Shown piece after piece: positions 1 through 64,000 of a stretch of DNA of 64,000 bases. Under the pieces are notes generated by a model. The model made no database searches. It was not told the origin of the DNA and worked only from the letters and a program-made list of their open reading frames with translations. Position 1 is the stretch's first letter. Each line of letters opens with the position of its first letter. A program made the position numbers and the translations under genes. Origin of the DNA: Pseudomonadales bacterium (lineage in GTDB: Bacteria > Pseudomonadota > Gammaproteobacteria > Pseudomonadales > DC-out160); assembly GCA_019090455.1 (NCBI GenBank), contig JAHRWA010000105.1:1-64000 (forward strand). Direction: 5' to 3'.

Positions 1-2
1 GT

Positions 3-35
3 TCGTCGGCAGCGTCAGATGTGTATAAGAGACAG
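3..35 (+). other. Nextera transposase adapter (sequencing artefact)
   Basis: Bases 3-35 match the Illumina Nextera read-1 adapter, including the 19-bp mosaic end that finishes in AGATGTGTATAAGAGACAG. This is synthetic library sequence left untrimmed at a contig end. Six-frame translation of it gives the well-known artefact peptides MCIRDS and SLIHI. Everything left of base 36 should be discarded, and the hsdS reading frame must not be extended into it. Confidence 0.98.
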
Positions 36-710
36 CCACTCAACCCCAGAATCACGCATAGGCGCATCAGGGTTTAGCCCTTTGGTGACGGCGTGGCTTA
101 TGACGGCCTGGCGTTTTTCTTTGAGTAGTTTGATTAGCTGTTGTTGTTTTTCGATTAGGGTGTCGATTTTGGCGGTTTCGTGGTCTAGGAAGTTGGCTAT
201 TTTTTGTTGTTCGTCTTTTGGAGGATTCGGAGCCAGAAAACCGTTAAACTCTTCGGTTTGCAGTCGCCACCTGCCAAGATGTGCTGCACCTTGACCGAAC
301 GGGAAAAACAAACGATCGTGATACCCCATCTGCAAGAAACGCAGATAATATTCTCTAGCCGATTGTTTATCCTCTAAACTGAAAACCCTATAATCTGGGC
401 TAGTTACTCCATCATAATTAGAGACATCAACAAACCCTGTTAGCAAATCCATATGATTCATCGCATAGTCATTTTTATAGACGAGCTGGTATTTCGAATA
501 ATCCATAGATAACTGGCCTTCGCCACTTACAATATCTTTGACTTTAATGCCTTTCTGAGTGATAGAAAGTACGTCATAACCGACCTCACCTGCGATACGC
601 TTTTTAATTCGAAATAAATTTTTAAAACGTCTAACTTTCCAGTGCTTCGGGATTTGGCCCAACCAATCAATGCCAGAATCCTCATACTCAGAATAAGCCC
701 GATACTTCAT
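36..710 (-). CDS. hsdS: Type I restriction enzyme specificity subunit HsdS (3' truncated)
   Basis: HsdS is the DNA-recognition subunit of a type I restriction-modification complex; it binds one half-site with each of two target-recognition domains. About 225 residues remain: an N-terminal conserved start (DSGIDWLGQIPKHW), one complete target-recognition domain, and the central helical spacer (DEQQKIANFLDHETAKID, residues about 166-183). The frame then reaches DSGVEW, the start of the second conserved repeat, where the contig ends in adapter. The second half of the protein and any downstream hsdR are therefore missing by assembly, not necessarily in the genome. The start overlaps the stop of the upstream DUF1016 gene (ATGA, 707-710), indicating translational coupling in one operon. 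Confidence 0.93.
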
Positions 711-1882
711 CCCTCACCTCCCAACTTATACTCAATCTGCCTTTCCTTTATCGCATTTTCTATTTCAGTCCTTTCCTTCGCTATCTCTTCCTGCAACTCA
801 CTCTCAGAAGGCAAGTACTGCAAATACTTAGAAGCAAATATCTGCTTACCCTCATTCAACACCGAGTACTTAGCAACGGATTCACTTTTATCCGAACACA
901 GTATCAAACCAATCGTGGGATTATCCCCTTGCACTTTGAACCGGTCTTCATACAAGCGCACATACCCATCCATCTGCCCAACATCACGATGGGTCAGTTT
1001 GCCAATTTTTAAATCGATCAACAAAAAACACTTGAGGATAAAGTTGTAGAATACAAGATCCACATAAAAATCATCGTCATCAAACCGAAGATGCTTTTGC
1101 CGTGCGACAAAGGAAAAACCCCGCCCTAATTCCAGCAAAAACGACTGCAAATTATCGATGATCGCTTGTTCCAGTTGGTTTTCATGGAGGACGGGGGAGT
1201 CAGGGAGATTGAGAAACTCTAATACGTAGGGCGATTTAAGCATGGCATCCGGGGAGATCGGCTGTCCGGGTAAACGTTCACGCTGCTGATCTAATAGACC
1301 TTGATCGCCACGGTTTTGAATGATTCGCTCGTAGTAGGCCGTATGAATTTGACGTTCTAGTTGTGTTTTATTCCAACCACACTCCACCGCTTCCGATTCA
1401 TAGAATTCTCTCGCGAGCTGATTTTTAACATGCATCAGAGCACGGTAATGGGACCAGGATAGCTCAGGTCGAAAGCAAAGGCTCAATTTTGTACCCGCCG
1501 GGTACCAAATTCCACCATCTTGATTTTGCTCGGCTTTTTCATTCTCAGATTCAGTACCCGGCAGGTACAAAATGCTGGGTTGTCGATCAGAAAAAGCCTG
1601 ATAAAACTGTCTGAACTTTCGTAAGTTAGAAGCGGAGAAACCGCGCCCATAGCGGCGGGTCATCCGCTCCGACAGGTGGGCAATCAACGATTTTCCATAG
1701 GCAGCCCGGTTTTCACCCGTTTGCAACACCTGAACAATTTCACGACCAATCAACCAATAGGCGGCAACCATATTTATATTCACCGCACGAACGGTGCTGG
1801 CTCTGGCTTGCTCCACGATGTCGGCGACTCGCTTAAACAAGTCATCGGCCATTTCAGGTTGAGTCATGTCTTTTCTCATCAC
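707..1882 (-). CDS. DUF1016 / YhcG-type PD-(D/E)XK nuclease
   Basis: A 391-aa protein with the N-terminal DUF1016 helical domain (residues about 10-190) and a C-terminal PD-(D/E)XK nuclease fold. In the nuclease part FYVDLVFYN and LLIDLKIG supply the conserved acidic and lysine residues (residues about 265-290). The family is frequently embedded in type I restriction-modification loci; its exact role there is not established, and a DNA-cleavage or accessory defence role is inference. Translation can start at GTG (1882) or at the adjacent ATG (1879); both lie 7-10 bases after an AGGAGG ribosome-binding site that sits inside a duplicated copy of the hsdM 3' end. Its stop overlaps the hsdS start. 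Confidence 0.9.
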   Translation of the reverse strand: MMRKDMTQPEMADDLFKRVADIVEQARASTVRAVNINMVAAYWLIGREIVQVLQTGENRAAYGKSLIAHLSERMTRRYGRGFSASNLRKFRQFYQAFSDRQPSILYLPGTESENEKAEQNQDGGIWYPAGTKLSLCFRPELSWSHYRALMHVKNQLAREFYESEAVECGWNKTQLERQIHTAYYERIIQNRGDQGLLDQQRERLPGQPISPDAMLKSPYVLEFLNLPDSPVLHENQLEQAIIDNLQSFLLELGRGFSFVARQKHLRFDDDDFYVDLVFYNFILKCFLLIDLKIGKLTHRDVGQMDGYVRLYEDRFKVQGDNPTIGLILCSDKSESVAKYSVLNEGKQIFASKYLQYLPSESELQEEIAKERTEIENAIKERQIEYKLGGEG

Positions 1883-1936
1883 GAATGTACCTCCTGCAAC
1901 AACACCATTATCTCGGCACTCACTTTATCCAAACCT
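1877..1936 (-). repeat. Duplicated hsdM 3' end (vestigial copy)
   Basis: About 60 bp almost identical to 3398-3457, the true 3' end of hsdM (three mismatches in the first 57 bases). Read on the minus strand it still encodes the HsdM C-terminus [16 protein letters not shown] followed by TGA, includes the AGGAGG ribosome-binding site, and ends in the same TGATG stop/start overlap. It feeds the DUF1016 gene exactly as the true copy feeds the AlbA_2 gene. Confidence 0.92.
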
Positions 1937-1999
1937 ACATCAACCAAGCACGCTACTCTATTCATTGCTGACACGATTCTTATCTGCATTCAGTTAACC

Positions 2000-3403
2000 T
2001 TACCCATTGCTTTGCCCTTTAGCCGTTAATCGATATTGTTGAAAACGACTGTTGGGTTTATCAGGCAAGGTAAGCTCAATCAACCCAGCCTCAAGTGCAG
2101 GCACAAGATAATGATTACGAAAATTTGTGCGGTGTTTCAGCCCTAGGCGTTCACGCAATTCTCCAGAAGATAAAGGGCCTTGTCCCAATGCCCGAAGTAA
2201 GCCTAAGAGGGACTCTGGCAGATCACTTGACTGGGTCACTGACTGGGTCACTGACTGGGTCTGAGCGAGGAATATGATAAAGCGTAGCCGGTTAGCAATT
2301 TCTTTGATTTGGGGTTCTGGGAGCCCTTGCATAGCAGCTTCCGCAAATATACGCTGCACACCACTACCCCATTGCTCAATCAATTTAAGCTCTCGAAACA
2401 CCCTCGCAATCACCGGATTACGGATCATAGAAATGCCGCGTTTCATATCTTCGATAGTCATGCCTGGCATGAGCATGCCAGGGCTTTCAATTTCAATGCG
2501 ATCATCATAAAACGCAATGCGAATCGGCGAACCACGCTGTGAATAGTCACTATGCACCAAAGCATTGATAATCGCTTCACGTAGGATGGTTAATGGGATA
2601 CTCCAATGATCAGTGCGCTTCATTCCGGCGAACTCAGCACTCTTGAAAGCATGTTTCTTCAGAAATAACGCGATGCTGTCCACTGCACTGGGTAAGTGAT
2701 CGTGCAAGTCAGTCTGATCAAAGATATCCACTTTATCGATACCACGAAAGCGCCCACACTGAATCCAAGCATCATCGAAATGGAGAGTACGCTGCTTTCC
2801 AAACAGCAAAATCGCACCTTTGCTGGGAACCAATCGCCCTTGATCCCGAACCAGCAGTTTGAGCGTTATCAATCTCTGTTCATCCAGTTGTCTGTGTTCA
2901 CCAAACTGCTGCTGCATAGCATCCAGGTCGAGATCCTCTATGCTCAAGTGGGGCATAGGCATGGTATCAAAGGTTTCCCCTGTCGCTTGGCGCTGTAGTT
3001 CTGAGATGAGTTGCGTATCGGCCTGCCGATTGCTAGAACCGATGCGTACAAGAACGCCTTGCTCTGGCCCTTTTGCTTTAAGATAGTGTGGGCGTGAACT
3101 GCTGAGATGGACCTCTACCCGAAGCAGCGTCTTCTCCTTAACGGTCAATAATTCGATGCTAGGCAATAAACGCGGTGCGATGCTGTCTGCAATCAAGCTA
3201 GTAAGGCGCTCTTCCTCAGCCAGCGGATCTTCCACACCCATGATATCCCCGTTATCGGCAACACCAATAAACAGCTGACCACCCGCTGTGTTGGCAAATG
3301 CAATTAAGGTTCTGAGTATCGGCTTGGGTGAACTAAGATCTCGTTTGAACTCCAGCTGTTTGCCTTCTGGCTTTGCAAGTGACTGCTCTATCTCATGCAT
3401 CAC
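2000..3403 (-). CDS. AlbA_2 (Schlafen-like) / HATPase_c_4 DNA-binding protein
   Basis: A 467-aa protein of the family often labelled RecG-like or divergent AAA-4. Residues about 10-130 form the AlbA_2 domain ([20 protein letters not shown], then [17 protein letters not shown]). Residues about 270-370 form a HATPase_c_4-like segment ([29 protein letters not shown]). A winged-helix-like C-terminus follows a [12 protein letters not shown] linker. Members are transcriptional regulators or accessory genes that commonly sit between hsdM and hsdS; the precise role is unproven. The start (GTG 3403 or ATG 3400) overlaps the hsdM stop. The linker is encoded by a 12-bp tandem repeat (2229-2262). Confidence 0.9.
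2229..2262 (-). repeat. 12-bp tandem repeat in the AlbA_2 gene linker
   Basis: The unit GACTGGGTCACT occurs at 2229-2240 and 2241-2252 with a third partial copy at 2253-2262. It encodes the repeated tetrapeptide SVTQ. Each unit is a multiple of three, so copy-number change would alter linker length without a frameshift. Confidence 0.9.
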
Positions 3404-5784
3404 GAATGCACCTCCTGCAACAACTCCATTATCTCGGCACTCACTTTATCCAAATCCGCATCTATCTCTTCTAACGGCCTCGGCGGTTGGTACTGATAAA
3501 AATGACGATTAAACGGAATCTCATAACCGACGATACCAATCTCATTATCCTGCTCATCTTTCTTGTTGGCATCTATCCAGGCATCGGGTACGTGAGGTTG
3601 TACTTCTTTTTTGAAATAGACTTCGTTCAGTGCATCAACTGTCTGTGATGGGTCTAGCGCAACATTTTCATTATCACGCAGATCACCATCGGCTTTGTAT
3701 TCCAGCACCCTTTTTCCGCTGTTGGCACCTGCGCCCACCGCAAACAAACCATAGATGGGATTGGCCTTGCCCTTGTGAGTTTTCTTAATGACTTTTTCAG
3801 CTTCAGGGTTCTTCCAGCTAACGGCATCGGTGATTTGTTTTTTCTCTTTGGTTTCAAGTTTGATGTCTTGTGTTTTACTGGCCGCTTTAAGCACTTCTTC
3901 ATAAGCGTTCATATCATCAAACTGATCGCTGCCAATCGCTTGTTGTAGTTTTTTTGCTTTGAGCAATATTTGTTTTTGAGTGAGCCAGATTTTACGGTCT
4001 AGCAGATCTTTTACCTGCTTCTCTTTGAGTTCGCTAAAATGAGTTTTGATGTGTTTGCGGATAACGTCTTCTTGCTCTGCTAAGTCACCGTAGTGTTCAC
4101 AATCTTCATCATCTGACCAGGTTCCATTACTCGAGCGCTGTTGCTCGGCGTAAACCCACTTCATCACCGCTTTTAGTGGCTTATTGGCAAACCTGAGCTC
4201 TACGATGCGCTCGTCACTGAACTGATAGGATTCACGTAAAGGGCGTTCGATGGTGATTCGACGATAGCCAAATTCATGGTTGGCAAATATTTTACTGGCA
4301 AAAGTCTTTGGTGCTTCTGTCTTGGGGTTTGCCGACTGACGACCTCGATTACTCTTTTGCTCCGCCGGTTTATCCAATTCACGGGCATCAACCACTTCGA
4401 AGGCACCAAAGGTGCGGGTGATGGTGCGTATATCGTCTTCGCTCATCACATTACGTTTTGAGCCTAATGACTTGCGCATTTTACCGCAAAGATTGACGCC
4501 GTTGATCAGCTGGACTTTGCCTTTGCGCTCATCGGTTTTTTTGTTGGAAAGAATCCACACATAAGTTGCAATACCGGTGTTGTAGAACATATCGGTGGGC
4601 AAGGCGACGATGGTTTCCAGTAAATCAGCCTCTAAGACGTAACGTCGTATTTCTGATTCGCCCGAACCCGCACCACCGGTAAATAAAGGTGAGCCATTGA
4701 GGATAATACCGATTCTGCCACCACCGTCTGCGCCTGCGGCTGATGAAGAGGTGTCACGCAGCTTGCTGATCAGATGCAAGAGAAAGAGTAACGAGCCATC
4801 AGAGACTCTTGGCAAACCGGGACCGAAGCGACCGTCATACCCTTTAACGCTATTTTCATCTTTGATGCCTTTTTCAATTTTTTTCCAGTCGACACCGAAG
4901 GGAGGATTAGACAGCATGTAATCATACTTATCGGCATACAGTTGGTCATTGGATAAGGTGTTACCCAACTTGATGTTTGATACATCCTGCCCCTTGATGA
5001 GCATATCGGCTTTACAGATGGCGTAACTTTCTGGGTTGAGTTCTTGCCCGAAAGCCTTCATGACGCCGTCGGGGTTATGCTCAAAAAGATACTCCATGCC
5101 GGATGACAAAAATCCACCTGTACCGGCTGTGGGATCGTAGATAGTGCGGATGATGCCCTCTTTGGAAAGTGCGTCATCGTCCTCCATAAAAACCAGAGAG
5201 GTGGTAAGGCGCACGATATCACGCGGGGTGAAATGTTCCCCTGCGGTCTCATTGGAGCTTTCAGCAAAGCGTCGTATCAACTCTTCAAAGACCAAACCCA
5301 TATCGTGATTAGAGATTGCCTTGGGGCTGAGATCAGTCTGTCTCACCTTTTGCACTATTTTGTATAGCAGGTTGGCGTCACTCAGCTGGCCTATGAACTC
5401 ATCAAATTTAAAGTATTCGAATATCTCACGGGCATCTGTTGAGAAACCTTGGATGTAGGCTTCTAGGTTAGCTTTGATTCCTGCTTCACCGAGCCTGGAT
5501 AGATCCATTTTGGAGGTGTTGAAAAACGAGAGACCTTTGGTGGCTCGTAGTAAGAGTTTTTCTTGCGCCTCTTCCGGCACGTCCATCTTTTGGACTTTTA
5601 TATTGGCTTCAAGCACAGCCTGTTTGGTTTCTTCCAGCACCCCTTCGAGACGACGTAGCAGCGTAAAGGGAAGAATGATGCGTCCGTATTGCGACTGTTT
5701 GAAATCACCTCGCAGAAGATCGGCAATCGACCAACAATAGGATGCTAAATTATTTGGAGTGGGTTGCTGGTCTGCTGAACTCAT
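3400..5784 (-). CDS. hsdM: Type I restriction-modification N6-adenine methyltransferase HsdM
   Basis: A 794-aa modification subunit that transfers a methyl group from S-adenosylmethionine to adenine in the sequence chosen by HsdS. An N-terminal helical HsdM domain occupies residues about 10-150. The methyltransferase core has the AdoMet-binding motif DPTAGTGGF (about 215-223) and the catalytic motif NPPF (about 295). A long C-terminal extension (about 500-794) makes it larger than the roughly 500-aa minimal HsdM and is typical of a subgroup of type I systems. It is the first gene of the minus-strand operon hsdM / AlbA_2 / DUF1016 / hsdS. Its last codons carry the AGGAGG ribosome-binding site for the next gene. 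Confidence 0.97.
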
Positions 5785-5979
5785 AGTGGTCTCTTGGGTT
5801 AATCATGCACTGCAATCAACTGAGCAATGGAGTCTAGCACGCCGATAAGGGCAATTGGAGGAGGGTCGAGCTCCCTAATCTCTCAGGATCAGATCGGCGG
5901 TCTCATCAGAGTGGCTGCCTTCCCTATAATCCATTAGCATCCGACTCAATCCATCTGGATTTAACTATGACGACGAATA

Positions 5980-6816
5980 ATGCAACCTAGGATGAACAAT
6001 ATGGCGACTTCACATTCTCAATTTAGGGTATCCCTTGATGAGCTCCACCTCGCCCTGTGCCATGACCCATACTATGGATTCGAGCCAGCTCTCCTACGCA
6101 AGATCAACTACAGTGAATTCGGACCGATCATTCCAAGCCATACCGATGACAAGGACGCCCCCACCCCGAATAAATCCATTCCCATTATTGAATCGCTTTA
6201 TCGAGACCACGAGTCGAATGTGATTTTTGCAGGATTCCAACGACAATTTTCGGTAAAGCCCTGCAAGGCTAATCATCAATTACATCTGCTGTTGCTTTGG
6301 TGCGGGCCTATGGGGTTACCCTCCCACCAAAACAATGAACTAATGAGATGCCAACCGATGGACTACCTTGAAAACTGGACTCAGGAGTTCGAAATTCAGC
6401 TGGACGATCTGAAAGACTTCCTCAGAGAAAACAACTTGCCCCTACCCGTCGCTTATTTTCCAACATACGCAGACAACACCAAAAATAAAACAACTGTGGA
6501 TGCAACAAAGTTTCAACAATATGCAGTCGAACTACCACAACTTGAAAACAGACTGGCTGAACTGAAGCAGATTCAACCGGAAAATATGACAGAAGATGCG
6601 GCAAAACAAGATGCTGTCTCAAAAATAGAAAAGCAAATTCAATTAATAATCGCTCCAGAAAAAGAAGGCTCTACTGAGACTCCAGAAGAGAGGGAGCAGC
6701 GTCTCAAGAGATGGTTTGCTGAAGAAACACAAAAAAAACCCAATGGGGCCCTTCGTAGGACAGCGGAAAAAGAAGGAATTACACGCCAAACACTTAGTGA
6801 AATATTAAAACGCTGA
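5980..6816 (+). CDS. Hypothetical mobile-element protein with C-terminal helix-turn-helix-like end
   Basis: A 278-aa protein I do not recognise. The N-terminal half is a globular domain (SLDELHLALCHDPYYGFEPALLR read in part); residues about 165-230 are charged and helical. The last 25 residues (GALRRTAEKEGITRQTLSEILKR region) look like a helix-turn-helix, suggesting DNA binding. Three in-frame ATGs occur at 5980, 5992 and 6001; the third has the best-spaced Shine-Dalgarno (AGGA 8 bases upstream). It is divergent from the hsd operon and lies directly upstream of the iteron cluster, so a role in control or replication of the element is possible but unproven. Confidence 0.65.
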   Translation: MQPRMNNMATSHSQFRVSLDELHLALCHDPYYGFEPALLRKINYSEFGPIIPSHTDDKDAPTPNKSIPIIESLYRDHESNVIFAGFQRQFSVKPCKANHQLHLLLLWCGPMGLPSHQNNELMRCQPMDYLENWTQEFEIQLDDLKDFLRENNLPLPVAYFPTYADNTKNKTTVDATKFQQYAVELPQLENRLAELKQIQPENMTEDAAKQDAVSKIEKQIQLIIAPEKEGSTETPEEREQRLKRWFAEETQKKPNGALRRTAEKEGITRQTLSEILKR

Positions 6817-6819
6817 ATT

Positions 6820-6932
6820 TTACCCCTGCCGTTACCCCTGCCATTGCCCCTGCCACTTTTTTCTCTAACAAAAATAACCTTTAAAATTAATGAGTTATAA
6901 AACTCAACTGGCAGGATTGACGGCAGGACTAC
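6820..6932. repeat. Iteron cluster flanking an AT-rich stretch (candidate origin)
   Basis: Three direct 12-bp units lie end to end: TTACCCCTGCCG (6820-6831), TTACCCCTGCCA (6832-6843) and TTGCCCCTGCCA (6844-6855). After 53 bp of very AT-rich DNA come two units in the opposite orientation, TGGCAGGATTGA (6909-6920) and CGGCAGGACTAC (6921-6932). The shared core is GGCAGG. Regularly spaced inverted groups around AT-rich DNA are typical of replication-initiator or regulator binding sites. A further GGCAGGGA core lies at 9952, inside the hairpin after the primase-like gene. Confidence 0.7.
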
Positions 6933-6989
6933 TCTATGTCGTTAAATCTAAGACTTTCCAAGCACATCTCATAAAAAACAGGAGAGTCC

Positions 6990-7184
6990 ATGCAACATCA
7001 AATACTCAGATTACCAGAAGTCAAAAAACTCACTGGCCTATCAAGGAGCACTATTTACGCCCGCATATCAGAGGGCGAATTTCCGAAACAGATAACTCTA
7101 GGAGGGACGAGGGCCGTAGGCTGGTTGAAAGCAGACGTGGAATCATGGATAGACGTACAAATCGAAAAAAGCCGTAGAGCATAG
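6990..7184 (+). CDS. AlpA-family excisionase-like transcriptional regulator
   Basis: A 64-aa MerR/AlpA-type winged-helix protein. LRLPEVKKLTGLSRSTIYAR is the DNA-binding helix-turn-helix and FPKQITLGGTRAVGWLKADV is the wing with the family-typical GxRAVGW motif. AlpA proteins activate or direct excision in P4-like satellites and genomic islands. A good Shine-Dalgarno (AGGAGA) precedes the ATG. It follows the iteron cluster and precedes the primase-like gene, the usual place for the regulator of such elements. Confidence 0.93.
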   Translation: MQHQILRLPEVKKLTGLSRSTIYARISEGEFPKQITLGGTRAVGWLKADVESWIDVQIEKSRRA

Positions 7185-7196
7185 GGGAAGCGAGCC

Positions 7197-7382
7197 ATGA
7201 TTAAAAAAAGAAAGGGCCCCGACTGCGCCCGCAGCGAGCCCCTCAATAGTTCACTCAATCAAGATTTTAACGCAATTCGATCCTTTATCAAAACCGTCAT
7301 TGTTCGTTTGGCTTCCCGAGGATTGATCCCCTCTGGCCTCGCTGCATGGTTGGTTCAACACGGAGGATTGAAGCATGCATAG
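7197..7382 (+). CDS. Small conserved mobile-element protein
   Basis: A 61-aa ORF whose C-terminal half (VIVRLASRGLIPSGLAAWLV, then QHGGLKHA) resembles short proteins I recall just upstream of primase-like genes in related satellites. No catalytic motif is seen. Its 3' end overlaps the start of the DUF3987 gene by 8 bases, which supports it being translated as part of the alpA-primase operon. Function unknown. Confidence 0.6.
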   Translation: MIKKRKGPDCARSEPLNSSLNQDFNAIRSFIKTVIVRLASRGLIPSGLAAWLVQHGGLKHA

Positions 7383-9975
7383 TCATAACGATATTGACCA
7401 TATTCGCTCTGTTTTAAGCTATATACCCGCCGATGACCGTGACACATGGATACGCTCAGCCATGGCTATCAAATCCGAATTTGGAGAATCTGGGTACGAT
7501 CCCTGGGACGAATGGAGCCGAACATCGTCTACGTACAATACTCGCGATGCAAAAACCGCATGGAAAAGTATAAGGCCGGAAGGCGACGTCACAATCGCTT
7601 CACTATTCCATACAGCCAAAGAGCACGGATGGAATGGTGATGACACTTACCACAAGCCAACACCTAAGGAGCTTGCTCAACGCAAGCTTCTTGCCGCAGA
7701 GCAAACCGAAAAAGCGCAAGCCGATATTGAACGTGAGTGCGCTGAAACTGCTGCAATAGCGAAAGCAATTTATACGGAGGCATCAGAGGCAACTCGAGAT
7801 AACCCCTATCTTGTTCGAAAAAAAGTTTCCCCTAAGACCACGCTTAGAGAGATTGAAGCGACAAAAGCAGCGCACATTTTAGGTTACTCTCCAAGATCTA
7901 GCGGGAAGCCATTAAGTGGGCCGTTATTAGTCGTTCCGATAAAACGAGGGAATATTATTTCAACATTGGAGCTCATCGATGGTGAAGGTCGCAAAACTGC
8001 ACTCGCCGGTCGAGGTAGCAAAGCAGGAGGATACTGGGCAACAGAACCACTAAACGAAAACCTAGCAACCCTACTGATAGGTGAAGGTGTCGCGACAGTG
8101 TTATCAGCATCAGAGGCAACTGAATGGCCGGGCATCGCCGCCTTGTCATCAGGCAACCTTTGCTCCGTAACAAAAACAATGCAGCAACTGTACCCCAAAG
8201 CGAAATTGATAATTCTCGCTGATCTTGTAAAAGCAACGGACGAACCGGACCCAAACGCAATCACCGCAGCTCGAACGACTAACAGCAAGTTAGCAATCCC
8301 AGTTTTCGGAGATAATCGAACGCCCGGTATGACAGACTTCAACGATATGGCAGTCACACATGGAATGGCCGCCGTCGCACAAGCGATAACAAAAAGTGGT
8401 GAACTAATACAAAATTCGCCACAGACTTTTTACGCAGACAATCAATATAACGTCCTCAATGAATGGCCAGAACCACAACCCCTAGTCACAAAGATAGAAC
8501 CAGCACCCTATCCATTAGATGCCCTGCCCAATATGATTCGGTTAGCAGTAGAGGAAGTTGAAAACTTCGTTAAAGCACCCTTGCCACTTGTAGCCTCTTC
8601 CGCTTTAGCGGCGATATCTCTAGCCAGCCAAGCCCATATCGATGTGAAACGTGCTGAAAAATTACAGGGGCCTGTCGGCTTATTCTTACTGACGATTGCC
8701 GATTCAGGAGAGAGGAAGTCTACGTGCGACAGTTTCTTTACCCAAGCCATTCGTGATTATGAAGCAGCTCAAGCGGAATCCGCAAAACCAGAACTGCAAG
8801 ACTACAATGCAAAACATACGGCCTGGGAAGCAAAGCGTAATGGAATAAAAGAAAAAATTCGTCAGCTAGCTAAATCAGAAAAGCCAACGGCAAGCACTGA
8901 ATCAGCTTTACGCCAATTGGAGCAAGAGAAACCTGAACCCCCTAAAATACCACGCTTATTATATGGCGATGCGACACCTGAGGCTTTAGCTTACAACCTT
9001 GCCAGACGCTGGCCGTCCGCCGGGATTGTATCGGCCGAAGCAGGTGTCGTATTTGGCGCACACGGTATGAACAAGGATTCGGCTATGCGCAATTTAGCCC
9101 AGCTGAATGTACTTTGGGACGGAGGCGCACTGCACATCGATAGACGTTCGACAGAATCCTACACCGTGTGTGGTGCAAGACTCACAATGGCACTACAGGT
9201 GCAGGAAGCAACCATACGAGATTTCTTAGACCGTGTCGGTGCACTTGCCCGAGGAACAGGATTTCTTGCACGCTTCCTCATATCATGGCCGGAGTCAACA
9301 CAAGGAAAGCGCCGATTTACGGAGGCACCTAAAAGCTGGCCTGCTCTGGAAAAATTTAACAACCGCATTAATGAGATCCTGAATCAACACCCTCCTATTG
9401 ATGAAAATGGATCGCTCACACCACTCCTGCTATCAATGGAGCCTGAAACTAAAATGCTTTGGATTGCTTTTCACGATGCCATCGAAGACCAGTTAGCCAG
9501 CGGAGGTGGGCTCTATGATGTTCGCGATGTCGCAAGCAAAGCCGCAGACAATGCCGTAAGACTCTCTGCCCTGTTCCAACTATTCGAATTTAAAGCTGGC
9601 TCTATCAATCCAGACTGCTTTGAAAGAGCGAGTCGAATTGTGGCATGGAACCTGACTGAGGCTCGACGCTTCTTAGGGGAACTTTCAACGCCGAAGGAGT
9701 TATCCGACGCCATTCAGCTTGATCGCTGGCTGATAGAATATTGTTTGCAGATCCAAGTATCTGAAATACCAAAAAGCGATGCACTCCAACGTGGCCCTCT
9801 TCGCAACAAGGCAAACCTAGACCCAGCGATCAATCAACTAGTCGAACTCGATAGGTTGCGTGTTCGTAAACAAGGGAGAAAAACGATTTTGGAAATCAAC
9901 TCTTCTCTTGTGCATGCAGCTAACGCTAAAGCTGCTAATTCTGCTAAAACTGGCAGGGACAATCATGAATCTTAG
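7375..9975 (+). CDS. Primase/helicase-like replication protein (PriCT-2, Toprim, DUF3987/YfjI)
   Basis: An 866-aa multidomain protein. Residues about 5-90 are a PriCT-2-like domain (SVLSYIPADDRDTWIRSAMA, EHGW). Residues about 185-330 form a Toprim-like domain (LIGEGVATVLSASEA, LIILADLVKA, TDFNDMA). The rest is DUF3987 (YfjI family), with the variant P-loop-like ADSGERKST at about 442-450. Such proteins are inferred to prime and unwind DNA during autonomous replication of satellites and integrative elements. The stop codon TAG at 9973-9975 lies inside a 29-bp inverted repeat. Confidence 0.9.
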   Translation: MHSHNDIDHIRSVLSYIPADDRDTWIRSAMAIKSEFGESGYDPWDEWSRTSSTYNTRDAKTAWKSIRPEGDVTIASLFHTAKEHGWNGDDTYHKPTPKELAQRKLLAAEQTEKAQADIERECAETAAIAKAIYTEASEATRDNPYLVRKKVSPKTTLREIEATKAAHILGYSPRSSGKPLSGPLLVVPIKRGNIISTLELIDGEGRKTALAGRGSKAGGYWATEPLNENLATLLIGEGVATVLSASEATEWPGIAALSSGNLCSVTKTMQQLYPKAKLIILADLVKATDEPDPNAITAARTTNSKLAIPVFGDNRTPGMTDFNDMAVTHGMAAVAQAITKSGELIQNSPQTFYADNQYNVLNEWPEPQPLVTKIEPAPYPLDALPNMIRLAVEEVENFVKAPLPLVASSALAAISLASQAHIDVKRAEKLQGPVGLFLLTIADSGERKSTCDSFFTQAIRDYEAAQAESAKPELQDYNAKHTAWEAKRNGIKEKIRQLAKSEKPTASTESALRQLEQEKPEPPKIPRLLYGDATPEALAYNLARRWPSAGIVSAEAGVVFGAHGMNKDSAMRNLAQLNVLWDGGALHIDRRSTESYTVCGARLTMALQVQEATIRDFLDRVGALARGTGFLARFLISWPESTQGKRRFTEAPKSWPALEKFNNRINEILNQHPPIDENGSLTPLLLSMEPETKMLWIAFHDAIEDQLASGGGLYDVRDVASKAADNAVRLSALFQLFEFKAGSINPDCFERASRIVAWNLTEARRFLGELSTPKELSDAIQLDRWLIEYCLQIQVSEIPKSDALQRGPLRNKANLDPAINQLVELDRLRVRKQGRKTILEINSSLVHAANAKAANSAKTGRDNHES

Positions 9976-10000
9976 CAATATTAGCAGCTTTAGCATTAGC
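9919..10000. repeat. Large inverted repeat spanning the primase-like gene stop codon
   Basis: The arm 9919-9947 pairs with 9972-10000 at 26 of 29 positions across a 24-base spacer. Each arm is built from GCTAA-type pentamers (GCTAACGCTAAAGCTGCTAA on the left). The left arm encodes the last Ala/Asn/Lys-rich residues of the DUF3987 protein and the right arm contains its stop codon. No T-run follows, so it does not look like a simple terminator. The spacer holds a GGCAGGGA core like the iterons at 6820-6932. Confidence 0.9.
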
Positions 10001-10032
10001 AATGCCCATCATTCAGAGTGTGGGGTAATGAT

Positions 10033-10440
10033 ATGAGCCTTACCCATTTAATCAAAAAAGGCGGGCTATCTTCAATTGCGAAGATGGCGGAAAAACCAAT
10101 ACTCACTACCTACGAGATGACCACAACCTCGCAAATAACACCTGTAGAAGGGCAGGATACCAAGGTGCCGGAAAACTTATTGCCAGCCTGTGAACGCCAA
10201 ATTTCTGATCTCATCGCTGATGATCGACGCACATGCACTCAATGCGCACATCTCGCACCTAGCGGTTTATGTCTTGCCTCTCGACGACGCGAGATCATTG
10301 CAGGTCACAATTATCACCCTGTGAATGACATTCTTAGACGATGTGAAGGATACGCACCCAAGCTCGACGATCCCGACCGTCGAACCGGACGAGACCTCTG
10401 GCCGAAAGTAGTATTAAGAAATAAGGATGCAGAACTTTAG
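10033..10440 (+). CDS. Cys-rich hypothetical mobile-element protein
   Basis: A 135-aa protein starting at the ATG at 10033 (a GTG at 10018 is also in frame). A central CTQCAHLAPSGLCLA plus a downstream CEGYAP motif could bind a metal ion or an iron-sulfur cluster. The C-terminus is basic and charged (DDPDRRTGRDLWP). I do not recognise a named family. Position just after the replication protein suggests a role in the element's replication or packaging, which is inference. Confidence 0.6.
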   Translation: MSLTHLIKKGGLSSIAKMAEKPILTTYEMTTTSQITPVEGQDTKVPENLLPACERQISDLIADDRRTCTQCAHLAPSGLCLASRRREIIAGHNYHPVNDILRRCEGYAPKLDDPDRRTGRDLWPKVVLRNKDAEL

Positions 10441-10509
10441 ATTCAGGAGCGAACTTGATAACCTAACACTCACTAAAACTATCACTTGCCTAATGATTTC
10501 GATAATAAA

Positions 10510-11147
10510 ATGGGTGCCTATATGGGTGGAATGGGAAGTGGTCGAAACGGTCACCTCAACAAAAAAATACGACTGAACAATATCGTTCAATTGATATCAG
10601 GCTCTGGCATAGAAAAAAACTGCTGACACCAGGGAATATCTTTAAACGGAGCTGGATTCAACAAGAGAAAGAAGTATCAAGCATTCTCATTTCGACTAAA
10701 CAGGATTGCCTCATCCTATCTTACCGACATACGAATAAGGACAGTGAATGCGAAGCGTTAAACTATGCAGTACCCCTCGATTGGACGCCATGCCGCTACG
10801 GCGGTGAGCGCCCCTGGTTCCTCTGCCCAATCGAAGGTTGCAACCAACGAGTCGCTATTCTATATGGCAGCAAAACCTTCAGTTGCCGCCAGTGCAATAG
10901 ACTTTCCTATGCTATCCAACAAGAAAGTGAATACGAAAGAGCTGTTCGGCGAACAAATAAAATCAAACAACAGCTGGGGGTCTCTGGTCAAATAGGATGG
11001 CAAAAGCCGAATGGAATGCATTGGAAAACGTTTTCCAAATTGTACTTAAAACACGATCAATACCGCGACCTCGCTCTTAATCTATACGCCAAAGAACTTA
11101 ACTCTTTTTATAGAAGCATGAACATTAATAATGACAGTATCCGCTAA
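10510..11147 (+). pseudogene. Frameshifted zinc-ribbon mobile-element protein (MGGxGSGR family)
   Basis: From ATG 10510 (or 10522/10531) the frame reads MGGMGSGRNGHLNKK and then stops at a TGA near 10623. From the A-run at 10561-10567 the next frame is open for about 193 codons to TAA at 11145-11147. It encodes RSIDIRLWHRKKLLTPGNIF, LDWTPCRYGGERPWFLCP, GCNQRVAILYG, and FSCRQCNRLSYA. Together these match a widespread phage/satellite protein with an N-terminal MGGxGSGR signature and a CPxxGC...CRxC zinc ribbon. One missing A (seven instead of eight) restores the full ORF. It could be a true mutation, an assembly error, or slippage. Confidence 0.85.
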
Positions 11148-11254
11148 ACGAAATATATGCAGCAAGGCATAGCATCGATGAGTGCGCCGACCTAAATGAA
11201 ACCATTAATACGATCGTACAAGAACTACAGAGAGGATTGGGTATAAATTGTATT

Positions 11255-11276
11255 TGTGGGTGCAGTGTGGGTGCAG
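11255..11276. repeat. 11-bp tandem repeat near the element end
   Basis: TGTGGGTGCAG occurs twice end to end (11255-11265, 11266-11276), 66 bp from the tRNA-Arg 3' end. Paired short repeats of this kind occur at the ends of tRNA-integrated elements as recombinase or excisionase arm sites. That role is inferred from position. Confidence 0.55.
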
Positions 11277-11300
11277 GAAGGATAGTTTCAGATAGGCAAT

Positions 11301-11340
11301 AAAAAAGGGCCTAGAATTTATCTGCTAAGCCCTTGTTTTA
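11301..11340 (-). terminator. Rho-independent terminator after tRNA-Arg
   Basis: On the minus strand AAGGGCTTAG pairs with CTAGGCCCTT across an AT-rich loop and is followed by a run of T. It lies immediately 3' of the tRNA-Arg gene and closely resembles the rpoS terminator at 25002-25035. Confidence 0.8.
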
Positions 11341-11342
11341 TA

Positions 11343-11419
11343 TGGCGCGCCCGGAACGATTCGAACGTCCGACCGCCTGGTTCGTAGCCAGGTACTCTAT
11401 CCAGCTGAGCTACGGGCGC
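11343..11419 (-). tRNA. tRNA-Arg (ACG)
   Basis: 77 nt including an encoded CCA. The acceptor arms GCGCCCG (5') and CGGGCGC (3') pair fully, the T-arm has GTTCGAATC, and the anticodon loop CTACGAA gives anticodon ACG, decoding CGN arginine codons. Its 3' end faces the mobile element to the left, consistent with use of the tRNA as an integration site. Confidence 0.97.
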
Positions 11420-11575
11420 GTAAACTTTTTTAAACTGTTTTTCTCTTTCCAGCCTGAATTCATACTGATAGTGCAAACTGCCAGTGTGAAAGGATGCGGA
11501 TTATCGCGATCTGCCTAACCATTGTCAATGGTCAAAACCAAGCGCAGGCAAGAACAAACAATAAACCGTGCGTGT

Positions 11576-11667
<92 letters not shown>

Positions 11668-12050
11668 GTACTCGCACACGCGGCGAATAATACCATGTTT
11701 TAAAATAAATCAAAGGAATATTATAAGCCCATTGCTAAGGGGATCCACTCTTATAACATGCTTGATTAAAAAGAGTATTTCTTCCTTTTGACGGCAGTCA
11801 CTAGCGCGACAAATTCCCCCCTAAACTAGATAAAAAATCCACTCTAGAAAAAGCGATAGCGGCTAAAGCCGCTATCATTCATCTTTTGCAGATTAGGTTG
11901 AAACAGTGCCCTGACGGCTTAAATAATATTTTATATGCCAAGGTTCTAGATTACGAAGATCGAGCCATGAAGCGGATTCTAACTACTAGTTAAATTCAAC
12001 AACTAGCTATATTCACCTACCCGTTATATTCGCTTTATAAAAACGATTAA
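11668..12050. other. Intergenic region between tRNA-Ser and csrA
   Basis: About 380 bp without a credible gene. It should carry the promoter of the tRNA-Ser/tRNA-Arg transcript (minus strand, right of 11667). It also holds a strong hairpin, annotated separately at 11855-11876. Otherwise AT-rich with no other signal I can support. Confidence 0.6.
11849..11876 (-). terminator. Probable csrA terminator
   Basis: GATAGCGGC and GCCGCTATC form a perfect 9-bp stem with a 4-base loop (11855-11876). On the minus strand it is followed by GCTTTTTC, the arrangement of a Rho-independent terminator for csrA, about 175 bp upstream in transcription. Confidence 0.7.
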
Positions 12051-12245
12051 CTACTCGCTCGCCTCTCTTTGCTGCTGCTCTTTCTCTTTTTGAATTCGAA
12101 GGTATATCTCTTCACGATGCACTGCCACTTCTTTGGGTGCATTGACGCCGATTCTGATCTGATTGCCTTTAACACCTAATACGGTAACAGTCACATCATC
12201 TCCAATCATCAAGGTCTCGCCGACTCTGCGGGTCAAAATCAGCAT
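12051..12245 (-). CDS. csrA: Carbon storage regulator CsrA/RsmA
   Basis: A 64-aa homodimeric RNA-binding protein that represses or stabilises mRNAs by binding GGA motifs near ribosome-binding sites. The sequence starts [20 protein letters not shown] and keeps the RNA-contacting VAVHREEIY segment, with a Gln/Glu-rich tail. A strong Shine-Dalgarno AAGGAG precedes the ATG. It lies downstream of lysC, as in pseudomonads. Its activity is probably titrated by the RsmZ-like RNA at 24,613-24,790. Confidence 0.98.
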
Positions 12246-12586
12246 GTTTTATCTCCTTAATATCCTTAAGCTACTACGTTTCCAGACTGATGCTTTGACA
12301 ACCTTGGAAACCGCTTACAGCCAAATTCATGGGCCGTTATTATCAGTATTGACTACCCAAACCAAAAAGGAAGGTTACTTTTTAACTAATCTTCGATTAT
12401 TTGGTTATGGGTTGGTGAAACATTCACCAGCTATGATCTAAGTAGCAGTTTATTGACAGATTTCTTCTGCTTACAGCTGGTCCGCCTAAAATCAATGAAA
12501 GATTTTGGTTGCGTCAAATCGGGACAAAGTATATAGGTCTTGCGTGCTGATGAAAACCCTTGAGAAAAACTTATTAACTAAAATAG
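12246..12586. other. Intergenic region between lysC and csrA
   Basis: About 340 bp holding the csrA promoter region and the lysC 3' trailer. Only weak inverted repeats are visible (for example GTTTCCA/TGGAAAC at about 12280-12312 and GGTGAA/TTCACC at about 12414-12428). I see no gene. Confidence 0.5.
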
Positions 12587-13816
12587 CTATTTGGTTGGCG
12601 GCTTATCCAATTCAAATGCGGCATGCAGAGAACGGACTGCTAGCTCTAAGTACTTTTCATCTATAACAACGGATATTTTGATTTCGGAGGTTCCAATCAT
12701 TTGGATATTAATACCATCCGCTGCCAAAGCACCGAACATCTGACTGGCTATTCCCGCATGGGAGCGCATACCTACCCCCACCAGTGATACTTTCGCAATA
12801 TCCGTATCGCCAATCACTTCTTTCGCCCCTAACTCTTTCGCTATATCGCGTAAAATATTCTGCGCTTTTGAGAATTCATTCCGGTGCACTGTAAAAGTGA
12901 AATCCGTTGTTTTATCTTCCCCGATGTTTTGAACAATCATGTCCACCTCGATATTGGCTTCACCAATCGGCCCAAGGATTTTGTAAGCTGCACCGGGAAT
13001 ATCGGGCACACCTCTCACAATGACTTTGGCTTCGTCGCGAGTGAACGCAACACCTGAGATAACGGGTCGTTCCATTTCATCACCTTCTTCTACAGAAATC
13101 AGCGTGCCAGGGCCGTCTTTAAAACTAGACAGCACTCTGAGTGGTACATTGTATTTTCCTGCAAATTCAACAGAACGAATCTGCAACACTTTCGATCCAA
13201 GGCTCGCCATCTCAAGCATCTCTTCGAATGTAATTCGAGACATACGGCGAGCTTTTTCTTCAACACGAGGGTCCGTTGTGTACACACCATCTACATCGGT
13301 AAATATTTGGCACTCATCTGCCTTCAATACTGCCGCTAATGCAACGGCCGATGTATCAGAACCACCTCGACCTAGCGTAGTAATGTCGCCCTTTTCATTT
13401 ACACCTTGAAAACCGGCTACAACAACGACTCGGCCCGAATCCAAATCTGCCTTAATTTTCTCGTGATCAATTTCTCGAATACGGGCTTTCCCATGTACAT
13501 CATCCGTCAGTACTCGAACTTGACCACCGGTGTAGCTACGCGCTGGTATACCGGTTTTTTCTAACGCCATACTGAGAAGCGCAATTGTCACTTGCTCCCC
13601 GGTAGTTAACAGTACATCCATCTCTCGGGCGCTTGCTTGATCATCGATTTCAGTGGCTAAGGAGACTAATCGATTGGTCTCTCCACTCATGGCTGAAACG
13701 ACTACAACGACCTGATTGCCTTTATTGCAGAATGCTTTTACCTTCTCTGCCACGGCTTGAATACGTTCGACAGAACCGACTGAGGTACCACCGAATTTTT
13801 GGACTATCAATGCCAT
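12587..13816 (-). CDS. lysC: Aspartate kinase
   Basis: A 409-aa aspartokinase that phosphorylates aspartate, the first step of Lys, Thr, Met and diaminopimelate synthesis. It starts with the kinase motif MALIVQKFGGTSVGS and has GRGGSDTSAVALAA in the catalytic domain. Two C-terminal ACT domains (from about residue 265, VSLVGVGMRSHAGIASQMF in the second) bind allosteric amino acids. Length and single-function architecture match the Pseudomonas-type enzyme. It lies between alaS and csrA on the same strand, the conserved gammaproteobacterial order. Confidence 0.98.
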   Translation of the reverse strand: MALIVQKFGGTSVGSVERIQAVAEKVKAFCNKGNQVVVVVSAMSGETNRLVSLATEIDDQASAREMDVLLTTGEQVTIALLSMALEKTGIPARSYTGGQVRVLTDDVHGKARIREIDHEKIKADLDSGRVVVVAGFQGVNEKGDITTLGRGGSDTSAVALAAVLKADECQIFTDVDGVYTTDPRVEEKARRMSRITFEEMLEMASLGSKVLQIRSVEFAGKYNVPLRVLSSFKDGPGTLISVEEGDEMERPVISGVAFTRDEAKVIVRGVPDIPGAAYKILGPIGEANIEVDMIVQNIGEDKTTDFTFTVHRNEFSKAQNILRDIAKELGAKEVIGDTDIAKVSLVGVGMRSHAGIASQMFGALAADGINIQMIGTSEIKISVVIDEKYLELAVRSLHAAFELDKPPTK

Positions 13817-13960
13817 TATTTACCAACCCACATCTATAACTAACAAAATTTTTCCATGGGTATTTGCCAAACTAGAGCAGGCCCATGGTTAAAGGAGCGC
13901 AATTAAACAACAATTGTACCGAAAAGAAAATAGCGATAAATATCCGGCTGCCGATTTACC

Positions 13961-16573
13961 TTATAATTGGCTTTCGCACCAACTGACCACAGAGTCTAGT
14001 GCCGCGACCAGCCCATCTGCATTGGTGGCACCCGCCATCGCCATATCCGGACGCCCCCCACCTTTGCCGCCAATTTGCTGGGCAACAAAATTAACTAGCG
14101 CACCCGCTTTGACTTTTTTCGTATTCTCTTTGGTGACACCAGCAACCAGCTGCACCTTACCGTCCTTTACTATGGCCAATACCACTATCGCAGAACCGAG
14201 TTTATTCTTCAGTTGATCCACTGTATCTCTTAATGATTTGGGATCCACACCCTCCAATACGGCAGCTAATATCTTTGTACCTTTTACCTCGACGGCGAGA
14301 TCGCTCAAATCATCCCCGGCACTGCTCGCCAGCTTGCCTTTAAGTGCATCTATTTCTTTTTCAAGTTCTCGACTTCGACTCATCAGGAGCTGTACTTTGC
14401 CAACCCCCTCATCCCGAGAACTTTTGAATAAAAGGTTTATCGCTCGCAGGTTGTTTTCACCTTGATTCACCCAAGCCAGTGCATTGGCTCCCGTCACTGC
14501 TTCTATCCGCCGAATACCAGCAGCAATTCCGGTTTCCGAAATTATCTTAAATAGACCGATATCGCCTGTTCGATTCGCATGAGTCCCGCCGCAAAGTTCA
14601 ATTGAAAATTCGGCTTCACCCATGGTTAGCACTCGCACTTCCTCGGAATACTTTTCACCGAACAACGCCATCGCGCCCTTTTTCTTAGCACTTTCAATAT
14701 CTAATATTTCGGTACGGATAAGGGTATTACTTCTAATATGGTGATTCACCCTATCCTCAATCTCTTGTAATTGAGACTCGCTAGTCCCTTCAAGATTCGA
14801 GAAATCAAACCGTAAACGGTTGGCATCGACTAAGGAGCCTTTTTGCGCTACGTGCTCTCCCAATACTTGGCGTAATGCAGCATGCATTAAATGCGTCGCC
14901 GAATGATTCAGCCGAATTGCCTCTCGATTTGCTTCTTCCAACTGACTATCAACTTCATCGTTTATCTGTAATTCGCCCGACGCTAATTCACCAAAGTGTA
15001 GAACAGCATCGCCTTCCTTTTGAGTATCTTTTACTAAAAACAAACCGGTCGTTGTTTTGATATCACCACGATCACCAACTTGGCCACCTGATTCAGCATA
15101 AAATGGAGTTTGATTCAAAACTAAAACAACTTGCTTGCCTTGCAGATCCGTTGAACTTATCTTTTCTACCGATTCTCCCTCCACAAACATTTGCACGATT
15201 TTCCCCGGAGTTTTTGTCTCGTCATAACCCAGAAAATCGGTAGTGGAATCGACCCCTAAACCATTCAAGTAATCATTGGCAAATCCGCCCTTCTCCTGTG
15301 ATCGTTTACGCTGAGCTTGCATCGCAGCCTCAAAGCCAGCCATATCAACAGTTAGGTTTTTCTCTCTTGCGATATCCGCGGTGAGATCCACCGGAAACCC
15401 ATAAGTATCGTATAAGACAAAAGCCGTTTCCCCTGGGATCACATCACCTTTCAATGTTGAAAGATCTTTTTCGAGAATTTTCAAACCTTGCTCAAGTGTT
15501 TTGGCAAATTGTTCCTCTTCTATTCGTAACACTTTTTCTACGTGACTTTGTGCACTAACAAGCTCGGGATAAGCACCACTCATTTCTAACACTAACGCAG
15601 GCATGCAACGTGCGAAAAACTCGCCCTCAATACCCAGCTTATTACCATGCCGAATGGCACGTCGGATAATCCGCCGTAAAACATAACCACGCCCTTCGTT
15701 TGAAGGAAGAACACCATCGACGATTAAGAATGCACAAGAACGAATATGGTCGGCAATAACTCGCAAGGACGTTTGCGTAATATCCTCAACCCCTGTTACC
15801 TCAGCAATCCCACGCAGCAAATTGACGAACAGATCAATCTCATAATTGTTATGCACACCCTGCATAACCGCGGCAATTCGCTCTAAACCCATCCCCGTGT
15901 CCACTGAAGGTTTAGGCAGCGGCATCATTTCACCGCCAGCTTGACGATTAAATTGCATAAAAACCAAATTCCAAATCTCAATATAACGGTCACCATCTTC
16001 TTCCGGACTTCCCGGAGGGCCACCTGCCACGGCAGGACCATGATCATAAAAGATTTCGGTGCACGGCCCACACGGTCCCGTATCACCCATAGACCAAAAA
16101 TTGTCAGCTTCTCCTAAACGAGAAAATCGATCAGGGCTTATTTTCATTTCATTGAGCCAAATATTCTCTGCTTCACTATCGTCTTTATAGACAGTCACCC
16201 ATAACTTATCTTCGGATAACCCGAGCCGTTTAGTCAAAAAATCCCACGCATATTGAATCGCTTCGCGCTTGAAATAATCGCCAAAACTAAAATTACCTAG
16301 CATTTCAAAGAAAGTATGATGGCGGGCGGTATAGCCTACATTTTCCAAATCATTATGCTTGCCACCCGCTCGAACCACTCTTTGGGCACTGGTGGCTCGA
16401 GTATAACTACGTTTCTCCTTACCTAAGAATGCATCTTTAAACTGCACCATACCCGCATTAGTGAACAACAAAGTAGGATCATTTTCCGGCACTAATGAGC
16501 TACTAGAAACTATCTCGTGCTCATGCTCAGCAAAGAAGTCGAGGAAGGCTTGTCGAATTTCTGCACTTTTCAT
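13961..16573 (-). CDS. alaS: Alanyl-tRNA synthetase
   Basis: An 870-aa class II aminoacyl-tRNA synthetase that charges tRNA-Ala. The aminoacylation domain is N-terminal ([12 protein letters not shown], then [18 protein letters not shown]). The editing domain contains the zinc motif [11 protein letters not shown] and [13 protein letters not shown]. The C-terminal DHHA1 domain ([14 protein letters not shown]) is complete. Full length for the family. It precedes lysC in the same direction. Confidence 0.98.
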
Positions 16574-16794
16574 AGGGAAGGATTACTCAATGTTTTTATG
16601 TACAAACGGGTTATGTTCGAAGGGCTTGTGTACAAATCGGGTTGCATACAAGCAGTACCAAATACCATTTTTGATACCACTTGCATGGAAAAGCTGTGCA
16701 TTATACAGGTGTCACTCGATCCATCTCAAACTCAATTAATTAGGCAGACAACGCTACAAACGGGAGGGCTAACAAAATCGGGATGATTCATGCA

Positions 16795-17268
16795 CTAAAC
16801 CAAATGATCAAGCGATACTTCAGTCTTATCAACGACTTTTCTCATCACGAAGCTTGAATGCACTCCTGTCACTCCCTCTATTCGAGTCAATTTTCCTAGC
16901 AAAAATTCTTGGTAGTACTCCATGTCCGGTAGCACGACTTTCAAAATGTAATCCGCGTCCTGACCTGTTATCAAACTGCATTCCACAACCTGGGGGTAGG
17001 TTTTAACGACCGCCTCAAAATTTTCAAATCGTTCAGGCGTATGACGATCCATGCTGATAAGGATAAGAACCGTCATCTTCAACCCAAGAACCGACTGATT
17101 TAACAGAGTAACATGCCGATCAATTACCCCCCCCTCCTCCAACTGACGCACACGCCTGGAGCAAGGTGATGGCGACAAACCAATCTTCTCAGCCAACTCA
17201 AGATTACTAATCCGGCCATTGAATTGCATTTCCTCTAGAATACGTCGATCCATTTTATCCAGCTTCAT
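16795..17268 (-). CDS. Lrp/AsnC-family transcriptional regulator
   Basis: About 157 aa, taking the ATG at 17268 (MKLDKMDRRILEEMQ), which follows a GGGG Shine-Dalgarno; an upstream extension to 17319 lacks family similarity. The N-terminal helix-turn-helix (NLELAEKIGLSPSPCSRRVR) binds DNA. The C-terminal RAM domain (about residues 65-150) senses amino acids and drives oligomerisation. It is divergent from leuA across a 367-bp intergenic region, so it may control leuA and itself in response to leucine or another amino acid. Such a regulator is not usual between alaS and recX. Confidence 0.9.
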   Translation of the reverse strand: MKLDKMDRRILEEMQFNGRISNLELAEKIGLSPSPCSRRVRQLEEGGVIDRHVTLLNQSVLGLKMTVLILISMDRHTPERFENFEAVVKTYPQVVECSLITGQDADYILKVVLPDMEYYQEFLLGKLTRIEGVTGVHSSFVMRKVVDKTEVSLDHLV

Positions 17269-17453
17269 ATATCCCCCACTCCAAAACCTCAAACAAATAC
17301 CAGTATCAACACAACTCACTTATTACCAATATAATTAGTTATAATAGCATCTTTAGCCCTATTTATTCTATTATACGACTTATAATTGCTTATTAATTAC
17401 ACTTTAAAGAATACTAGCAATCTTTCTCCTCTCACTTTCTTCTATACTTCAAC

Positions 17454-17575
17454 TCATGACTGTTAACACCAAACCTGGATCATCGACCCCACAAACGGTA
17501 TCGGTCTGCTTGGTAAAATGCCCCGATAGGGGAAAAATGCAATTCATTTTACCAAGCGTTTTGTGTCAGTCATGA
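17454..17575 (+). promoter_or_regulatory. Structured leuA leader RNA
   Basis: An outer stem pairs CATGACTG (17455-17462) plus ACAC (17466-17469) with GTGTCAGTCATG (17563-17574). An inner perfect 13-bp stem pairs GCTTGGTAAAATG (17508-17520) with CATTTTACCAAGC (17545-17557), and its loop starts with a CCCC-GATA-GGGG hairpin (17521-17532). It ends 60 bases before the leuA start. A cis-regulatory RNA for leuA is the likeliest role; I recall a leuA-associated RNA motif reported in Halomonas-type bacteria but cannot test the match. No Leu-codon run is seen, so classic leader-peptide attenuation is not supported. Confidence 0.65.
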
Positions 17576-17635
17576 AAATAACCTTCAACAATTAATGCCA
17601 GCCATATACAGACCGTTTCAAAGGAAAACACCGTT

Positions 17636-19324
17636 ATGAGTCAATATAGCCACAAGAAATACCCCATCGCCAAAAACATAACAATGACCAATAGAAGGTG
17701 GCCCGACAATGCGCTAGAACAAGCTCCTCTATGGTGTAGTGTCGACCTTCGCGATGGCAATCAGGCGCTGATTGAACCTATGACCGTTACACAAAAAGAA
17801 CAGCTTTTTCAGATGTTACTTAAGGTGGGCTTTAAAGAAATTGAAGTAGGGTTTCCCGCTGCATCTCAGTTAGATTTCGATTTCGTTCGTTATTTAATTG
17901 AACAAAACCAGATACCCGATGACGTGACAATTCAAGTATTAACACAGGCTCGCCCCGAGCTAATTAAACGTACATTCGAATCGTTAAAAGGCGTAAAGAA
18001 AGCCATAGTTCATTTTTATAATTCGACCTCCACCGTTCAGCGTGAAGATGTTTTCCAAATGGATCGCCAAGGCATTATTAATATAGCTACTGAAGGCGCT
18101 GCGTTAATTAAAGAGATGGCGGAACAGAGACCTGAAACTCAGTGGTCTATCGAATATTCACCCGAAAGCTTTACGGGTACTGAAATGGATTTCGCTGTAG
18201 AAATATGCGACGCCGTCATTGCCACTATAGAGCCGAGTGCAAAGTCGCCCATTATAATCAACTTACCTGCCACGGTAGAAATGACAACGCCCAACATATT
18301 CGCCGATCGTATCGAATGGTTCTTGAATAATGTTAGCCATAGAGAATCCATTATTCTAAGCGTACATACTCACAATGATCGAGGAGGGGCTGTTGCCGCT
18401 GCGGAATTGGCTTTATTAGCGGGAGCTGATCGAGTCGAAGGGACACTACTTGGTAATGGAGAGCGTACGGGTAATATGGATGTTGTCACTTTAGCGATGA
18501 ATCTTTATAGCCAAGGCATTGATTCAAATTTAGCGCTTGCCAATATGGATGAAATCGTCAATTGCGTTAAACAATGCACCAACATGCCGGTCCACCCAAG
18601 ACACCCCTACGCAGGGGAACTCGTTTACACGGCCTTCTCAGGTAGTCATCAAGATGCGATAAAAAAATGTTTATCTAAACGAAAAGAAAATGACACCTGG
18701 GATGTCGCTTACCTCCCCATTGATCCAACAGATTTGGGCCGCTCCTACCAGGAGGTTATACGTATCAATAGCCAATCGGGGAAAGGTGGCATCGCTTACG
18801 TCTTAGAACAAGAGCATGGAATGCAACTTCCTAGATGGGCTCAAATTGAGTTCAGCTGCGTTGTACAAGAGTGGACGGAAATAAATAAGGGCGAAGTCAC
18901 TTCCAAGAAAATATGGCAGCTCTTTAACGATCAATATATCAGTGCGACATTGCCTTATCAGCTAGAAAGCTATCAGATTGAACGTGAAGATGAAGACACT
19001 ATCCGCCTTCAACTTTCTACTCCCAACGGTTCCGAAAAACTCACGGGGCATGGCAACGGCGTCATCCAAGCTCTCGTTCAATCGATCCAAAAATATTTAG
19101 GCACAGATGATTTAGAAATATTGGACTATAGCGAGCATGCTCTATCTGACGGAGCAGAAGCAATGGCAGCATCCTACATCTACGCTAAATTTAAGGGCCA
19201 ACGCTACTGTGGCATTGCTATCAGCGAAGATATTATTTCTTCTAGCATCAATGCTGTTTTAAATGTACTAAATCAGGACTCCCGGCAAACAGCTTCAAAT
19301 AAGAAGGAGATTGAAATCGCTTAA
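17636..19324 (+). CDS. leuA: 2-isopropylmalate synthase
   Basis: A 562-aa enzyme that condenses acetyl-CoA with 2-oxoisovalerate, the committed step of leucine synthesis. The HMGL-like TIM barrel starts near residue 30 (WCSVDLRDGNQALIEPM) with the metal-binding HTHNDRGGA motif at about 243. The C-terminal LeuA allosteric domain (about residues 430-550) binds leucine for feedback control. Length and sequence fit the longer LeuA type 2 of pseudomonads and actinobacteria. A Shine-Dalgarno AAGGA precedes the ATG. It stands alone, divergent from an Lrp-type regulator and downstream of a structured leader. Confidence 0.97.
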   Translation: MSQYSHKKYPIAKNITMTNRRWPDNALEQAPLWCSVDLRDGNQALIEPMTVTQKEQLFQMLLKVGFKEIEVGFPAASQLDFDFVRYLIEQNQIPDDVTIQVLTQARPELIKRTFESLKGVKKAIVHFYNSTSTVQREDVFQMDRQGIINIATEGAALIKEMAEQRPETQWSIEYSPESFTGTEMDFAVEICDAVIATIEPSAKSPIIINLPATVEMTTPNIFADRIEWFLNNVSHRESIILSVHTHNDRGGAVAAAELALLAGADRVEGTLLGNGERTGNMDVVTLAMNLYSQGIDSNLALANMDEIVNCVKQCTNMPVHPRHPYAGELVYTAFSGSHQDAIKKCLSKRKENDTWDVAYLPIDPTDLGRSYQEVIRINSQSGKGGIAYVLEQEHGMQLPRWAQIEFSCVVQEWTEINKGEVTSKKIWQLFNDQYISATLPYQLESYQIEREDEDTIRLQLSTPNGSEKLTGHGNGVIQALVQSIQKYLGTDDLEILDYSEHALSDGAEAMAASYIYAKFKGQRYCGIAISEDIISSSINAVLNVLNQDSRQTASNKKEIEIA

Positions 19325-19493
19325 TGAGCCCCTCACAATTAAAAGGAAAATGTTTTGAGGGCACATTTCTGCAATAGGGCGAAGGAATAAAGATACCGCA
19401 ATAAGATAAAGAAAATAGGGTGTAATTGGATTCCTGTATCTGGTTACACCCGCATCCCGGTACTTCGACAGCCCACAACCAAATAGTAATACA

Positions 19494-19961
19494 TTAAATT
19501 GGCTCCGCCTGAACAGTCCCCTCGCCCGTAGATAGAGCGTATTGGCAATACTCTGATTTGAATCCACGCTGCATCAAGAACCGAGCTTGTTTGGCTTTTT
19601 CTGCCACATCGTCCTCCACCGCAACCCCAAACTTCTTTCTCTTAACGACCAATGCTTCGGAATACCAATTAATTTCAGGGCAGTAGACATAACCGGCAAT
19701 CAACTCTTCGCTGACCCCTTTCTCTCGTAATTCACCGGCTATTCGCACCGGACCAAATCCTTTATTCCGACGACTTCGAGTGTAGCTCGCAGCAAACCTA
19801 TCATCAGACAGATAATTCTCGAGCTCTAACTGATCCAGGGCGACCTCTAATAAATCTTGGCTATCGGTGCGAGCTGCCAATTTACGAATGATTTCACGTC
19901 GAGAATGCTCGCGACGAGCCAGCAAGTTCATTGCTGCTCGCCTTATCTCAATCACCGTCAT
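19494..19961 (-). CDS. recX: Recombination regulatory protein RecX
   Basis: A 155-aa modulator that binds RecA filaments and limits their extension. The three-helix repeats are recognisable (NLLARREHSRREIIRKLAAR, LSDDRFAASYTRSRRNKGFG, RIAGELREKGVSEELI). It lies 32 bp after recA on the same strand, so it is co-transcribed and SOS-inducible with recA. The length is normal. Confidence 0.95.
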   Translation of the reverse strand: MTVIEIRRAAMNLLARREHSRREIIRKLAARTDSQDLLEVALDQLELENYLSDDRFAASYTRSRRNKGFGPVRIAGELREKGVSEELIAGYVYCPEINWYSEALVVKRKKFGVAVEDDVAEKAKQARFLMQRGFKSEYCQYALSTGEGTVQAEPI

Positions 19962-19993
19962 TAAGCTATCGTCTGTATTGGAGCTGAACTGAC

Positions 19994-21028
19994 TCAGGCT
20001 TCCACCTCTTCCTTCTTATCCTTTGTGTCTGGCGACTCATCAAAGGATAATTGTTGCGCTCGAACTTGAGCTTCAATTTCTTGTGAAATCTCTGGGTGTT
20101 CAGTTAAAAACTGAGCAGCATTCGATTTACCTTGCCCAATCTTGTCGCCTTTATAGGCATACCAAGCTCCGGCTTTATCGACTAGACCTTGTTTCACCCC
20201 AAGATCCAGTACCTCTCCCATTCGATAAATACCCTTACCATAGATGATTTGAAATTCAGCCTGTTTAAATGGGGACGCCACTTTATTTTTCACAACTTTC
20301 ACTCGAGTTTCATTCCCAATCACTTCATCTCCTTGTTTTATAGCCCCGATTCGACGAATATCAAGACGCACTGAAGAATAAAACTTTAATGCATTGCCAC
20401 CCGTGGTGGTTTCAGGACTACCAAACATAACGCCAATCTTCATTCGAATTTGGTTAATAAAAATAACCACAGCATTTGAACGCTTAATATTTCCTGTAAT
20501 CTTTCTCAAAGCCTGAGACATTAATCGTGCCTGCAAACCCACGTGATGATCCCCCATATCCCCTTCAATCTCAGCCTTAGGTGTTAAGGCTGCCACCGAG
20601 TCAACAACAAGCATATCTACCGCCCCAGATCGCACCAACATATCGGCTATTTCCAACGCCTGCTCTCCCGTATCGGGTTGAGACACGATTAAATCATCGA
20701 TATCCACACCCAGGTTTTTGGCGTAAATAGGATCTAGCGCATGCTCAGCATCAATAAAAGCCGCAGTACCACCTTGCTTTTGACATTCCGCTATCGCTTG
20801 CAAGGTCAGTGTTGTTTTACCACTAGCTTCTGGGCCATAAATTTCAACGATTCTACCCTTTGGTAATCCACCAATGCCTAAAGCAATATCTAACCCTAAT
20901 GAGCCAGTGGGAATAGAAGGAATTCTTTCCAGTGGTTTATCCCCCATCCGCATGGCTGACCCTTTGCCAAACTGTCGTTCGATTTGGGATAATGCTGCTT
21001 TAAGTGCCTTACTCTTATTGTCATCCAT
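19994..21028 (-). CDS. recA: Recombinase A
   Basis: A 344-aa ATP-dependent strand-exchange protein and SOS coprotease. The Walker A motif GPEASGKTT (about 64-72), the Walker [11 protein letters not shown], the DNA-binding loops and [14 protein letters not shown] are all present, with a normal acidic C-terminus. It is followed by recX. A LexA-type operator lies 74 bp upstream (21102-21117). Confidence 0.99.
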
Positions 21029-21101
21029 CTTACTGACTCCTCACTTTCGTAGTTTACCCAAACCGGATATAACCTAAATTCAATATTAAATTAGCTCAAT
21101 A

Positions 21102-21117
21102 CTGTAAATATGACCAG
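21102..21117 (-). promoter_or_regulatory. LexA (SOS) box of recA
   Basis: On the minus strand CTGGTCATATTTACAG, fitting CTG-N10-CAG with flanking TA on both sides (TACTGG...ACAGTA). It has one mismatch to CTGT-N8-ACAG. The position 74-89 bp upstream of the recA start is typical of a SOS operator. Confidence 0.75.
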
Positions 21118-21293
21118 TAGATTATGAATCATTTCTTTGGGTATTTCAAAATATATTTTTGCCTCACCACTTATAATTGGCTCCATACTCTAGCGCCGCT
21201 CGCCACACATCGATATGATCAGTTTCTCGACGGTAACTCGCCAGAGAAGACTGCAACCAATTTGTTAATCCAACCAATGATTCACAGGGAAAC

Positions 21294-23873
21294 ATGACCG
21301 TCAAAGAGGAAAAAGCCGCAGCTCACACACCCATGATGCAGCAATATCTACGCATCAAATCAGATCATCCAGACGAATTAATTTTTTATCGTATGGGGGA
21401 TTTTTATGAAATGTTCTTTGACGATGCAAAAAAAGCGGCTCGGTTATTAGATATCACTTTAACGGCTAGAGGAAAAGCTGGGGGGAACCCGATACCCATG
21501 GCAGGTATCCCCGTCCATGCGGCAGACAACTATCTCGCAAAACTGGTACACCTGGGTGAATCGGTCGCAATATGCGAACAAATAGGTGACCCCAGCACAA
21601 GCAAAGGACCCGTAGAAAGAAAAGTAGTACGTGTCGTAACACCTGGCACCGTCAGCGACGAAGCACTACTCGAATCAGAACATGAAAACCTTTTGTGCGC
21701 AGTCAACAGTTACAACGATCTTTTCGGCTTTTCCTTTTTGGATATTAGCAGTGGCCGCTTCCAGACCAGTGAAGTCAGAGGCGAAGATGCTTTTTGTAGC
21801 GAATTACAACGTATCAATCCGGTAGAACTACTTTACCCCGAAGATTGGGCAAACGAATCACTCATTGTCCAGCGTAAAGGCTTGAGACGACGGCCACTTT
21901 GGGAATTTGACACGGAAAGCGCCACTCGCAACCTAATTCAGCAATTTAAAACCAAAGACCTCGCAGGCTTCGGCTGCCAAGATCTCACCGTTGCTATTGA
22001 AACGGCTGGCTGCTTATTAAATTACGCAAAGGAAACCCAACGTACCGCCTTGCCCCACATACGAAGTTTGGGGGTGGATAGCCAACAAGACAGCATAATT
22101 ATGGATGCCGCTTCAAGGCGCAACCTTGAAATCACCGAGAATTTGAGCGGTTCTACGGAACATACACTGGCTTGGGTAATGGATCGCACCACAACCTCCA
22201 TGGGGAGCCGCCTGTTACGCCGCTGGCTTAATCAACCGCTCCGCTGCCACTCAACCCTAAATACCAGACAGTCCGCCATCAGCGCGCTAATAGGAGACTA
22301 CGGTTACGAAACGATTCAAGGTGATCTCAAGCAGATTGGTGACATTGAACGAATATTAGCCCGAGTCGCTCTTAAGTCAGCTCGCCCTAGAGACCTTTCA
22401 CGGTTGCGAGACGCACTTAATACACTTCCGCCTTTACAGTCAAAACTGAACGACATTGAATCTGCTCGCATAACGATACTGAAGAACGAAATTTCCGAAT
22501 TTCCAGATTTACAGGATTTATTGAACTCTGCTGTCATTGAAAATCCTCCTATGCTGATCAGAGACGGGGGCGTTATTGCACCAGGTTATGATGAGGAACT
22601 TGATGAGCTAAGGGGTCTAAGTGAGAACGCGGGGCAATTTCTCATGGACCTCGAAAGCAGAGAAAAAGAACGTACCGGAATTTCAACCCTGAAAGTGGGC
22701 TACAACAGAGTGCACGGCTATTTCATCGAAATAAGTAAAGCTCAATCCGAAACAGCACCGGTAGAATATATTCGCCGACAAACTCTGAAAAATGCCGAAC
22801 GTTACATTACACCAGAGTTAAAAGAATTTGAGGATAAAGCACTTAGCGCCAAATCTCGCTCACTCACCAGGGAAAAAGCGCTTTACGAAATTCTTTTGGA
22901 AACACTGCTAGAAAGCTTGCAACCCTTGCAAATCTCCGCCAATGGAATTGGTGAATTAGACGTGCTCTGCAATCTCTCGGAAAGAGCCGATGCGTTAAAT
23001 TTGATTTGCCCGCAGCTAAGTGACGAGCCTGGAATAAAAATAGAAGGCGGCCGGCACTCCGTAGTCGAACAAGTCTTAGAGTCACCTTTCGTTGCCAATG
23101 ACTTAGTTTTTGACAGCCACCGTCAAATGCTAGTTATCACTGGCCCGAATATGGGTGGAAAGTCCACTTATATGAGGCAAGCGGCTTTAATCGTTATTCT
23201 TGCCCATATCGGCAGTTTTGTCCCTGTCGAATCTGCAACGATTGGACCAGTGGACAGAATCTTCACACGAATAGGTTCATCCGACGATCTTGCCGGAGGG
23301 CGCTCTACATTCATGGTAGAGATGACAGAAACAGCCAACATTCTTCACAATGCCACTGAAATGAGCCTCGTGATAATGGATGAAATTGGAAGAGGAACAA
23401 GTACTTTTGACGGCTTATCACTCGCTTGGTCCTGCGCAACACACCTAGCAGAACACGTTAAAGCATACACTTTGTTCGCGACACATTATTTCGAATTAAC
23501 ACAACTTCCGGAGCTGCTCCCTGTCGTCACTAATGTTCACCTTGATGCTCACGAACACGATGACGAGATCCTGTTCTTACACTCTGTAAAAGAGGGTCCT
23601 GCCAACCAAAGCTATGGACTACAAGTCGCCAAACTTGCTGGCGTACCGGATAAGGTAATCAAAGCGGCTCGTATAAAACTAATTCAACTGGAAAATGCTG
23701 AATTGCTCAACGAACAACAACAGGCTCCCCAACAAACTGACTTATTCGTAGAGGCCGCTGCTCCGCACCCGGCTATCGTCAAACTGATGGAAACGGACCC
23801 TGACAACCTAAGCCCTCGACAAGCCCTAGACACCCTCTATGCGCTCAGAGCGCTAACAGACAAAAAAGCATGA
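21294..23873 (+). CDS. mutS: DNA mismatch repair ATPase MutS
   Basis: An 859-aa protein that recognises mismatches and starts methyl-directed repair with MutL. The mismatch-binding motif DFYEMF (the Phe-x-Glu wedge) is at about residue 38. The ATPase domain has Walker [10 protein letters not shown] (about 616), Walker [17 protein letters not shown] and the C-terminal dimerisation region. Full length. It is divergent from recA and followed by fdxA, as in pseudomonads. Confidence 0.98.
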
Positions 23874-23990
23874 AAACCAAACAATGACCACCAAAAGACT
23901 ATTTCTTAAATAACTCGTACATGAGTTGCTCAAAAAACCGGGGTAGTTTAGACTTGCTCGCCAAATTATGACGACTGAAGAGGGTTTGCA

Positions 23991-24314
23991 ATGACTTTTG
24001 TAGTTGCTGAAAATTGCATTAAATGTAAATACACCGACTGTGTGGAAGTGTGTCCTGTAGATTGTTTTTACGAAGGGCCTAATTTTTTAGTCATTCACCC
24101 AGACGAATGTATTGACTGCGCATTATGTGAGCCAGAGTGCCCTATTAATGCCATATTCGCTGAAGACGAGCTACCCGAAGATCAACACGAGTTTATCGCT
24201 CTGAACGCAGAATTAGCCGAAAAGTGGCCTAACATTACCGAAATGAAAGATGCGCCATCGGATGCCGATGAATTTGACGGTGTTGAAGGTAAAATTGATC
24301 TACTGGAAAAATAG
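23991..24314 (+). CDS. fdxA: Seven-iron ferredoxin FdxA
   Basis: A 107-aa soluble electron carrier with one [3Fe-4S] and one [4Fe-4S] cluster. The cluster motifs are [17 protein letters not shown] and [13 protein letters not shown], followed by the long acidic C-terminus typical of the Azotobacter FdI type. It is downstream of mutS with its own ribosome-binding site and a strong terminator at 24,328-24,357. Confidence 0.97.
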
Positions 24315-24327
24315 CCCAAAACGAAAT

Positions 24328-24357
24328 AAGGCGGTTGCTATACAGCAACCGCCTTTA
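24328..24357 (+). terminator. fdxA terminator
   Basis: GGCGGTTGC and GCAACCGCC form a perfect stem with a 6-base loop, followed by TTT, 13 bases after the fdxA stop codon. Confidence 0.88.
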
Positions 24358-24612
24358 GAGCTTTCACCTAAACCCTATGCCTTCCTGGCTATGAAACTCC
24401 CTCATGTCTTCCTTAACAGGGTATCCCTAACCCCTTATCCTTCATCGCTCTTCCTGAACGCTTACCTATAAATATAGCTGGATATGGTTAGCATGCAAAA
24501 ATATTGTCGGTTTTTAAGCCACCAATAAAGTTCATGCGTAGCCTAGCGTGATACAAACAGTTTTTCTTCCGCCACCTGACTCAAGTCGTCAGTAAACGGT
24601 AATTTTGGCGAC

Positions 24613-24648
24613 AGAAAAAAAGAAGGGCGGTATGACCGCCCCTTCTCA
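24613..24648 (-). terminator. Terminator of the RsmZ-like RNA
   Basis: On the minus strand GAAGGGGCGG-TCATA-CCGCCCTTC is followed by seven T residues. It points leftward, away from rpoS. rpoS has its own terminator at 25,002-25,035, so this one implies a separate minus-strand transcript. Confidence 0.9.
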
Positions 24649-24790
24649 TAGAGGGGTTTTCCTTTCCCCTAAAAATGCTCCCTGCCTACATCCATGTCTC
24701 TCATCATCCTGACGAGATTTCCCTTTGGACATCCTTGCCCGACCCAAGAACTTTAACAAAACCCTGGGTTTTGACAACCGTCGGCACTTT
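24613..24790 (-). ncRNA. rsmZ: RsmZ/CsrB-type regulatory RNA candidate
   Basis: On the minus strand this stretch carries seven GGA motifs (plus-strand TCC at 24660, 24665, 24679, 24691, 24707, 24720, 24732) within 75 bases, in contexts such as CAAGGATG, CAGGATG, ATGGATG and AGGGAG. It ends in a strong Rho-independent terminator (24,613-24,648). It lies between rpoS and fdxA, the location of rsmZ in Pseudomonas. Such RNAs sequester CsrA/RsmA by presenting GGA motifs in hairpin loops. The 5' end is not fixed and about 24,790 is an estimate. A palindrome resembling the GacA upstream site is at 24,912-24,929. Confidence 0.8.
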
Positions 24791-24911
24791 AATTCGGCTG
24801 GACTTATTTTCAATACAGAAATATTTTTATTTTAAAATACAATAAGTTACATTTTTACTACGTATTATTAAAGGGTTTTTACAACTAAAGAACTACATCT
24901 TCCTACAAATA

Positions 24912-24929
24912 TGTAGGATATATCTCACG
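24912..24929 (-). promoter_or_regulatory. GacA-type upstream activating palindrome
   Basis: TGTAGG-ATATAT-CTCACG has the spacing and most bases of the GacA site TGTAAG-N6-CTTACA. It lies about 120-180 bp upstream of the likely start of the RsmZ-like RNA, similar to the distance in Pseudomonas. Binding is inferred. Confidence 0.5.
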
Positions 24930-25001
24930 TTATGATTCGGCATTTACCTACCCTTTAAAATTAACACCGTTGATTAGAAAGAAAAAATATTAATGGCACA
25001 T

Positions 25002-25035
25002 AAAAAAAGGCCTAGATTTTATCTAAGCCTTTTTG
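25002..25035 (-). terminator. rpoS terminator
   Basis: AAAGGCTTAGAT and ATCTAGGCCTTT (minus strand) pair around a short loop and are followed by a T-run. T-rich tracts lie on both sides, so it may act in both directions. Confidence 0.85.
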
Positions 25036-25074
25036 ACTCGCTGATAGACCCAATTTATTGGCTGGATTCAACTA

Positions 25075-25117
25075 TTAGTTTCTAAGACCAACCAAAACTA
25101 GTTTCTAAGACCAACCA
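25075..25117. repeat. Tandem duplication downstream of rpoS
   Basis: TAGTTTCTAAGACCAACCA is present twice with a 4-base spacer (about 25075-25093 and 25098-25116), between the rpoS stop and its terminator. Confidence 0.8.
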
Positions 25118-25144
25118 GCACCTGAGATCAACTAAATCGAATTG

Positions 25145-26281
25145 TCACATGGAAAACAGGGACTCTCCCGACAAACCTTGTTTTTCTAGAATATCTCGCA
25201 ATCGCTTGAGAGCCTCCACCTGTATCTGACGAACTCTTTCTCTAGTTAAGCCTATCTCTCTTCCCACTTCCTCTAGAGTACTCATTTCGTAGCCTCTCAG
25301 CCCAAAACGTCTAGCCACCACCTCTCTTTGTTTCTCCGGCAGTTGATCTAACCAGTGATCAATATTATTTTTAAGATCTGAATCCTGCAATAATGTCGCA
25401 GGATCCGACACCTCTTTATCTGCAATGGTATCCAACACTGACTTGTCGGAATCATATCCGAGCGGCGTATCAACCGACGTAACTCGATCATTTAACCCCA
25501 ACATCTTTTTCACATCTTCAACAGGCCTATCCAAAAGTTCCGCAATCTCTTCTGCCGAGGGCTCATGATCCAACTTTTGAGTTAATTCACGGGCTGCTCG
25601 CAAATAAACATTTAGCTCCTTTACGACATGGATTGGTAATCGAATAGTTCGCGTTTGATTCATGATGGCGCGCTCAATGGTTTGACGAATCCACCAAGTT
25701 GCGTAAGTCGAAAAACGAAACCCCCTTTCAGGATCAAATTTTTCCACCGCCCGAATCAGCCCTAGGTTTCCTTCTTCGATTAAATCCAATAAAGACAACC
25801 CACGGTTAACATATCTACGTGCTATTTTCACAACCAAACGTAGATTACTTTCGATCATACGCTTGCGTGCATCTTCATGTCCCCGCAATGCTCGGCGGGC
25901 AAAATAAACTTCTTCCTGAGGACTCAGTAAAGGGGAAAAGCCAATTTCATTTAGATAAAGCTGAGTAGCATCAAGCGTTTTCTGAAATGTTGCTTCACCT
26001 CTTTTATTAACGGGACTACGTTTTTTCTCTACAGCCTCTTTTTTATCACTTTTAGCGGTCGTAGTAGATCCTGCTGCTTTTTTCGGTTTTGCTTTGGCCT
26101 TTGCTTTTGGCTTGATTTTTGGTTCCGTACTAGGCTTCGCTTTTGTTTTTGCCTTAGCTCTGGTTTTTTTTACAACCGCTTTCTTTTTAGTTTTAGGTTT
26201 TTCTTTTTCTTCTACCGTTGAGTCGTCAATCGCAACCGGCTCTTTCAAATCTATGTTCTCTTCTATTTCAGCTTTCAACAT
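25145..26281 (-). CDS. rpoS: Stationary-phase sigma factor RpoS with Lys-rich N-terminal extension
   Basis: A 378-aa sigma-38 that directs RNA polymerase to stationary-phase and stress genes. Region 1.2 starts near residue 102 ([19 protein letters not shown]). Region 2 ([34 protein letters not shown]), region 3 and region 4 ([20 protein letters not shown]) are intact. RpoS is normally about 330 aa with conserved sequence from about residue 50. Here residues about 27-90 are an added low-complexity stretch of Lys/Ala/Pro ([12 protein letters not shown]), resembling the histone H1-like tail of AlgP. It is downstream of nlpD, as usual. Confidence 0.97.
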
Positions 26282-26510
26282 AGTGATAGCCCCGCTCCCA
26301 TAATTTAATTAATTTTTATACGTTACTGAAAGTCCATTAAGCGTAACTTCATCATTCTGCGGCTTAACCAATAACGCGTCTCGACTACAGTAGTGTTTGT
26401 ACCATCACTCTTTCTACGACCAATCTTAGATACACGATACCTATCTAGAACAGCCAACTACATCTTCAAAACTACTAGCTTCGGCAATTCAGCTTCTCAT
26501 GTTAGGTTAC

Positions 26511-27335
26511 CTACCGTTTTGGAAGGTAACGCAAAGGATCCACTGGCTTACCCCGACGACGTATTTCGAAATGCAATTTTTCTCTATTCGTACCACTAGA
26601 ACCTATTTCGGCAATCTTCTCTCCTGCTTTAACCACGTCGCCTTCTTTTACCAATATTCGACTGTTGTGAGCATAAGCACTTAAGAATACATCGCTATGT
26701 TTAATAATAATCAGATTTCCGTAGCCTCTAAGACCGTTGCCGCTATAGACAACTTTACCGGATGCTGCTGCTTTTACCCGGCTACCTTTGATGCCAGAAA
26801 AATCCAATCCTTTATTACCAATGCCTTTCACCGAAAATTTTTCGATCACCTCACCACCTACTGGCCAGGACCAATATATTTTTACGCCCTTTTGTGATTC
26901 GTGACTATCTTTTTGATGGATTTCTTTATTCTTGTCTTGAGGTTTCTTATAACTATCAGCTATGTAGCTGGGGTTTTTGGGGTTTTTAGCAGCTTTAGAG
27001 ATAGATTTCGATTGTTCTATCGATTTTTTATCTAAGAGCAGGACTTGGCCGGGAAAAATACGGAAGGGAGAATGTATATTATTAAGATTAGCTATTTTTT
27101 TATAATCAATCCCATATCGCCATGCAATGGAAAAAAGCGTTTCGCCACCACGAATAATATGACGCCCATTCAAGGGTAAAGGCTTTGATACAGGATACTC
27201 CTGGGAGCGTATAGAAAGATCGGAAACCGGCGCCAAAGGCATATTGCCACACGCCGAGAGAAAAACAGAAATCCAAAAAACAGAAGCCTGTCGAATGAGA
27301 ATTATTTTAAGAAGACAAACTCTAGTGCTTTTCAT
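26511..27335 (-). CDS. nlpD: NlpD-type LysM/M23 lipoprotein
   Basis: A 274-aa murein-hydrolase activator. An N-terminal signal with lipobox (SVFLSACG, Cys about 29) anchors it in the outer membrane. A LysM domain (HIIRGGETLFSIAWRYGID, about 58-105) binds peptidoglycan. A C-terminal LytM/M23 domain (about 160-270, ending KLHFEIRRRGKPVDPLRYL) lacks the full zinc ligand set, as in activator-type members that stimulate AmiC. nlpD commonly carries a promoter for the downstream rpoS. Confidence 0.95.
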   Translation of the reverse strand: MKSTRVCLLKIILIRQASVFWISVFLSACGNMPLAPVSDLSIRSQEYPVSKPLPLNGRHIIRGGETLFSIAWRYGIDYKKIANLNNIHSPFRIFPGQVLLLDKKSIEQSKSISKAAKNPKNPSYIADSYKKPQDKNKEIHQKDSHESQKGVKIYWSWPVGGEVIEKFSVKGIGNKGLDFSGIKGSRVKAAASGKVVYSGNGLRGYGNLIIIKHSDVFLSAYAHNSRILVKEGDVVKAGEKIAEIGSSGTNREKLHFEIRRRGKPVDPLRYLPKR

Positions 27336-27371
27336 TATTATTAATGCGCGACCATCGAGTACCTCATCAAT

Positions 27372-28316
27372 TTAATTTACAGGATCAGAGCTTGCTCTAA
27401 AACTGCGTTCTAATAGGTAAACACCAACAAAGCCAATCGCCATCAGTACGACACAAACAGCAATATGGGAGTCCTGCCCATTCAAACTTTCAAACTGAGA
27501 CGGTAATATATTATTTTGAATTAACGGGACCTCTACCCCATGGCTATTAGTCCGAGTTGAAACGGTATATTTCCAAGGCCAAACCTTATTTAGTGACCCC
27601 AACATAAACCCCGTCAATATTGCCAAAGTGATGTCTTGAAACTTTTTGAACATCCACGACAGCAAGTGAGAGAAACTCAATAGCCCAGTCCCGCACCCAG
27701 CAGCAAAAATCGCTAAGAACACAATATCCATTGATTTAATCGCTTCGATCACATGTCCATACATACCGAACAACAAAAGTATGAAGCTCCCGGATATTCC
27801 CGGCAATATCATTGCACAAATGGCAATGGATCCTGACACGAAAATAAACCATTCACTCACAACGGCCTCTGCTGGAGAAATCACAGTAATCCAATAAGCG
27901 ATCCCCGCTCCAAGCAACAACCCCAACCATTGCACTAACCCTTTTTTCTGAATCTGTTTAGCAATAATCCAAGAGGAGATAAGTATCAAACCAAAGAAAA
28001 ACGACCATAAATGCTCAGGGTAATTCGTTAATAAATGGCTAATCACTCTAGCGAAACTAGCGACACTCACGACAATACCCGACAGAAGTGTCACCATAAA
28101 AGTACCATTCACCTGCTGCCACACGGCAGCAAACCCTTCTTGTCGCCACACCACCAGCAATTTCGGGGAAATAGACCTTATCGAGTCCAACAGTTCCTGG
28201 TAAATTCCAGTGATAAATGCAACGGTACCACCCGATACTCCGGGTACAACATCAGCGGCTCCCATAGCCAACCCTTTAAGAAATAATAATAATGTAGGTA
28301 GTATCGACTTCATCAT
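27372..28316 (-). CDS. DUF368 polyprenyl-phosphate transporter
   Basis: A 314-aa inner-membrane protein with about eight hydrophobic segments. The duplicated Pro/Gly signatures GAADVVPGVSGGTVAFITG (about 19-37) and ILPGISGSFILLLFGMY are characteristic of DUF368. DUF368 proteins have been shown to recycle undecaprenyl phosphate across the membrane. The gene sits between pcm and nlpD, which is not its usual neighbourhood. Confidence 0.93.
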   Translation of the reverse strand: MMKSILPTLLLFLKGLAMGAADVVPGVSGGTVAFITGIYQELLDSIRSISPKLLVVWRQEGFAAVWQQVNGTFMVTLLSGIVVSVASFARVISHLLTNYPEHLWSFFFGLILISSWIIAKQIQKKGLVQWLGLLLGAGIAYWITVISPAEAVVSEWFIFVSGSIAICAMILPGISGSFILLLFGMYGHVIEAIKSMDIVFLAIFAAGCGTGLLSFSHLLSWMFKKFQDITLAILTGFMLGSLNKVWPWKYTVSTRTNSHGVEVPLIQNNILPSQFESLNGQDSHIAVCVVLMAIGFVGVYLLERSFRASSDPVN

Positions 28317-28321
28317 GTTAA

Positions 28322-29086
28322 TCAGGAAACTCCGCTTACAAAAGGCACAAATTTAACGGTCTCTAATACCGTCTCAGTAAAATCGTCTTCAGTTCTAACA
28401 ATCAGTTTTAGCTCTTGGCGCTCACCGCCAACAGGGATTACCATACGGCCACCGACAGCTAGCTGATCCAACAATTGTTCCGGCACCCGGTTCGGGGCCG
28501 CGGTCACCAAAATAGCGTCGAAGGGGCCTCGGTCTGCCCAACCAACTTCTTGCCCCACATGGCGAAGATACACATTACGTATGTTGAGGGAGCGCAATTT
28601 CTCACGCGCTCGTAAATGCAATTCTTTGATTCTCTCTACACTGTAAACTGAATCAAAAAACTGACTTAAAATCGCAGACTGGTATCCGGAGCCACTGCCA
28701 ATTTCCAACACCTTTTTTGGCGAGACGTTTTTAGACGAGGCTTTATCATCAATTCTCACTGACTCAGTGGCACCACTGACCAGCGATGTAGCAGACACCG
28801 ATGCGCTAGCTAACGACGCACCTGCTAATGATGTACCTGCCAACAGGGTTTCCGTCATTTTTGCCACAATGTAGGGCTGAGAAATCGTTTGATTGTAGCC
28901 AATAGGAAGAGCGGTATCTTCATAGGCTCGATGGGACAATGCCTCATCAATAAAAATATGCCTAGGCATATTTTGAATGACATCCAAAACTCTTAAATCG
29001 CAAATCCCTTGATCAGTCAGACGCTTAATCAATCGATCACGAGTTCGCTGAGACGTCATCCCAATGCCTTTAAACTGCCTTTGCAT
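28322..29086 (-). CDS. pcm: Protein-L-isoaspartate O-methyltransferase with repeat insertion
   Basis: A 254-aa enzyme that methylates isoaspartyl residues to start their repair. The family core is present: [18 protein letters not shown] (about 62-79), the AdoMet motif [11 protein letters not shown] (about 126-136) and [16 protein letters not shown]. Between them lies an extra stretch of about 35-40 residues (about 84-123) with a degenerate pentapeptide pattern [20 protein letters not shown], absent from the usual 210-225-aa enzyme. It lies where an exposed loop precedes the Rossmann fold. The usual surE neighbour is missing. Confidence 0.94.
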
Positions 29087-29264
29087 TTCTAATACCCTTC
29101 AGAGCTACGCTATCCATTCAATATAATCATGAAACCACAATTTTTATGAAACCCAGAATCGATGCAACCCTGAATTTATGCAACTAATGGTAGCGAAGTC
29201 TGTAACTATAAGAAAGAAACGTTTTCCGACGCAAGCCGTCCTCGCGATTTTCGATACTCCCACT

Positions 29265-30413
29265 TTAGTGCTTACCCAACTCTCTAATAAGAGCCGTAGC
29301 ATACGCGCCAGCAGGTAAGGCGAAATCTAAGATAAGATCATCTGCTTGCCAGGACCATTGCATATCACTAGGAACCGCGCGTAGGGAACGTCGCATAGAG
29401 TTCATTTTTTTCATTTTTTCATGCTTAAAGCACTGCGAGAAAGGTTCTAAAATACTTTTCTCTAGCAGCATTAGTTCCGTTTCATCAAGCCGCTTATCTC
29501 GGTCAGCCCCTTCTACTCTATTATCATCCAATCCTTTAAGATCGGAGCCATCAAGATCGGAGACACCAAAAAGCGGTCCCGTAGGATGTATATCCTTTTC
29601 CTGTAATCGAGTTTGTAGCGTATCCAGCTCACTATCTTCTACCTGAAAAACAGAATGACTGCCCGATAACATAATACGTTCACCCGGCAACAGCTGACTC
29701 CAGCTATCCCTTTTCACTCTCTCAGCCAGGACTTGATTAAAGAGATAACTTCTAATCGCTGACAAATAGAAACTGCGCATGGGTGGCTTTATTTTCTTCG
29801 CAGTAGGAGAGCTCAACCATTCCACGGCACGATTGACATTTTGATTATTTCGACCAAATCGTTGCTCTCCAAAAAAATTGGGGAATCCGTGTTGTTTAAT
29901 TTGTTCCAATTGCTGCTCTATCTTTTGCTTTCCCTCTCCGTCACCACCCTCTATATAGGTGAGACTACGCAGCCGAATCTGAAACGCGTTGGCAGTATGA
30001 ATACCTCGCCTAATTTTTTTCTGATGCCGTTTTGTATGAATAATTTTAATCTGCTCATCTGGGTTCTTATCATTCATTAATTGACAAAAACCCGCAGCAT
30101 TAAACTCTTCACCTATTCTAACGGGGATAGAAAACCACTGAGTTGTCACAGCATGACGATCTTTCAGCCCACTAAATCCAATATTAAGCAAACGAGTCGT
30201 TAGGAATTTGGAAAGCTGTTCAGCGATATTTTGCGTATTTAGACCTTCTTTTTGTAGCCATAAACATAAGTGTTCGCCCTCCCCCGTCAACTCAAACCCC
30301 AGCTGTTCGGTTACCACAAAATCCCCTAGCTGACTTTTAAATTGAAATGAAGATCCTGGGCCACCATAGACAAAGGGCCAATCGAAGGAATATACGGCGG
30401 GACTAGATGGCAT
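29265..30413 (-). CDS. truD: tRNA pseudouridine(13) synthase TruD
   Basis: A 382-aa synthase that isomerises U13 of tRNA-Glu. The catalytic Asp lies in GFSGLKDRHAVTTQWFS (about residue 84). NFFGEQRFGRNNQN marks the TRUD domain and the C-terminal LILDFALPAGAYATALIREL is conserved. A variable segment near residues 275-310 contains the repeat-like stretch SDLDGSDLKGLDD. It lies between ispF and pcm. Confidence 0.96.
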   Translation of the reverse strand: MPSSPAVYSFDWPFVYGGPGSSFQFKSQLGDFVVTEQLGFELTGEGEHLCLWLQKEGLNTQNIAEQLSKFLTTRLLNIGFSGLKDRHAVTTQWFSIPVRIGEEFNAAGFCQLMNDKNPDEQIKIIHTKRHQKKIRRGIHTANAFQIRLRSLTYIEGGDGEGKQKIEQQLEQIKQHGFPNFFGEQRFGRNNQNVNRAVEWLSSPTAKKIKPPMRSFYLSAIRSYLFNQVLAERVKRDSWSQLLPGERIMLSGSHSVFQVEDSELDTLQTRLQEKDIHPTGPLFGVSDLDGSDLKGLDDNRVEGADRDKRLDETELMLLEKSILEPFSQCFKHEKMKKMNSMRRSLRAVPSDMQWSWQADDLILDFALPAGAYATALIRELGKH

Positions 30414-30485
30414 GGCTCATTCCAGAAAGGTTGTTCGCATTCAAATAAAATTCAGGCTCAGCGGGGGAAAGGTTAGCATACGATT

Positions 30486-30968
30486 TCACTGACTAATTAA
30501 CGCCACCGCATGGACAGCAATACCCTCTTTTCTGCCGATATAACCTAGCTCTTCCGTTGTCGTTGCTTTTAGGTTCACCGCAGTTCGGGCAATCAATAAG
30601 TCTTCGGCAATATTATCCGCCATTGCATTTAAGTGGGGCTGCATTTTAGGCGCTTGTGCAATGATCGTCATATCGACATTAACAACACCGTAAGAACCCT
30701 CTTGAATCAAGCTCATCACGTGACGCAACAACTGTCGAGAATCAACGCCACTATACTTCGAATCAGTATCAGGGAAATGTCGCCCAATATCGCCTAAGCC
30801 CGCCGCACCCAACAACGCATCGCACAACGCGTGTAAAACCACGTCCCCATCAGAGTGCGCTATTAAGCCTCGCTCATAGGGAATTTTGACACCACCAAGA
30901 ACAAGATGATCGCCATCACCAAATTTATGAACGTCATATCCATGGCCAATACGAAAAGCAATCGTCAT
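30486..30968 (-). CDS. ispF: 2-C-methyl-D-erythritol 2,4-cyclodiphosphate synthase
   Basis: A 160-aa enzyme of the non-mevalonate isoprenoid pathway that cyclises CDP-ME 2-phosphate. The metal ligands are in [11 protein letters not shown] (Asp-x-His) with a further His in [36 protein letters not shown] is at the C-terminus. The start ATG shares one base with the ispD stop, so the two are translationally coupled. Confidence 0.98.
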
Positions 30969-31702
30969 TAATCGTGATCTCTTTGGTTACGTAAAAATAA
31001 TCCTGCGAGGGTTAGGTCTTCCGGACGCGTTATTTTAATATTATCCGGCGCGCCCTCCACCATGATAGGAAAAACACCCGCTCTCTCCATCGCAGCGGAC
31101 TCATCCGTTACCAAGACACCGTCCTTCAAGCTCGCTTGTATCGCAGATAACAAAGGTCTCAAGCGAAACATTTGCGGTGTCAAAGCATGCCAAAGATGAT
31201 TACGTTCCACGGTCTTAATAATGCAGCCATGGCTATCCGTGCGCTTCATGGTATCTCTGACAGAATATCCTAAAACACCACCATCACCGTTCTGCTTTAC
31301 TTTTCGAATTAACAATTCGATATCGTCTGTACGGACACAAGGCCGCGCCACATCGTGCACCAATACCCAATCGTCATCCGCTGCCCACTGTTCTAGTGCT
31401 AACAATCCATTCAGAACGCTATGGCAACGCTCTGCACCGCCTAATACTTTTTCAATTTTCGGATGAGAGGCCACATTTAAGGTAGGCCAAAAAGGATCAT
31501 CCTCGGCCAATGCAACCACCACTTTTTCTATTCGATCCATATCGATCAAACGGTTCAAAGTGGTTTCTAGAACAGTAACAGATTGCTTCACCTGAGGGGG
31601 GTAAGAGGGAAAAGTCAGATACTGCTTTGGTGTTGGTCCTCCCATTCGCTTCCCCACTCCCGCAGCGGGAACGATACACCAGTATCGAGATGAATCAGAC
31701 AT
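30968..31702 (-). CDS. ispD: 2-C-methyl-D-erythritol 4-phosphate cytidylyltransferase
   Basis: A 244-aa CTP-dependent cytidylyltransferase, third step of the methylerythritol phosphate pathway. The nucleotide-binding loop [19 protein letters not shown] (residues about 11-29), [11 protein letters not shown] and [12 protein letters not shown] are diagnostic. It is upstream of ispF in the same operon and downstream of ftsB. Confidence 0.98.
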
Positions 31703-31824
31703 GGGCTTTCCTTAACAATCTAAGCCTTAATAAATTAAGCCTTAATAATACGGACCGAAGCAATACAGGTTTTCGCAACACCAATCGCAGCGATAAAAAT
31801 ATTTCGCTAACGAGCAACCGACTA

Positions 31825-32106
31825 CTAATCTATGATTTGAAAAAAGGTTTCATCGGGTTTAATCATACCTAAATCGAGCCTGGCCCTTTCCTCTAATGCA
31901 TCAACACTATTTTGCAAAGCACTGACTTCAGCCATTAACAGCTCGTTACGATCTTCAAGCACCCGATTATTTTGACGCTGTGCATCAATGGAACCCTCTA
32001 ATTGCCAAATATGAGGCACGCTACCCTCGCCTACCCACAACTGCAAAGTCAGCGAGCTAAACAACATAATTTGAACAACGATAATAAACTTAGTAAAAAG
32101 ATTCAT
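31825..32106 (-). CDS. ftsB: Cell division protein FtsB
   Basis: A 93-aa bitopic inner-membrane protein of the FtsQLB division complex. One N-terminal membrane helix (about 5-22) is followed by a periplasmic coiled coil (NNRVLEDRNELLMAEVSALQ) and the conserved RARLDLGMIKPDETFFQI. It is downstream of eno and upstream of ispD, the conserved order. Confidence 0.96.
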   Translation of the reverse strand: MNLFTKFIIVVQIMLFSSLTLQLWVGEGSVPHIWQLEGSIDAQRQNNRVLEDRNELLMAEVSALQNSVDALEERARLDLGMIKPDETFFQIID

Positions 32107-32160
32107 TCCGTTAAATCATCCTTAGTCCGTCTTTGCGTTAAGTAGCCATCAGTCCACAAA

Positions 32161-36220
<4,060 letters not shown>

Positions 36221-36439
36221 CTACCTTCAAGATGATTGGAAAGGGAACAAAAAAGAAGTGTCATTAAATCGAATAAGACGGTGTTTAATTTTAACAGAAG
36301 GGGGTAGCTATCACAAATAATCAGATCAATTGGTGATGAAGAAAATGATCAAAGCCCGAGATACCCAGGTGGTATCCAAGCTGTATTCCGAGGGCTGCGA
36401 GTACCACGATGATACTCGCTATATCGAGATCGAATTAGA

Positions 36440-37237
36440 CTATTTACCTTGCCAAACAGGCTTTCTCTTCTCGGCAAAAGCCCGCGCACCTTCTTGAGCA
36501 TCGTCACTCGCATAGGCCTGGCGGTAAATACGCCATGCGGTTTCCAAACCGGCATCACAACCCACACTCATAGCCGTTAATATCGATTCCTTGCCCGCTA
36601 GCACGGAAAGCGGTGCATTATCACGAATTGTTTCAGCCAAGGCCTGTGCACGAGCGCGCACAGCATCGGGGTCAGACTCCAGGTAATTAATGAATCCCAA
36701 ATCATGGAACCGCTCTATAGGATAGAGATCAGCCGTTAACACCATCTCCATCAACAAAGGCTGCGGTATCATCCAAACTAGCGGTATCCCCCAAGGCGAA
36801 CCTCGACCAATCTTACTCTCAGTAATACCCACCTTAGAATTAACCAGCCCAACTCGAATATCGCAATTGAGGGCAAACATCATGCCTCCCGCGATTAAAT
36901 GTCCCGTCATCGCACCAATGATCGGCACCTGAACCTTACGCATCCGATGCTGAAAGGGATCTTTAACAAAGGTCAGCACATCTTCACCGGTATCTTGCTT
37001 CAGCTGTGCCGCTTGCTTCAAATCCATGCCCGCACAAAACGAACCGCAATCTGCTGAGGTCAGAATAACGACTCTGATACTGGGATCTAAATCGATTTTC
37101 TCCCAAATTTTAAACAAACCATTCGACACTTCAATGGATAAGGCATTACGTTGCTTTGGTCGATTGATAGTGACTGTGGCAATGCCATCCACCACTTCGA
37201 ACAATAAATCCTGATGCTCTTCGCTCTGGCTACTCAT
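36440..37237 (-). CDS. Enoyl-CoA hydratase/isomerase (crotonase) family protein
   Basis: A 265-aa crotonase-fold protein. The oxyanion-hole segments SFCAGMDLKQAAQL (about 65-78) and MTGHLIAGGMMFALNCDIRV (about 109-128) are present. It is the last gene of a minus-strand run with a lyase and two acyl-CoA carboxylase subunits. By analogy with the leucine (liu) and terpene (atu) clusters it would hydrate the carboxylated enoyl-CoA, but the substrate is not known. Its start overlaps the stop of the upstream lyase gene. Confidence 0.9.
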   Translation of the reverse strand: MSSQSEEHQDLLFEVVDGIATVTINRPKQRNALSIEVSNGLFKIWEKIDLDPSIRVVILTSADCGSFCAGMDLKQAAQLKQDTGEDVLTFVKDPFQHRMRKVQVPIIGAMTGHLIAGGMMFALNCDIRVGLVNSKVGITESKIGRGSPWGIPLVWMIPQPLLMEMVLTADLYPIERFHDLGFINYLESDPDAVRARAQALAETIRDNAPLSVLAGKESILTAMSVGCDAGLETAWRIYRQAYASDDAQEGARAFAEKRKPVWQGK

Positions 37238-38202
37238 ACTGCTTTCCTCTTATCTCTAATGACGTCTAATGTGCCCGTATGCATGACCCTTCCCATCAAG
37301 GATCGCCCGATAATAGTCTCAGCCATTCTGGCCGCCTCAATCAGCTTCGTTAAATCGATACCGGTTTCGATCCCAAGCTCATGGCACATCAGCACCATAT
37401 CTTCGGTGCAAATATTTCCCGCCGCAGTCATATCAGCGAAACAACCAAAGGGACAGCCGCCCAAGCCAGCAATGGAGCTATCGAAAAGATCCACTCCCAT
37501 TTCCAGTGCTGCAAAGAAATTGGCAGCCCCCATACCTCGGGTATCGTGAATATGCATGCCGATTCTGGAATCAGGTGCCATCTTTTGAACGAGGCCAACG
37601 CGTTTTTTCACTTCTACTGGATTCGCCCATCCCATCGTATCCGCTAGATAGATCGTGGGTATTTTGAGATTTCGTTCCGCACATAACGCATGGATAAATT
37701 CAACATTCTCCACCACCACTTCCAACGGAATCTCTCCCTGCATATTACAACCAAATGCAGTGAGTATATAAACCACATCAAGACTGACGCCATGACGAGC
37801 ATAAGCATCTAGCCAGCCAATCTGCTTCTGGCGCATATCCTCGATGCTGCAATTATTATTGCTCTTACAAAACGGTTCGCTGGTGTAAAGACAGAAAACA
37901 CCATCGAGGTCCACTTTCGGTGCCGCCGCCGCGCGCTCAAATCCATTTTCATTTAACCAAAGACCGGTATAACGCACACCTTCGGTTCTTTTGATCGCGC
38001 CAAATAAATCAGCGGCATCTGCCATTGCGGGTACCGCCTTGGGACTGACAAAGGAGGCAACCTGTATTTGCTTCAGTCCTGTGTCGCTCAGTGCATCGAT
38101 AAGCCCAACCCGCTCTTCTAAAGAAAATAATTTTTTCTCACTTTGAAAACCTTCTCTTGGCCCTTCTTCGTGAAATTCTACAAATTTAGGTAATTCACTC
38201 AT
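37234..38202 (-). CDS. HMG-CoA lyase-like protein
   Basis: A 322-aa HMGL-like TIM-barrel protein. HIHDTRGMGAANFFAALEMG gives the metal-binding His-x-His and GGCPFGCFADMTAAGNICTE the conserved catalytic Cys loop. The N-terminal signature is EEGPREGFQSEKK instead of the more usual DGLQNE, so it may act on a related 3-hydroxy-3-methyl acyl-CoA. The next gene overlaps it by 4 bases. The true start could also be a few codons downstream. Confidence 0.9.
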   Translation of the reverse strand: MSELPKFVEFHEEGPREGFQSEKKLFSLEERVGLIDALSDTGLKQIQVASFVSPKAVPAMADAADLFGAIKRTEGVRYTGLWLNENGFERAAAAPKVDLDGVFCLYTSEPFCKSNNNCSIEDMRQKQIGWLDAYARHGVSLDVVYILTAFGCNMQGEIPLEVVVENVEFIHALCAERNLKIPTIYLADTMGWANPVEVKKRVGLVQKMAPDSRIGMHIHDTRGMGAANFFAALEMGVDLFDSSIAGLGGCPFGCFADMTAAGNICTEDMVLMCHELGIETGIDLTKLIEAARMAETIIGRSLMGRVMHTGTLDVIRDKRKAV

Positions 38203-38336
38203 AACAAGCTCCTGTTTTTAACTCTCGTATATTGTTAGCTCTCACAAATCGTTAACACCTACATTTAAAATCCATCATTATTTAAACTGCAATCAACACT
38301 TAAACTTCATCAGTACAAAAGATTTGCCACGACGTC

Positions 38337-40487
38337 TTATTCACCCTTCACTTCCGCGACAAAACTATGGCGCTCTATCATGTCGCCTTCTTGACAATTG
38401 AGGCTAACGATCACACCATCACAAGGCGCTAACATGGACAACTCCATTTTCATGGATTCTTGAACCGCAATAAGATCGCCATTTTTGACTTTATCCCCGA
38501 CACTCACATTCACCTTAACCACTTGCCCCATAACCGGAGCGGTGACAGTTCCCTTGTTCGAACTGTTCTGCAATTTCTTTTCAAGACTGGAAATCAAATT
38601 CGCGGTCACGCTACCAATCGAAGTCTGCAACTCAATTTTGTTATCGCTAACGCCGTAGTTTGTCCGTAAGGTCAGCTCATCTGAAAAGCCCACCAAACAA
38701 CTTGCGCTCAGCGTTGGCCTCTCACCACTTTCATTTCGTTGCGCATCCAATTGCCGCATTGACCTATTGATCGCAGATGTTTCACTTGTTGTCGTTAAGT
38801 TAGCCCCAGTCGAATTAGTGGAAGTCACCGTTAAAGAATGCAATTCTTCGTCCACTAGAACTTGAAATTCGCCTGCATTATCCATCGAAGAAAAACGTAA
38901 GGTTTTTTCAACACCGCCAATGGAAATCACGTAAGGACCTTTCGTCGTAAAGGTGGTAACAAGAGACGCGTTATCTAAACGGTTCCCACCCATACGCCAA
39001 TTGGTGAAACGTTCTCTCGACCAAGGGTCTATCTGATGGCTATCGTTATTACCTCGATCAGACAAAAGGCGAATGATGCCGGCAATGGCATAAAACCGAG
39101 TATCCACCTCCTCCGCTAGCGTCAATCGTTCCAGTTCCTTATCGATAAAACTATTATCGATATCACCATCAATGACACGGGGTTCATTCAATAGCTTACT
39201 CAAGAAGGCGAGATTCGTATCCACCCCCTGAACAACGGCGCTTCTGATGGCGGTATCCAAAACGATTAGCGCCTGCTCTCTGTCTTTTTCATGACAGATC
39301 ACTTTCGCTATCATCGGATCGAAGAAAGGAGAAATTTCATCGCCAGCCGACACGCCATAATCAACACGAACCCCTCCAGCGTGAGCAAGGTCAGAGGCAA
39401 TATCAATCTGATCCACGATGCCACAGGAAGGCGTAAATCCATCACTCACATTCTCAGCGTAAACCCGAGCCTCAAGGGCATGACCTGAAATTTTAATATT
39501 CTGCTGTTCAACGGACAACGCCTCTGCATCAGCCGTTCGCAACTGCAATTCCACCAAATCAAAACCCGTCACCGCCTCCGTCACAGGGTGCTCTACTTGC
39601 AAACGAGGATTTAACTCAAGAAAAAAGAAGGCATCATCCTTTACTAAAAATTCCACCGTACCCAGACTGCGATACTCACACGCCTTGGCTATCTCAATTG
39701 CAGCGCTAGTGAGCTTATCTCTTAACGCCGGATTCAAAGCGATCGCTGGACTCTCCTCAATCACCTTCTGATGACGTCGCTGCAAAGAACATTCTCTTTC
39801 AAAAAAATGCAATGCATTGCCTTTCCCATCACCCAGTAACTGAACCTCAATATGTCTTGCGGCAGGTACATACTGCTCCACTAACAAATCGGGGACACCA
39901 AAAGCATTTTTTGCCTCTCGCATAGCCGACTCAATTTGTAATGGCAAATCCCCCGCAAGATCCAGCACTCGGATACCCCGTCCGCCACCGCCCGCAGTAG
40001 CCTTCAGCATGACGCCCGTTAAGTTGTCTTTATCAGCCAGGTCCTTTACCAACTCAGCAACCCAGACCTCAATAACAGCGGCATCACTGGAACCTTGCTC
40101 ACTGCCTTTGATAATAGGGATATTTAATTTCCGCACTTCCGCCTTTGCTGATGCCTTATCAGCAAAACGAGACATGGTCTCCGCATTGGGGCCAATAAAA
40201 ATCATCCCCGCCTGCTCGACGGCTTTAACAAAGTCAGGGTTTTCTGACAGGAATCCGATACCAGGATGAATCGCATCGGCTTGCGTCTTTTTCGCCGCCT
40301 CCACGATTGCCTCAATATCTAAGTATCCCTGCTTTGAGACAATCGACTCACCGATGGTCCGTACGTGCAACGCCGCTCTATCCGCGGGATCATGAACTGT
40401 TGCTGTCGCTATCCCCATGCGCTCACAAGTTCGATGTATCCTGCAGGCGATTTCTCCACGATTGGCAATTAGAATTTTTTTAATCAT
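38337..40487 (-). CDS. Acyl-CoA carboxylase, biotin carboxylase/biotin carrier subunit
   Basis: A 716-aa fusion. Residues about 1-450 are biotin carboxylase (KILIANRGEIACRIHRT, ATP-grasp loop KATAGGGGRGIRVL, catalytic ECSLQRRHQKVIEESPA). The C-terminal 75 residues are the biotinyl domain, with the biotinylated Lys in ESMKMEL. It supplies carboxyl-biotin to the beta subunit encoded just upstream. The domain layout matches methylcrotonyl- or geranyl-CoA carboxylase alpha; the central region is divergent and the substrate is not settled. Confidence 0.94.
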   Translation of the reverse strand: MIKKILIANRGEIACRIHRTCERMGIATATVHDPADRAALHVRTIGESIVSKQGYLDIEAIVEAAKKTQADAIHPGIGFLSENPDFVKAVEQAGMIFIGPNAETMSRFADKASAKAEVRKLNIPIIKGSEQGSSDAAVIEVWVAELVKDLADKDNLTGVMLKATAGGGGRGIRVLDLAGDLPLQIESAMREAKNAFGVPDLLVEQYVPAARHIEVQLLGDGKGNALHFFERECSLQRRHQKVIEESPAIALNPALRDKLTSAAIEIAKACEYRSLGTVEFLVKDDAFFFLELNPRLQVEHPVTEAVTGFDLVELQLRTADAEALSVEQQNIKISGHALEARVYAENVSDGFTPSCGIVDQIDIASDLAHAGGVRVDYGVSAGDEISPFFDPMIAKVICHEKDREQALIVLDTAIRSAVVQGVDTNLAFLSKLLNEPRVIDGDIDNSFIDKELERLTLAEEVDTRFYAIAGIIRLLSDRGNNDSHQIDPWSRERFTNWRMGGNRLDNASLVTTFTTKGPYVISIGGVEKTLRFSSMDNAGEFQVLVDEELHSLTVTSTNSTGANLTTTSETSAINRSMRQLDAQRNESGERPTLSASCLVGFSDELTLRTNYGVSDNKIELQTSIGSVTANLISSLEKKLQNSSNKGTVTAPVMGQVVKVNVSVGDKVKNGDLIAVQESMKMELSMLAPCDGVIVSLNCQEGDMIERHSFVAEVKGE

Positions 40488-40489
40488 AA

Positions 40490-42094
40490 CTACATTCTCA
40501 ACACGCCAAAGGCGGTTTCCTTCTTCGGTTCTCGTGCGGCCATATCCAGCAATAATCCCATGGTGTCACTGGTTTCCACGGGGTCTAAGATACTGTCAAT
40601 CCAAAGATTCGCAGCGTAGTTACTCATGTTGGCAAATTTTTCAAACTCGTCGAAAATGGGTTTTCTAAATGCCGCATCTTGCTCTTCAGTCCAGATCTTA
40701 TTATCACGCTCGTATTTTTGTTTCTGCACCATCGACAGCGTCATAGCCGCCTGCTCAGGCCCCAACAAAGCCGACTTACCGTTAGGCCAGCCAAAACTAA
40801 ATCGGGGTTCAAAGGGGCGACTGCACATACCTAAATGACCGGCGCCATAAGATTTGCCTACAATAATATTGTATTTCGGCACATTGGCTGACGCCATCGC
40901 AGTCACCATTTTGGCACCGTCTTTTGAAATACCCCGATGCTCCGCTTCTCGACCCACCATATAACCCGAATTATCCGCCATGAATAAAAGTGGAATGTTG
41001 CGCTTGCAACAAAGATCGATAAAGTGCACCGCCTTCAATGAGCTATCCGAAAACAGAACCCCATTGTTTGCCAATATCCCTACCTCGAATCCATTTAAGT
41101 GCGCAAAACCACAAAGCAATGTGGGTCCGTAGTTTGATTTAAACTCGTCGAATCGACTGTCATCCACCATCCGAGCCAGCACCTCTCGCATATCCGTCGG
41201 GATTTTAGGATCATCAGAAACAATGCCGTATATTTCTGCGGGATCGTAACGCGGCAATACGGGACTCTCGACGGGTCTTTGGTATTTTTCTCTTCGGCAA
41301 GTATCTTTCACAATATCGCGAACCATGGACAAGGCATGCCAATCGTTCTCCGCCAAATAATCAATCACGCCACTGGTACTACCGTGCATCTCTGCACCCC
41401 CCAACGTCTCTCGATCCACCTTCTCTCCGGTCGCCGCAAAGGTAATTTCTGGACCGCCTAAGTGTAGATAACCTTGCTCCCGCACTATCACCGTCACATC
41501 ACATAACACTGGTACATAAGTGCCACCCGCAGTACACGCACCATGCACCACTGAAATTTGAGGAATCCCCTCTGCCGATTGCCTCACTATCTGATTAAAC
41601 ACACTACCGTACTGACCCACATCCGGAAAAATATCAGGCTGCTCCGGCAAGTTCGCTCCACCGCTATCCACCAAGGTAATATTCGGTAAGCGATGCTCCC
41701 AAGCTATCTTCTGTGCTCTGACATGTTTTTTGGCCGTCATACCATAATAGGTGCCGCCCTTTACTGGAGAGTCATTCGCTATGATCATACAAGTGACGCC
41801 GGAAACCTGGCCAATGCCCGTTATAAGACCTGCTCCCGGTGGTAGACCTTCATAAAGGCCATCGCCCGCAAGATCCCCCACTTCTAAAAAAGGAGAGCCG
41901 GGGTCTAGCAGTAACTCGATACGATCTCGGGGCAACAATTTCCCCTTAGACTCATGCCGCGTTTTTTGCTTCGCTCCCCACTGACCGTATTGCGAACGTC
42001 GTTCTCGCAATTCTGACATTAGGTTTTGGTAATGGAGTTGTCTTTTTTTAAACACTGAATCGGTGGTAGACAATCTAGATCTAATTATATTCAT
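40490..42094 (-). CDS. Acyl-CoA carboxylase carboxyltransferase (beta) subunit
   Basis: A 534-aa carboxyltransferase that moves the carboxyl group from biotin to an acyl-CoA. It has GLITGIGQVSGVTCMIIAND, LVDSGGANLPEQPDIFPDVG and GACTAGGTYVPVLCD in the N-terminal half and KSYGAGHLGMCSRPFEPRF in the C-terminal half. Its length fits MccB/AtuC, but the conserved loop after TAGG differs from typical methylcrotonyl-CoA carboxylase. It is the first gene of the four-gene run; no acyl-CoA dehydrogenase accompanies it. Confidence 0.93.
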   Translation of the reverse strand: MNIIRSRLSTTDSVFKKRQLHYQNLMSELRERRSQYGQWGAKQKTRHESKGKLLPRDRIELLLDPGSPFLEVGDLAGDGLYEGLPPGAGLITGIGQVSGVTCMIIANDSPVKGGTYYGMTAKKHVRAQKIAWEHRLPNITLVDSGGANLPEQPDIFPDVGQYGSVFNQIVRQSAEGIPQISVVHGACTAGGTYVPVLCDVTVIVREQGYLHLGGPEITFAATGEKVDRETLGGAEMHGSTSGVIDYLAENDWHALSMVRDIVKDTCRREKYQRPVESPVLPRYDPAEIYGIVSDDPKIPTDMREVLARMVDDSRFDEFKSNYGPTLLCGFAHLNGFEVGILANNGVLFSDSSLKAVHFIDLCCKRNIPLLFMADNSGYMVGREAEHRGISKDGAKMVTAMASANVPKYNIIVGKSYGAGHLGMCSRPFEPRFSFGWPNGKSALLGPEQAAMTLSMVQKQKYERDNKIWTEEQDAAFRKPIFDEFEKFANMSNYAANLWIDSILDPVETSDTMGLLLDMAAREPKKETAFGVLRM

Positions 42095-42496
42095 ACCTTA
42101 CTCGACTACATTAATGTGATTGATACACGACACGCTAAAGATGGGCCACCAATGCTACAGTCCACCTTACCCGCTGTAAATGGGGTCGACTTCACCTGTC
42201 ATCTACCATCTGTCACCTGGGGACAGCGCTAAGGGGCTCAGCTAGTCACACTTATCTATCTATGATAAGTTCGCCACCCCGATTTGCTCCATTGTTCGTC
42301 GCAATCAGCGATCAACTTGTCCTGACATTTTGGATTTCAAACATTTTGGATTTTAAACACTTTTGATTTCAAACAATGTGGATTTCAGACAATAAATTTC
42401 GAACATTAGATTTCGAACAACAGGTTCCCCCCTGCTTTAATCGAGGCTCCCTTCATTACTGCAGGCATTTCGGCCCTATCCTAGCTTGCAAACTAT
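42095..42496. other. Intergenic region upstream of the carboxylase operon
   Basis: About 400 bp between divergent genes. It should hold the carboxylase operon promoter near its left end. A 16-bp tandem repeat occupies 42,325-42,416 and is listed separately. No ORF looks real. Confidence 0.6.
42325..42416. repeat. Degenerate 16/14-bp tandem repeat
   Basis: Four 16-bp units (ACATTTTGGATTTCAA and variants at 42325, 42341, 42357, 42373) are followed by two shortened 14-bp units (42389, 42403) ending in TTTCGA. There are no spacers, so this is not a CRISPR array. Confidence 0.88.
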
Positions 42497-42520
42497 TTGA
42501 AACCAGGAAAAACGCTTGCA

Positions 42521-43027
42521 ATGAAAATAAGTAAAAAACATCAATACCCGATCTCTTCAAGCGATCTCATCAGTATCTACCTTGATGAAAATTTTTATCA
42601 CTACCGTTATAAAATGGCCAACATTTCGGATTATGAAATCGTTGAATTCGGTAAAAAGGGCAATCAGTTTATTACCTCCGTTAAACGCCCCATAGCGATC
42701 CGCGCTCCTTCCAATCTTCCCCGTGCGTTAAAAAAATTCATCGACAGAGACAACAGCATCATCACCACTGTGGCCTGGGAGCTGGAAGGTGAAAACGCCA
42801 GAGTGGGTCAGTACAGTTTTGATTTAGTCGGTATCCCCGTGACCGTGAAGGGAACCAACTCAATCACTCCCGATGGTGAAAACGCATCAAACCAAATCAA
42901 TCTCACAACCTCCAGCAGCATCCCCCTACTAGGGAAAAAAATAGCGACGATGGTGGGTGAAAAAGTAAATTCTGGTGTTGATAAAGATTATGCAGGAACA
43001 CTGCAGTATATAGAAAAGCATTTCTGA
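42521..43027 (+). CDS. DUF2505 family protein
   Basis: A 168-aa protein from the ATG at 42521 (MKISKKHQYP); an upstream ATG at 42497 is less likely. It matches DUF2505, a START/SRPBCC-like fold predicted to hold a hydrophobic ligand. There are no catalytic motifs. It stands alone between the carboxylase operon and DUF445. Confidence 0.78.
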   Translation: MKISKKHQYPISSSDLISIYLDENFYHYRYKMANISDYEIVEFGKKGNQFITSVKRPIAIRAPSNLPRALKKFIDRDNSIITTVAWELEGENARVGQYSFDLVGIPVTVKGTNSITPDGENASNQINLTTSSSIPLLGKKIATMVGEKVNSGVDKDYAGTLQYIEKHF

Positions 43028-43152
43028 AATAGCCGTTAATATTTTAACGCGCTAGACTGTTCCCGCTGACTACTTTCTTATCTTCATAGGTCTCGTTACA
43101 GTCATAGGTATCGCTGGAGATAGAAGGCACCCAATAATAATAGGAGCTTTAA

Positions 43153-44340
43153 ATGAGTTGGTTAATGATCTTTTTCCCCATAGTTTGTGGACTCATTGGA
43201 TTATCCACTAATTGGCTAGCACTACGAATGATGTTTCGCCCTGTGCATGAAGTAAGCGTTTTTGGGCTATTCAAATACCAAGGTATCGTCCCTAGTAGTT
43301 TGCCCAAATTTGCCAAAATGATTGCTAACGTTGTGGAAAACGAATTGATTCAAATGGACGACATCGCCGACTCCGTTGATGTCGCTGCACTCCTGAAAAA
43401 TAATCGAGAGGCCATTATTGAACTCATAGGCAAAGTCTATTTGGACAACAAAAACCGAATACCCGAAAAGTACCAAGCCTTTATCACCGACGAAACACTC
43501 AAGCTGTTTCAAGAAAAAGTCTTCGATCACATGCTGATTGAAGCACCCAAAAGCCTTAAGTTATTTATGGAACACGGTCAAGAGAAAGTGGGCATCCGCA
43601 ACTATATTCTCGATCGTTTGTTAGATTTTGAACCTGACATCATGGAGAAAATAGTTTACGGCATCGCAAGTCGCGAGATTCGATACATTGTCGCTTACGG
43701 CGCCATTTTTGGTGGCATACTGGGATTCATGCAATTTGGGCTTTATATGGTAGGCGCCCCCTTCTGGCTCATGCCGATAGTGGGTGGATTTGTTGGCTTA
43801 ATAACAAACTTTTTAGCCTTAATCATGTTGTGGCTTCCTACGGAACCAAAACGGATACTCGGCTTCACGTTACAAGGTGCCATCCCGGGAAGAAAGTTTG
43901 AATTACTAGACAATATTCAAGAAATTATCGCTAAGGATTTTCTCGTTTTGCCGGAACTCATTTCCTTGATGATTGACCAAATTAACGAAGAAATCATCAG
44001 TCAGAACTTCGACTATCAATTAGACTCTGCTATTCCTAAAAACATCCCAGAGGTAAGTCCCATCCTGTCTCAAGCATTATCCGACACACAAAAGCAAGAA
44101 ATGCGTGCTTGGGTAGTGAAAGAAATCATGGATAATATGACGCCATTAAAAGACCAAGTCAGTGAATACGTAGATAAGAATTTTGATGTACTAGAGATTA
44201 TGCGCGCTAAACCACAAGCTACCGTAGACGAATTTATGACTTTCCTCCAAGAGGTATTATCATCAGAAGCCGCCATGATTGTTGTTTTGGGTGGACTACT
44301 CGGTGCAGCAGTAGGCGGCCTTCAGATATTCTTTATTTAA
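43153..44340 (+). CDS. DUF445 family membrane protein
   Basis: A 395-aa protein with an N-terminal membrane helix (SWLMIFFPIVCGLIGLSTNW), two central membrane segments (about 190-235) and a C-terminal one (VVLGGLLGAAVGGLQIFFI). WLALRMMFRP near the N-terminus is the DUF445 signature, repeated in part at the central segment (ITNFLALIMLWLPTEPKRI). The function is unknown; relatives are YheB/YjiN-like envelope proteins. An AGGAG ribosome-binding site precedes the ATG. Confidence 0.92.
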   Translation: MSWLMIFFPIVCGLIGLSTNWLALRMMFRPVHEVSVFGLFKYQGIVPSSLPKFAKMIANVVENELIQMDDIADSVDVAALLKNNREAIIELIGKVYLDNKNRIPEKYQAFITDETLKLFQEKVFDHMLIEAPKSLKLFMEHGQEKVGIRNYILDRLLDFEPDIMEKIVYGIASREIRYIVAYGAIFGGILGFMQFGLYMVGAPFWLMPIVGGFVGLITNFLALIMLWLPTEPKRILGFTLQGAIPGRKFELLDNIQEIIAKDFLVLPELISLMIDQINEEIISQNFDYQLDSAIPKNIPEVSPILSQALSDTQKQEMRAWVVKEIMDNMTPLKDQVSEYVDKNFDVLEIMRAKPQATVDEFMTFLQEVLSSEAAMIVVLGGLLGAAVGGLQIFFI

Positions 44341-44346
44341 CTATTC

Positions 44347-44376
44347 CCTATTTAGACATGGCCTATTTAGACATTC
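44347..44376. repeat. 15-bp tandem duplication
   Basis: CCTATTTAGACATGG (44347-44361) is followed by CCTATTTAGACATTC (44362-44376), directly after the DUF445 stop. Confidence 0.85.
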
Positions 44377-44466
44377 TTGATCTAGACAAAGTGCTTCATT
44401 AAATAAAGAATAGGTTTTACAACAAAACCACCAACAACAGTACCGTTATCAACAGGAGAAAGAAAT

Positions 44467-45075
44467 ATGGATCCCTTGTCAGATCTTTTTAAGCGAAACT
44501 CAGACTGGGCCAGCTCACTCAAGAAAGATGATCCCGCCTACTTCTCTCGACTGGCAAAACAACAAGCGCCTAAATACCTTTGGATAGGCTGTTCTGATAG
44601 TCGCGTACCTGCCAATCAAATTATTAACTTACCACCTGGCGAAGTCTTTGTTCATCGCAACATTGCTAACTTAGTGGTACATACCGATTTAAATTGTCTT
44701 TCCGTCATACAGTATGCAGTCGATAACCTACAGGTGGAGCATATCATCGTCTGTGGTCATTATGGTTGTGGCGGCATTAAAGCCTCTCAGGAAGACCACG
44801 AACACGGTCTCATCGACAACTGGCTCCGACACATAAGAGACGTTAAACGTTTTAACGCCGACGAGTTGGAGCAAGTAAGCGGCGACAAAAAACTCGATAA
44901 ACTTTGTGAACTCAACGTAATAGAACAAGTCGCCAATGTGTGCAACACCACCATTGTCAAAAATGCCTGGAGCCGAGGCTCATCTCTGAGTGTTCATGGG
45001 TGGATTTACAATATCGAGGATGGTATTTTGAAAAATCTAGGCGCTACCCAATCCGGCATTAAAGAGAGCGAGTAA
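44467..45075 (+). CDS. can: Beta-class carbonic anhydrase
   Basis: A 202-aa zinc enzyme that interconverts CO2 and bicarbonate. Zinc ligands are Cys42 and Asp44 in GCSDSRVPANQI, plus His and Cys in GHYGCGGIKA (about 98-101). Length and sequence fit the Can group. It has a good Shine-Dalgarno (AGGAG) and is the last clearly core gene before the accessory region. Confidence 0.97.
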   Translation: MDPLSDLFKRNSDWASSLKKDDPAYFSRLAKQQAPKYLWIGCSDSRVPANQIINLPPGEVFVHRNIANLVVHTDLNCLSVIQYAVDNLQVEHIIVCGHYGCGGIKASQEDHEHGLIDNWLRHIRDVKRFNADELEQVSGDKKLDKLCELNVIEQVANVCNTTIVKNAWSRGSSLSVHGWIYNIEDGILKNLGATQSGIKESE

Positions 45076-45501
45076 ATTACTCCCTCCCCCTCCCGATACG
45101 GCTTACTCATCTTCATTTGACACGCGAACAGCAGGCTCCCCGTCTTGCCCCACAGTGACATCGAAATTGATAGGCCGACAACAAATTTGGCAATCTTCAA
45201 TGTGGATTGCATGTGGCGGTTAAACCATTTCTCCTGTGACGTAGTCATACCCATAATCTTTTATTATTGCAGCACGAACGACTGCGATTAATCCTCCTTG
45301 AACAGGATTAGATATATCGTCTATTAGATTGACTAAAGTCTGATTGCTAGAAAAATTTGAACCATGTAATTTGTCTGAATTATTGGTAATCCCCCACCGC
45401 TAACACAAAGCCGCTCGCAAACCATTAGGCTTATTCGTTTTTGATCAAACTTACGATCAATCTCAGCTTTGAATCGTTGTTTCTTGCAAGGTGATTTTTA
45501 A
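45076..45501. other. Degraded intergenic region after can
   Basis: Positions about 45,102-45,210 repeat the 3' end of the CPXCG protein gene at 46,773 (see separate entry). From about 45,398 down to 45,220 the minus strand is open for 59 codons without a start and ends GGLIAVVRAAIIKDYGYDYV-TGEMV; this looks like a gene remnant of unknown family. No intact gene is seen. Confidence 0.5.
45102..45210 (-). pseudogene. Partial duplicate of the CPXCG Cys-rich protein gene
   Basis: About 108 bp match 46,771-46,880 with roughly ten differences. It encodes the C-terminal half of the CPXCG protein (IEDCQICCRPINFDVTVGQ and a SNEDE end) and lacks the N-terminus. Downstream of can, it may mark the original position of the gene before about 1.65 kb was inserted between the two copies. 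Confidence 0.8.
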
Positions 45502-45942
45502 TCATTTAAGCAGCCCACAAATATCACTCTCAGTTAACTTTCTATATTTAACTTTACTACTATCCTGATATTTCAGTGTGTCAGCATCTAATTCGAAAGG
45601 CGTTGCATCATCAAGCCCTACAACGACTGAAAACCTTTTTGAGATGACTTTTATATGCAAATAATTAGGCATTCTTGGCGCGCGAGTATGATACCAAGAA
45701 CTTGTTATAGAGATACCATCATGACTTTGGGTATTTAAAATATCAGAAACACAAGAAGGAAAAACAAAATGGTTACCAGCGATTTTCAAAGACCATTTCA
45801 CACTATCAAAAAATGCAGGAGAATAACTGTCGGGAAGTCCCTTCAGCTCTCCATCTTTTGTCAATTGAATAATTTTATCTTGATGAGCTATTACATCAAG
45901 ACTCAACAATATTCCTATAAGTAACGCGATATTCCTATTCAT
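45502..45942 (-). CDS. Hypothetical secreted protein
   Basis: A 146-aa protein with an N-terminal signal peptide (MNRNIALLIGILLSLDVIAH, cleavage near 20). I do not recognise the family. The mature part has two Cys residues that could form a disulfide (FPSCVSD and DICGLL). Small AT-rich gene between duplicated ends, suggesting acquisition. Confidence 0.6.
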   Translation of the reverse strand: MNRNIALLIGILLSLDVIAHQDKIIQLTKDGELKGLPDSYSPAFFDSVKWSLKIAGNHFVFPSCVSDILNTQSHDGISITSSWYHTRAPRMPNYLHIKVISKRFSVVVGLDDATPFELDADTLKYQDSSKVKYRKLTESDICGLLK

Positions 45943-46044
45943 GATTCACCGAGTGTCTGATACATAGACGTTTTAGGGAAGACTCTAATCTTTCCAACAT
46001 ACGACCCCCTGATTTCCCCCGATATAACAGCCTGCCTTGTCTTA

Positions 46045-46449
46045 TTATGCATTTTCGTCTTTGTAATAAAACAGCTCTTTTGTGCCATTCAGATTAGCCC
46101 CTGATATTTCTCCAGCAGGAACATATGCCAATTTAAGCAATAGCTCCTGCATAATATTATTGCTACTTTCAGTCGATATAAAAAGACGCTTATTGGTATA
46201 TCTACTTTCAATGTGGCTGATAAGTCTTAATGCAATGCCACGCCTTTGGAACGCTTGCGCTACTGCTAGATATTGAACGTAAGGCCGCCCAAGCAACTCT
46301 GCCCTTGCCATGGAAATATAGCCACTAACTTGGCCATCTTGCAAACAGACAAATACCCTCTGGTCTTTAACGTCCTCTTTTCGGCTCCCGGAAAACGGAT
46401 CGAACGTTTTAATAGATTGATAATCGTGGACAGATGCTAGTCTGATCAT
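46045..46449 (-). CDS. GNAT family N-acetyltransferase
   Basis: A 134-aa acetyltransferase. The acetyl-CoA pyrophosphate-binding motif is VAQAFQRRGIALRLISHIE (about 75-93), following YVQYLAV. The substrate is unknown. The flanks hold a degenerate reverse transcriptase (right) and the secreted protein gene (left). Confidence 0.88.
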   Translation of the reverse strand: MIRLASVHDYQSIKTFDPFSGSRKEDVKDQRVFVCLQDGQVSGYISMARAELLGRPYVQYLAVAQAFQRRGIALRLISHIESRYTNKRLFISTESSNNIMQELLLKLAYVPAGEISGANLNGTKELFYYKDENA

Positions 46450-46479
46450 TTGAGGTACCTAACTGAGCAGGAAAATTGA

Positions 46480-46770
46480 GCACAGCGAAATTTGATCCGC
46501 TGTAGTTGCGTGTTGAGAGGCATTGTCACGTTCGAGTTTCTGCTGAAATACGCACACCACGTCTAAATTGAATTCTTTCAACCTTGAGGGTAGCTCCTTA
46601 GTAGAACATTCTCGCTTCATGACGATACTGGAAGGCAACGACAAAATCATCGACATACCTAATTAGCATCGTTCGCCCCTTCAACCACTGTTTGATTAGG
46701 TTTTGCAATCGACTGTCATCAATACAGTCATCAATGCGCAGGAGCGGGTAGATTGTTGCCTCGATAACGC
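46480..46770 (-). pseudogene. Group II intron reverse transcriptase relic
   Basis: On the minus strand fragments read IDDSRLQNLIKQWLKG, then IRYVDDFVVAFQYRHEA (the YADD polymerase box with Val for Ala), and in another frame RLKEFNLDVV. These match group II intron maturases, but about 100 residues between the first two blocks are missing and frames shift. It is a decayed remnant. Class C-attC group II introns target integron attC sites, which would fit the neighbouring cassette array; that link is inference. Confidence 0.7.
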
Positions 46771-46772
46771 TT

Positions 46773-46967
46773 TTACTCATCTTCATTTGACACGCGAATA
46801 GCAGGCTCCCCCTCTTGCCCAACTGTGACATCGAAATTGATAGGCCGACAACAAACTTGGCAATCTTCAATATAGTTTTGCTCCACAACGGAACAATCGA
46901 TAAGTACGTCAATCGATTCACCACAATAGGGGCATTGCACACGACATTCAGTCTGCTCATTTAACAT
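46773..46967 (-). CDS. CPXCG-motif Cys-rich protein
   Basis: A 64-aa protein with CPYCGESIDVLID and CQVCCRPINFDV, two zinc-knuckle-like pairs that define the CPXCG family. Function unknown, probably metal-binding. The intact copy; a 3' fragment lies at 45,102-45,210. Confidence 0.9.
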   Translation of the reverse strand: MLNEQTECRVQCPYCGESIDVLIDCSVVEQNYIEDCQVCCRPINFDVTVGQEGEPAIRVSNEDE

Positions 46968-47023
46968 TGAATCATCCTACTTCCTGATGGCATACCATTA
47001 AGATCAAGCATCACTCCAAAAGC

Positions 47024-47449
47024 CTAAGCAAGAAAGCCCAGCGGATTATGGGTTAAAGCCACTGACACAATATACCCAAAAGTGGCAATCGCCAGCGACC
47101 ATGCGACAATTCTATGCCGTTTAGTTTTACCAAATCGTAACGCAATCAAACCCAATAAAATATAAACAATTAAGGCAGCAACCTTTGCCGTCAGCCAACG
47201 GTGATCCATAGGGTTTTGACTGGACATAATCGCGAGAGTGATTGCAGATGTTAAAAGCACCGTGTCATTAATATGAGGAACAACTTTAATCCACCTCTGC
47301 TGTAACATTGAGGATTCGGATATCATGAGAAGCCCTCGAATGACAAAACCCAGGATCGAAACAAATGCGGCCAGCATATGTATCGATTTCACCAAATCAA
47401 ATCCAGTCCAATCCAATCCAACAAGAGTGACATTTACAATAGGTCGCAT
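47024..47449 (-). CDS. SirB2 family membrane protein
   Basis: A 141-aa protein with four hydrophobic helices. SIHMLAAFVSILGFVIRG, PHINDTVLLTSA and WLTAKVAALIVYILLGLIAL match the SirB2 family. Its function is not established. It lies 57 bp beyond the CPXCG gene on the same strand. Confidence 0.88.
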   Translation of the reverse strand: MRPIVNVTLVGLDWTGFDLVKSIHMLAAFVSILGFVIRGLLMISESSMLQQRWIKVVPHINDTVLLTSAITLAIMSSQNPMDHRWLTAKVAALIVYILLGLIALRFGKTKRHRIVAWSLAIATFGYIVSVALTHNPLGFLA

Positions 47450-47544
47450 ATTAATTCCAAATGCAGAGTCCGAACTCCTTGCTCAACGGAATGAACAAAA
47501 AGTCGACTTTTTAGATTCCCCTAGTTGCCTCATGCCACTCATTG

Positions 47545-48024
47545 TCATTTTTCAGTTCGGCTAAGCCTGTCACGTGCAGATTTATAATGACCTTTAGCAG
47601 GGACGGCAATCATGGCTTTTGCCAACCCAAATTTGGGCATATTATTATAAACAGATTCATATTTTCCAGGCTTCGACAGGTAGGTTTCATGCCAAATACC
47701 AACATCACCGTTACTGCCGATATTTTTATTAAATTTTGACCAAGCCGGCAAATGGACTGATTCCTTATTTTTTGCGTAGGATTCTAACTGCTCGAACGAA
47801 CGCCAATACTGAACCATCATCGTTGTTCTACCAAACCATTGCTCATGACTAATAAAGCCTAATTCCGGCTTTTTGTATAGCTCGATGATCATTTTGGGCA
47901 TCACTAGAAATACGGGTAACCATTTATGAATTTTCCACCAACTGTTGATTCGCATTCCAATGAGAAACACGACAAATTCCTCGTTCGTTTCAGCGGTCAT
48001 ACGTTCCTTGATAATTTCTTTCAT
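47545..48024 (-). CDS. DUF4188 family protein
   Basis: A 159-aa soluble protein. RMTAETNEEFVVFLIGMRIN, MMVQYWRSFEQLESYAKNK and VGIWHETYLSKPGKYESVYN are the family signature, a dimeric alpha-beta-barrel-like fold reminiscent of heme-binding monooxygenases. The role is unknown. Confidence 0.88.
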   Translation of the reverse strand: MKEIIKERMTAETNEEFVVFLIGMRINSWWKIHKWLPVFLVMPKMIIELYKKPELGFISHEQWFGRTTMMVQYWRSFEQLESYAKNKESVHLPAWSKFNKNIGSNGDVGIWHETYLSKPGKYESVYNNMPKFGLAKAMIAVPAKGHYKSARDRLSRTEK

Positions 48025-48333
48025 ATACCCTCTTTTTTATTAGGACACCTATCTAACCATTTATTAAAACCAGGCATCACTAACAATATTCGCTTTCAAC
48101 TTGTAAGTAAGAGCCCATTGGCACAATGACCCGATGCGATACGAAAAATAGGATGAATTGAATGACACATCCCTATATTACGAGAACAATAAAATACATT
48201 CATATCTGCAGCACATGAGCGGGAATTAATATGAAGCGAAAAGGGTTGGAATGAAAAAAAAGATTAACTGGGTACTGAATAAATGCGACACCAGGTCAAG
48301 ACTCGAGCACCAATTTTGTGGAAACAGGGTACG
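48025..48333. other. Intergenic region without a clear gene
   Basis: About 309 bp, AT-rich. It should carry the DUF4188 promoter near its left end. I see no coding, RNA or repeat signal strong enough to report. Confidence 0.5.
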
Positions 48334-48600
48334 CTACAAATCCAGATTACGTATTAATACCTTTGATGAAGTAATCATGCGTGTAGTGCGATAAAGCTCA
48401 GGGTGCTTCTCGCTATCGCTGTATCGCATGGGATCACCTGATGATGGACTAACAAACCAGGAGACTTCTGGGCGCGGATCCCCTAGCTGCTTTTTTAGCG
48501 CTTGTGGAGTAATGCCTATCGCTTCAGCCGCCGCACTGAATGTGCAGCGTGTTTTTACTTTGTTTAGGTAATCTACTACCAATGTGATTTTTTCTTGCAT
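48334..48600 (-). CDS. Small helix-turn-helix-like hypothetical protein
   Basis: An 88-aa protein from the ATG at 48600 (MQEKITLVVDYLNKVKTRC). FSAAAEAIGITPQALKKQLG resembles a helix-turn-helix. The conserved SWFVSPSSGDPMRYSDSEKH is a region I recall from short gammaproteobacterial proteins of unknown role. The last residues, KVLIRNLDL, come from DNA that resembles the start of the RRM gene at 49,461, so the natural C-terminus may have been replaced. Confidence 0.6.
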   Translation of the reverse strand: MQEKITLVVDYLNKVKTRCTFSAAAEAIGITPQALKKQLGDPRPEVSWFVSPSSGDPMRYSDSEKHPELYRTTRMITSSKVLIRNLDL

Positions 48601-48791
48601 CAGAATAAATCCCCTATCAGTTTTCTCTATTTTTCTTGCACCATTGTACAATCATTTAGGATTTACTGGAACCTACACTGTAACGACACGCTAAATCCCC
48701 TACGACGACATCGAAACACTCCTTACGTATATCATTAAGCTATCATTTGTCACCATCCATTCAATGGCGTTATCGACAAAAATGATAAGCA

Positions 48792-49145
48792 TCACAAACT
48801 TGGCGACAGGAAAAGTTTATCGCCAATCGTCGCTCCCCTGGATTCTATCATTGTTGTGTGTTTTTGGTAGCTATCCAAGGTAGCGCAAATATGAACTTGT
48901 ATTTCCTGAGAAAATTTCTCACCATGTATAGACTCTACTGCAGCCACCGAACCCTCCATCAGCTCAGCAATGATATTAGTAAAGTCTTCTGCACCTTCCT
49001 CATATAAAATTCTCGAGTCTTTACCGTGAGCAAGAAAGTGATCCGTCGACTTGTAATATGCGGCCCCCACATTGACTAGCGCGCAGCTTTGTAGCGTTAA
49101 CAATATAAAAATTCCAAATACTATCAATATAGTTTTCACTTTCAC
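48792..49145 (-). pseudogene. Truncated lipoprotein gene (peptidase-like family)
   Basis: From the GTG at 49145 the frame gives a lipoprotein signal (TILIVFGIFILLTLQSC) and about 95 mature residues ending at DKLFLSPSL. Longer relatives that I recall continue into a HELSHLH-type metal-binding segment, which is absent here because of the TGA at 48,792. It is probably a 3'-truncated gene. Confidence 0.5.
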
Positions 49146-49212
49146 TCTCTTGTTATGGCTGACTTGGAAGGGTGTCGCTGCAGAAAGGCTGGCACGATGC
49201 AATAAGGCCTTG

Positions 49213-49461
49213 CTAGGTGTTTTTATCTTCAGCCTTCTTAACACGTATTTTATTGCTGCCGATAGTTTTGTGGTTTAGGTGTTTGATCGCGGCTTTTGCC
49301 TCACCTGATTTTGGCATCTCAATAAAACCAAAACCTTTAGACGCGCCGCTGTCTCGATCCATTACCAAATTACAAGATTGGACTGTGCCGTACTCTTGAA
49401 ACAAACCTTTCAGCTCTTCTTCTGTCGTTAATCGATCTAAGTTACGTATTAATAGTTTCAT
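49213..49461 (-). CDS. RRM-type RNA-binding protein
   Basis: An 82-aa single RNA-recognition motif. RNP2 is KLLIRNL (about 2-8) and RNP1 is KGFGFIEM (about 42-49). Bacterial single-RRM proteins bind RNA and can be cold-induced. The C-terminus is basic. It overlaps the nominal upstream extension of the lipoprotein ORF, which supports a downstream start for that gene. Confidence 0.93.
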   Translation of the reverse strand: MKLLIRNLDRLTTEEELKGLFQEYGTVQSCNLVMDRDSGASKGFGFIEMPKSGEAKAAIKHLNHKTIGSNKIRVKKAEDKNT

Positions 49462-49688
49462 ATATATTCCGATTGGTAATTATTCATTAAGGGTAAGCGT
49501 TGGTTTAGATTTCAAACATAACTCCAATCGGCTTAGAAGACTTAAAATGCTTCACCCAGCTATATCCAAAAGTGGGGTAACCGACGGGATTACAGGTTTC
49601 TGGCGAATCTATAGACACCCGCCCAATAACAATTAGTCTCTGACTTTCAAATTCACCGATTTCCAAAAGCGGCTGCCTGAGCGAACTT

Positions 49689-50060
49689 TCACGATACACG
49701 CCATGGTGGATTTTTTCTATTTTTACCAGCGGTGTAAATACAGACTTCATTCCCTGAAGGATCTCGAAGACGGGACTCATGCCAGAGCCAAGACTCTTCT
49801 TTTGGATCTTGAGAAAATATGACACCTTGCTCTTTCAGCTCAGAAACGGTTTTAACGACATCGATGACTTCGAAATAAATGACTGTATTCGATAGTTTTG
49901 ATTCAGTGGTGTTATGTACAGATAAAGTAGAATTTCCTTTTGGAAATTCAAATCGTGCGTAATGCTCATCCTCAACGATCAATATTAATCCCAGCCCTTT
50001 ATAAAACTGAATAGACTCAATAATATTTGTTGATTGTACTGTTACTTGATTAAGATCCAT
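49689..50060 (-). CDS. VOC (glyoxalase/bleomycin resistance) family protein
   Basis: A 123-aa single-module vicinal oxygen chelate protein. VTVQSTNIIESIQFYKGLGL and SRLRDPSGNEVCIYTAG are the family hallmarks. The substrate is unknown. It starts 14 bp from an attC-like site (50,074-50,130) and may be the most distal cassette of the array. Confidence 0.88.
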   Translation of the reverse strand: MDLNQVTVQSTNIIESIQFYKGLGLILIVEDEHYARFEFPKGNSTLSVHNTTESKLSNTVIYFEVIDVVKTVSELKEQGVIFSQDPKEESWLWHESRLRDPSGNEVCIYTAGKNRKNPPWRVS

Positions 50061-50073
50061 TTATTCTCCCATA

Positions 50074-50130
50074 AACGTAACGCTTTACCCAGGCGACGCG
50101 TAGCGGACACTTGCGACAACCTGTTAAATC
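50074..50130 (-). repeat. attC-like site 1
   Basis: Starts CGTAACGC and ends GTTAAAT, with partly complementary arms (GGCGACGCG/CGGACACTTGCG). It lies between the VOC gene and the end of the lipoprotein pseudogene, whose stop codon it overlaps. Confidence 0.6.
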
Positions 50131-50461
50131 ATTTCTCATAGTGATACCGACATGTCACGTCTATTTCAGTTGCTGTAATTCCACTAGCAGTCATAATTTC
50201 CTTACCAAGAACATAAGCAGCATCAAAAGAATATTCTTCCTCTATTTCACCAGTGCAATCTGAATTTGAAAATATTGTTGATTCGTAAAAATAGGAATCC
50301 CCAGTAAATGTAGAAATGCTAGCAAGCCCTGAATCGCAACCTGGAATCTATAATCTAACAAGTTCATTTCCCGTATTGGATTTATTTCCGTCTGATGGAT
50401 GATTACAACCAACCAGAGAAATAAAAGAGATGGCCAGTATTGGAATTACTTTGTTGTTCAT
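50129..50461 (-). pseudogene. Small lipoprotein gene interrupted by an amber codon
   Basis: From ATG 50461: lipoprotein signal MNNKVIPILAISFISLVGC, then a TAG at codon 38. The same frame continues open for about 73 codons (SISTFTGDSYFYESTIFSN, ending DVTCRYHYEK) to a TGA at 50,129. A single nonsense mutation therefore splits a 110-aa lipoprotein. The family is unknown. Confidence 0.75.
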
Positions 50462-50478
50462 AACGATCCTATCATTAA

Positions 50479-50546
50479 AGATAACGACCAAGCTGTGCGG
50501 AGCACAGCGAAGCGTAATTTGCGTCCGAACGAGCGTATTATTAGGC
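50479..50546 (-). repeat. attC-like site 2
   Basis: Starts ATAACGACC and ends ATTAGGC, with a perfect inner hairpin GCTGTGC-GGA-GCACAGC. It separates the lipoprotein pseudogene from the CNNM-type gene. Confidence 0.7.
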
Positions 50547-50558
50547 ATTTAATCAATT

Positions 50559-51617
50559 TTATTCGTCATCTTTGGGCAGAGAGACCCCCATTGCCTGTGC
50601 CCGCGTTTTCCACATACGCCGAGCGTATTGTTGCATGTCGGCTGTCTTGTCACTTTCATCCATGATTTCCAATCCGAGCAAGGTTTCCAGGATATCTTCC
50701 ATTGTAATAATGCCCTCCATGCCACCGTATTCATCGATGATTACCATGATGTGTGCACGCTGGTGCAGCATTTTGTCAAATGCGTCAGATAATGAAGTTT
50801 CGTCTGACAATGTATGCAGATCACGTCGATAGGTTTCCAGGGTGTTGCCCGCATTATTGCGTGCTTGTGCCAGCAACAGATCATCCTTGAGCACAAAGCC
50901 GGTGAATATTTCATCGTTTTCAACATAAACCGGAATTCGCGAGAAACGCGAGTCATAGTGTTTATCGAAATACTCATAAACCGTCAGCGCTTCGGGTAAT
51001 GAAAACACCACCGGACGCGGCGTCATCACGTCGGTGACTAATGTTTCGTGCAGCAGGAACATGTTTTTTAGGATGCGTGATTCTCGCTCCTCTAGCTGCC
51101 CTTCCTGCTCTCCGAGGTCGGCCATGGCGGCAAACTCCTTGCGGCTGAAACCTTCAATTTTTTGATCTCGTGAAAGTTCGCGCGTCAGTAACTCAGACAG
51201 CATTACAAATGGGTACAGTGCCCGTATCAGGAACTTGAGTCCGTGTGCTGTCATGTTTGCCAACGCACGCCAGTATGTTGCACCCAATGTCTTAGGGATA
51301 ATTTCTGAAAACACCAGAATCAATAGCGTCAAAAGTGCAGATACCAGACCCACCCAGTTGCTGCCAAACACCACAATCGTCTGTGCACCAACACCAACCG
51401 CACCCACAGTGTGCGTTATGGTGTTAAGTGTAAGAATCGCGGCCAGCGGTTTGTTAATGTCACCTTTTAGCTCACGTAATAGTGAGCCCGAACTCTTTTC
51501 TTCCTGTTCAAGTACGCTGATATAAGCCATAGTGACACTCAGAAGCACCGCTTCTGCAATAGAACACAAAAACGAAATGATTAAGGCAGTAGCCGCATAT
51601 ACGATGAGTAAAGTCAT
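50559..51617 (-). CDS. CNNM/DUF21 and CBS-pair membrane protein (hemolysin/CorC-like)
   Basis: A 352-aa protein. Residues about 1-175 are the CNNM transmembrane domain with four hydrophobic stretches (ALIISFLCSIAEAVLLSVTM, LLTLLILVFSEIIPKTLGA). Residues about 190-320 are two CBS modules (VMTPRPVVFSL, GGMEGIITMEDILE). Such proteins are linked to magnesium or cobalt efflux. The usual C-terminal CorC_HlyC domain is missing, giving a shorter form. The stop abuts attC-like site 2. Confidence 0.93.
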   Translation of the reverse strand: MTLLIVYAATALIISFLCSIAEAVLLSVTMAYISVLEQEEKSSGSLLRELKGDINKPLAAILTLNTITHTVGAVGVGAQTIVVFGSNWVGLVSALLTLLILVFSEIIPKTLGATYWRALANMTAHGLKFLIRALYPFVMLSELLTRELSRDQKIEGFSRKEFAAMADLGEQEGQLEERESRILKNMFLLHETLVTDVMTPRPVVFSLPEALTVYEYFDKHYDSRFSRIPVYVENDEIFTGFVLKDDLLLAQARNNAGNTLETYRRDLHTLSDETSLSDAFDKMLHQRAHIMVIIDEYGGMEGIITMEDILETLLGLEIMDESDKTADMQQYARRMWKTRAQAMGVSLPKDDE

Positions 51618-51799
51618 GTTGGTATAATAATTAGTAGCATGGGGACCGCCCTATTAAATAGTATTGGTTTCTTTCAATTGTTAAACGAAGCCGCTAAGCG
51701 GCAGAAACCTGCTCCATCGCTTAATAGATAAGACTCCTCACGTACCCACCCTCGGGTACGACTAAAGAGAAGTTATCTCATGAAAAAAAGACCAAAGAC

Positions 51800-52262
51800 G
51801 GTATAAGTTTCTTTACAAATAACATCTTAACGCACTACAGCGACAAGGTAAAAGCGAGAGACCTATCGACTCATACTCACGAGCAGTTCGCCGTATCACT
51901 TTACAACTCAATCGCTGGCCCGATCAAATAACACGTAAACAAATGGAGAAGTATTTCACCTCGCTCGTTGAAAGCCATTCTTGGAGCACCGTCACAGTTG
52001 ATAGGAATGGGTTACTACAAGAACGTCGACAGGTGGCTACCTGCTTTAAAAGACTCATCACGATATCTGTATCGCGGCGTCTTCAGTGAAAACAACACCA
52101 TTAACGACACGGGTACTGAAGTCACCTTTCGATATAAGGATAGCAAAACTGATGCATTTAAAACTCGTACCGTAAGCGGAGAAGATTTTCTTTAGCTCCT
52201 ATTACAACACGCACTCCCTAAAGGGTTCCAACGAGTTCGAGATAATATGCCAATACTCGAAT
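51800..52262 (+). pseudogene. IS91-family transposase relic
   Basis: Fragments on the plus strand match IS91-type transposases: IGMGYYKNVDRWLPALKDS-SRYLYRGV, TEVTFRYKDSKTDAFKTRTV, GEDFL, then after an in-frame TAG (52,193) LLLQHALPKGFQRVRD. Earlier frames are broken (stop near 51,930). It is inactive. Confidence 0.78.
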
Positions 52263-52501
52263 GATGACCTACTGTCTTTTCTGCCTTTAACTAGAGATTC
52301 AAAAATTACTGAATAAGCGAAAAATGATTCGTTACTCTTCTGCTTCGAAACGATTGAACTAGTCATCGAAAAAAAACTAAAAGGATTTTATATGCGTATT
52401 TTTATTGAATATAGCTTTGCTTAGACAATTGATTGCAATAAGAGTTGGATTCAGCGGGGTGTCAATATATGCCCCATATTGTTACTTGGTTCGATTCACC
52501 A

Positions 52502-52816
52502 TTAATTTATCCATACCCCATTTGTAACCTGGCAATCTATGGAGTCTAGTGCCATATGTACCGACAACCCGATACCAACAAGCCTAGTTTTAGGTATAAA
52601 GCAAAGGACTATATATAAACAAACAAACCCTATTTTATGAAATGGATGGAAGCCTATGCTACACCGCGTAACATCATAGATAGGATTCGCCACTAAGTGA
52701 TCTAAATCTACGAGCATTGTAGAAATCAAAACTATATATGCGACCTTCCAATGTTTACGGTAAAACGCAACCACTATTAATGCAGGAATTATAAAATGTA
52801 ATGCTATATGAAACAT
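52502..52816 (-). CDS. DUF6122 family membrane protein
   Basis: A 104-aa protein with two to three membrane helices. The conserved block MLVDLDHLVANPIYDVTRCS followed by GFHPFHK defines the DUF6122 family. Function unknown. It is followed on the right by attC-like site 3, in line with a cassette. Confidence 0.85.
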   Translation of the reverse strand: MFHIALHFIIPALIVVAFYRKHWKVAYIVLISTMLVDLDHLVANPIYDVTRCSIGFHPFHKIGFVCLYIVLCFIPKTRLVGIGLSVHMALDSIDCQVTNGVWIN

Positions 52817-52822
52817 TTAATA

Positions 52823-52920
52823 CACTGAACTCCATCCGGCACAAAAAAGCCAGCGCTTTGGCTCTCCAGTGGAGGCTCGGATTTTTGCGCCGGAACGATG
52901 CTTGAGCAACCTGTTATGTG
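52823..52920 (-). repeat. attC-like site 3
   Basis: From ACTGAACTCC to GTTATGTG, with long arms (CCGGCACAAAAAAGCC pairing with GGATTTTTGCGCCGG). It separates DUF6122 from the next cassette gene. Confidence 0.75.
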
Positions 52921-52931
52921 ATTCACCAAGA

Positions 52932-53300
52932 TTACAAATAGCCTGAATCCTTGTATTGAATGTATCCTTTCTTTACTAGCTCAGTAAGCTCTTTAAACAA
53001 GGTTAGATCAATAGATTTAAAATTGAAACAGGACTTTCCTTGCATACGGCGCTTTAATTCTGGTGACATATTTTCAATTAGCTTGGGAAAAACATATACC
53101 GGCATTAAGTGAAAGCTGACATAGTTTGTATTTATTTTAACGGAGCCAAAATACATGGGGTTCTTGTTTTTCATAATGAATTTCGTATTAACGTAAAATT
53201 CATTAGCGTCATCATTTTTTAAAACTAACTTCTTAGAATATGGAAGTAAGATATTTCTCAAACTTTGGAATACATCTTGAAATTCAGTTTTCTTAGCCAT
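52932..53300 (-). CDS. Hypothetical cassette protein
   Basis: A 122-aa basic protein. KRRMQGKSCFNFKSIDLTLF is a conserved-looking motif that I associate with small DUF1801-like proteins, but the assignment is uncertain. No membrane segment or catalytic motif is evident. It is flanked by attC-like sites 3 and 4, so it is a single-gene cassette. Confidence 0.7.
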   Translation of the reverse strand: MAKKTEFQDVFQSLRNILLPYSKKLVLKNDDANEFYVNTKFIMKNKNPMYFGSVKINTNYVSFHLMPVYVFPKLIENMSPELKRRMQGKSCFNFKSIDLTLFKELTELVKKGYIQYKDSGYL

Positions 53301-53333
53301 TGATATTTATCTCAATCTAGAACTTCAATTTTT

Positions 53334-53399
53334 CACATAACGTCGAGTTAAAAGGCCACCGCTGTTTGGTGGTCATTTTTATAATCATTTTGTTATGTG
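53334..53399 (-). repeat. attC-like site 4
   Basis: CACATAACG at the left and GTTATGTG at the right form matching ends; the arms include GGCCACC/GGTGGTC around CGCTGTTT. It resembles the attC sites of Vibrio chromosomal integrons. Confidence 0.85.
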
Positions 53400-53401
53400 T
53401 T

Positions 53402-53857
53402 TTATTTTTTATGGGGACATTCCCAATCATGTATATCAAAACTGTCAAGATCATTTAATTGTTTGCATTCAGAAGCAAGATTCGTATTTCCGGCTATAGC
53501 ACAAGAAGAAAGCAATGTAATTACCGCTAGAAGTTTTTTTGAGCTCAAAGGTTTTTGAAGATAGAAGCATGCTCTTGTATCTTTGCTGTAGCAATCTCGA
53601 GGTGTGCCAGTAATCACAACAAACTTTTGTTCTGGATTGCTTTTTTTAATTTCGTCAATTAATTCGTAACCGGATTTTCCAGGCATGCGAACATCAGTAA
53701 CAAGAGCAATATTTGGTGGTGTGTAGTTTTTTGATTTCGTATAAAAAATATAATCTTCTGCACTAGCATAGCAATTTACACTGAAGCCTGAAGCTTCAAT
53801 CATTGTTTTGTAAAGCTCTCTTAATGAGGGTTCATCATCAATAATATCTATATTCAT
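53402..53857 (-). CDS. Response-regulator receiver-domain protein
   Basis: A 151-aa single receiver domain. The acidic pair is Asp7-Asp8, the phosphoacceptor is Asp55 in VTDVRMPGKSG, and the conserved Thr/Lys are in VITGTPRD and Lys102 (LQKPLS). There is no output domain; a Cys-containing tail of about 30 residues follows. No histidine kinase is nearby, which is unusual and typical of a cassette-borne stray regulator. Confidence 0.92.
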   Translation of the reverse strand: MNIDIIDDEPSLRELYKTMIEASGFSVNCYASAEDYIFYTKSKNYTPPNIALVTDVRMPGKSGYELIDEIKKSNPEQKFVVITGTPRDCYSKDTRACFYLQKPLSSKKLLAVITLLSSCAIAGNTNLASECKQLNDLDSFDIHDWECPHKK

Positions 53858-53886
53858 CAGATCGATCCCTTGATGGTGTTTTTACA

Positions 53887-53925
53887 CATAACGCCATTAG
53901 CAATTGCCGAACCTTATTATGTGTT
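53887..53925 (-). repeat. attC-like site 5 (short)
   Basis: CACATAACGCC and TTATTATGTG frame a short 39-bp site. It may be a minimal or partly deleted attC. Confidence 0.65.
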
Positions 53926-53945
53926 TTTTTCTTCATTGTAAATAT

Positions 53946-54293
53946 TTAAGTTTCCTCTTTTAGATGAAACTTACAAAATGTAATTGCTAACATTATTGAT
54001 GGTAATAAAAGAAAAACTGGAACTATTTGAGGTGATACAAAAATTACGCTTAATGCCCCCACAATACTACCGGATATTGGCCAATACCGAGACAACCTTT
54101 TATCGAATAGCCACGCTATAGCCATCACAAACCATGCATAGGCGAAAATAGATATAATTGCTGCGAGTAAAAAAGAGGCTTGCTGAATGTCTTTGAGCCA
54201 AAAAACATGTGAGAAAAAGTTTATCGGGTAAAATAAAAAGCCAACAACTGAAATGATTGATATGGCTCTTAATGTAAACACTGCCCTGCTCAT
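53946..54293 (-). CDS. Hypothetical small membrane protein
   Basis: A 115-aa protein with four predicted hydrophobic helices (about 9-27, 38-62, 72-88, 90-106) and a short basic C-terminus. Family not recognised. It is a single-gene cassette between attC-like sites 5 and 6. Confidence 0.7.
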   Translation of the reverse strand: MSRAVFTLRAISIISVVGFLFYPINFFSHVFWLKDIQQASFLLAAIISIFAYAWFVMAIAWLFDKRLSRYWPISGSIVGALSVIFVSPQIVPVFLLLPSIMLAITFCKFHLKEET

Positions 54294-54328
54294 TTCTTTT
54301 CCTTAAACACACTTAAATCCTAACCCTA

Positions 54329-54382
54329 CTCATAACCCCTCAAGCATTGGCGCGCAGCATCCATTGCCTTCACTTGTTAACC
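54329..54382 (-). repeat. attC-like site 6
   Basis: CATAACCCC to GTTAACC, with CTCAAGCATTGG pairing to CCATTGCCTTCACTTG. Its right end overlaps the RelE/ParE stop codon. Confidence 0.8.
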
Positions 54383-54685
54383 TTGCTGCTTGTTAATTAA
54401 AAATTTCTTCAAATCACGCTCTTGCCTCATAATAAACAAGATATAAATTTTTTGTTTTTCAATTTTATAAAATACACGACAAGGGTTAACTATTACTTCA
54501 CGATAATTTAGTGATTTTAACTCAGGAGGGACACGACCGGATTTAGGGTGTTGTTCCAGTCGATCCACTTTATCTAACACCTCTTGAACCAATTCCTTAG
54601 CAGCAATTACATTGCTGAGCGCAATGTATTCTGCGAGCTCATTTAGATCATTTAAAGCAGGTTCAGTCCAGGTTACTTGAGCCAT
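54377..54685 (-). CDS. RelE/ParE-family toxin
   Basis: A 102-aa type II toxin. VTWTEPALNDLNELAEYIAL and HPKSGRVPPELKSLNYREVI are typical of the RelE/ParE superfamily. ParE-type members target gyrase and RelE-type cleave mRNA; which one applies here is not certain. Its start overlaps the antitoxin stop by 13 bp. Confidence 0.92.
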   Translation of the reverse strand: MAQVTWTEPALNDLNELAEYIALSNVIAAKELVQEVLDKVDRLEQHPKSGRVPPELKSLNYREVIVNPCRVFYKIEKQKIYILFIMRQERDLKKFLINKQQG

Positions 54686-54930
54686 TTAGACATAGCATCC
54701 TTTGCCTGTTTATTAGTTAGAACACGATTTTCAATGATTGCCTTTTCGCCTTTAGCAATACCTTCAAGTATATCAATACGTTGCTGCATGAACTCATAAT
54801 CTTCGACGTCTACTAGGTATGCAGATGGTTGACCGTGCTCAGTAATTAAAACCGGTTCTTTCGATTGATGGAGTTCAGCGAGGATTTTCGTTGCTTGGCG
54901 CTTTAAAGAGGTTACCAACTCTACTTTCAT
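54673..54930 (-). CDS. Phd/YefM-family antitoxin
   Basis: An 85-aa antitoxin that binds DNA through its N-terminal fold (LVTSLKRQATKILAELHQS, EPVLITEHGQPSAYLVDVED) and neutralises the toxin through its C-terminus. It overlaps the toxin gene. Upstream, AGTGATACTAT-AGTGATAC repeats (about 54,962-54,982) are a probable operator. Confidence 0.93.
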   Translation of the reverse strand: MKVELVTSLKRQATKILAELHQSKEPVLITEHGQPSAYLVDVEDYEFMQQRIDILEGIAKGEKAIIENRVLTNKQAKDAMSKWLK

Positions 54931-54961
54931 AGTAAATCACCATAAGTTTTATATCAGTCAA

Positions 54962-54983
54962 AGTGATACTATAGTGATACTTT
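54962..54983 (-). promoter_or_regulatory. Probable operator of the Phd/RelE module
   Basis: AGTGATACTAT and AGTGATACTTT are 10-bp-spaced direct repeats, about 30-50 bp upstream of the antitoxin start. Autoregulation is inferred from the usual behaviour of such modules. Confidence 0.5.
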
Positions 54984-55003
54984 AGGCGTGCGTCAAATTG
55001 GAG

Positions 55004-55060
55004 GTTAACGCCTTACTCTTTTGACGCTGAATGCGGACAAAAGTAGTAACTTGTTATGTT
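55004..55060 (-). repeat. attC-like site 7
   Basis: GTTAACGCC to GTTATGTT, with CTCTTTTGACGC pairing to GCGGACAAAAG. It overlaps the MazF stop codon. Confidence 0.85.
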
Positions 55061-55403
55061 AGAGGTCCAGGACTAATGATAAGCCTTCGCTTAAAGATGC
55101 CATCAGCTGAGGACCTAATTTAGAAATACGTTCTGTTAAGAAATGCTTATCAATCGTGATAATTTGACTGACGTTAATTACAGATTCCTTGCTTAATTTA
55201 GAGGAACGTTTTGATAATTGGATGTTACCTGGCGCATCTAAGAGTGTTAAATTTGACGTTATTACCACAGCTAAAACGGTGTTAATTCTACTCTTGTTAA
55301 AAACATCTGAAGACACTATAACGATTGGACGTCGAAATCCCGGCTCAGACCCTCTGGGCTCCGCCAATGATGCCCACCAAATTTCCCCTTTTTTCACTAC
55401 CAC
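55059..55403 (-). CDS. MazF/PemK-family mRNA interferase toxin
   Basis: A 114-aa type II toxin that cuts RNA. KKGEIWWASLAEPRGSEPGF and RRPIVIVSSDVFNKSRINTV are the family signature; VINVSQIITIDKHFLTER lies in the C-terminal half. The gene overlaps the antitoxin end by 7 bp. Confidence 0.93.
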   Translation of the reverse strand: MVVKKGEIWWASLAEPRGSEPGFRRPIVIVSSDVFNKSRINTVLAVVITSNLTLLDAPGNIQLSKRSSKLSKESVINVSQIITIDKHFLTERISKLGPQLMASLSEGLSLVLDL

Positions 55404-55633
55404 TCATCCTTCTCAATAGACTGAGATTGGATGTTGTAGAATTCATCATCGAGGCTATTACTTTCGCCGTCATAAACAGAATCAAGGGCATCCGTAACTC
55501 CCTGTTTTATATTATTTTTTATGAATTCTTCCACAGCCTTGGCATAAAATTCGCTTCGACTCACCCCGAGTCTTTTAGCTAAAACCTCTGCTGACTGGAA
55601 CACGGTATCTGGTATTGAGATTGCTGTTTTCAT
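55397..55633 (-). CDS. Ribbon-helix-helix antitoxin (MazE/PemI-type)
   Basis: A 78-aa protein from the ATG at 55633 (MKTAISIPDTVFQSAEVLAK). The N-terminal ribbon-helix-helix (SIPDTVFQ, LGVSRSEFYAKAVEEF) binds DNA and the acidic C-terminus should bind MazF. An 18-bp perfect palindrome, GTATAAC-CAAA-GTTATAC, lies just upstream. Confidence 0.9.
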   Translation of the reverse strand: MKTAISIPDTVFQSAEVLAKRLGVSRSEFYAKAVEEFIKNNIKQGVTDALDSVYDGESNSLDDEFYNIQSQSIEKDEW

Positions 55634-55640
55634 AAGACAA

Positions 55641-55658
55641 GTATAACCAAAGTTATAC
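55641..55658 (-). promoter_or_regulatory. Operator palindrome of the MazEF-type module
   Basis: GTATAAC-CAAA-GTTATAC, a perfect 7-bp inverted repeat 8-25 bp upstream of the antitoxin start. The position suits autorepression. Confidence 0.7.
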
Positions 55659-55681
55659 CAATTGATCAACTAATTTGTAAG

Positions 55682-55738
55682 GGAGAACGCTTCCATCTTG
55701 AACGCACTAAGTGTGCCTCTAGAATGGCATTGTTCTAC
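55682..55738. repeat. Degenerate attC-like site 8
   Basis: GAGAACGCTTCC to GTTCTAC around the hairpin GCACTAAGTGTGC. The core sequences are mutated, so it may be inactive. Confidence 0.45.
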
Positions 55739-55752
55739 TTTCGCCTGTATGA

Positions 55753-55773
55753 TTGTACAAACATATTGTACAA
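55753..55773 (+). promoter_or_regulatory. Double TTGTACAA operator
   Basis: Two identical 8-bp palindromes TTGTACAA, 13 bp apart (55753-55760, 55766-55773), 19-39 bp upstream of the Phd-type antitoxin start. Confidence 0.7.
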
Positions 55774-55791
55774 CCCTATTCGGTGCTTACC

Positions 55792-56022
55792 ATGCAAACT
55801 GTTAACATTAGCGACTTTAGAGCTAACCTTCTGAAATACTTAGAGAAAGCAAATTCCGGCGAGCAAATATCTGTCACCTCGAACGGCAAACTATTGGCTA
55901 CTATCGCCCCTCCTGTTAATCAGAGAAAAACTGCCAAACAGCAATTGCGCTCTCTCGCCTCAACAGCCAAAATCCATGACGTAACTACCCCAACCGATTG
56001 CGATTGGGATGCACTATCATGA
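55792..56022 (+). CDS. Phd-family antitoxin (VapB partner)
   Basis: A 76-aa antitoxin starting at ATG 55792 (MQTVNISDFRANLLKYLEKA). The N-terminal Phd fold continues with SGEQISVTSNGKLLATIAPP, and the C-terminus ends PTDCDWDALS, a common VapC-binding tail. Its stop overlaps the toxin start (ATGA). It is oriented against most of the array and must use its own promoter. Confidence 0.92.
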   Translation: MQTVNISDFRANLLKYLEKANSGEQISVTSNGKLLATIAPPVNQRKTAKQQLRSLASTAKIHDVTTPTDCDWDALS

Positions 56023-56414
56023 TATTAATGGACACCTGCGCAATCATTTGGGATGCTCTTGAACCAACAAAACTAACTCAAAAAGCGTCTAAGTCAATTG
56101 AAAACGCTGACAAGCACCATGCGTTAATTATCTCAGACATTTCACTCTGGGAAATATCGATGCTAATAAAAAGACGTCGCTTAGAAGTAGATACAACCCC
56201 GGCTAATTTTTTAAATCTATTTCTGCAATCAAGAAATATTTCCGTACAATCAATCTCTCCCGAAATAGCAGAGCTATCTGTTAATTTTGGTGCTGAGATT
56301 AACAAAGACCCTGCTGATCGAATCATTGCTGCCACATCTATAATACTAAATGCTCAGCTAGTTACAGCTGATGAAAATCTTCGTGACAGCGACATGCTAG
56401 AAACTATTTGGTAG
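56019..56414 (+). CDS. VapC-type PIN-domain toxin
   Basis: A 131-aa PIN RNase. Acidic catalytic residues lie in MDTCAIIWDAL (Asp4), SLWEISML and KDPADRIIAATS. The start ATG at 56019 overlaps the antitoxin stop; the family commonly cuts tRNA or rRNA. Target not known. Confidence 0.92.
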   Translation: MILMDTCAIIWDALEPTKLTQKASKSIENADKHHALIISDISLWEISMLIKRRRLEVDTTPANFLNLFLQSRNISVQSISPEIAELSVNFGAEINKDPADRIIAATSIILNAQLVTADENLRDSDMLETIW

Positions 56415-56498
56415 CAGAACGCCTTCAGTTGGCGCCCATTTAATATTGTGACGAAGGAGTAATATTAAATGGGTCGCTCAACCTGATCTTGTTACGCC
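56415..56498. repeat. attC-like site 9
   Basis: AGAACGCC to GTTACGCC. Long arms: GGCGCCCATTTAATATT pairs with AATATTAAATGGGTCGC. It follows the VapC stop directly. Confidence 0.82.
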
Positions 56499-56564
56499 CA
56501 TTGACAAAAAAAACCATTTAGACACCATAATGGTTTCACAAATTAAAAAAAGCAGTATACAGCC

Positions 56565-56807
56565 ATGGCTAACATAACGCTCAAAAACATCCCCGACAAT
56601 CTTTACAATCGACTTAAAGAAGCAGCTAATTTGCACCATCGCAGCATAAATAGCGAGCTAATCTATTGTTTGGAAAGAACTTTAATGCCAACCCGAAAGT
56701 CTCCAGAAGAATATATAGCCAACGCTCAAACTATCAGAAAAAGAGTCAAGGCCAAAAAATTGAGCATCAAAGAAATACAAGACTTCAAGAACCAAGGACC
56801 TCCTTAA
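56565..56807 (+). CDS. FitA-like ribbon-helix-helix antitoxin
   Basis: An 80-aa protein. ANITLKNIPDNLYNRLKEAA and HHRSINSELIYCLERTL form the Arc/FitA-type ribbon-helix-helix. The C-terminus is basic. The stop TAA and the toxin ATG share a base (TAATG). Confidence 0.92.
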   Translation: MANITLKNIPDNLYNRLKEAANLHHRSINSELIYCLERTLMPTRKSPEEYIANAQTIRKRVKAKKLSIKEIQDFKNQGPP

Positions 56808-57208
56808 TGCTGATTGTCGATACAAACGTCATCGTTTATTTATACCTCCCTACGGACTATACAAAATATGCAGAAGCACTGTTAAAAAAGGACCCACATT
56901 GGGCAGCACCTATATTATGGCGTAGCGAATTACGCAATGTTCTTACTCTATATTTACGCAAGGAAATTATCGACATTGATACTGCTTTTGATATTCAAAA
57001 TCAAGCAGAAGACCTTTTAAAAGATGGCGAGTATGAAGTTACTTCGACTTCAGTACTAACTCTTACAAATACTAGCTCTTGCTCCGCCTATGACTGTGAA
57101 TTTGTTTCTTTAGCTCGCTCTTTAGATAAACAGTTAGTTACTGTAGATAAAAAACTAATAAGAGCATTTCCTGAAAATTGCGTATCGCTGAAGGACGTAG
57201 CTTCTTAA
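56807..57208 (+). CDS. PIN-domain toxin (FitB/VapC-like)
   Basis: A 133-aa PIN protein starting at ATG 56807 (MLIVDTNVIVYLYLPTDYTK). Catalytic acidic residues are in VDTNVIVY, WRSELRNVL and AYDCEFVSLARSL, with LVTVDKKL. Paired with the FitA-like gene by a TAATG overlap. A hairpin terminator follows at 57,207-57,231. Confidence 0.92.
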   Translation: MLIVDTNVIVYLYLPTDYTKYAEALLKKDPHWAAPILWRSELRNVLTLYLRKEIIDIDTAFDIQNQAEDLLKDGEYEVTSTSVLTLTNTSSCSAYDCEFVSLARSLDKQLVTVDKKLIRAFPENCVSLKDVAS

Positions 57209-57231
57209 GGCGTAGCTGTGTAGCGCCTTTT
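57207..57231 (+). terminator. Terminator after the PIN-domain toxin
   Basis: AAGGCGTAGC and the complementary GTAGCGCCTT form a hairpin followed by TTTT, overlapping the stop of the toxin gene. Confidence 0.6.
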
Positions 57232-57308
57232 CATACTTTGACTCAATATTCATCATTGGAAACGATACCCAAAATACTGGAAATGCGACTAGATGATTAA
57301 ACCTAGTA

Positions 57309-57752
57309 TCATCCACCACAAAAGTCCTGATAAAGCGGTCCATCTGTACCCCTTAAGTATTTTGGCAAATCATCTTTAATATCGGTAACTCTTTGCTCAT
57401 AAAAGAAGTGTCGATTTGAGATGAGTTCTTGCGGCAACTCATTGTCATTACACTTAGATATTAATAACTGAGATACCACACGCCAATTCATGCCGTTGGT
57501 GTTAAATAGCACCTCACCACAATGCTTGCAGAAATGCTTTTGCATGTTGAGCGTTGGATGCTGAAAAACTGTAATTTTATCCATACCTTTATCTATGGAA
57601 ACGTTTTCCTCTTTCCATGCTGTGACAGAATGGAAAGGAATATCCAAGAGCTCTCTGCAATCTTCGCAATGACAAAAGGCATGTACTATTGGTTTATTCG
57701 ATAATGAGATTTCAACTCTTTCGCATTTGCAATGAATCTTGTAAGTCATCAT
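57309..57752 (-). CDS. GFA-family zinc protein
   Basis: A 147-aa protein of the glutathione-dependent formaldehyde-activating enzyme family (a name not always reflecting function). Zinc ligands are in CKCERVEISL, FCHCEDCRELL and FCKHCGEVLFN. No glutathione pathway genes are nearby. The start abuts attC-like site 11. Confidence 0.9.
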   Translation of the reverse strand: MMTYKIHCKCERVEISLSNKPIVHAFCHCEDCRELLDIPFHSVTAWKEENVSIDKGMDKITVFQHPTLNMQKHFCKHCGEVLFNTNGMNWRVVSQLLISKCNDNELPQELISNRHFFYEQRVTDIKDDLPKYLRGTDGPLYQDFCGG

Positions 57753-57762
57753 CTATCCTCTT

Positions 57763-57817
57763 TTATCGCCTCAAGCAGCAGGCGGCGGAGCCGTCCGCTG
57801 CCTTGACTTGTTAAGGC
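57763..57817. repeat. attC-like site 11
   Basis: TTATCGCCTCAAGCAGCAGG to GTTAAGGC, with CTCAAGCAGCAGGCGGCGG pairing to CCGTCCGCTGCCTTGA. It separates the GFA and YefM-type genes. Number 10, expected near 57,240-57,300, was not found. Confidence 0.85.
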
Positions 57818-57831
57818 AACCTACCTACAAT

Positions 57832-57848
57832 GTACGGAAATACCGTAC
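57832..57848 (+). promoter_or_regulatory. Operator palindrome of the YefM/YoeB-type module
   Basis: GTACGG-AAATA-CCGTAC, a perfect 6-bp inverted repeat centred 28 bp upstream of the antitoxin start. Autoregulation is inferred. Confidence 0.7.
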
Positions 57849-57867
57849 GATTAAAACTGGTGAGTTT

Positions 57868-58140
57868 ATGGACAGTGTAAGCGTAAATAAGTTTAGAGAC
57901 AACCTAAAAAGCTTTGTAGAACAAATAGTTGCAAACCATATGCCTTTGAAAGTTACCAGACGAATGGGGGAGGACTTTGTTGTAATAAGCGCTGAAGACT
58001 GGGAGCGAGAGCAAGAAACTTTGTATGTTTTACAAAATACTAGCCTCATGGCTCAGATTGCAGGCTCATTGGGAACACATACTAAGAAGAAAGGATATAA
58101 ACCAACTAAGGAAGAGTTAAGTGAGATCACTGGTCTTTGA
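57868..58140 (+). CDS. YefM/Phd-type antitoxin
   Basis: A 90-aa antitoxin starting at ATG 57868 (MDSVSVNKFRDNLKSFVEQI). MPLKVTRRMGEDFVVISAED is the conserved DNA-binding fold; the acidic-basic C-terminus (KPTKEELSEITGL) should fold onto the toxin. Overlaps the toxin gene by 20 bp. Confidence 0.93.
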   Translation: MDSVSVNKFRDNLKSFVEQIVANHMPLKVTRRMGEDFVVISAEDWEREQETLYVLQNTSLMAQIAGSLGTHTKKKGYKPTKEELSEITGL

Positions 58141-58390
58141 GGGAAAAACTTGGGAAGCTTATGAAAAACTTAGAGAGCAAGATAAAAAATTACACAAAGT
58201 ACTTTGCAGACAATTAAAAGAAATGATGCGTGACGACCCATCTAAAGGAACAGGAAAGCCTGAACAATTAAAGCATAACCTTGCTGGATTATGGTCTAGG
58301 CGGCTTAGTCAAAAAGATAGAGTTGTCTATAAGTATGACGATGACTATATTTATATTTTTGCTATCGGAGGACACTACGATCAGCATTAG
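58121..58390 (+). CDS. YoeB/Txe-family mRNA interferase toxin
   Basis: An 89-aa ribosome-dependent RNase, starting at GTG 58121 within the antitoxin 3' end. LVFEGKTWEAYEKLREQDKK, GKPEQLKHNLAGLWSRRLSQ and the terminal GGHYDQH are typical of the family; the Glu, Arg and His-Tyr catalytic positions are present. Confidence 0.94.
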   Translation: MRSLVFEGKTWEAYEKLREQDKKLHKVLCRQLKEMMRDDPSKGTGKPEQLKHNLAGLWSRRLSQKDRVVYKYDDDYIYIFAIGGHYDQH

Positions 58391-58391
58391 G

Positions 58392-58470
58392 GCCTTAACG
58401 CTGCGAACACCGTTGGCAAAAGTGGAGCGAAGCGTAACTTTTGACATCCGCGTGCTTTGCCTTGTTAAGC
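58392..58470. repeat. attC-like site 12
   Basis: GCCTTAACGC to GTTAAGC; inner arms GGCAAAAGT and ACTTTTGACA. It starts right after the YoeB stop. Confidence 0.88.
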
Positions 58471-58800
58471 ACTGAACCTTGCCACTAGTGATTTGCATTC
58501 AGACAAAGATACGTTCTTTGCCCATTTAATAGATTGTTGAATCTCGGGCTCATGTTGTTCTAGTGATATTTTAGACCAATACTGCCTAGGAGCCCCAATG
58601 GGAAGATGATCCACTTCGGAAGCAACGCCACTAAAAGCAATAAAATCACAATCATCCTCTGCCAGACCAACCTCAAATCGTAACGAAGCAAGCTCAATCG
58701 CACCTTCAATATAGTGGATTGAACCATCAAGCATTTCTGATGCAATTTCAGCAACTCTCATTCTACTTTTCTCTATGTACTCGTCGTGACTCATTTTCAT
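58465..58800 (-). CDS. Hypothetical cassette protein (DUF2489-like)
   Basis: A 111-aa protein from the ATG at 58800 (MKMSHDEYIEKSRMRVAEIA). The conserved-looking part is EGAIELASLRFEVGLAEDDC followed by VASEVDHLPIGAPRQYW. I recall similar proteins labelled DUF2489, with modest confidence. No known catalytic motif. It is a cassette between attC-like sites 12 and 13. Confidence 0.7.
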   Translation of the reverse strand: MKMSHDEYIEKSRMRVAEIASEMLDGSIHYIEGAIELASLRFEVGLAEDDCDFIAFSGVASEVDHLPIGAPRQYWSKISLEQHEPEIQQSIKWAKNVSLSECKSLVARFSA

Positions 58801-58805
58801 GGGAT

Positions 58806-58849
58806 GCTTAACGCTGACCGCAGCAGTCGGTTTCCGGCACTTGTTATGC
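58806..58849 (-). repeat. attC-like site 13
   Basis: GCTTAACGC to GTTATGC with short arms (GACCGCAGCAGTCGG, CCGGCACTTG). 44 bp long. Confidence 0.82.
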
Positions 58850-59284
58850 ATTGGCTAATTTACCGAATGCATCTATTTGTTGTATAAAACCAAGCTGATC
58901 GAATGCTTGACGATGGCCTGATATTTTCCCATTTTTAAAATAGTAAAATGTCATGCCAGAAATTGAAAAGCTTTTATTTGTTGCTGGTATCATTGGCAAA
59001 TCGCCAGAGTGTGCTCCAGACATATACCAACGAATAGCAATCTTTTCATCACCATCAATCATTTCTTGTATATCAAAACGTAAATCAGAAAAGGCATTTC
59101 TTGAATGCATTACTCTTGTAATGAACTCGTCATGATTAAGACTCATCCCATTCCAAGCATCGCCAGGGTCATCAATCACTTCATAGGTATCAGAAACATA
59201 ATCCGATAAATTCGTGAAGTCACCAGAATTCCACACTTCATTCATGAATGAACTCATCACTTCCATTTGATTCGCTTTACTCAT
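58844..59284 (-). CDS. SnoaL-like / ester cyclase family protein
   Basis: A 146-aa protein from ATG 59284, which has AGAAGG 5-10 bases upstream; an ATG at 59293 also exists. NEVWNSGDFTNLSDYVSDTY and IAIRWYMSGAHSGDLPMIPA fit the NTF2-like SnoaL fold; GMTFYYFKNGKISGHRQAFD closes it. The reaction is unknown. Its last codons run into attC-like site 13. Confidence 0.87.
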   Translation of the reverse strand: MSKANQMEVMSSFMNEVWNSGDFTNLSDYVSDTYEVIDDPGDAWNGMSLNHDEFITRVMHSRNAFSDLRFDIQEMIDGDEKIAIRWYMSGAHSGDLPMIPATNKSFSISGMTFYYFKNGKISGHRQAFDQLGFIQQIDAFGKLANA

Positions 59285-59301
59285 TACATTCACCTTCTAA
59301 A

Positions 59302-59406
59302 GGCTTAACGCAGCAGACAAAAGCCTCCGTAACTGGCGCGCCTTTTGCGTTTTTTAGCGAAAGGTGTGCCAGTTACGGAGGTCGCTTTGCTCTGCCTTGT
59401 TAAGTC
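59302..59406 (-). repeat. attC-like site 14
   Basis: GGCTTAACGC to GTTAAGTC, 105 bp. Very strong arms: CCTCCGTAACTGGCGCGCC pairs with GGTGTGCCAGTTACGGAGG. Confidence 0.92.
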
Positions 59407-59474
59407 TTCTTCGACGACTTACTTTGGAGATAACCGTCATGTCATTTGCTTCACAATACTCTATGTAAAAATAT

Positions 59475-60179
59475 TTATAATTTTCTATGTTCCCGATAAA
59501 GAAAACTGAACATGTTTTTCACTAACCCACCTACTAGCCCCTTCATTTCTCTCACTCTATATTTTTCTACCGAGATATTATTAAGTCGAGAGGGATGTAT
59601 ATAATCATTGGTAGTATAGAATTTTCTAAAGCTCATAATTAGAGGGTGCCATTCATCAGGATCGACGTACTGTTTTTTATCTCCCATCAATATCGACTCC
59701 TCAATATGACACTGAATAATACTTAATTCAAATGCGAACATTGGAACCAAGCTATTATCAGAAAACCTATGTGTTTTCGCTACAGTAGCCTCCAATTGAA
59801 CTTGACATTCCTCTATTCTTGGAGGATTCACCTTCACGGCCTGTTGAACGGTTAACCCAGCTTCTTCGACTTTGCTTTTAAGATAACGATAGCCCCAGGC
59901 CTTTTTATGCAGTGGTACGCTCTTCGTTCCCGTTGTATTAGCAATTTTGTTTATGGCATCAACAATATCTGCTGACGGTAAATTCAAAACACATTCCTTG
60001 GTTCTTTTTAGATTTTCTGTGGTCTTCGAACTCCCGTCAAGACCGATCATACAGCTTTTCCCCAACCACCAAATAGAAGAAGATGGAGCGATATTTACTG
60101 ACCCGTCATCATTGATGGTGCTGATTAAAACAACCGGTGTGCCAAAATATAAAATAGGTAGATCGATAGGCTTATGCAC
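59475..60179 (-). CDS. Flavin reductase-like FMN-binding protein
   Basis: A 234-aa protein of the flavin reductase/DIM6-NTAB family. LPILYFGTPVVLISTINDDG, VNIAPSSSIWWLGKSCMIGL and ECVLNLPSADIVDAINKIAN define the split-barrel FMN-binding fold. It may be an oxygenase partner or stand-alone reductase; no partner is present. It is one of the larger single-gene cassettes. Confidence 0.88.
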   Translation of the reverse strand: MHKPIDLPILYFGTPVVLISTINDDGSVNIAPSSSIWWLGKSCMIGLDGSSKTTENLKRTKECVLNLPSADIVDAINKIANTTGTKSVPLHKKAWGYRYLKSKVEEAGLTVQQAVKVNPPRIEECQVQLEATVAKTHRFSDNSLVPMFAFELSIIQCHIEESILMGDKKQYVDPDEWHPLIMSFRKFYTTNDYIHPSRLNNISVEKYRVREMKGLVGGLVKNMFSFLYREHRKL

Positions 60180-60277
60180 GAAAGTTACTCCTCAAATATT
60201 CCATGAGCTAGGAGTATTGCCTTCTACTCGGCCTATCACGACCCGATTATTGCTAATTTCAACGATTAATTACTTTT

Positions 60278-60368
60278 ACTTAACGCCCGGCTCACCGGAC
60301 CATTTAAATTTGTTGTAGCGAAGCGGAGACAACTTTAAATGTTTCTGCGTGCAACCGCTGGTTATATC
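60278..60368 (-). repeat. attC-like site 15
   Basis: ACTTAACGCC to GTTATATC; arms CATTTAAATTTGTTGT and ACAACTTTAAATG. It overlaps the region just beyond the stop of the next gene. Confidence 0.82.
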
Positions 60369-60369
60369 C

Positions 60370-60777
60370 TTACCCATATTCACTAATGATTTCTTCCACG
60401 CAAAGTAAATTTAACGCTTTTGCCAACCGATGTTGACCACTAACTGAGGCATGAATAACATAATAACCTTGATACTGTTCTTCAGTACTAGGTAACGAAC
60501 TCATTGCAGTTTGTAGCGCTTGCTTGTACTCGGGCATGAGTTCCACTGGTACTTCAGGGTTGTCCTCTTCCTGACGAGCAACTTCAATAGCCGCTACGAG
60601 GGCAAGCTCGCCATGAGACACTAATTTAGGAACGGCAGCATATGAAGCTGACCCTACATCTCCTTGATGGTACAGGTTCTCCCATAATTTATTCATTGCA
60701 CCCGCACGATCTTCATCAATCTTTTCGATGACAGGAAATGGATCATAAGGAGTACCGTATCCAGATATTAGCTCCAT
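60370..60777 (-). CDS. Hypothetical cassette protein (HEAT-like helical)
   Basis: A 135-aa acidic, mostly helical protein. SASYAAVPKLVSHGELALVA resembles a HEAT-type repeat, and HASVSGQHRLAKALNLLCVE is near the end. I do not recognise the family; similar sequences can be immunity-like or scaffold proteins, but nothing here proves that. It is flanked by attC-like site 15 and a half-site next to the IS element. Confidence 0.68.
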   Translation of the reverse strand: MELISGYGTPYDPFPVIEKIDEDRAGAMNKLWENLYHQGDVGSASYAAVPKLVSHGELALVAAIEVARQEEDNPEVPVELMPEYKQALQTAMSSLPSTEEQYQGYYVIHASVSGQHRLAKALNLLCVEEIISEYG

Positions 60778-60794
60778 TTATCTCCTCGTGGTTG

Positions 60795-60808
60795 CCACAT
60801 AACGAGGG
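60795..60808 (-). repeat. Half attC site cut by the IS element
   Basis: CCACATAACGAGGG has the sequence of one attC end, but its matching right half is absent: the IS terminal repeat starts at the next base. A full attC lies on the other side of the IS. Confidence 0.6.
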
Positions 60809-62638
60809 TGTAGAAAAAGTCCGAAAAGACTCAATCCTACACTCCCCTAATTTTTTATAGATATTAAAGTCGTATTATACCGATCAATAGAGAAAGCACA
60901 CCCTCACAAGGTCGACTGCAAATTGACCGGACCACCCCGTATATTCCTGTATATAGCACTATTTACCATTATCTTGTTAACTCAACGTACCTCTGTAGCT
61001 TTTCGATATTATGTATCAGACAAAATAAATTCCAGAGCCTGCCCCGCGACCTAGGGAGTGCTTTGGGTACTGGCCATCTACTTTCGACTTGCCCCTTAAG
61101 CTAAATCGATCAAGCCGTTTGTTCGTGCCTATATTGGCAAACACCGGTTCCACTACTGACATTCGATGGCCGTAGATTTGTTTTCCTTTCTTACTATCAA
61201 CCCGATGTTTCATCCAATCTGTGTAGGTCGGTGCTCTCTTATTGTTTAGAATAAAAGAGACTTGTCTGCCGTGCCCTTTTCTTGTGTTCGCCGAATCGGG
61301 ATTTCTCATGCATTTCGTTTTTATTTCACATACTCTGCATTTACTCAGTCGTCCTTCAATGAACAGTTTGTGATTTCCATACTCATCTTCGTTTTCGCTA
61401 CGTAACCACATCTCTTCGCCTGCGGGGCAACGACAACTTTTCTGGGTGGGGTCCAGCGTAAACTCACTCGCAGGCATCACTAACGGAATTTTCTTTTTCT
61501 TATCTTGATGTCTTTTTCCATATTTTTCTTTTTGGTTCTTGAATTTGGGATCACGACTTCGAAACTGATTATCAGGAATGTAAGCATTGATTCCATTTTC
61601 ATATAAGTATTTCATGTTCGCTTCATTGGCAAAACCAGGATCCGCAGTGACGATTGTTCCTTCTGCGTAGATGTCTTCACTAATTCCCAGGCGTTGAAAC
61701 CGTTCTAGTATATCTTCTGTGACGGGCTTCAACGTGTGATGTTCCTGCCCTTCACCAAAGGCTTGGGCATCCACTATCACCTGATGCTTTTTATCAACCG
61801 TGGCCACACCATTGTAACCTTGAATCGTTCCTCGACTTGTGGTCATCTTCGCTGATTCGTTATCAGTGATATTGCTCTTCACCTCTTTCTTTTTCTTCCC
61901 TTGCCCCATTCGTGGAGTTGAGGTCTCTAAGAAACGATTTATTTTTTCATGTGCCTTACTTAACGTATCAATGCATTGCTGTATTCTGTCGGCGCCTTCA
62001 CTGTCATGACTTTCACTTTTGTCCATTTGCTTATGCTCTGCCATGTGATAACGAACTTGACGCTTTATCTTTTCTCTCTTTTCTCCCAACTCTTTAAAAG
62101 TACCAGACCATTCCTTCGCAGCATTCGAAGATATTTTACAGCCGTCGATGGCAAACAACTCATTACCTAATAGACCTTACTCATAACAAACTAACAGTAC
62201 CTGTTCAAATACCGATTCTATATCTTCAGGCCGATGACTAATAAAGTGGGCGATGGTAGTGAAATGCGGAACCGTGTCACAAGACAGTGCTTTGAATATT
62301 ATGTTGGTATGGCAGCACCATTCTATTTCTCGACTGGAAGTGATGCCCTTGGAGTAAGCGAATAATATTATTTTTAATAAGATTGCGGGATCGTATGCGG
62401 GGCGGCCTGTGTCATCGTTGCTAAACCGTGGATCAAAGACACTGAGATCTAGTTTTTGATCGATTAGATAATGAAGTGCGTGCTCGAAGGTCCCTGGCTG
62501 AAGCTGATCTTGGTAGTTAATCACTACCATCGAGCTTTGATTATAATCGTAGGGAATGTATCTTGGCATAAGCACGCTCCGCTTGAGTTGAGGTGCTTAT
62601 ATTAACAGGGATTTTTCCTGATTCGGACTTTTTCTACA
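60809..62638 (-). mobile_element. IS1182-family insertion sequence
   Basis: About 1.83 kb with 17-bp perfect terminal inverted repeats: TGTAGAAAAAGTCCGAA (60809-60825) and its complement (62622-62638). It contains one broken transposase gene on the minus strand. No clear target-site duplication is visible at the junctions. Confidence 0.88.
60969..62575 (-). pseudogene. IS1182-family transposase, inactivated
   Basis: The N-terminal part (62,177-62,575) starts MLMPRYIPYDYNQSSMVVIN and contains the DUF772 domain (STGRPAYDPAILLKI-like). A TAA at 62,177-62,179 interrupts the frame, which continues unshifted as GLLGNELFAIDGCKISSNAA through the DDE domain to about 61,075. There about 35 extra bases after KVDGQ shift the frame, so the usual ending LFCLIHNIEKLQRYVELTR, still present to 60,969, is out of frame. 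Two separate lesions make transposition unlikely without a helper. Confidence 0.88.
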
Positions 62639-62639
62639 G

Positions 62640-62739
62640 TCTCAACGCCAACATCAACCGCCTTGGTGCTTTGGCGTGTTTTTGCGCACGCAAAATAAGT
62701 GCCGAAGCGCCAAGGTCGGTTTCATGTTTTTGTTAGGAT
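62640..62739 (-). repeat. attC-like site 16
   Basis: TCTCAACGCC to GTTAGGAT, 100 bp. Arms AACCGCCTTGGTGCTTTGGC and GCCGAAGCGCCAAGGTCGGT. It overlaps the stop of the DUF5677 gene. Confidence 0.9.
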
Positions 62740-63524
62740 ATCTTGGGTTTGCATAAGCTTGAGTTCATGAATAGGATACCAATTCTTGCAACATCAACTT
62801 CGTATTCCATATAATTTTCGTCATTCATGCTTTCCCTTACACGCTCTAAGTAGTTGTAGGTTACCGCCGCCCAATTAAGATTACTGTAATTAAGAACGTC
62901 TTGGGCGATCATCGTGGCCACCACTACTGAGTTTGAGAAAACCATCGATTGATCTGGAAACTTTGGACGGGGTTCTAATCCAGTAATATTGTAAAAATCC
63001 TCTTGTCCATCATCTGCCATAGGATGAACGTGTGTGGAGCCAAAGTCATAACCATATTTATAAAAGAACGACATATTCATTTTTTTCGCGACCTTTTCGG
63101 CTTTTGGTCGCCGCCAGTTATTACCACGCTTTGATAGTTCGGCATATCTCTCTTTTTGCAGTTGTGTAGGCGTAATCGAATCTACTTCTGATTTGTCTCT
63201 GAAATCTTGATCACTAGCGACTTTATTATTCGCTTTGTATTGTTGAAGAAAGGACCATTTTTCAAATTCAATATAGCTGTTTGACTCAGATATATCATTG
63301 AGATGAAACAATCGGTCTAGCATGCATCGATGGATCACCCAGCAATCTTGCGTATCCCCTAACTCCCAAAGACTTAATATAGCCTGTAGCATCATATTAG
63401 TTCGGGCGAGAAAATTGTGTAGTATTTGATTTTTAGTGTCACATTCATGTTTAGCAAATGAAAGCAGAATGGTTTTCGTAACTACGTCGAATGATTCGAC
63501 GACCTTTCTCTTATTGTTGTTCAT
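62733..63524 (-). CDS. DUF5677-type hypothetical protein
   Basis: A 263-aa helical protein. LARTNMMLQAILSLWELGDT, WVIHRCMLDRLFHLNDI and the STHVHPMADDGQEDF motif resemble the DUF5677 family, found near defence and stress genes. Function unknown. A single-gene cassette between attC-like sites 16 and 17. Confidence 0.78.
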   Translation of the reverse strand: MNNNKRKVVESFDVVTKTILLSFAKHECDTKNQILHNFLARTNMMLQAILSLWELGDTQDCWVIHRCMLDRLFHLNDISESNSYIEFEKWSFLQQYKANNKVASDQDFRDKSEVDSITPTQLQKERYAELSKRGNNWRRPKAEKVAKKMNMSFFYKYGYDFGSTHVHPMADDGQEDFYNITGLEPRPKFPDQSMVFSNSVVVATMIAQDVLNYSNLNWAAVTYNYLERVRESMNDENYMEYEVDVARIGILFMNSSLCKPKIS

Positions 63525-63550
63525 GTTTTCTACTTGTGTTTAACCGATAA

Positions 63551-63610
63551 TTCCTAACGCCTAAAGCACAGGCGCAGCTTTGCTGCGTCCTGTGCCTTTA
63601 CTCGTTAGCC
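63551..63610 (-). repeat. attC-like site 17
   Basis: TTCCTAACGCC to GTTAGCC. Arms AAAGCACAGGCGCAGC and GCTGCGTCCTGTGCCTTT are nearly perfect. The TPR gene reads into it before stopping. Confidence 0.93.
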
Positions 63611-64000
63611 ATTTATTCAAAGCAGCTGATGTGACTTTTGTGTATGAGTATTTCTGTGTTTTTTCTATTACTTTTTCAGGATATGGGTATGTAGCCCATG
63701 CCTCATCAAAATATTGTTGTGCCTGAAGAGTCGTAGCTGGGTTATCTTTTAGCATCGCCCACTTTGTATATAGGGCACAACCAAGAGTAAATCGACCCAT
63801 TCCATAATCCATTATTTGAATTGCCTTTCTTCCTTTTTCAATCGAGCCATCTACATCTTTATATGTAAAGAGTAAGTAACTTGAATAGTTACCCCAAGTC
63901 CATGCATCGTTAGGGCTGTACTCAAGCTCTTTTTGGTAACCTTTTTTAGCCTCATCATACTCTTTCAAATACCAATGCATTGTTGTGATGCCACTGAGCG
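63561..64000 (-). CDS. TPR-repeat protein (5' end beyond the window)
   Basis: At least 146 residues of tetratricopeptide-like repeats (HWYLKEYDEAKKGYQKELEY, SPNDAWTWGNYSSYLLFTY, GSIEKGRKAIQIMDYGMGRF). The frame is open upstream of the first ATG (63980) to the window edge, so the true start is probably to the right. The last residues (TGRSKAAPVL) come from the attC site, a common feature of cassette genes. Function unknown. Confidence 0.75.
   Translation of the reverse strand, partial: LSGITTMHWYLKEYDEAKKGYQKELEYSPNDAWTWGNYSSYLLFTYKDVDGSIEKGRKAIQIMDYGMGRFTLGCALYTKWAMLKDNPATTLQAQQYFDEAWATYPYPEKVIEKTQKYSYTKVTSAALNKWLTSKGTGRSKAAPVL

Follow-up and report, generated by a model that had tools for sequence, protein, structure and literature searches.

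In the Gac/Rsm system, GacS phosphorylates GacA, GacA acting at its box induces a small RNA, and the RNA titrates CsrA; CsrB and RsmB follow the same logic of a CsrA sponge. The scheme is touched on in PMC7911923, which also describes rsmX-1 and rsmX-2 of Pseudomonas brassicacearum as lying in tandem, with copies that are 75% alike and both exclusively Gac-dependent. Csr/Rsm RNAs beyond this control have been described as well: RsmV and RsmW of Pseudomonas are named as Gac-independent in the same paper (PMC7911923), csrB1 of Vibrio tasmaniensis figures in PMC6262261 as a VarA-independent copy, and CsrR2 of Alcanivorax dieselolei is presented in PMC9788540 as a GGA RNA with a possible sigma-70 promoter, constant in two conditions, that is antisense to fdx and beside hpt. 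Tandem rsmX (PMC7911923) and duplicated csrB are in print; in the passages of open-access full text covered (including PMC2375449, PMC4353343, PMC4824345, and PMC5568370), the rpoS-fdxA gap is not reported to hold Rsm RNAs in tandem.

Organization of the rpoS-fdxA Gap

The locus considered here lies in a stretch of 64,000 nucleotides from a Pseudomonadales bacterium (contig JAHRWA010000105.1), hereafter the window. Its rpoS (25145..26281, minus strand), the upstream neighbor, and the convergent fdxA (23991..24314, plus strand) enclose a gap of 830 nt, and the families of both genes score above their curated cut-offs, which bears out the rpoS/gap/fdxA synteny claimed in a first-pass annotation of this DNA. 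The gap holds two candidate RNAs on its minus strand. RNA1 (24615..24743), an RsmZ-type RNA of approximately 129 nt presumed to bind CsrA/RsmA, lies between rpoS and fdxA on the strand of rpoS, which is the arrangement of the rsmZ locus, and it is followed head to tail, after a spacer of approximately 142 nt, by RNA2 (24324..24463), a GGA-rich RNA of approximately 140 nt. Along the minus strand the order is an inverted repeat, a GacA-type box, the RNA1 promoter, RNA1, the diverged spacer, the RNA2 promoter and RNA2. The first of these, a terminator-like repeat 3' of rpoS (25034-25002), has a counterpart composed of different letters in the same-genus relative. With this relative (L090, genome G001), the sole same-genus genome among those searched, identity amounts to 79% in the box block, 68% in the RNA1 promoter, 81% in RNA1, 76% in the RNA2 promoter and 83% in RNA2; outside of these elements it falls to 41% in the sequence preceding the box, 62% in the stretch from the box to the RNA1 promoter, and 60% in the spacer that separates the two RNAs.

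RNA1 and Its Sequence Motifs

The start of RNA1 was predicted from the -10 element of a putative promoter, TTGTCA-N16-TAAAGT with an extended -10 TG (24750..24777, minus strand). Two hairpins are supported by both covariation and the model R1 described below, namely hairpin 1, GGGC-AAGGAT-GTCC (24727..24740, minus strand), and hairpin 2, CTCGTC-AGGAT-GATGAG with AGGA in its loop (24700..24716, minus strand); the counterpart of the latter in L090 is TCCGTC-AGGAA-GATGGA, in which the changes are paired. The region of a third hairpin (AGGCAGGGAGCAT; 24675..24687, minus strand) is weak in the window and stronger in L090, L091, and L010, and the RNA closes with a strong terminator (24615..24644, minus strand) that is kept in relatives. 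Two features proposed in the first-pass annotation, seven GGA motifs in 75 nt and a separate strong terminator, are indeed present, the former at 24734-24660 and the latter at 24644-24615 of the minus strand, whereas its transcript of 150-180 nt is longer than the RNA1 predicted here.

When the gap was dinucleotide-shuffled 1000 times, seven GGA per 75 nt were reached in 6 shuffles and seven per 100 nt in 39, the latter a density that three further places on the minus strand of the window also attain. The count of A-N-GGA, five per 100 nt, is the highest of the 64 kb on both strands and was matched by 4 of 1000 shuffles. By a simple count, three GGA of RNA1 fall in hairpin loops, compared to 3, 5, and 3 in Pseudomonas rsmZ controls; this count was matched by 59 of 500 shuffles for RNA1 and by 17, 0, and 23 of 500 for the controls. 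The fold energy of RNA1 is by itself unremarkable (z -1.26). Short and terminated, with seven GGA, five A-N-GGA and covariation-backed hairpins, RNA1 carries the motifs of a sponge RNA. Nonetheless, the evidence within the window by itself exceeds chance only in part; the number of GGA and the box are weak when taken alone, and it is comparison that carries the case.

Recurrence of RNA1 Across the Order

The model R1, which comprises three hairpins and the terminator, was built from four RNAs, those of the window, L090, and L091 and the second RNA of L010. A search of 390 genomes of the order returned matches at 25 places in 22 genomes, and 22 of these places, distributed over 19 genomes, have rpoS, fdxA, or both as neighbors inside flanks of 1.5 kb. 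With the training genomes excluded (G001, G033, and G172, identified by identical RNA, and G000, the window's own), 15 of 18 genomes have a match beside rpoS or fdxA. Three matches (L154, L156, and L158, with 6, 2, and 0 GGA) have neither gene in their flanks and were counted as misses, the locus of L156 being 1639 bases long with its neighbors visible in part. At L154 (G294:C4:64277-64418), R1 scores 36.1 bits, and a box matching 10 of 12 positions lies 66 nt upstream of the six-GGA match, which may represent a further Rsm RNA at a locus of its own. A second match in the genome of the window (C35:344754, 19.7 bits) contains only two GGA and was rejected. R1 also recognizes three Pseudomonas rsmZ RNAs on which it was not trained, at 37.6, 31.6, and 27.3 bits (E 1.2e-5 to 1.7e-8), and through this cross-match RNA1 is recognizably related to Pseudomonas rsmZ.

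Covariation was counted on an alignment of 29 matches from 22 chosen loci, which includes the four training RNAs and the three Pseudomonas rsmZ; L138, L151, L154, L156, L158, and L160-L162 were left out, the last three because their RNAs already enter as the second matches of L144, L146, and L142. Among 28 distinct rows, changes on both sides were found in 21 of 27 pairs, a count that, being made on a model-fitted alignment, leans toward R1. There were 112 cells with both-side changes compared to 30.7 in shuffles, 91.9% of cells paired compared to 72.3%, and none of five measures was reached in 500 shuffles; sliding the partners by one to three columns lowered pairing to 50-61%. The hairpins, the box spacing and the position, all recurring in relatives, are what decides the case for RNA1 as a putative functional RNA.

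The GacA-Type Box and the Promoter

The box of the window, CGTGAG-ATATAT-CCTACA (24912..24929, minus strand), agrees with TGTAAG-N6-CTTACA at 9 of 12 positions, and on the plus strand (24912-24929) it reads TGTAGG-ATATAT-CTCACG, the palindrome that the first-pass annotation had correctly recognized. Just inside it, a further half-site-like TTGTAGGA (24901..24908, minus strand) was seen by eye, with similar letters in L009, L012, and L090. The same-genus relative has TGTGAG-ATATTT-CCTACA at a distance equal to that in the window. Genome-wide, 68 sites fall within one mismatch of the degenerate consensus and 71 within one mismatch of a reversed-pattern control; because this frequency is at the level of chance, the box is meaningless by itself, and its weight comes from where it lies and from its conservation rather than from the motif. 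Fifteen of the 68 sites were inspected for A-N-GGA following them. The sole listed site with zero mismatches (C25:45208) lies inside a frame of 345 aa, with a single A-N-GGA within the 320 nt that follow on each strand, and was rejected as another Rsm promoter.

The box of the window starts 179 nt upstream of the R1 match, which is the usual distance. Among the 19 genomes with an R1 match beside rpoS or fdxA (L154, L156, and L158 being omitted from the list), 11 have a box scoring 9-11 of 12 at 178-184 nt before the match (L137, L139-L147, and L157), and three more have one at 190-214 nt (L152, L153, and L159); no box was found near the expected place in the remaining five (L148-L151 and L155). 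Control stretches of 40 nt elsewhere upstream in the same loci scored 9 or higher in 15 of 308 cases, some of which are real boxes of a neighboring RNA. In L148, whose RNA is the same as that of L009, the R1 match begins within a longer RNA and the box lies further up, at -301; in L149 and L150, the GGA-rich letters that precede the R1 matches have a similar appearance. In Pseudomonas-type gaps (L054-L088 with fdxA), the densest GGA cluster follows the box at 176-199 nt in 21 of 22, the exception being an Azotobacter gap of 2500 nt (L071) in which scans gave no clear GGA cluster; the corresponding distance in the window is 195 nt. The extended -10 pattern occurs once per gap, just upstream of the RNA, in six of seven gaps tested and is absent in L010. 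By a looser pattern, a promoter of the window type stands at -27/-28 in only 5 of 22 R1 places (L137, L139, L140, L147, and L157), and hence it is not common to all of them.

Genes of the Gac/Rsm System

gacA is present in the genome, with 307.6 bits for the UvrY/SirA/GacA family against a cut-off of 280, directly upstream of uvrC, beyond which a putative pgsA was recognized by eye. A full-length GacS/BarA-like kinase of 973 aa, encoded next to a putative cysM (by eye), covers positions 1-911 of the 920 of the model and scores 876.3 bits, just below the cut-off of 890, the next best protein reaching 446.3 bits. The sole csrA match of the genome (12090-12245) lies in the window in a gene at 12054..12248 on the minus strand, 12.4 kb from RNA1, in agreement with the 12 kb given in the first-pass annotation. 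Its product carries Leu4 and Arg44, which we take to have a role in RNA binding. gacA, a gacS-like gene and csrA/rsmA are thus found together in one genome, as a Gac/Rsm sponge would call for.

Relationship of RNA1 to Rfam Families

The likeness to RsmZ put forward in the first-pass annotation finds an echo in Rfam, but a weak one: RNA1 scores 25.8 bits with RF00166 (PrrB_RsmZ) and 21.9 bits with RF00018 (CsrB; E 6e-4 in an 830-base search), below the gathering cut-offs of 44 and 71, respectively, such that there is no gathering match at RNA1 in the window. The best RF00195 (RsmY) score in the whole genome is 16.1 bits (E 0.3, cut-off 57). A stretch that scores higher than RNA1 with RF00166 (C2:56284-56391, 30 bits) consists of the 3' end of an enoyl-CoA hydratase-like frame (by eye) and a terminator, and was rejected as a second RsmZ. 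At gathering, Rfam returned nothing in 11 of 14 loci tested, including the RNA-bearing L009, L010, L012, L090, L091, and L099, and called RsmZ at 111-135 bits in the Pseudomonas controls L059, L077, and L084, whose rpoS-fdxA gaps hold the three rsmZ recognized by R1. Since the score of RNA1 lies below the cut-off, "RsmZ-like" is the right term, and RNA1 is not a member of RF00166 by the definition of Rfam, though it is related to that family and situated at its locus.

Tandem Arrangements in Other Genera

In the rpoS-fdxA gaps of g54 (L010, which is G172, and L144) and g103 (L147), a longer GGA-rich RNA is followed by an RsmZ-type RNA with a box of its own. The longer RNA of L010 follows a perfect box and has 22 GGA in 291 nt; each of the two RNAs there has its own box, and Rfam is silent on both. 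Two GGA-rich stretches were seen by eye in L091 and L012. When terminated GGA RNAs were counted automatically, 7 of 18 R1 gaps (L140-L142, L144-L146, and L155) came out with two; because the count missed known cases (RNA2 in both the window and L090, the two RNAs of L012 and that of L157), it was not used as a census.

Three further gaps drew attention. The gap of L099 (1170 nt) has a box followed by approximately 480 nt with many GGA and one clear terminator, perhaps a single sponge RNA of great length or a pair between which a terminator was missed. In Marinobacterium ramblicola (L051, gap of 320 nt), a GGA-containing tandem repeat with a unit of approximately 50 nt follows rpoS and is not obviously an Rsm RNA. 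A record titled Pantoea sp. (L083, NZ_VWXI01000002.1) has a Pseudomonas-type rpoS, a box, a GGA cluster and fdxA, and its name may be wrong.

A tentative reading, to which we give somewhat less than even credence, is that the rpoS-fdxA gap serves in this order as a nursery of CsrA sponges in which lineages independently built tandem arrays, an RsmZ-type RNA joined to a CsrB-sized one in g54 and g103 and to an unrelated Gac-free one in the genus of the window, where the pair would act as a sponge with two inputs, RNA2 setting a Gac-independent level of CsrA titration and RNA1 adding a Gac-triggered pulse.

A Second Candidate RNA in the Gap

RNA2 lies downstream of the coordinates covered by the first-pass annotation, which omitted it. 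It has a sigma-70-like promoter, TTTGCA-N17-TATATT (24471..24499, minus strand), of whose 29 bases the same-genus relative shares 22, and a terminator with a short, weak T tail (24324..24355, minus strand), the repeat of which could be used by fdxA on the plus strand. RNA2 itself, with six GGA, is identical to its counterpart in the relative at 123 of 149 bases, and its fold is more stable than that of shuffled sequences (z -4.48; none of 200 equally stable). No GacA box was recognized before it, the best scores in the spacer (7 of 12 in the window and 8 of 12 in L090) being at background level. What is new here is this predicted second GGA-rich RNA, with a sigma-70-like promoter of its own and without a GacA box. 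A model of RNA2 made from both genomes of the genus matches only those two among the 390 (E 0.001); the case for RNA2 rests on two sequences, and our own terminator scan did not count its terminator. Between the two RNAs there is barely any similarity (14.8 bits for R1 on RNA2 and 14.4 bits for R2 on RNA1), which makes a recent duplication unlikely.

Proposed Function and Alternative Explanations

The observed sequence, conservation, covariation and geometry, together with the finding of gacA, csrA and a gacS-like gene in the genome, indicate that RNA1 is very probably a Gac-controlled, CsrA-sequestering small RNA and the positional counterpart of Pseudomonas rsmZ. The RsmZ-like RNA and Gac/Rsm switch suggested by the first-pass annotation gain support from the recurrence of the RNA, its hairpins and the distance of its box in the gaps of relatives, and RNA1 fits, by sequence, every step of the Gac/Rsm scheme. 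From these data we infer the transcription of both RNAs, the binding of GacA and CsrA, and effects on targets as follows. Phosphorylated GacA would bind the box approximately 180 bp upstream of RNA1 and switch on its sigma-70 promoter with extended -10. The ensuing RNA of approximately 129 nt would present A-N-GGA in hairpin loops and linkers and bind several CsrA dimers, such that CsrA-repressed mRNAs would be freed. RNA2, transcribed from a sigma-70-like promoter without a box, would most likely be a second CsrA sponge that provides a Gac-independent supply of decoys.

That the locus is a product of chance, a gap that is rich in purines, happens to contain a terminator and a palindrome and encodes no functional RNA, is very improbable. 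In favor of this view, plain GGA density is equaled at three further places in the window and the box has a chance-level frequency, but independent genomes share the RNA, the covarying hairpins, the spacing of the box and the gap itself. The role of RNA2 is less certain, and we consider it probable that it is a CsrA sponge. On the somewhat unlikely alternative, RNA1 would be an RsmZ-type sponge and RNA2 no sponge at all, instead constituting a 3'-end or antisense RNA of fdxA, or else one that acts by base pairing. The end of RNA2 lies 9 nt short of the fdxA stop, with a terminator repeat that could serve this gene, its most conserved 3' third has a hairpin with AGGU and not GGA, and the numbers of GGA in its loops, from two sequences, are not clearly above chance (matched by 45 and 209 of 500 shuffles); moreover, Alcanivorax CsrR2 is reported (PMC9788540) as a GGA RNA that is at the same time antisense to a neighboring ferredoxin gene, which suggests that RNA2 might act on fdxA. 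However, four of the six GGA of RNA2 align with identical GGA in L090, where the other two are shifted, two are found in AGGA hairpins, the promoter of RNA2 is its own and conserved, and its sequence does not overlap the reading frame of fdxA.

If RNA2 is a sponge, as we favor, it could also be made by read-through from RNA1, in which case the two would be Gac-controlled together and the missing box would be irrelevant. The head-to-tail order with its spacer of approximately 142 nt would permit this, and the second RNA of the gap does have a box before it in g54 and L147; nevertheless, the strong terminator of RNA1, retained in relatives, and the conserved promoter-like sequence before RNA2 argue against read-through, which we regard as unlikely. 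Independent expression of RNA2 as a Gac-free sponge beside a Gac-controlled RNA1 is the reading carried forward here.

With good comparative evidence, the Gac/Rsm switch is thereby extended to lineages in which Rfam calls nothing at the locus, and R1 provides a covariation-backed model able to find such RNAs. The rsmZ position and the spacing of the box are common to lineages well outside Pseudomonas, and the second candidates in the gap, differently controlled or CsrB-sized and present in several genera, form a series in which the growth and multiplication of sponge RNAs may be followed.

Comparison With Known Systems

With Pseudomonas RsmZ, RNA1 shares the gap, the strand, the order of box and then GGA at a similar distance, a length of approximately 130 nt, seven to eight GGA and a terminator; it differs in that there is little letter-by-letter similarity and in that, in the genus of the window, a second RNA follows. 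Compared to CsrB/RsmB, RNA1 has approximately one third of the length of the 356-position model; in the rpoS-fdxA gap, L009 carries an RNA of 246 nt with 15 GGA and L010 one of 291 nt with 22 GGA. rsmX-1 and rsmX-2 are likewise Rsm RNAs set in tandem at a single locus, but RNA1 and RNA2 hardly resemble each other, and a box was found for RNA1 only. RNA2 resembles CsrR2, the two being set side by side by description, in its richness in GGA, its sigma-70-like promoter and an adjoining ferredoxin gene; CsrR2, however, is reported as antisense to fdx, and RNA2 does not overlap fdxA. csrB1 and RsmV/RsmW are similar in being Csr/Rsm RNAs that escape GacA/VarA control in genomes which also encode Gac-dependent ones, and differ in that a tandem with the Gac-controlled copy is not described in the passages covered. 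Tandem rsm genes and Gac-independent copies are both already known, and the predicted pair of RNA1 and RNA2 is a lineage-specific twist on them.
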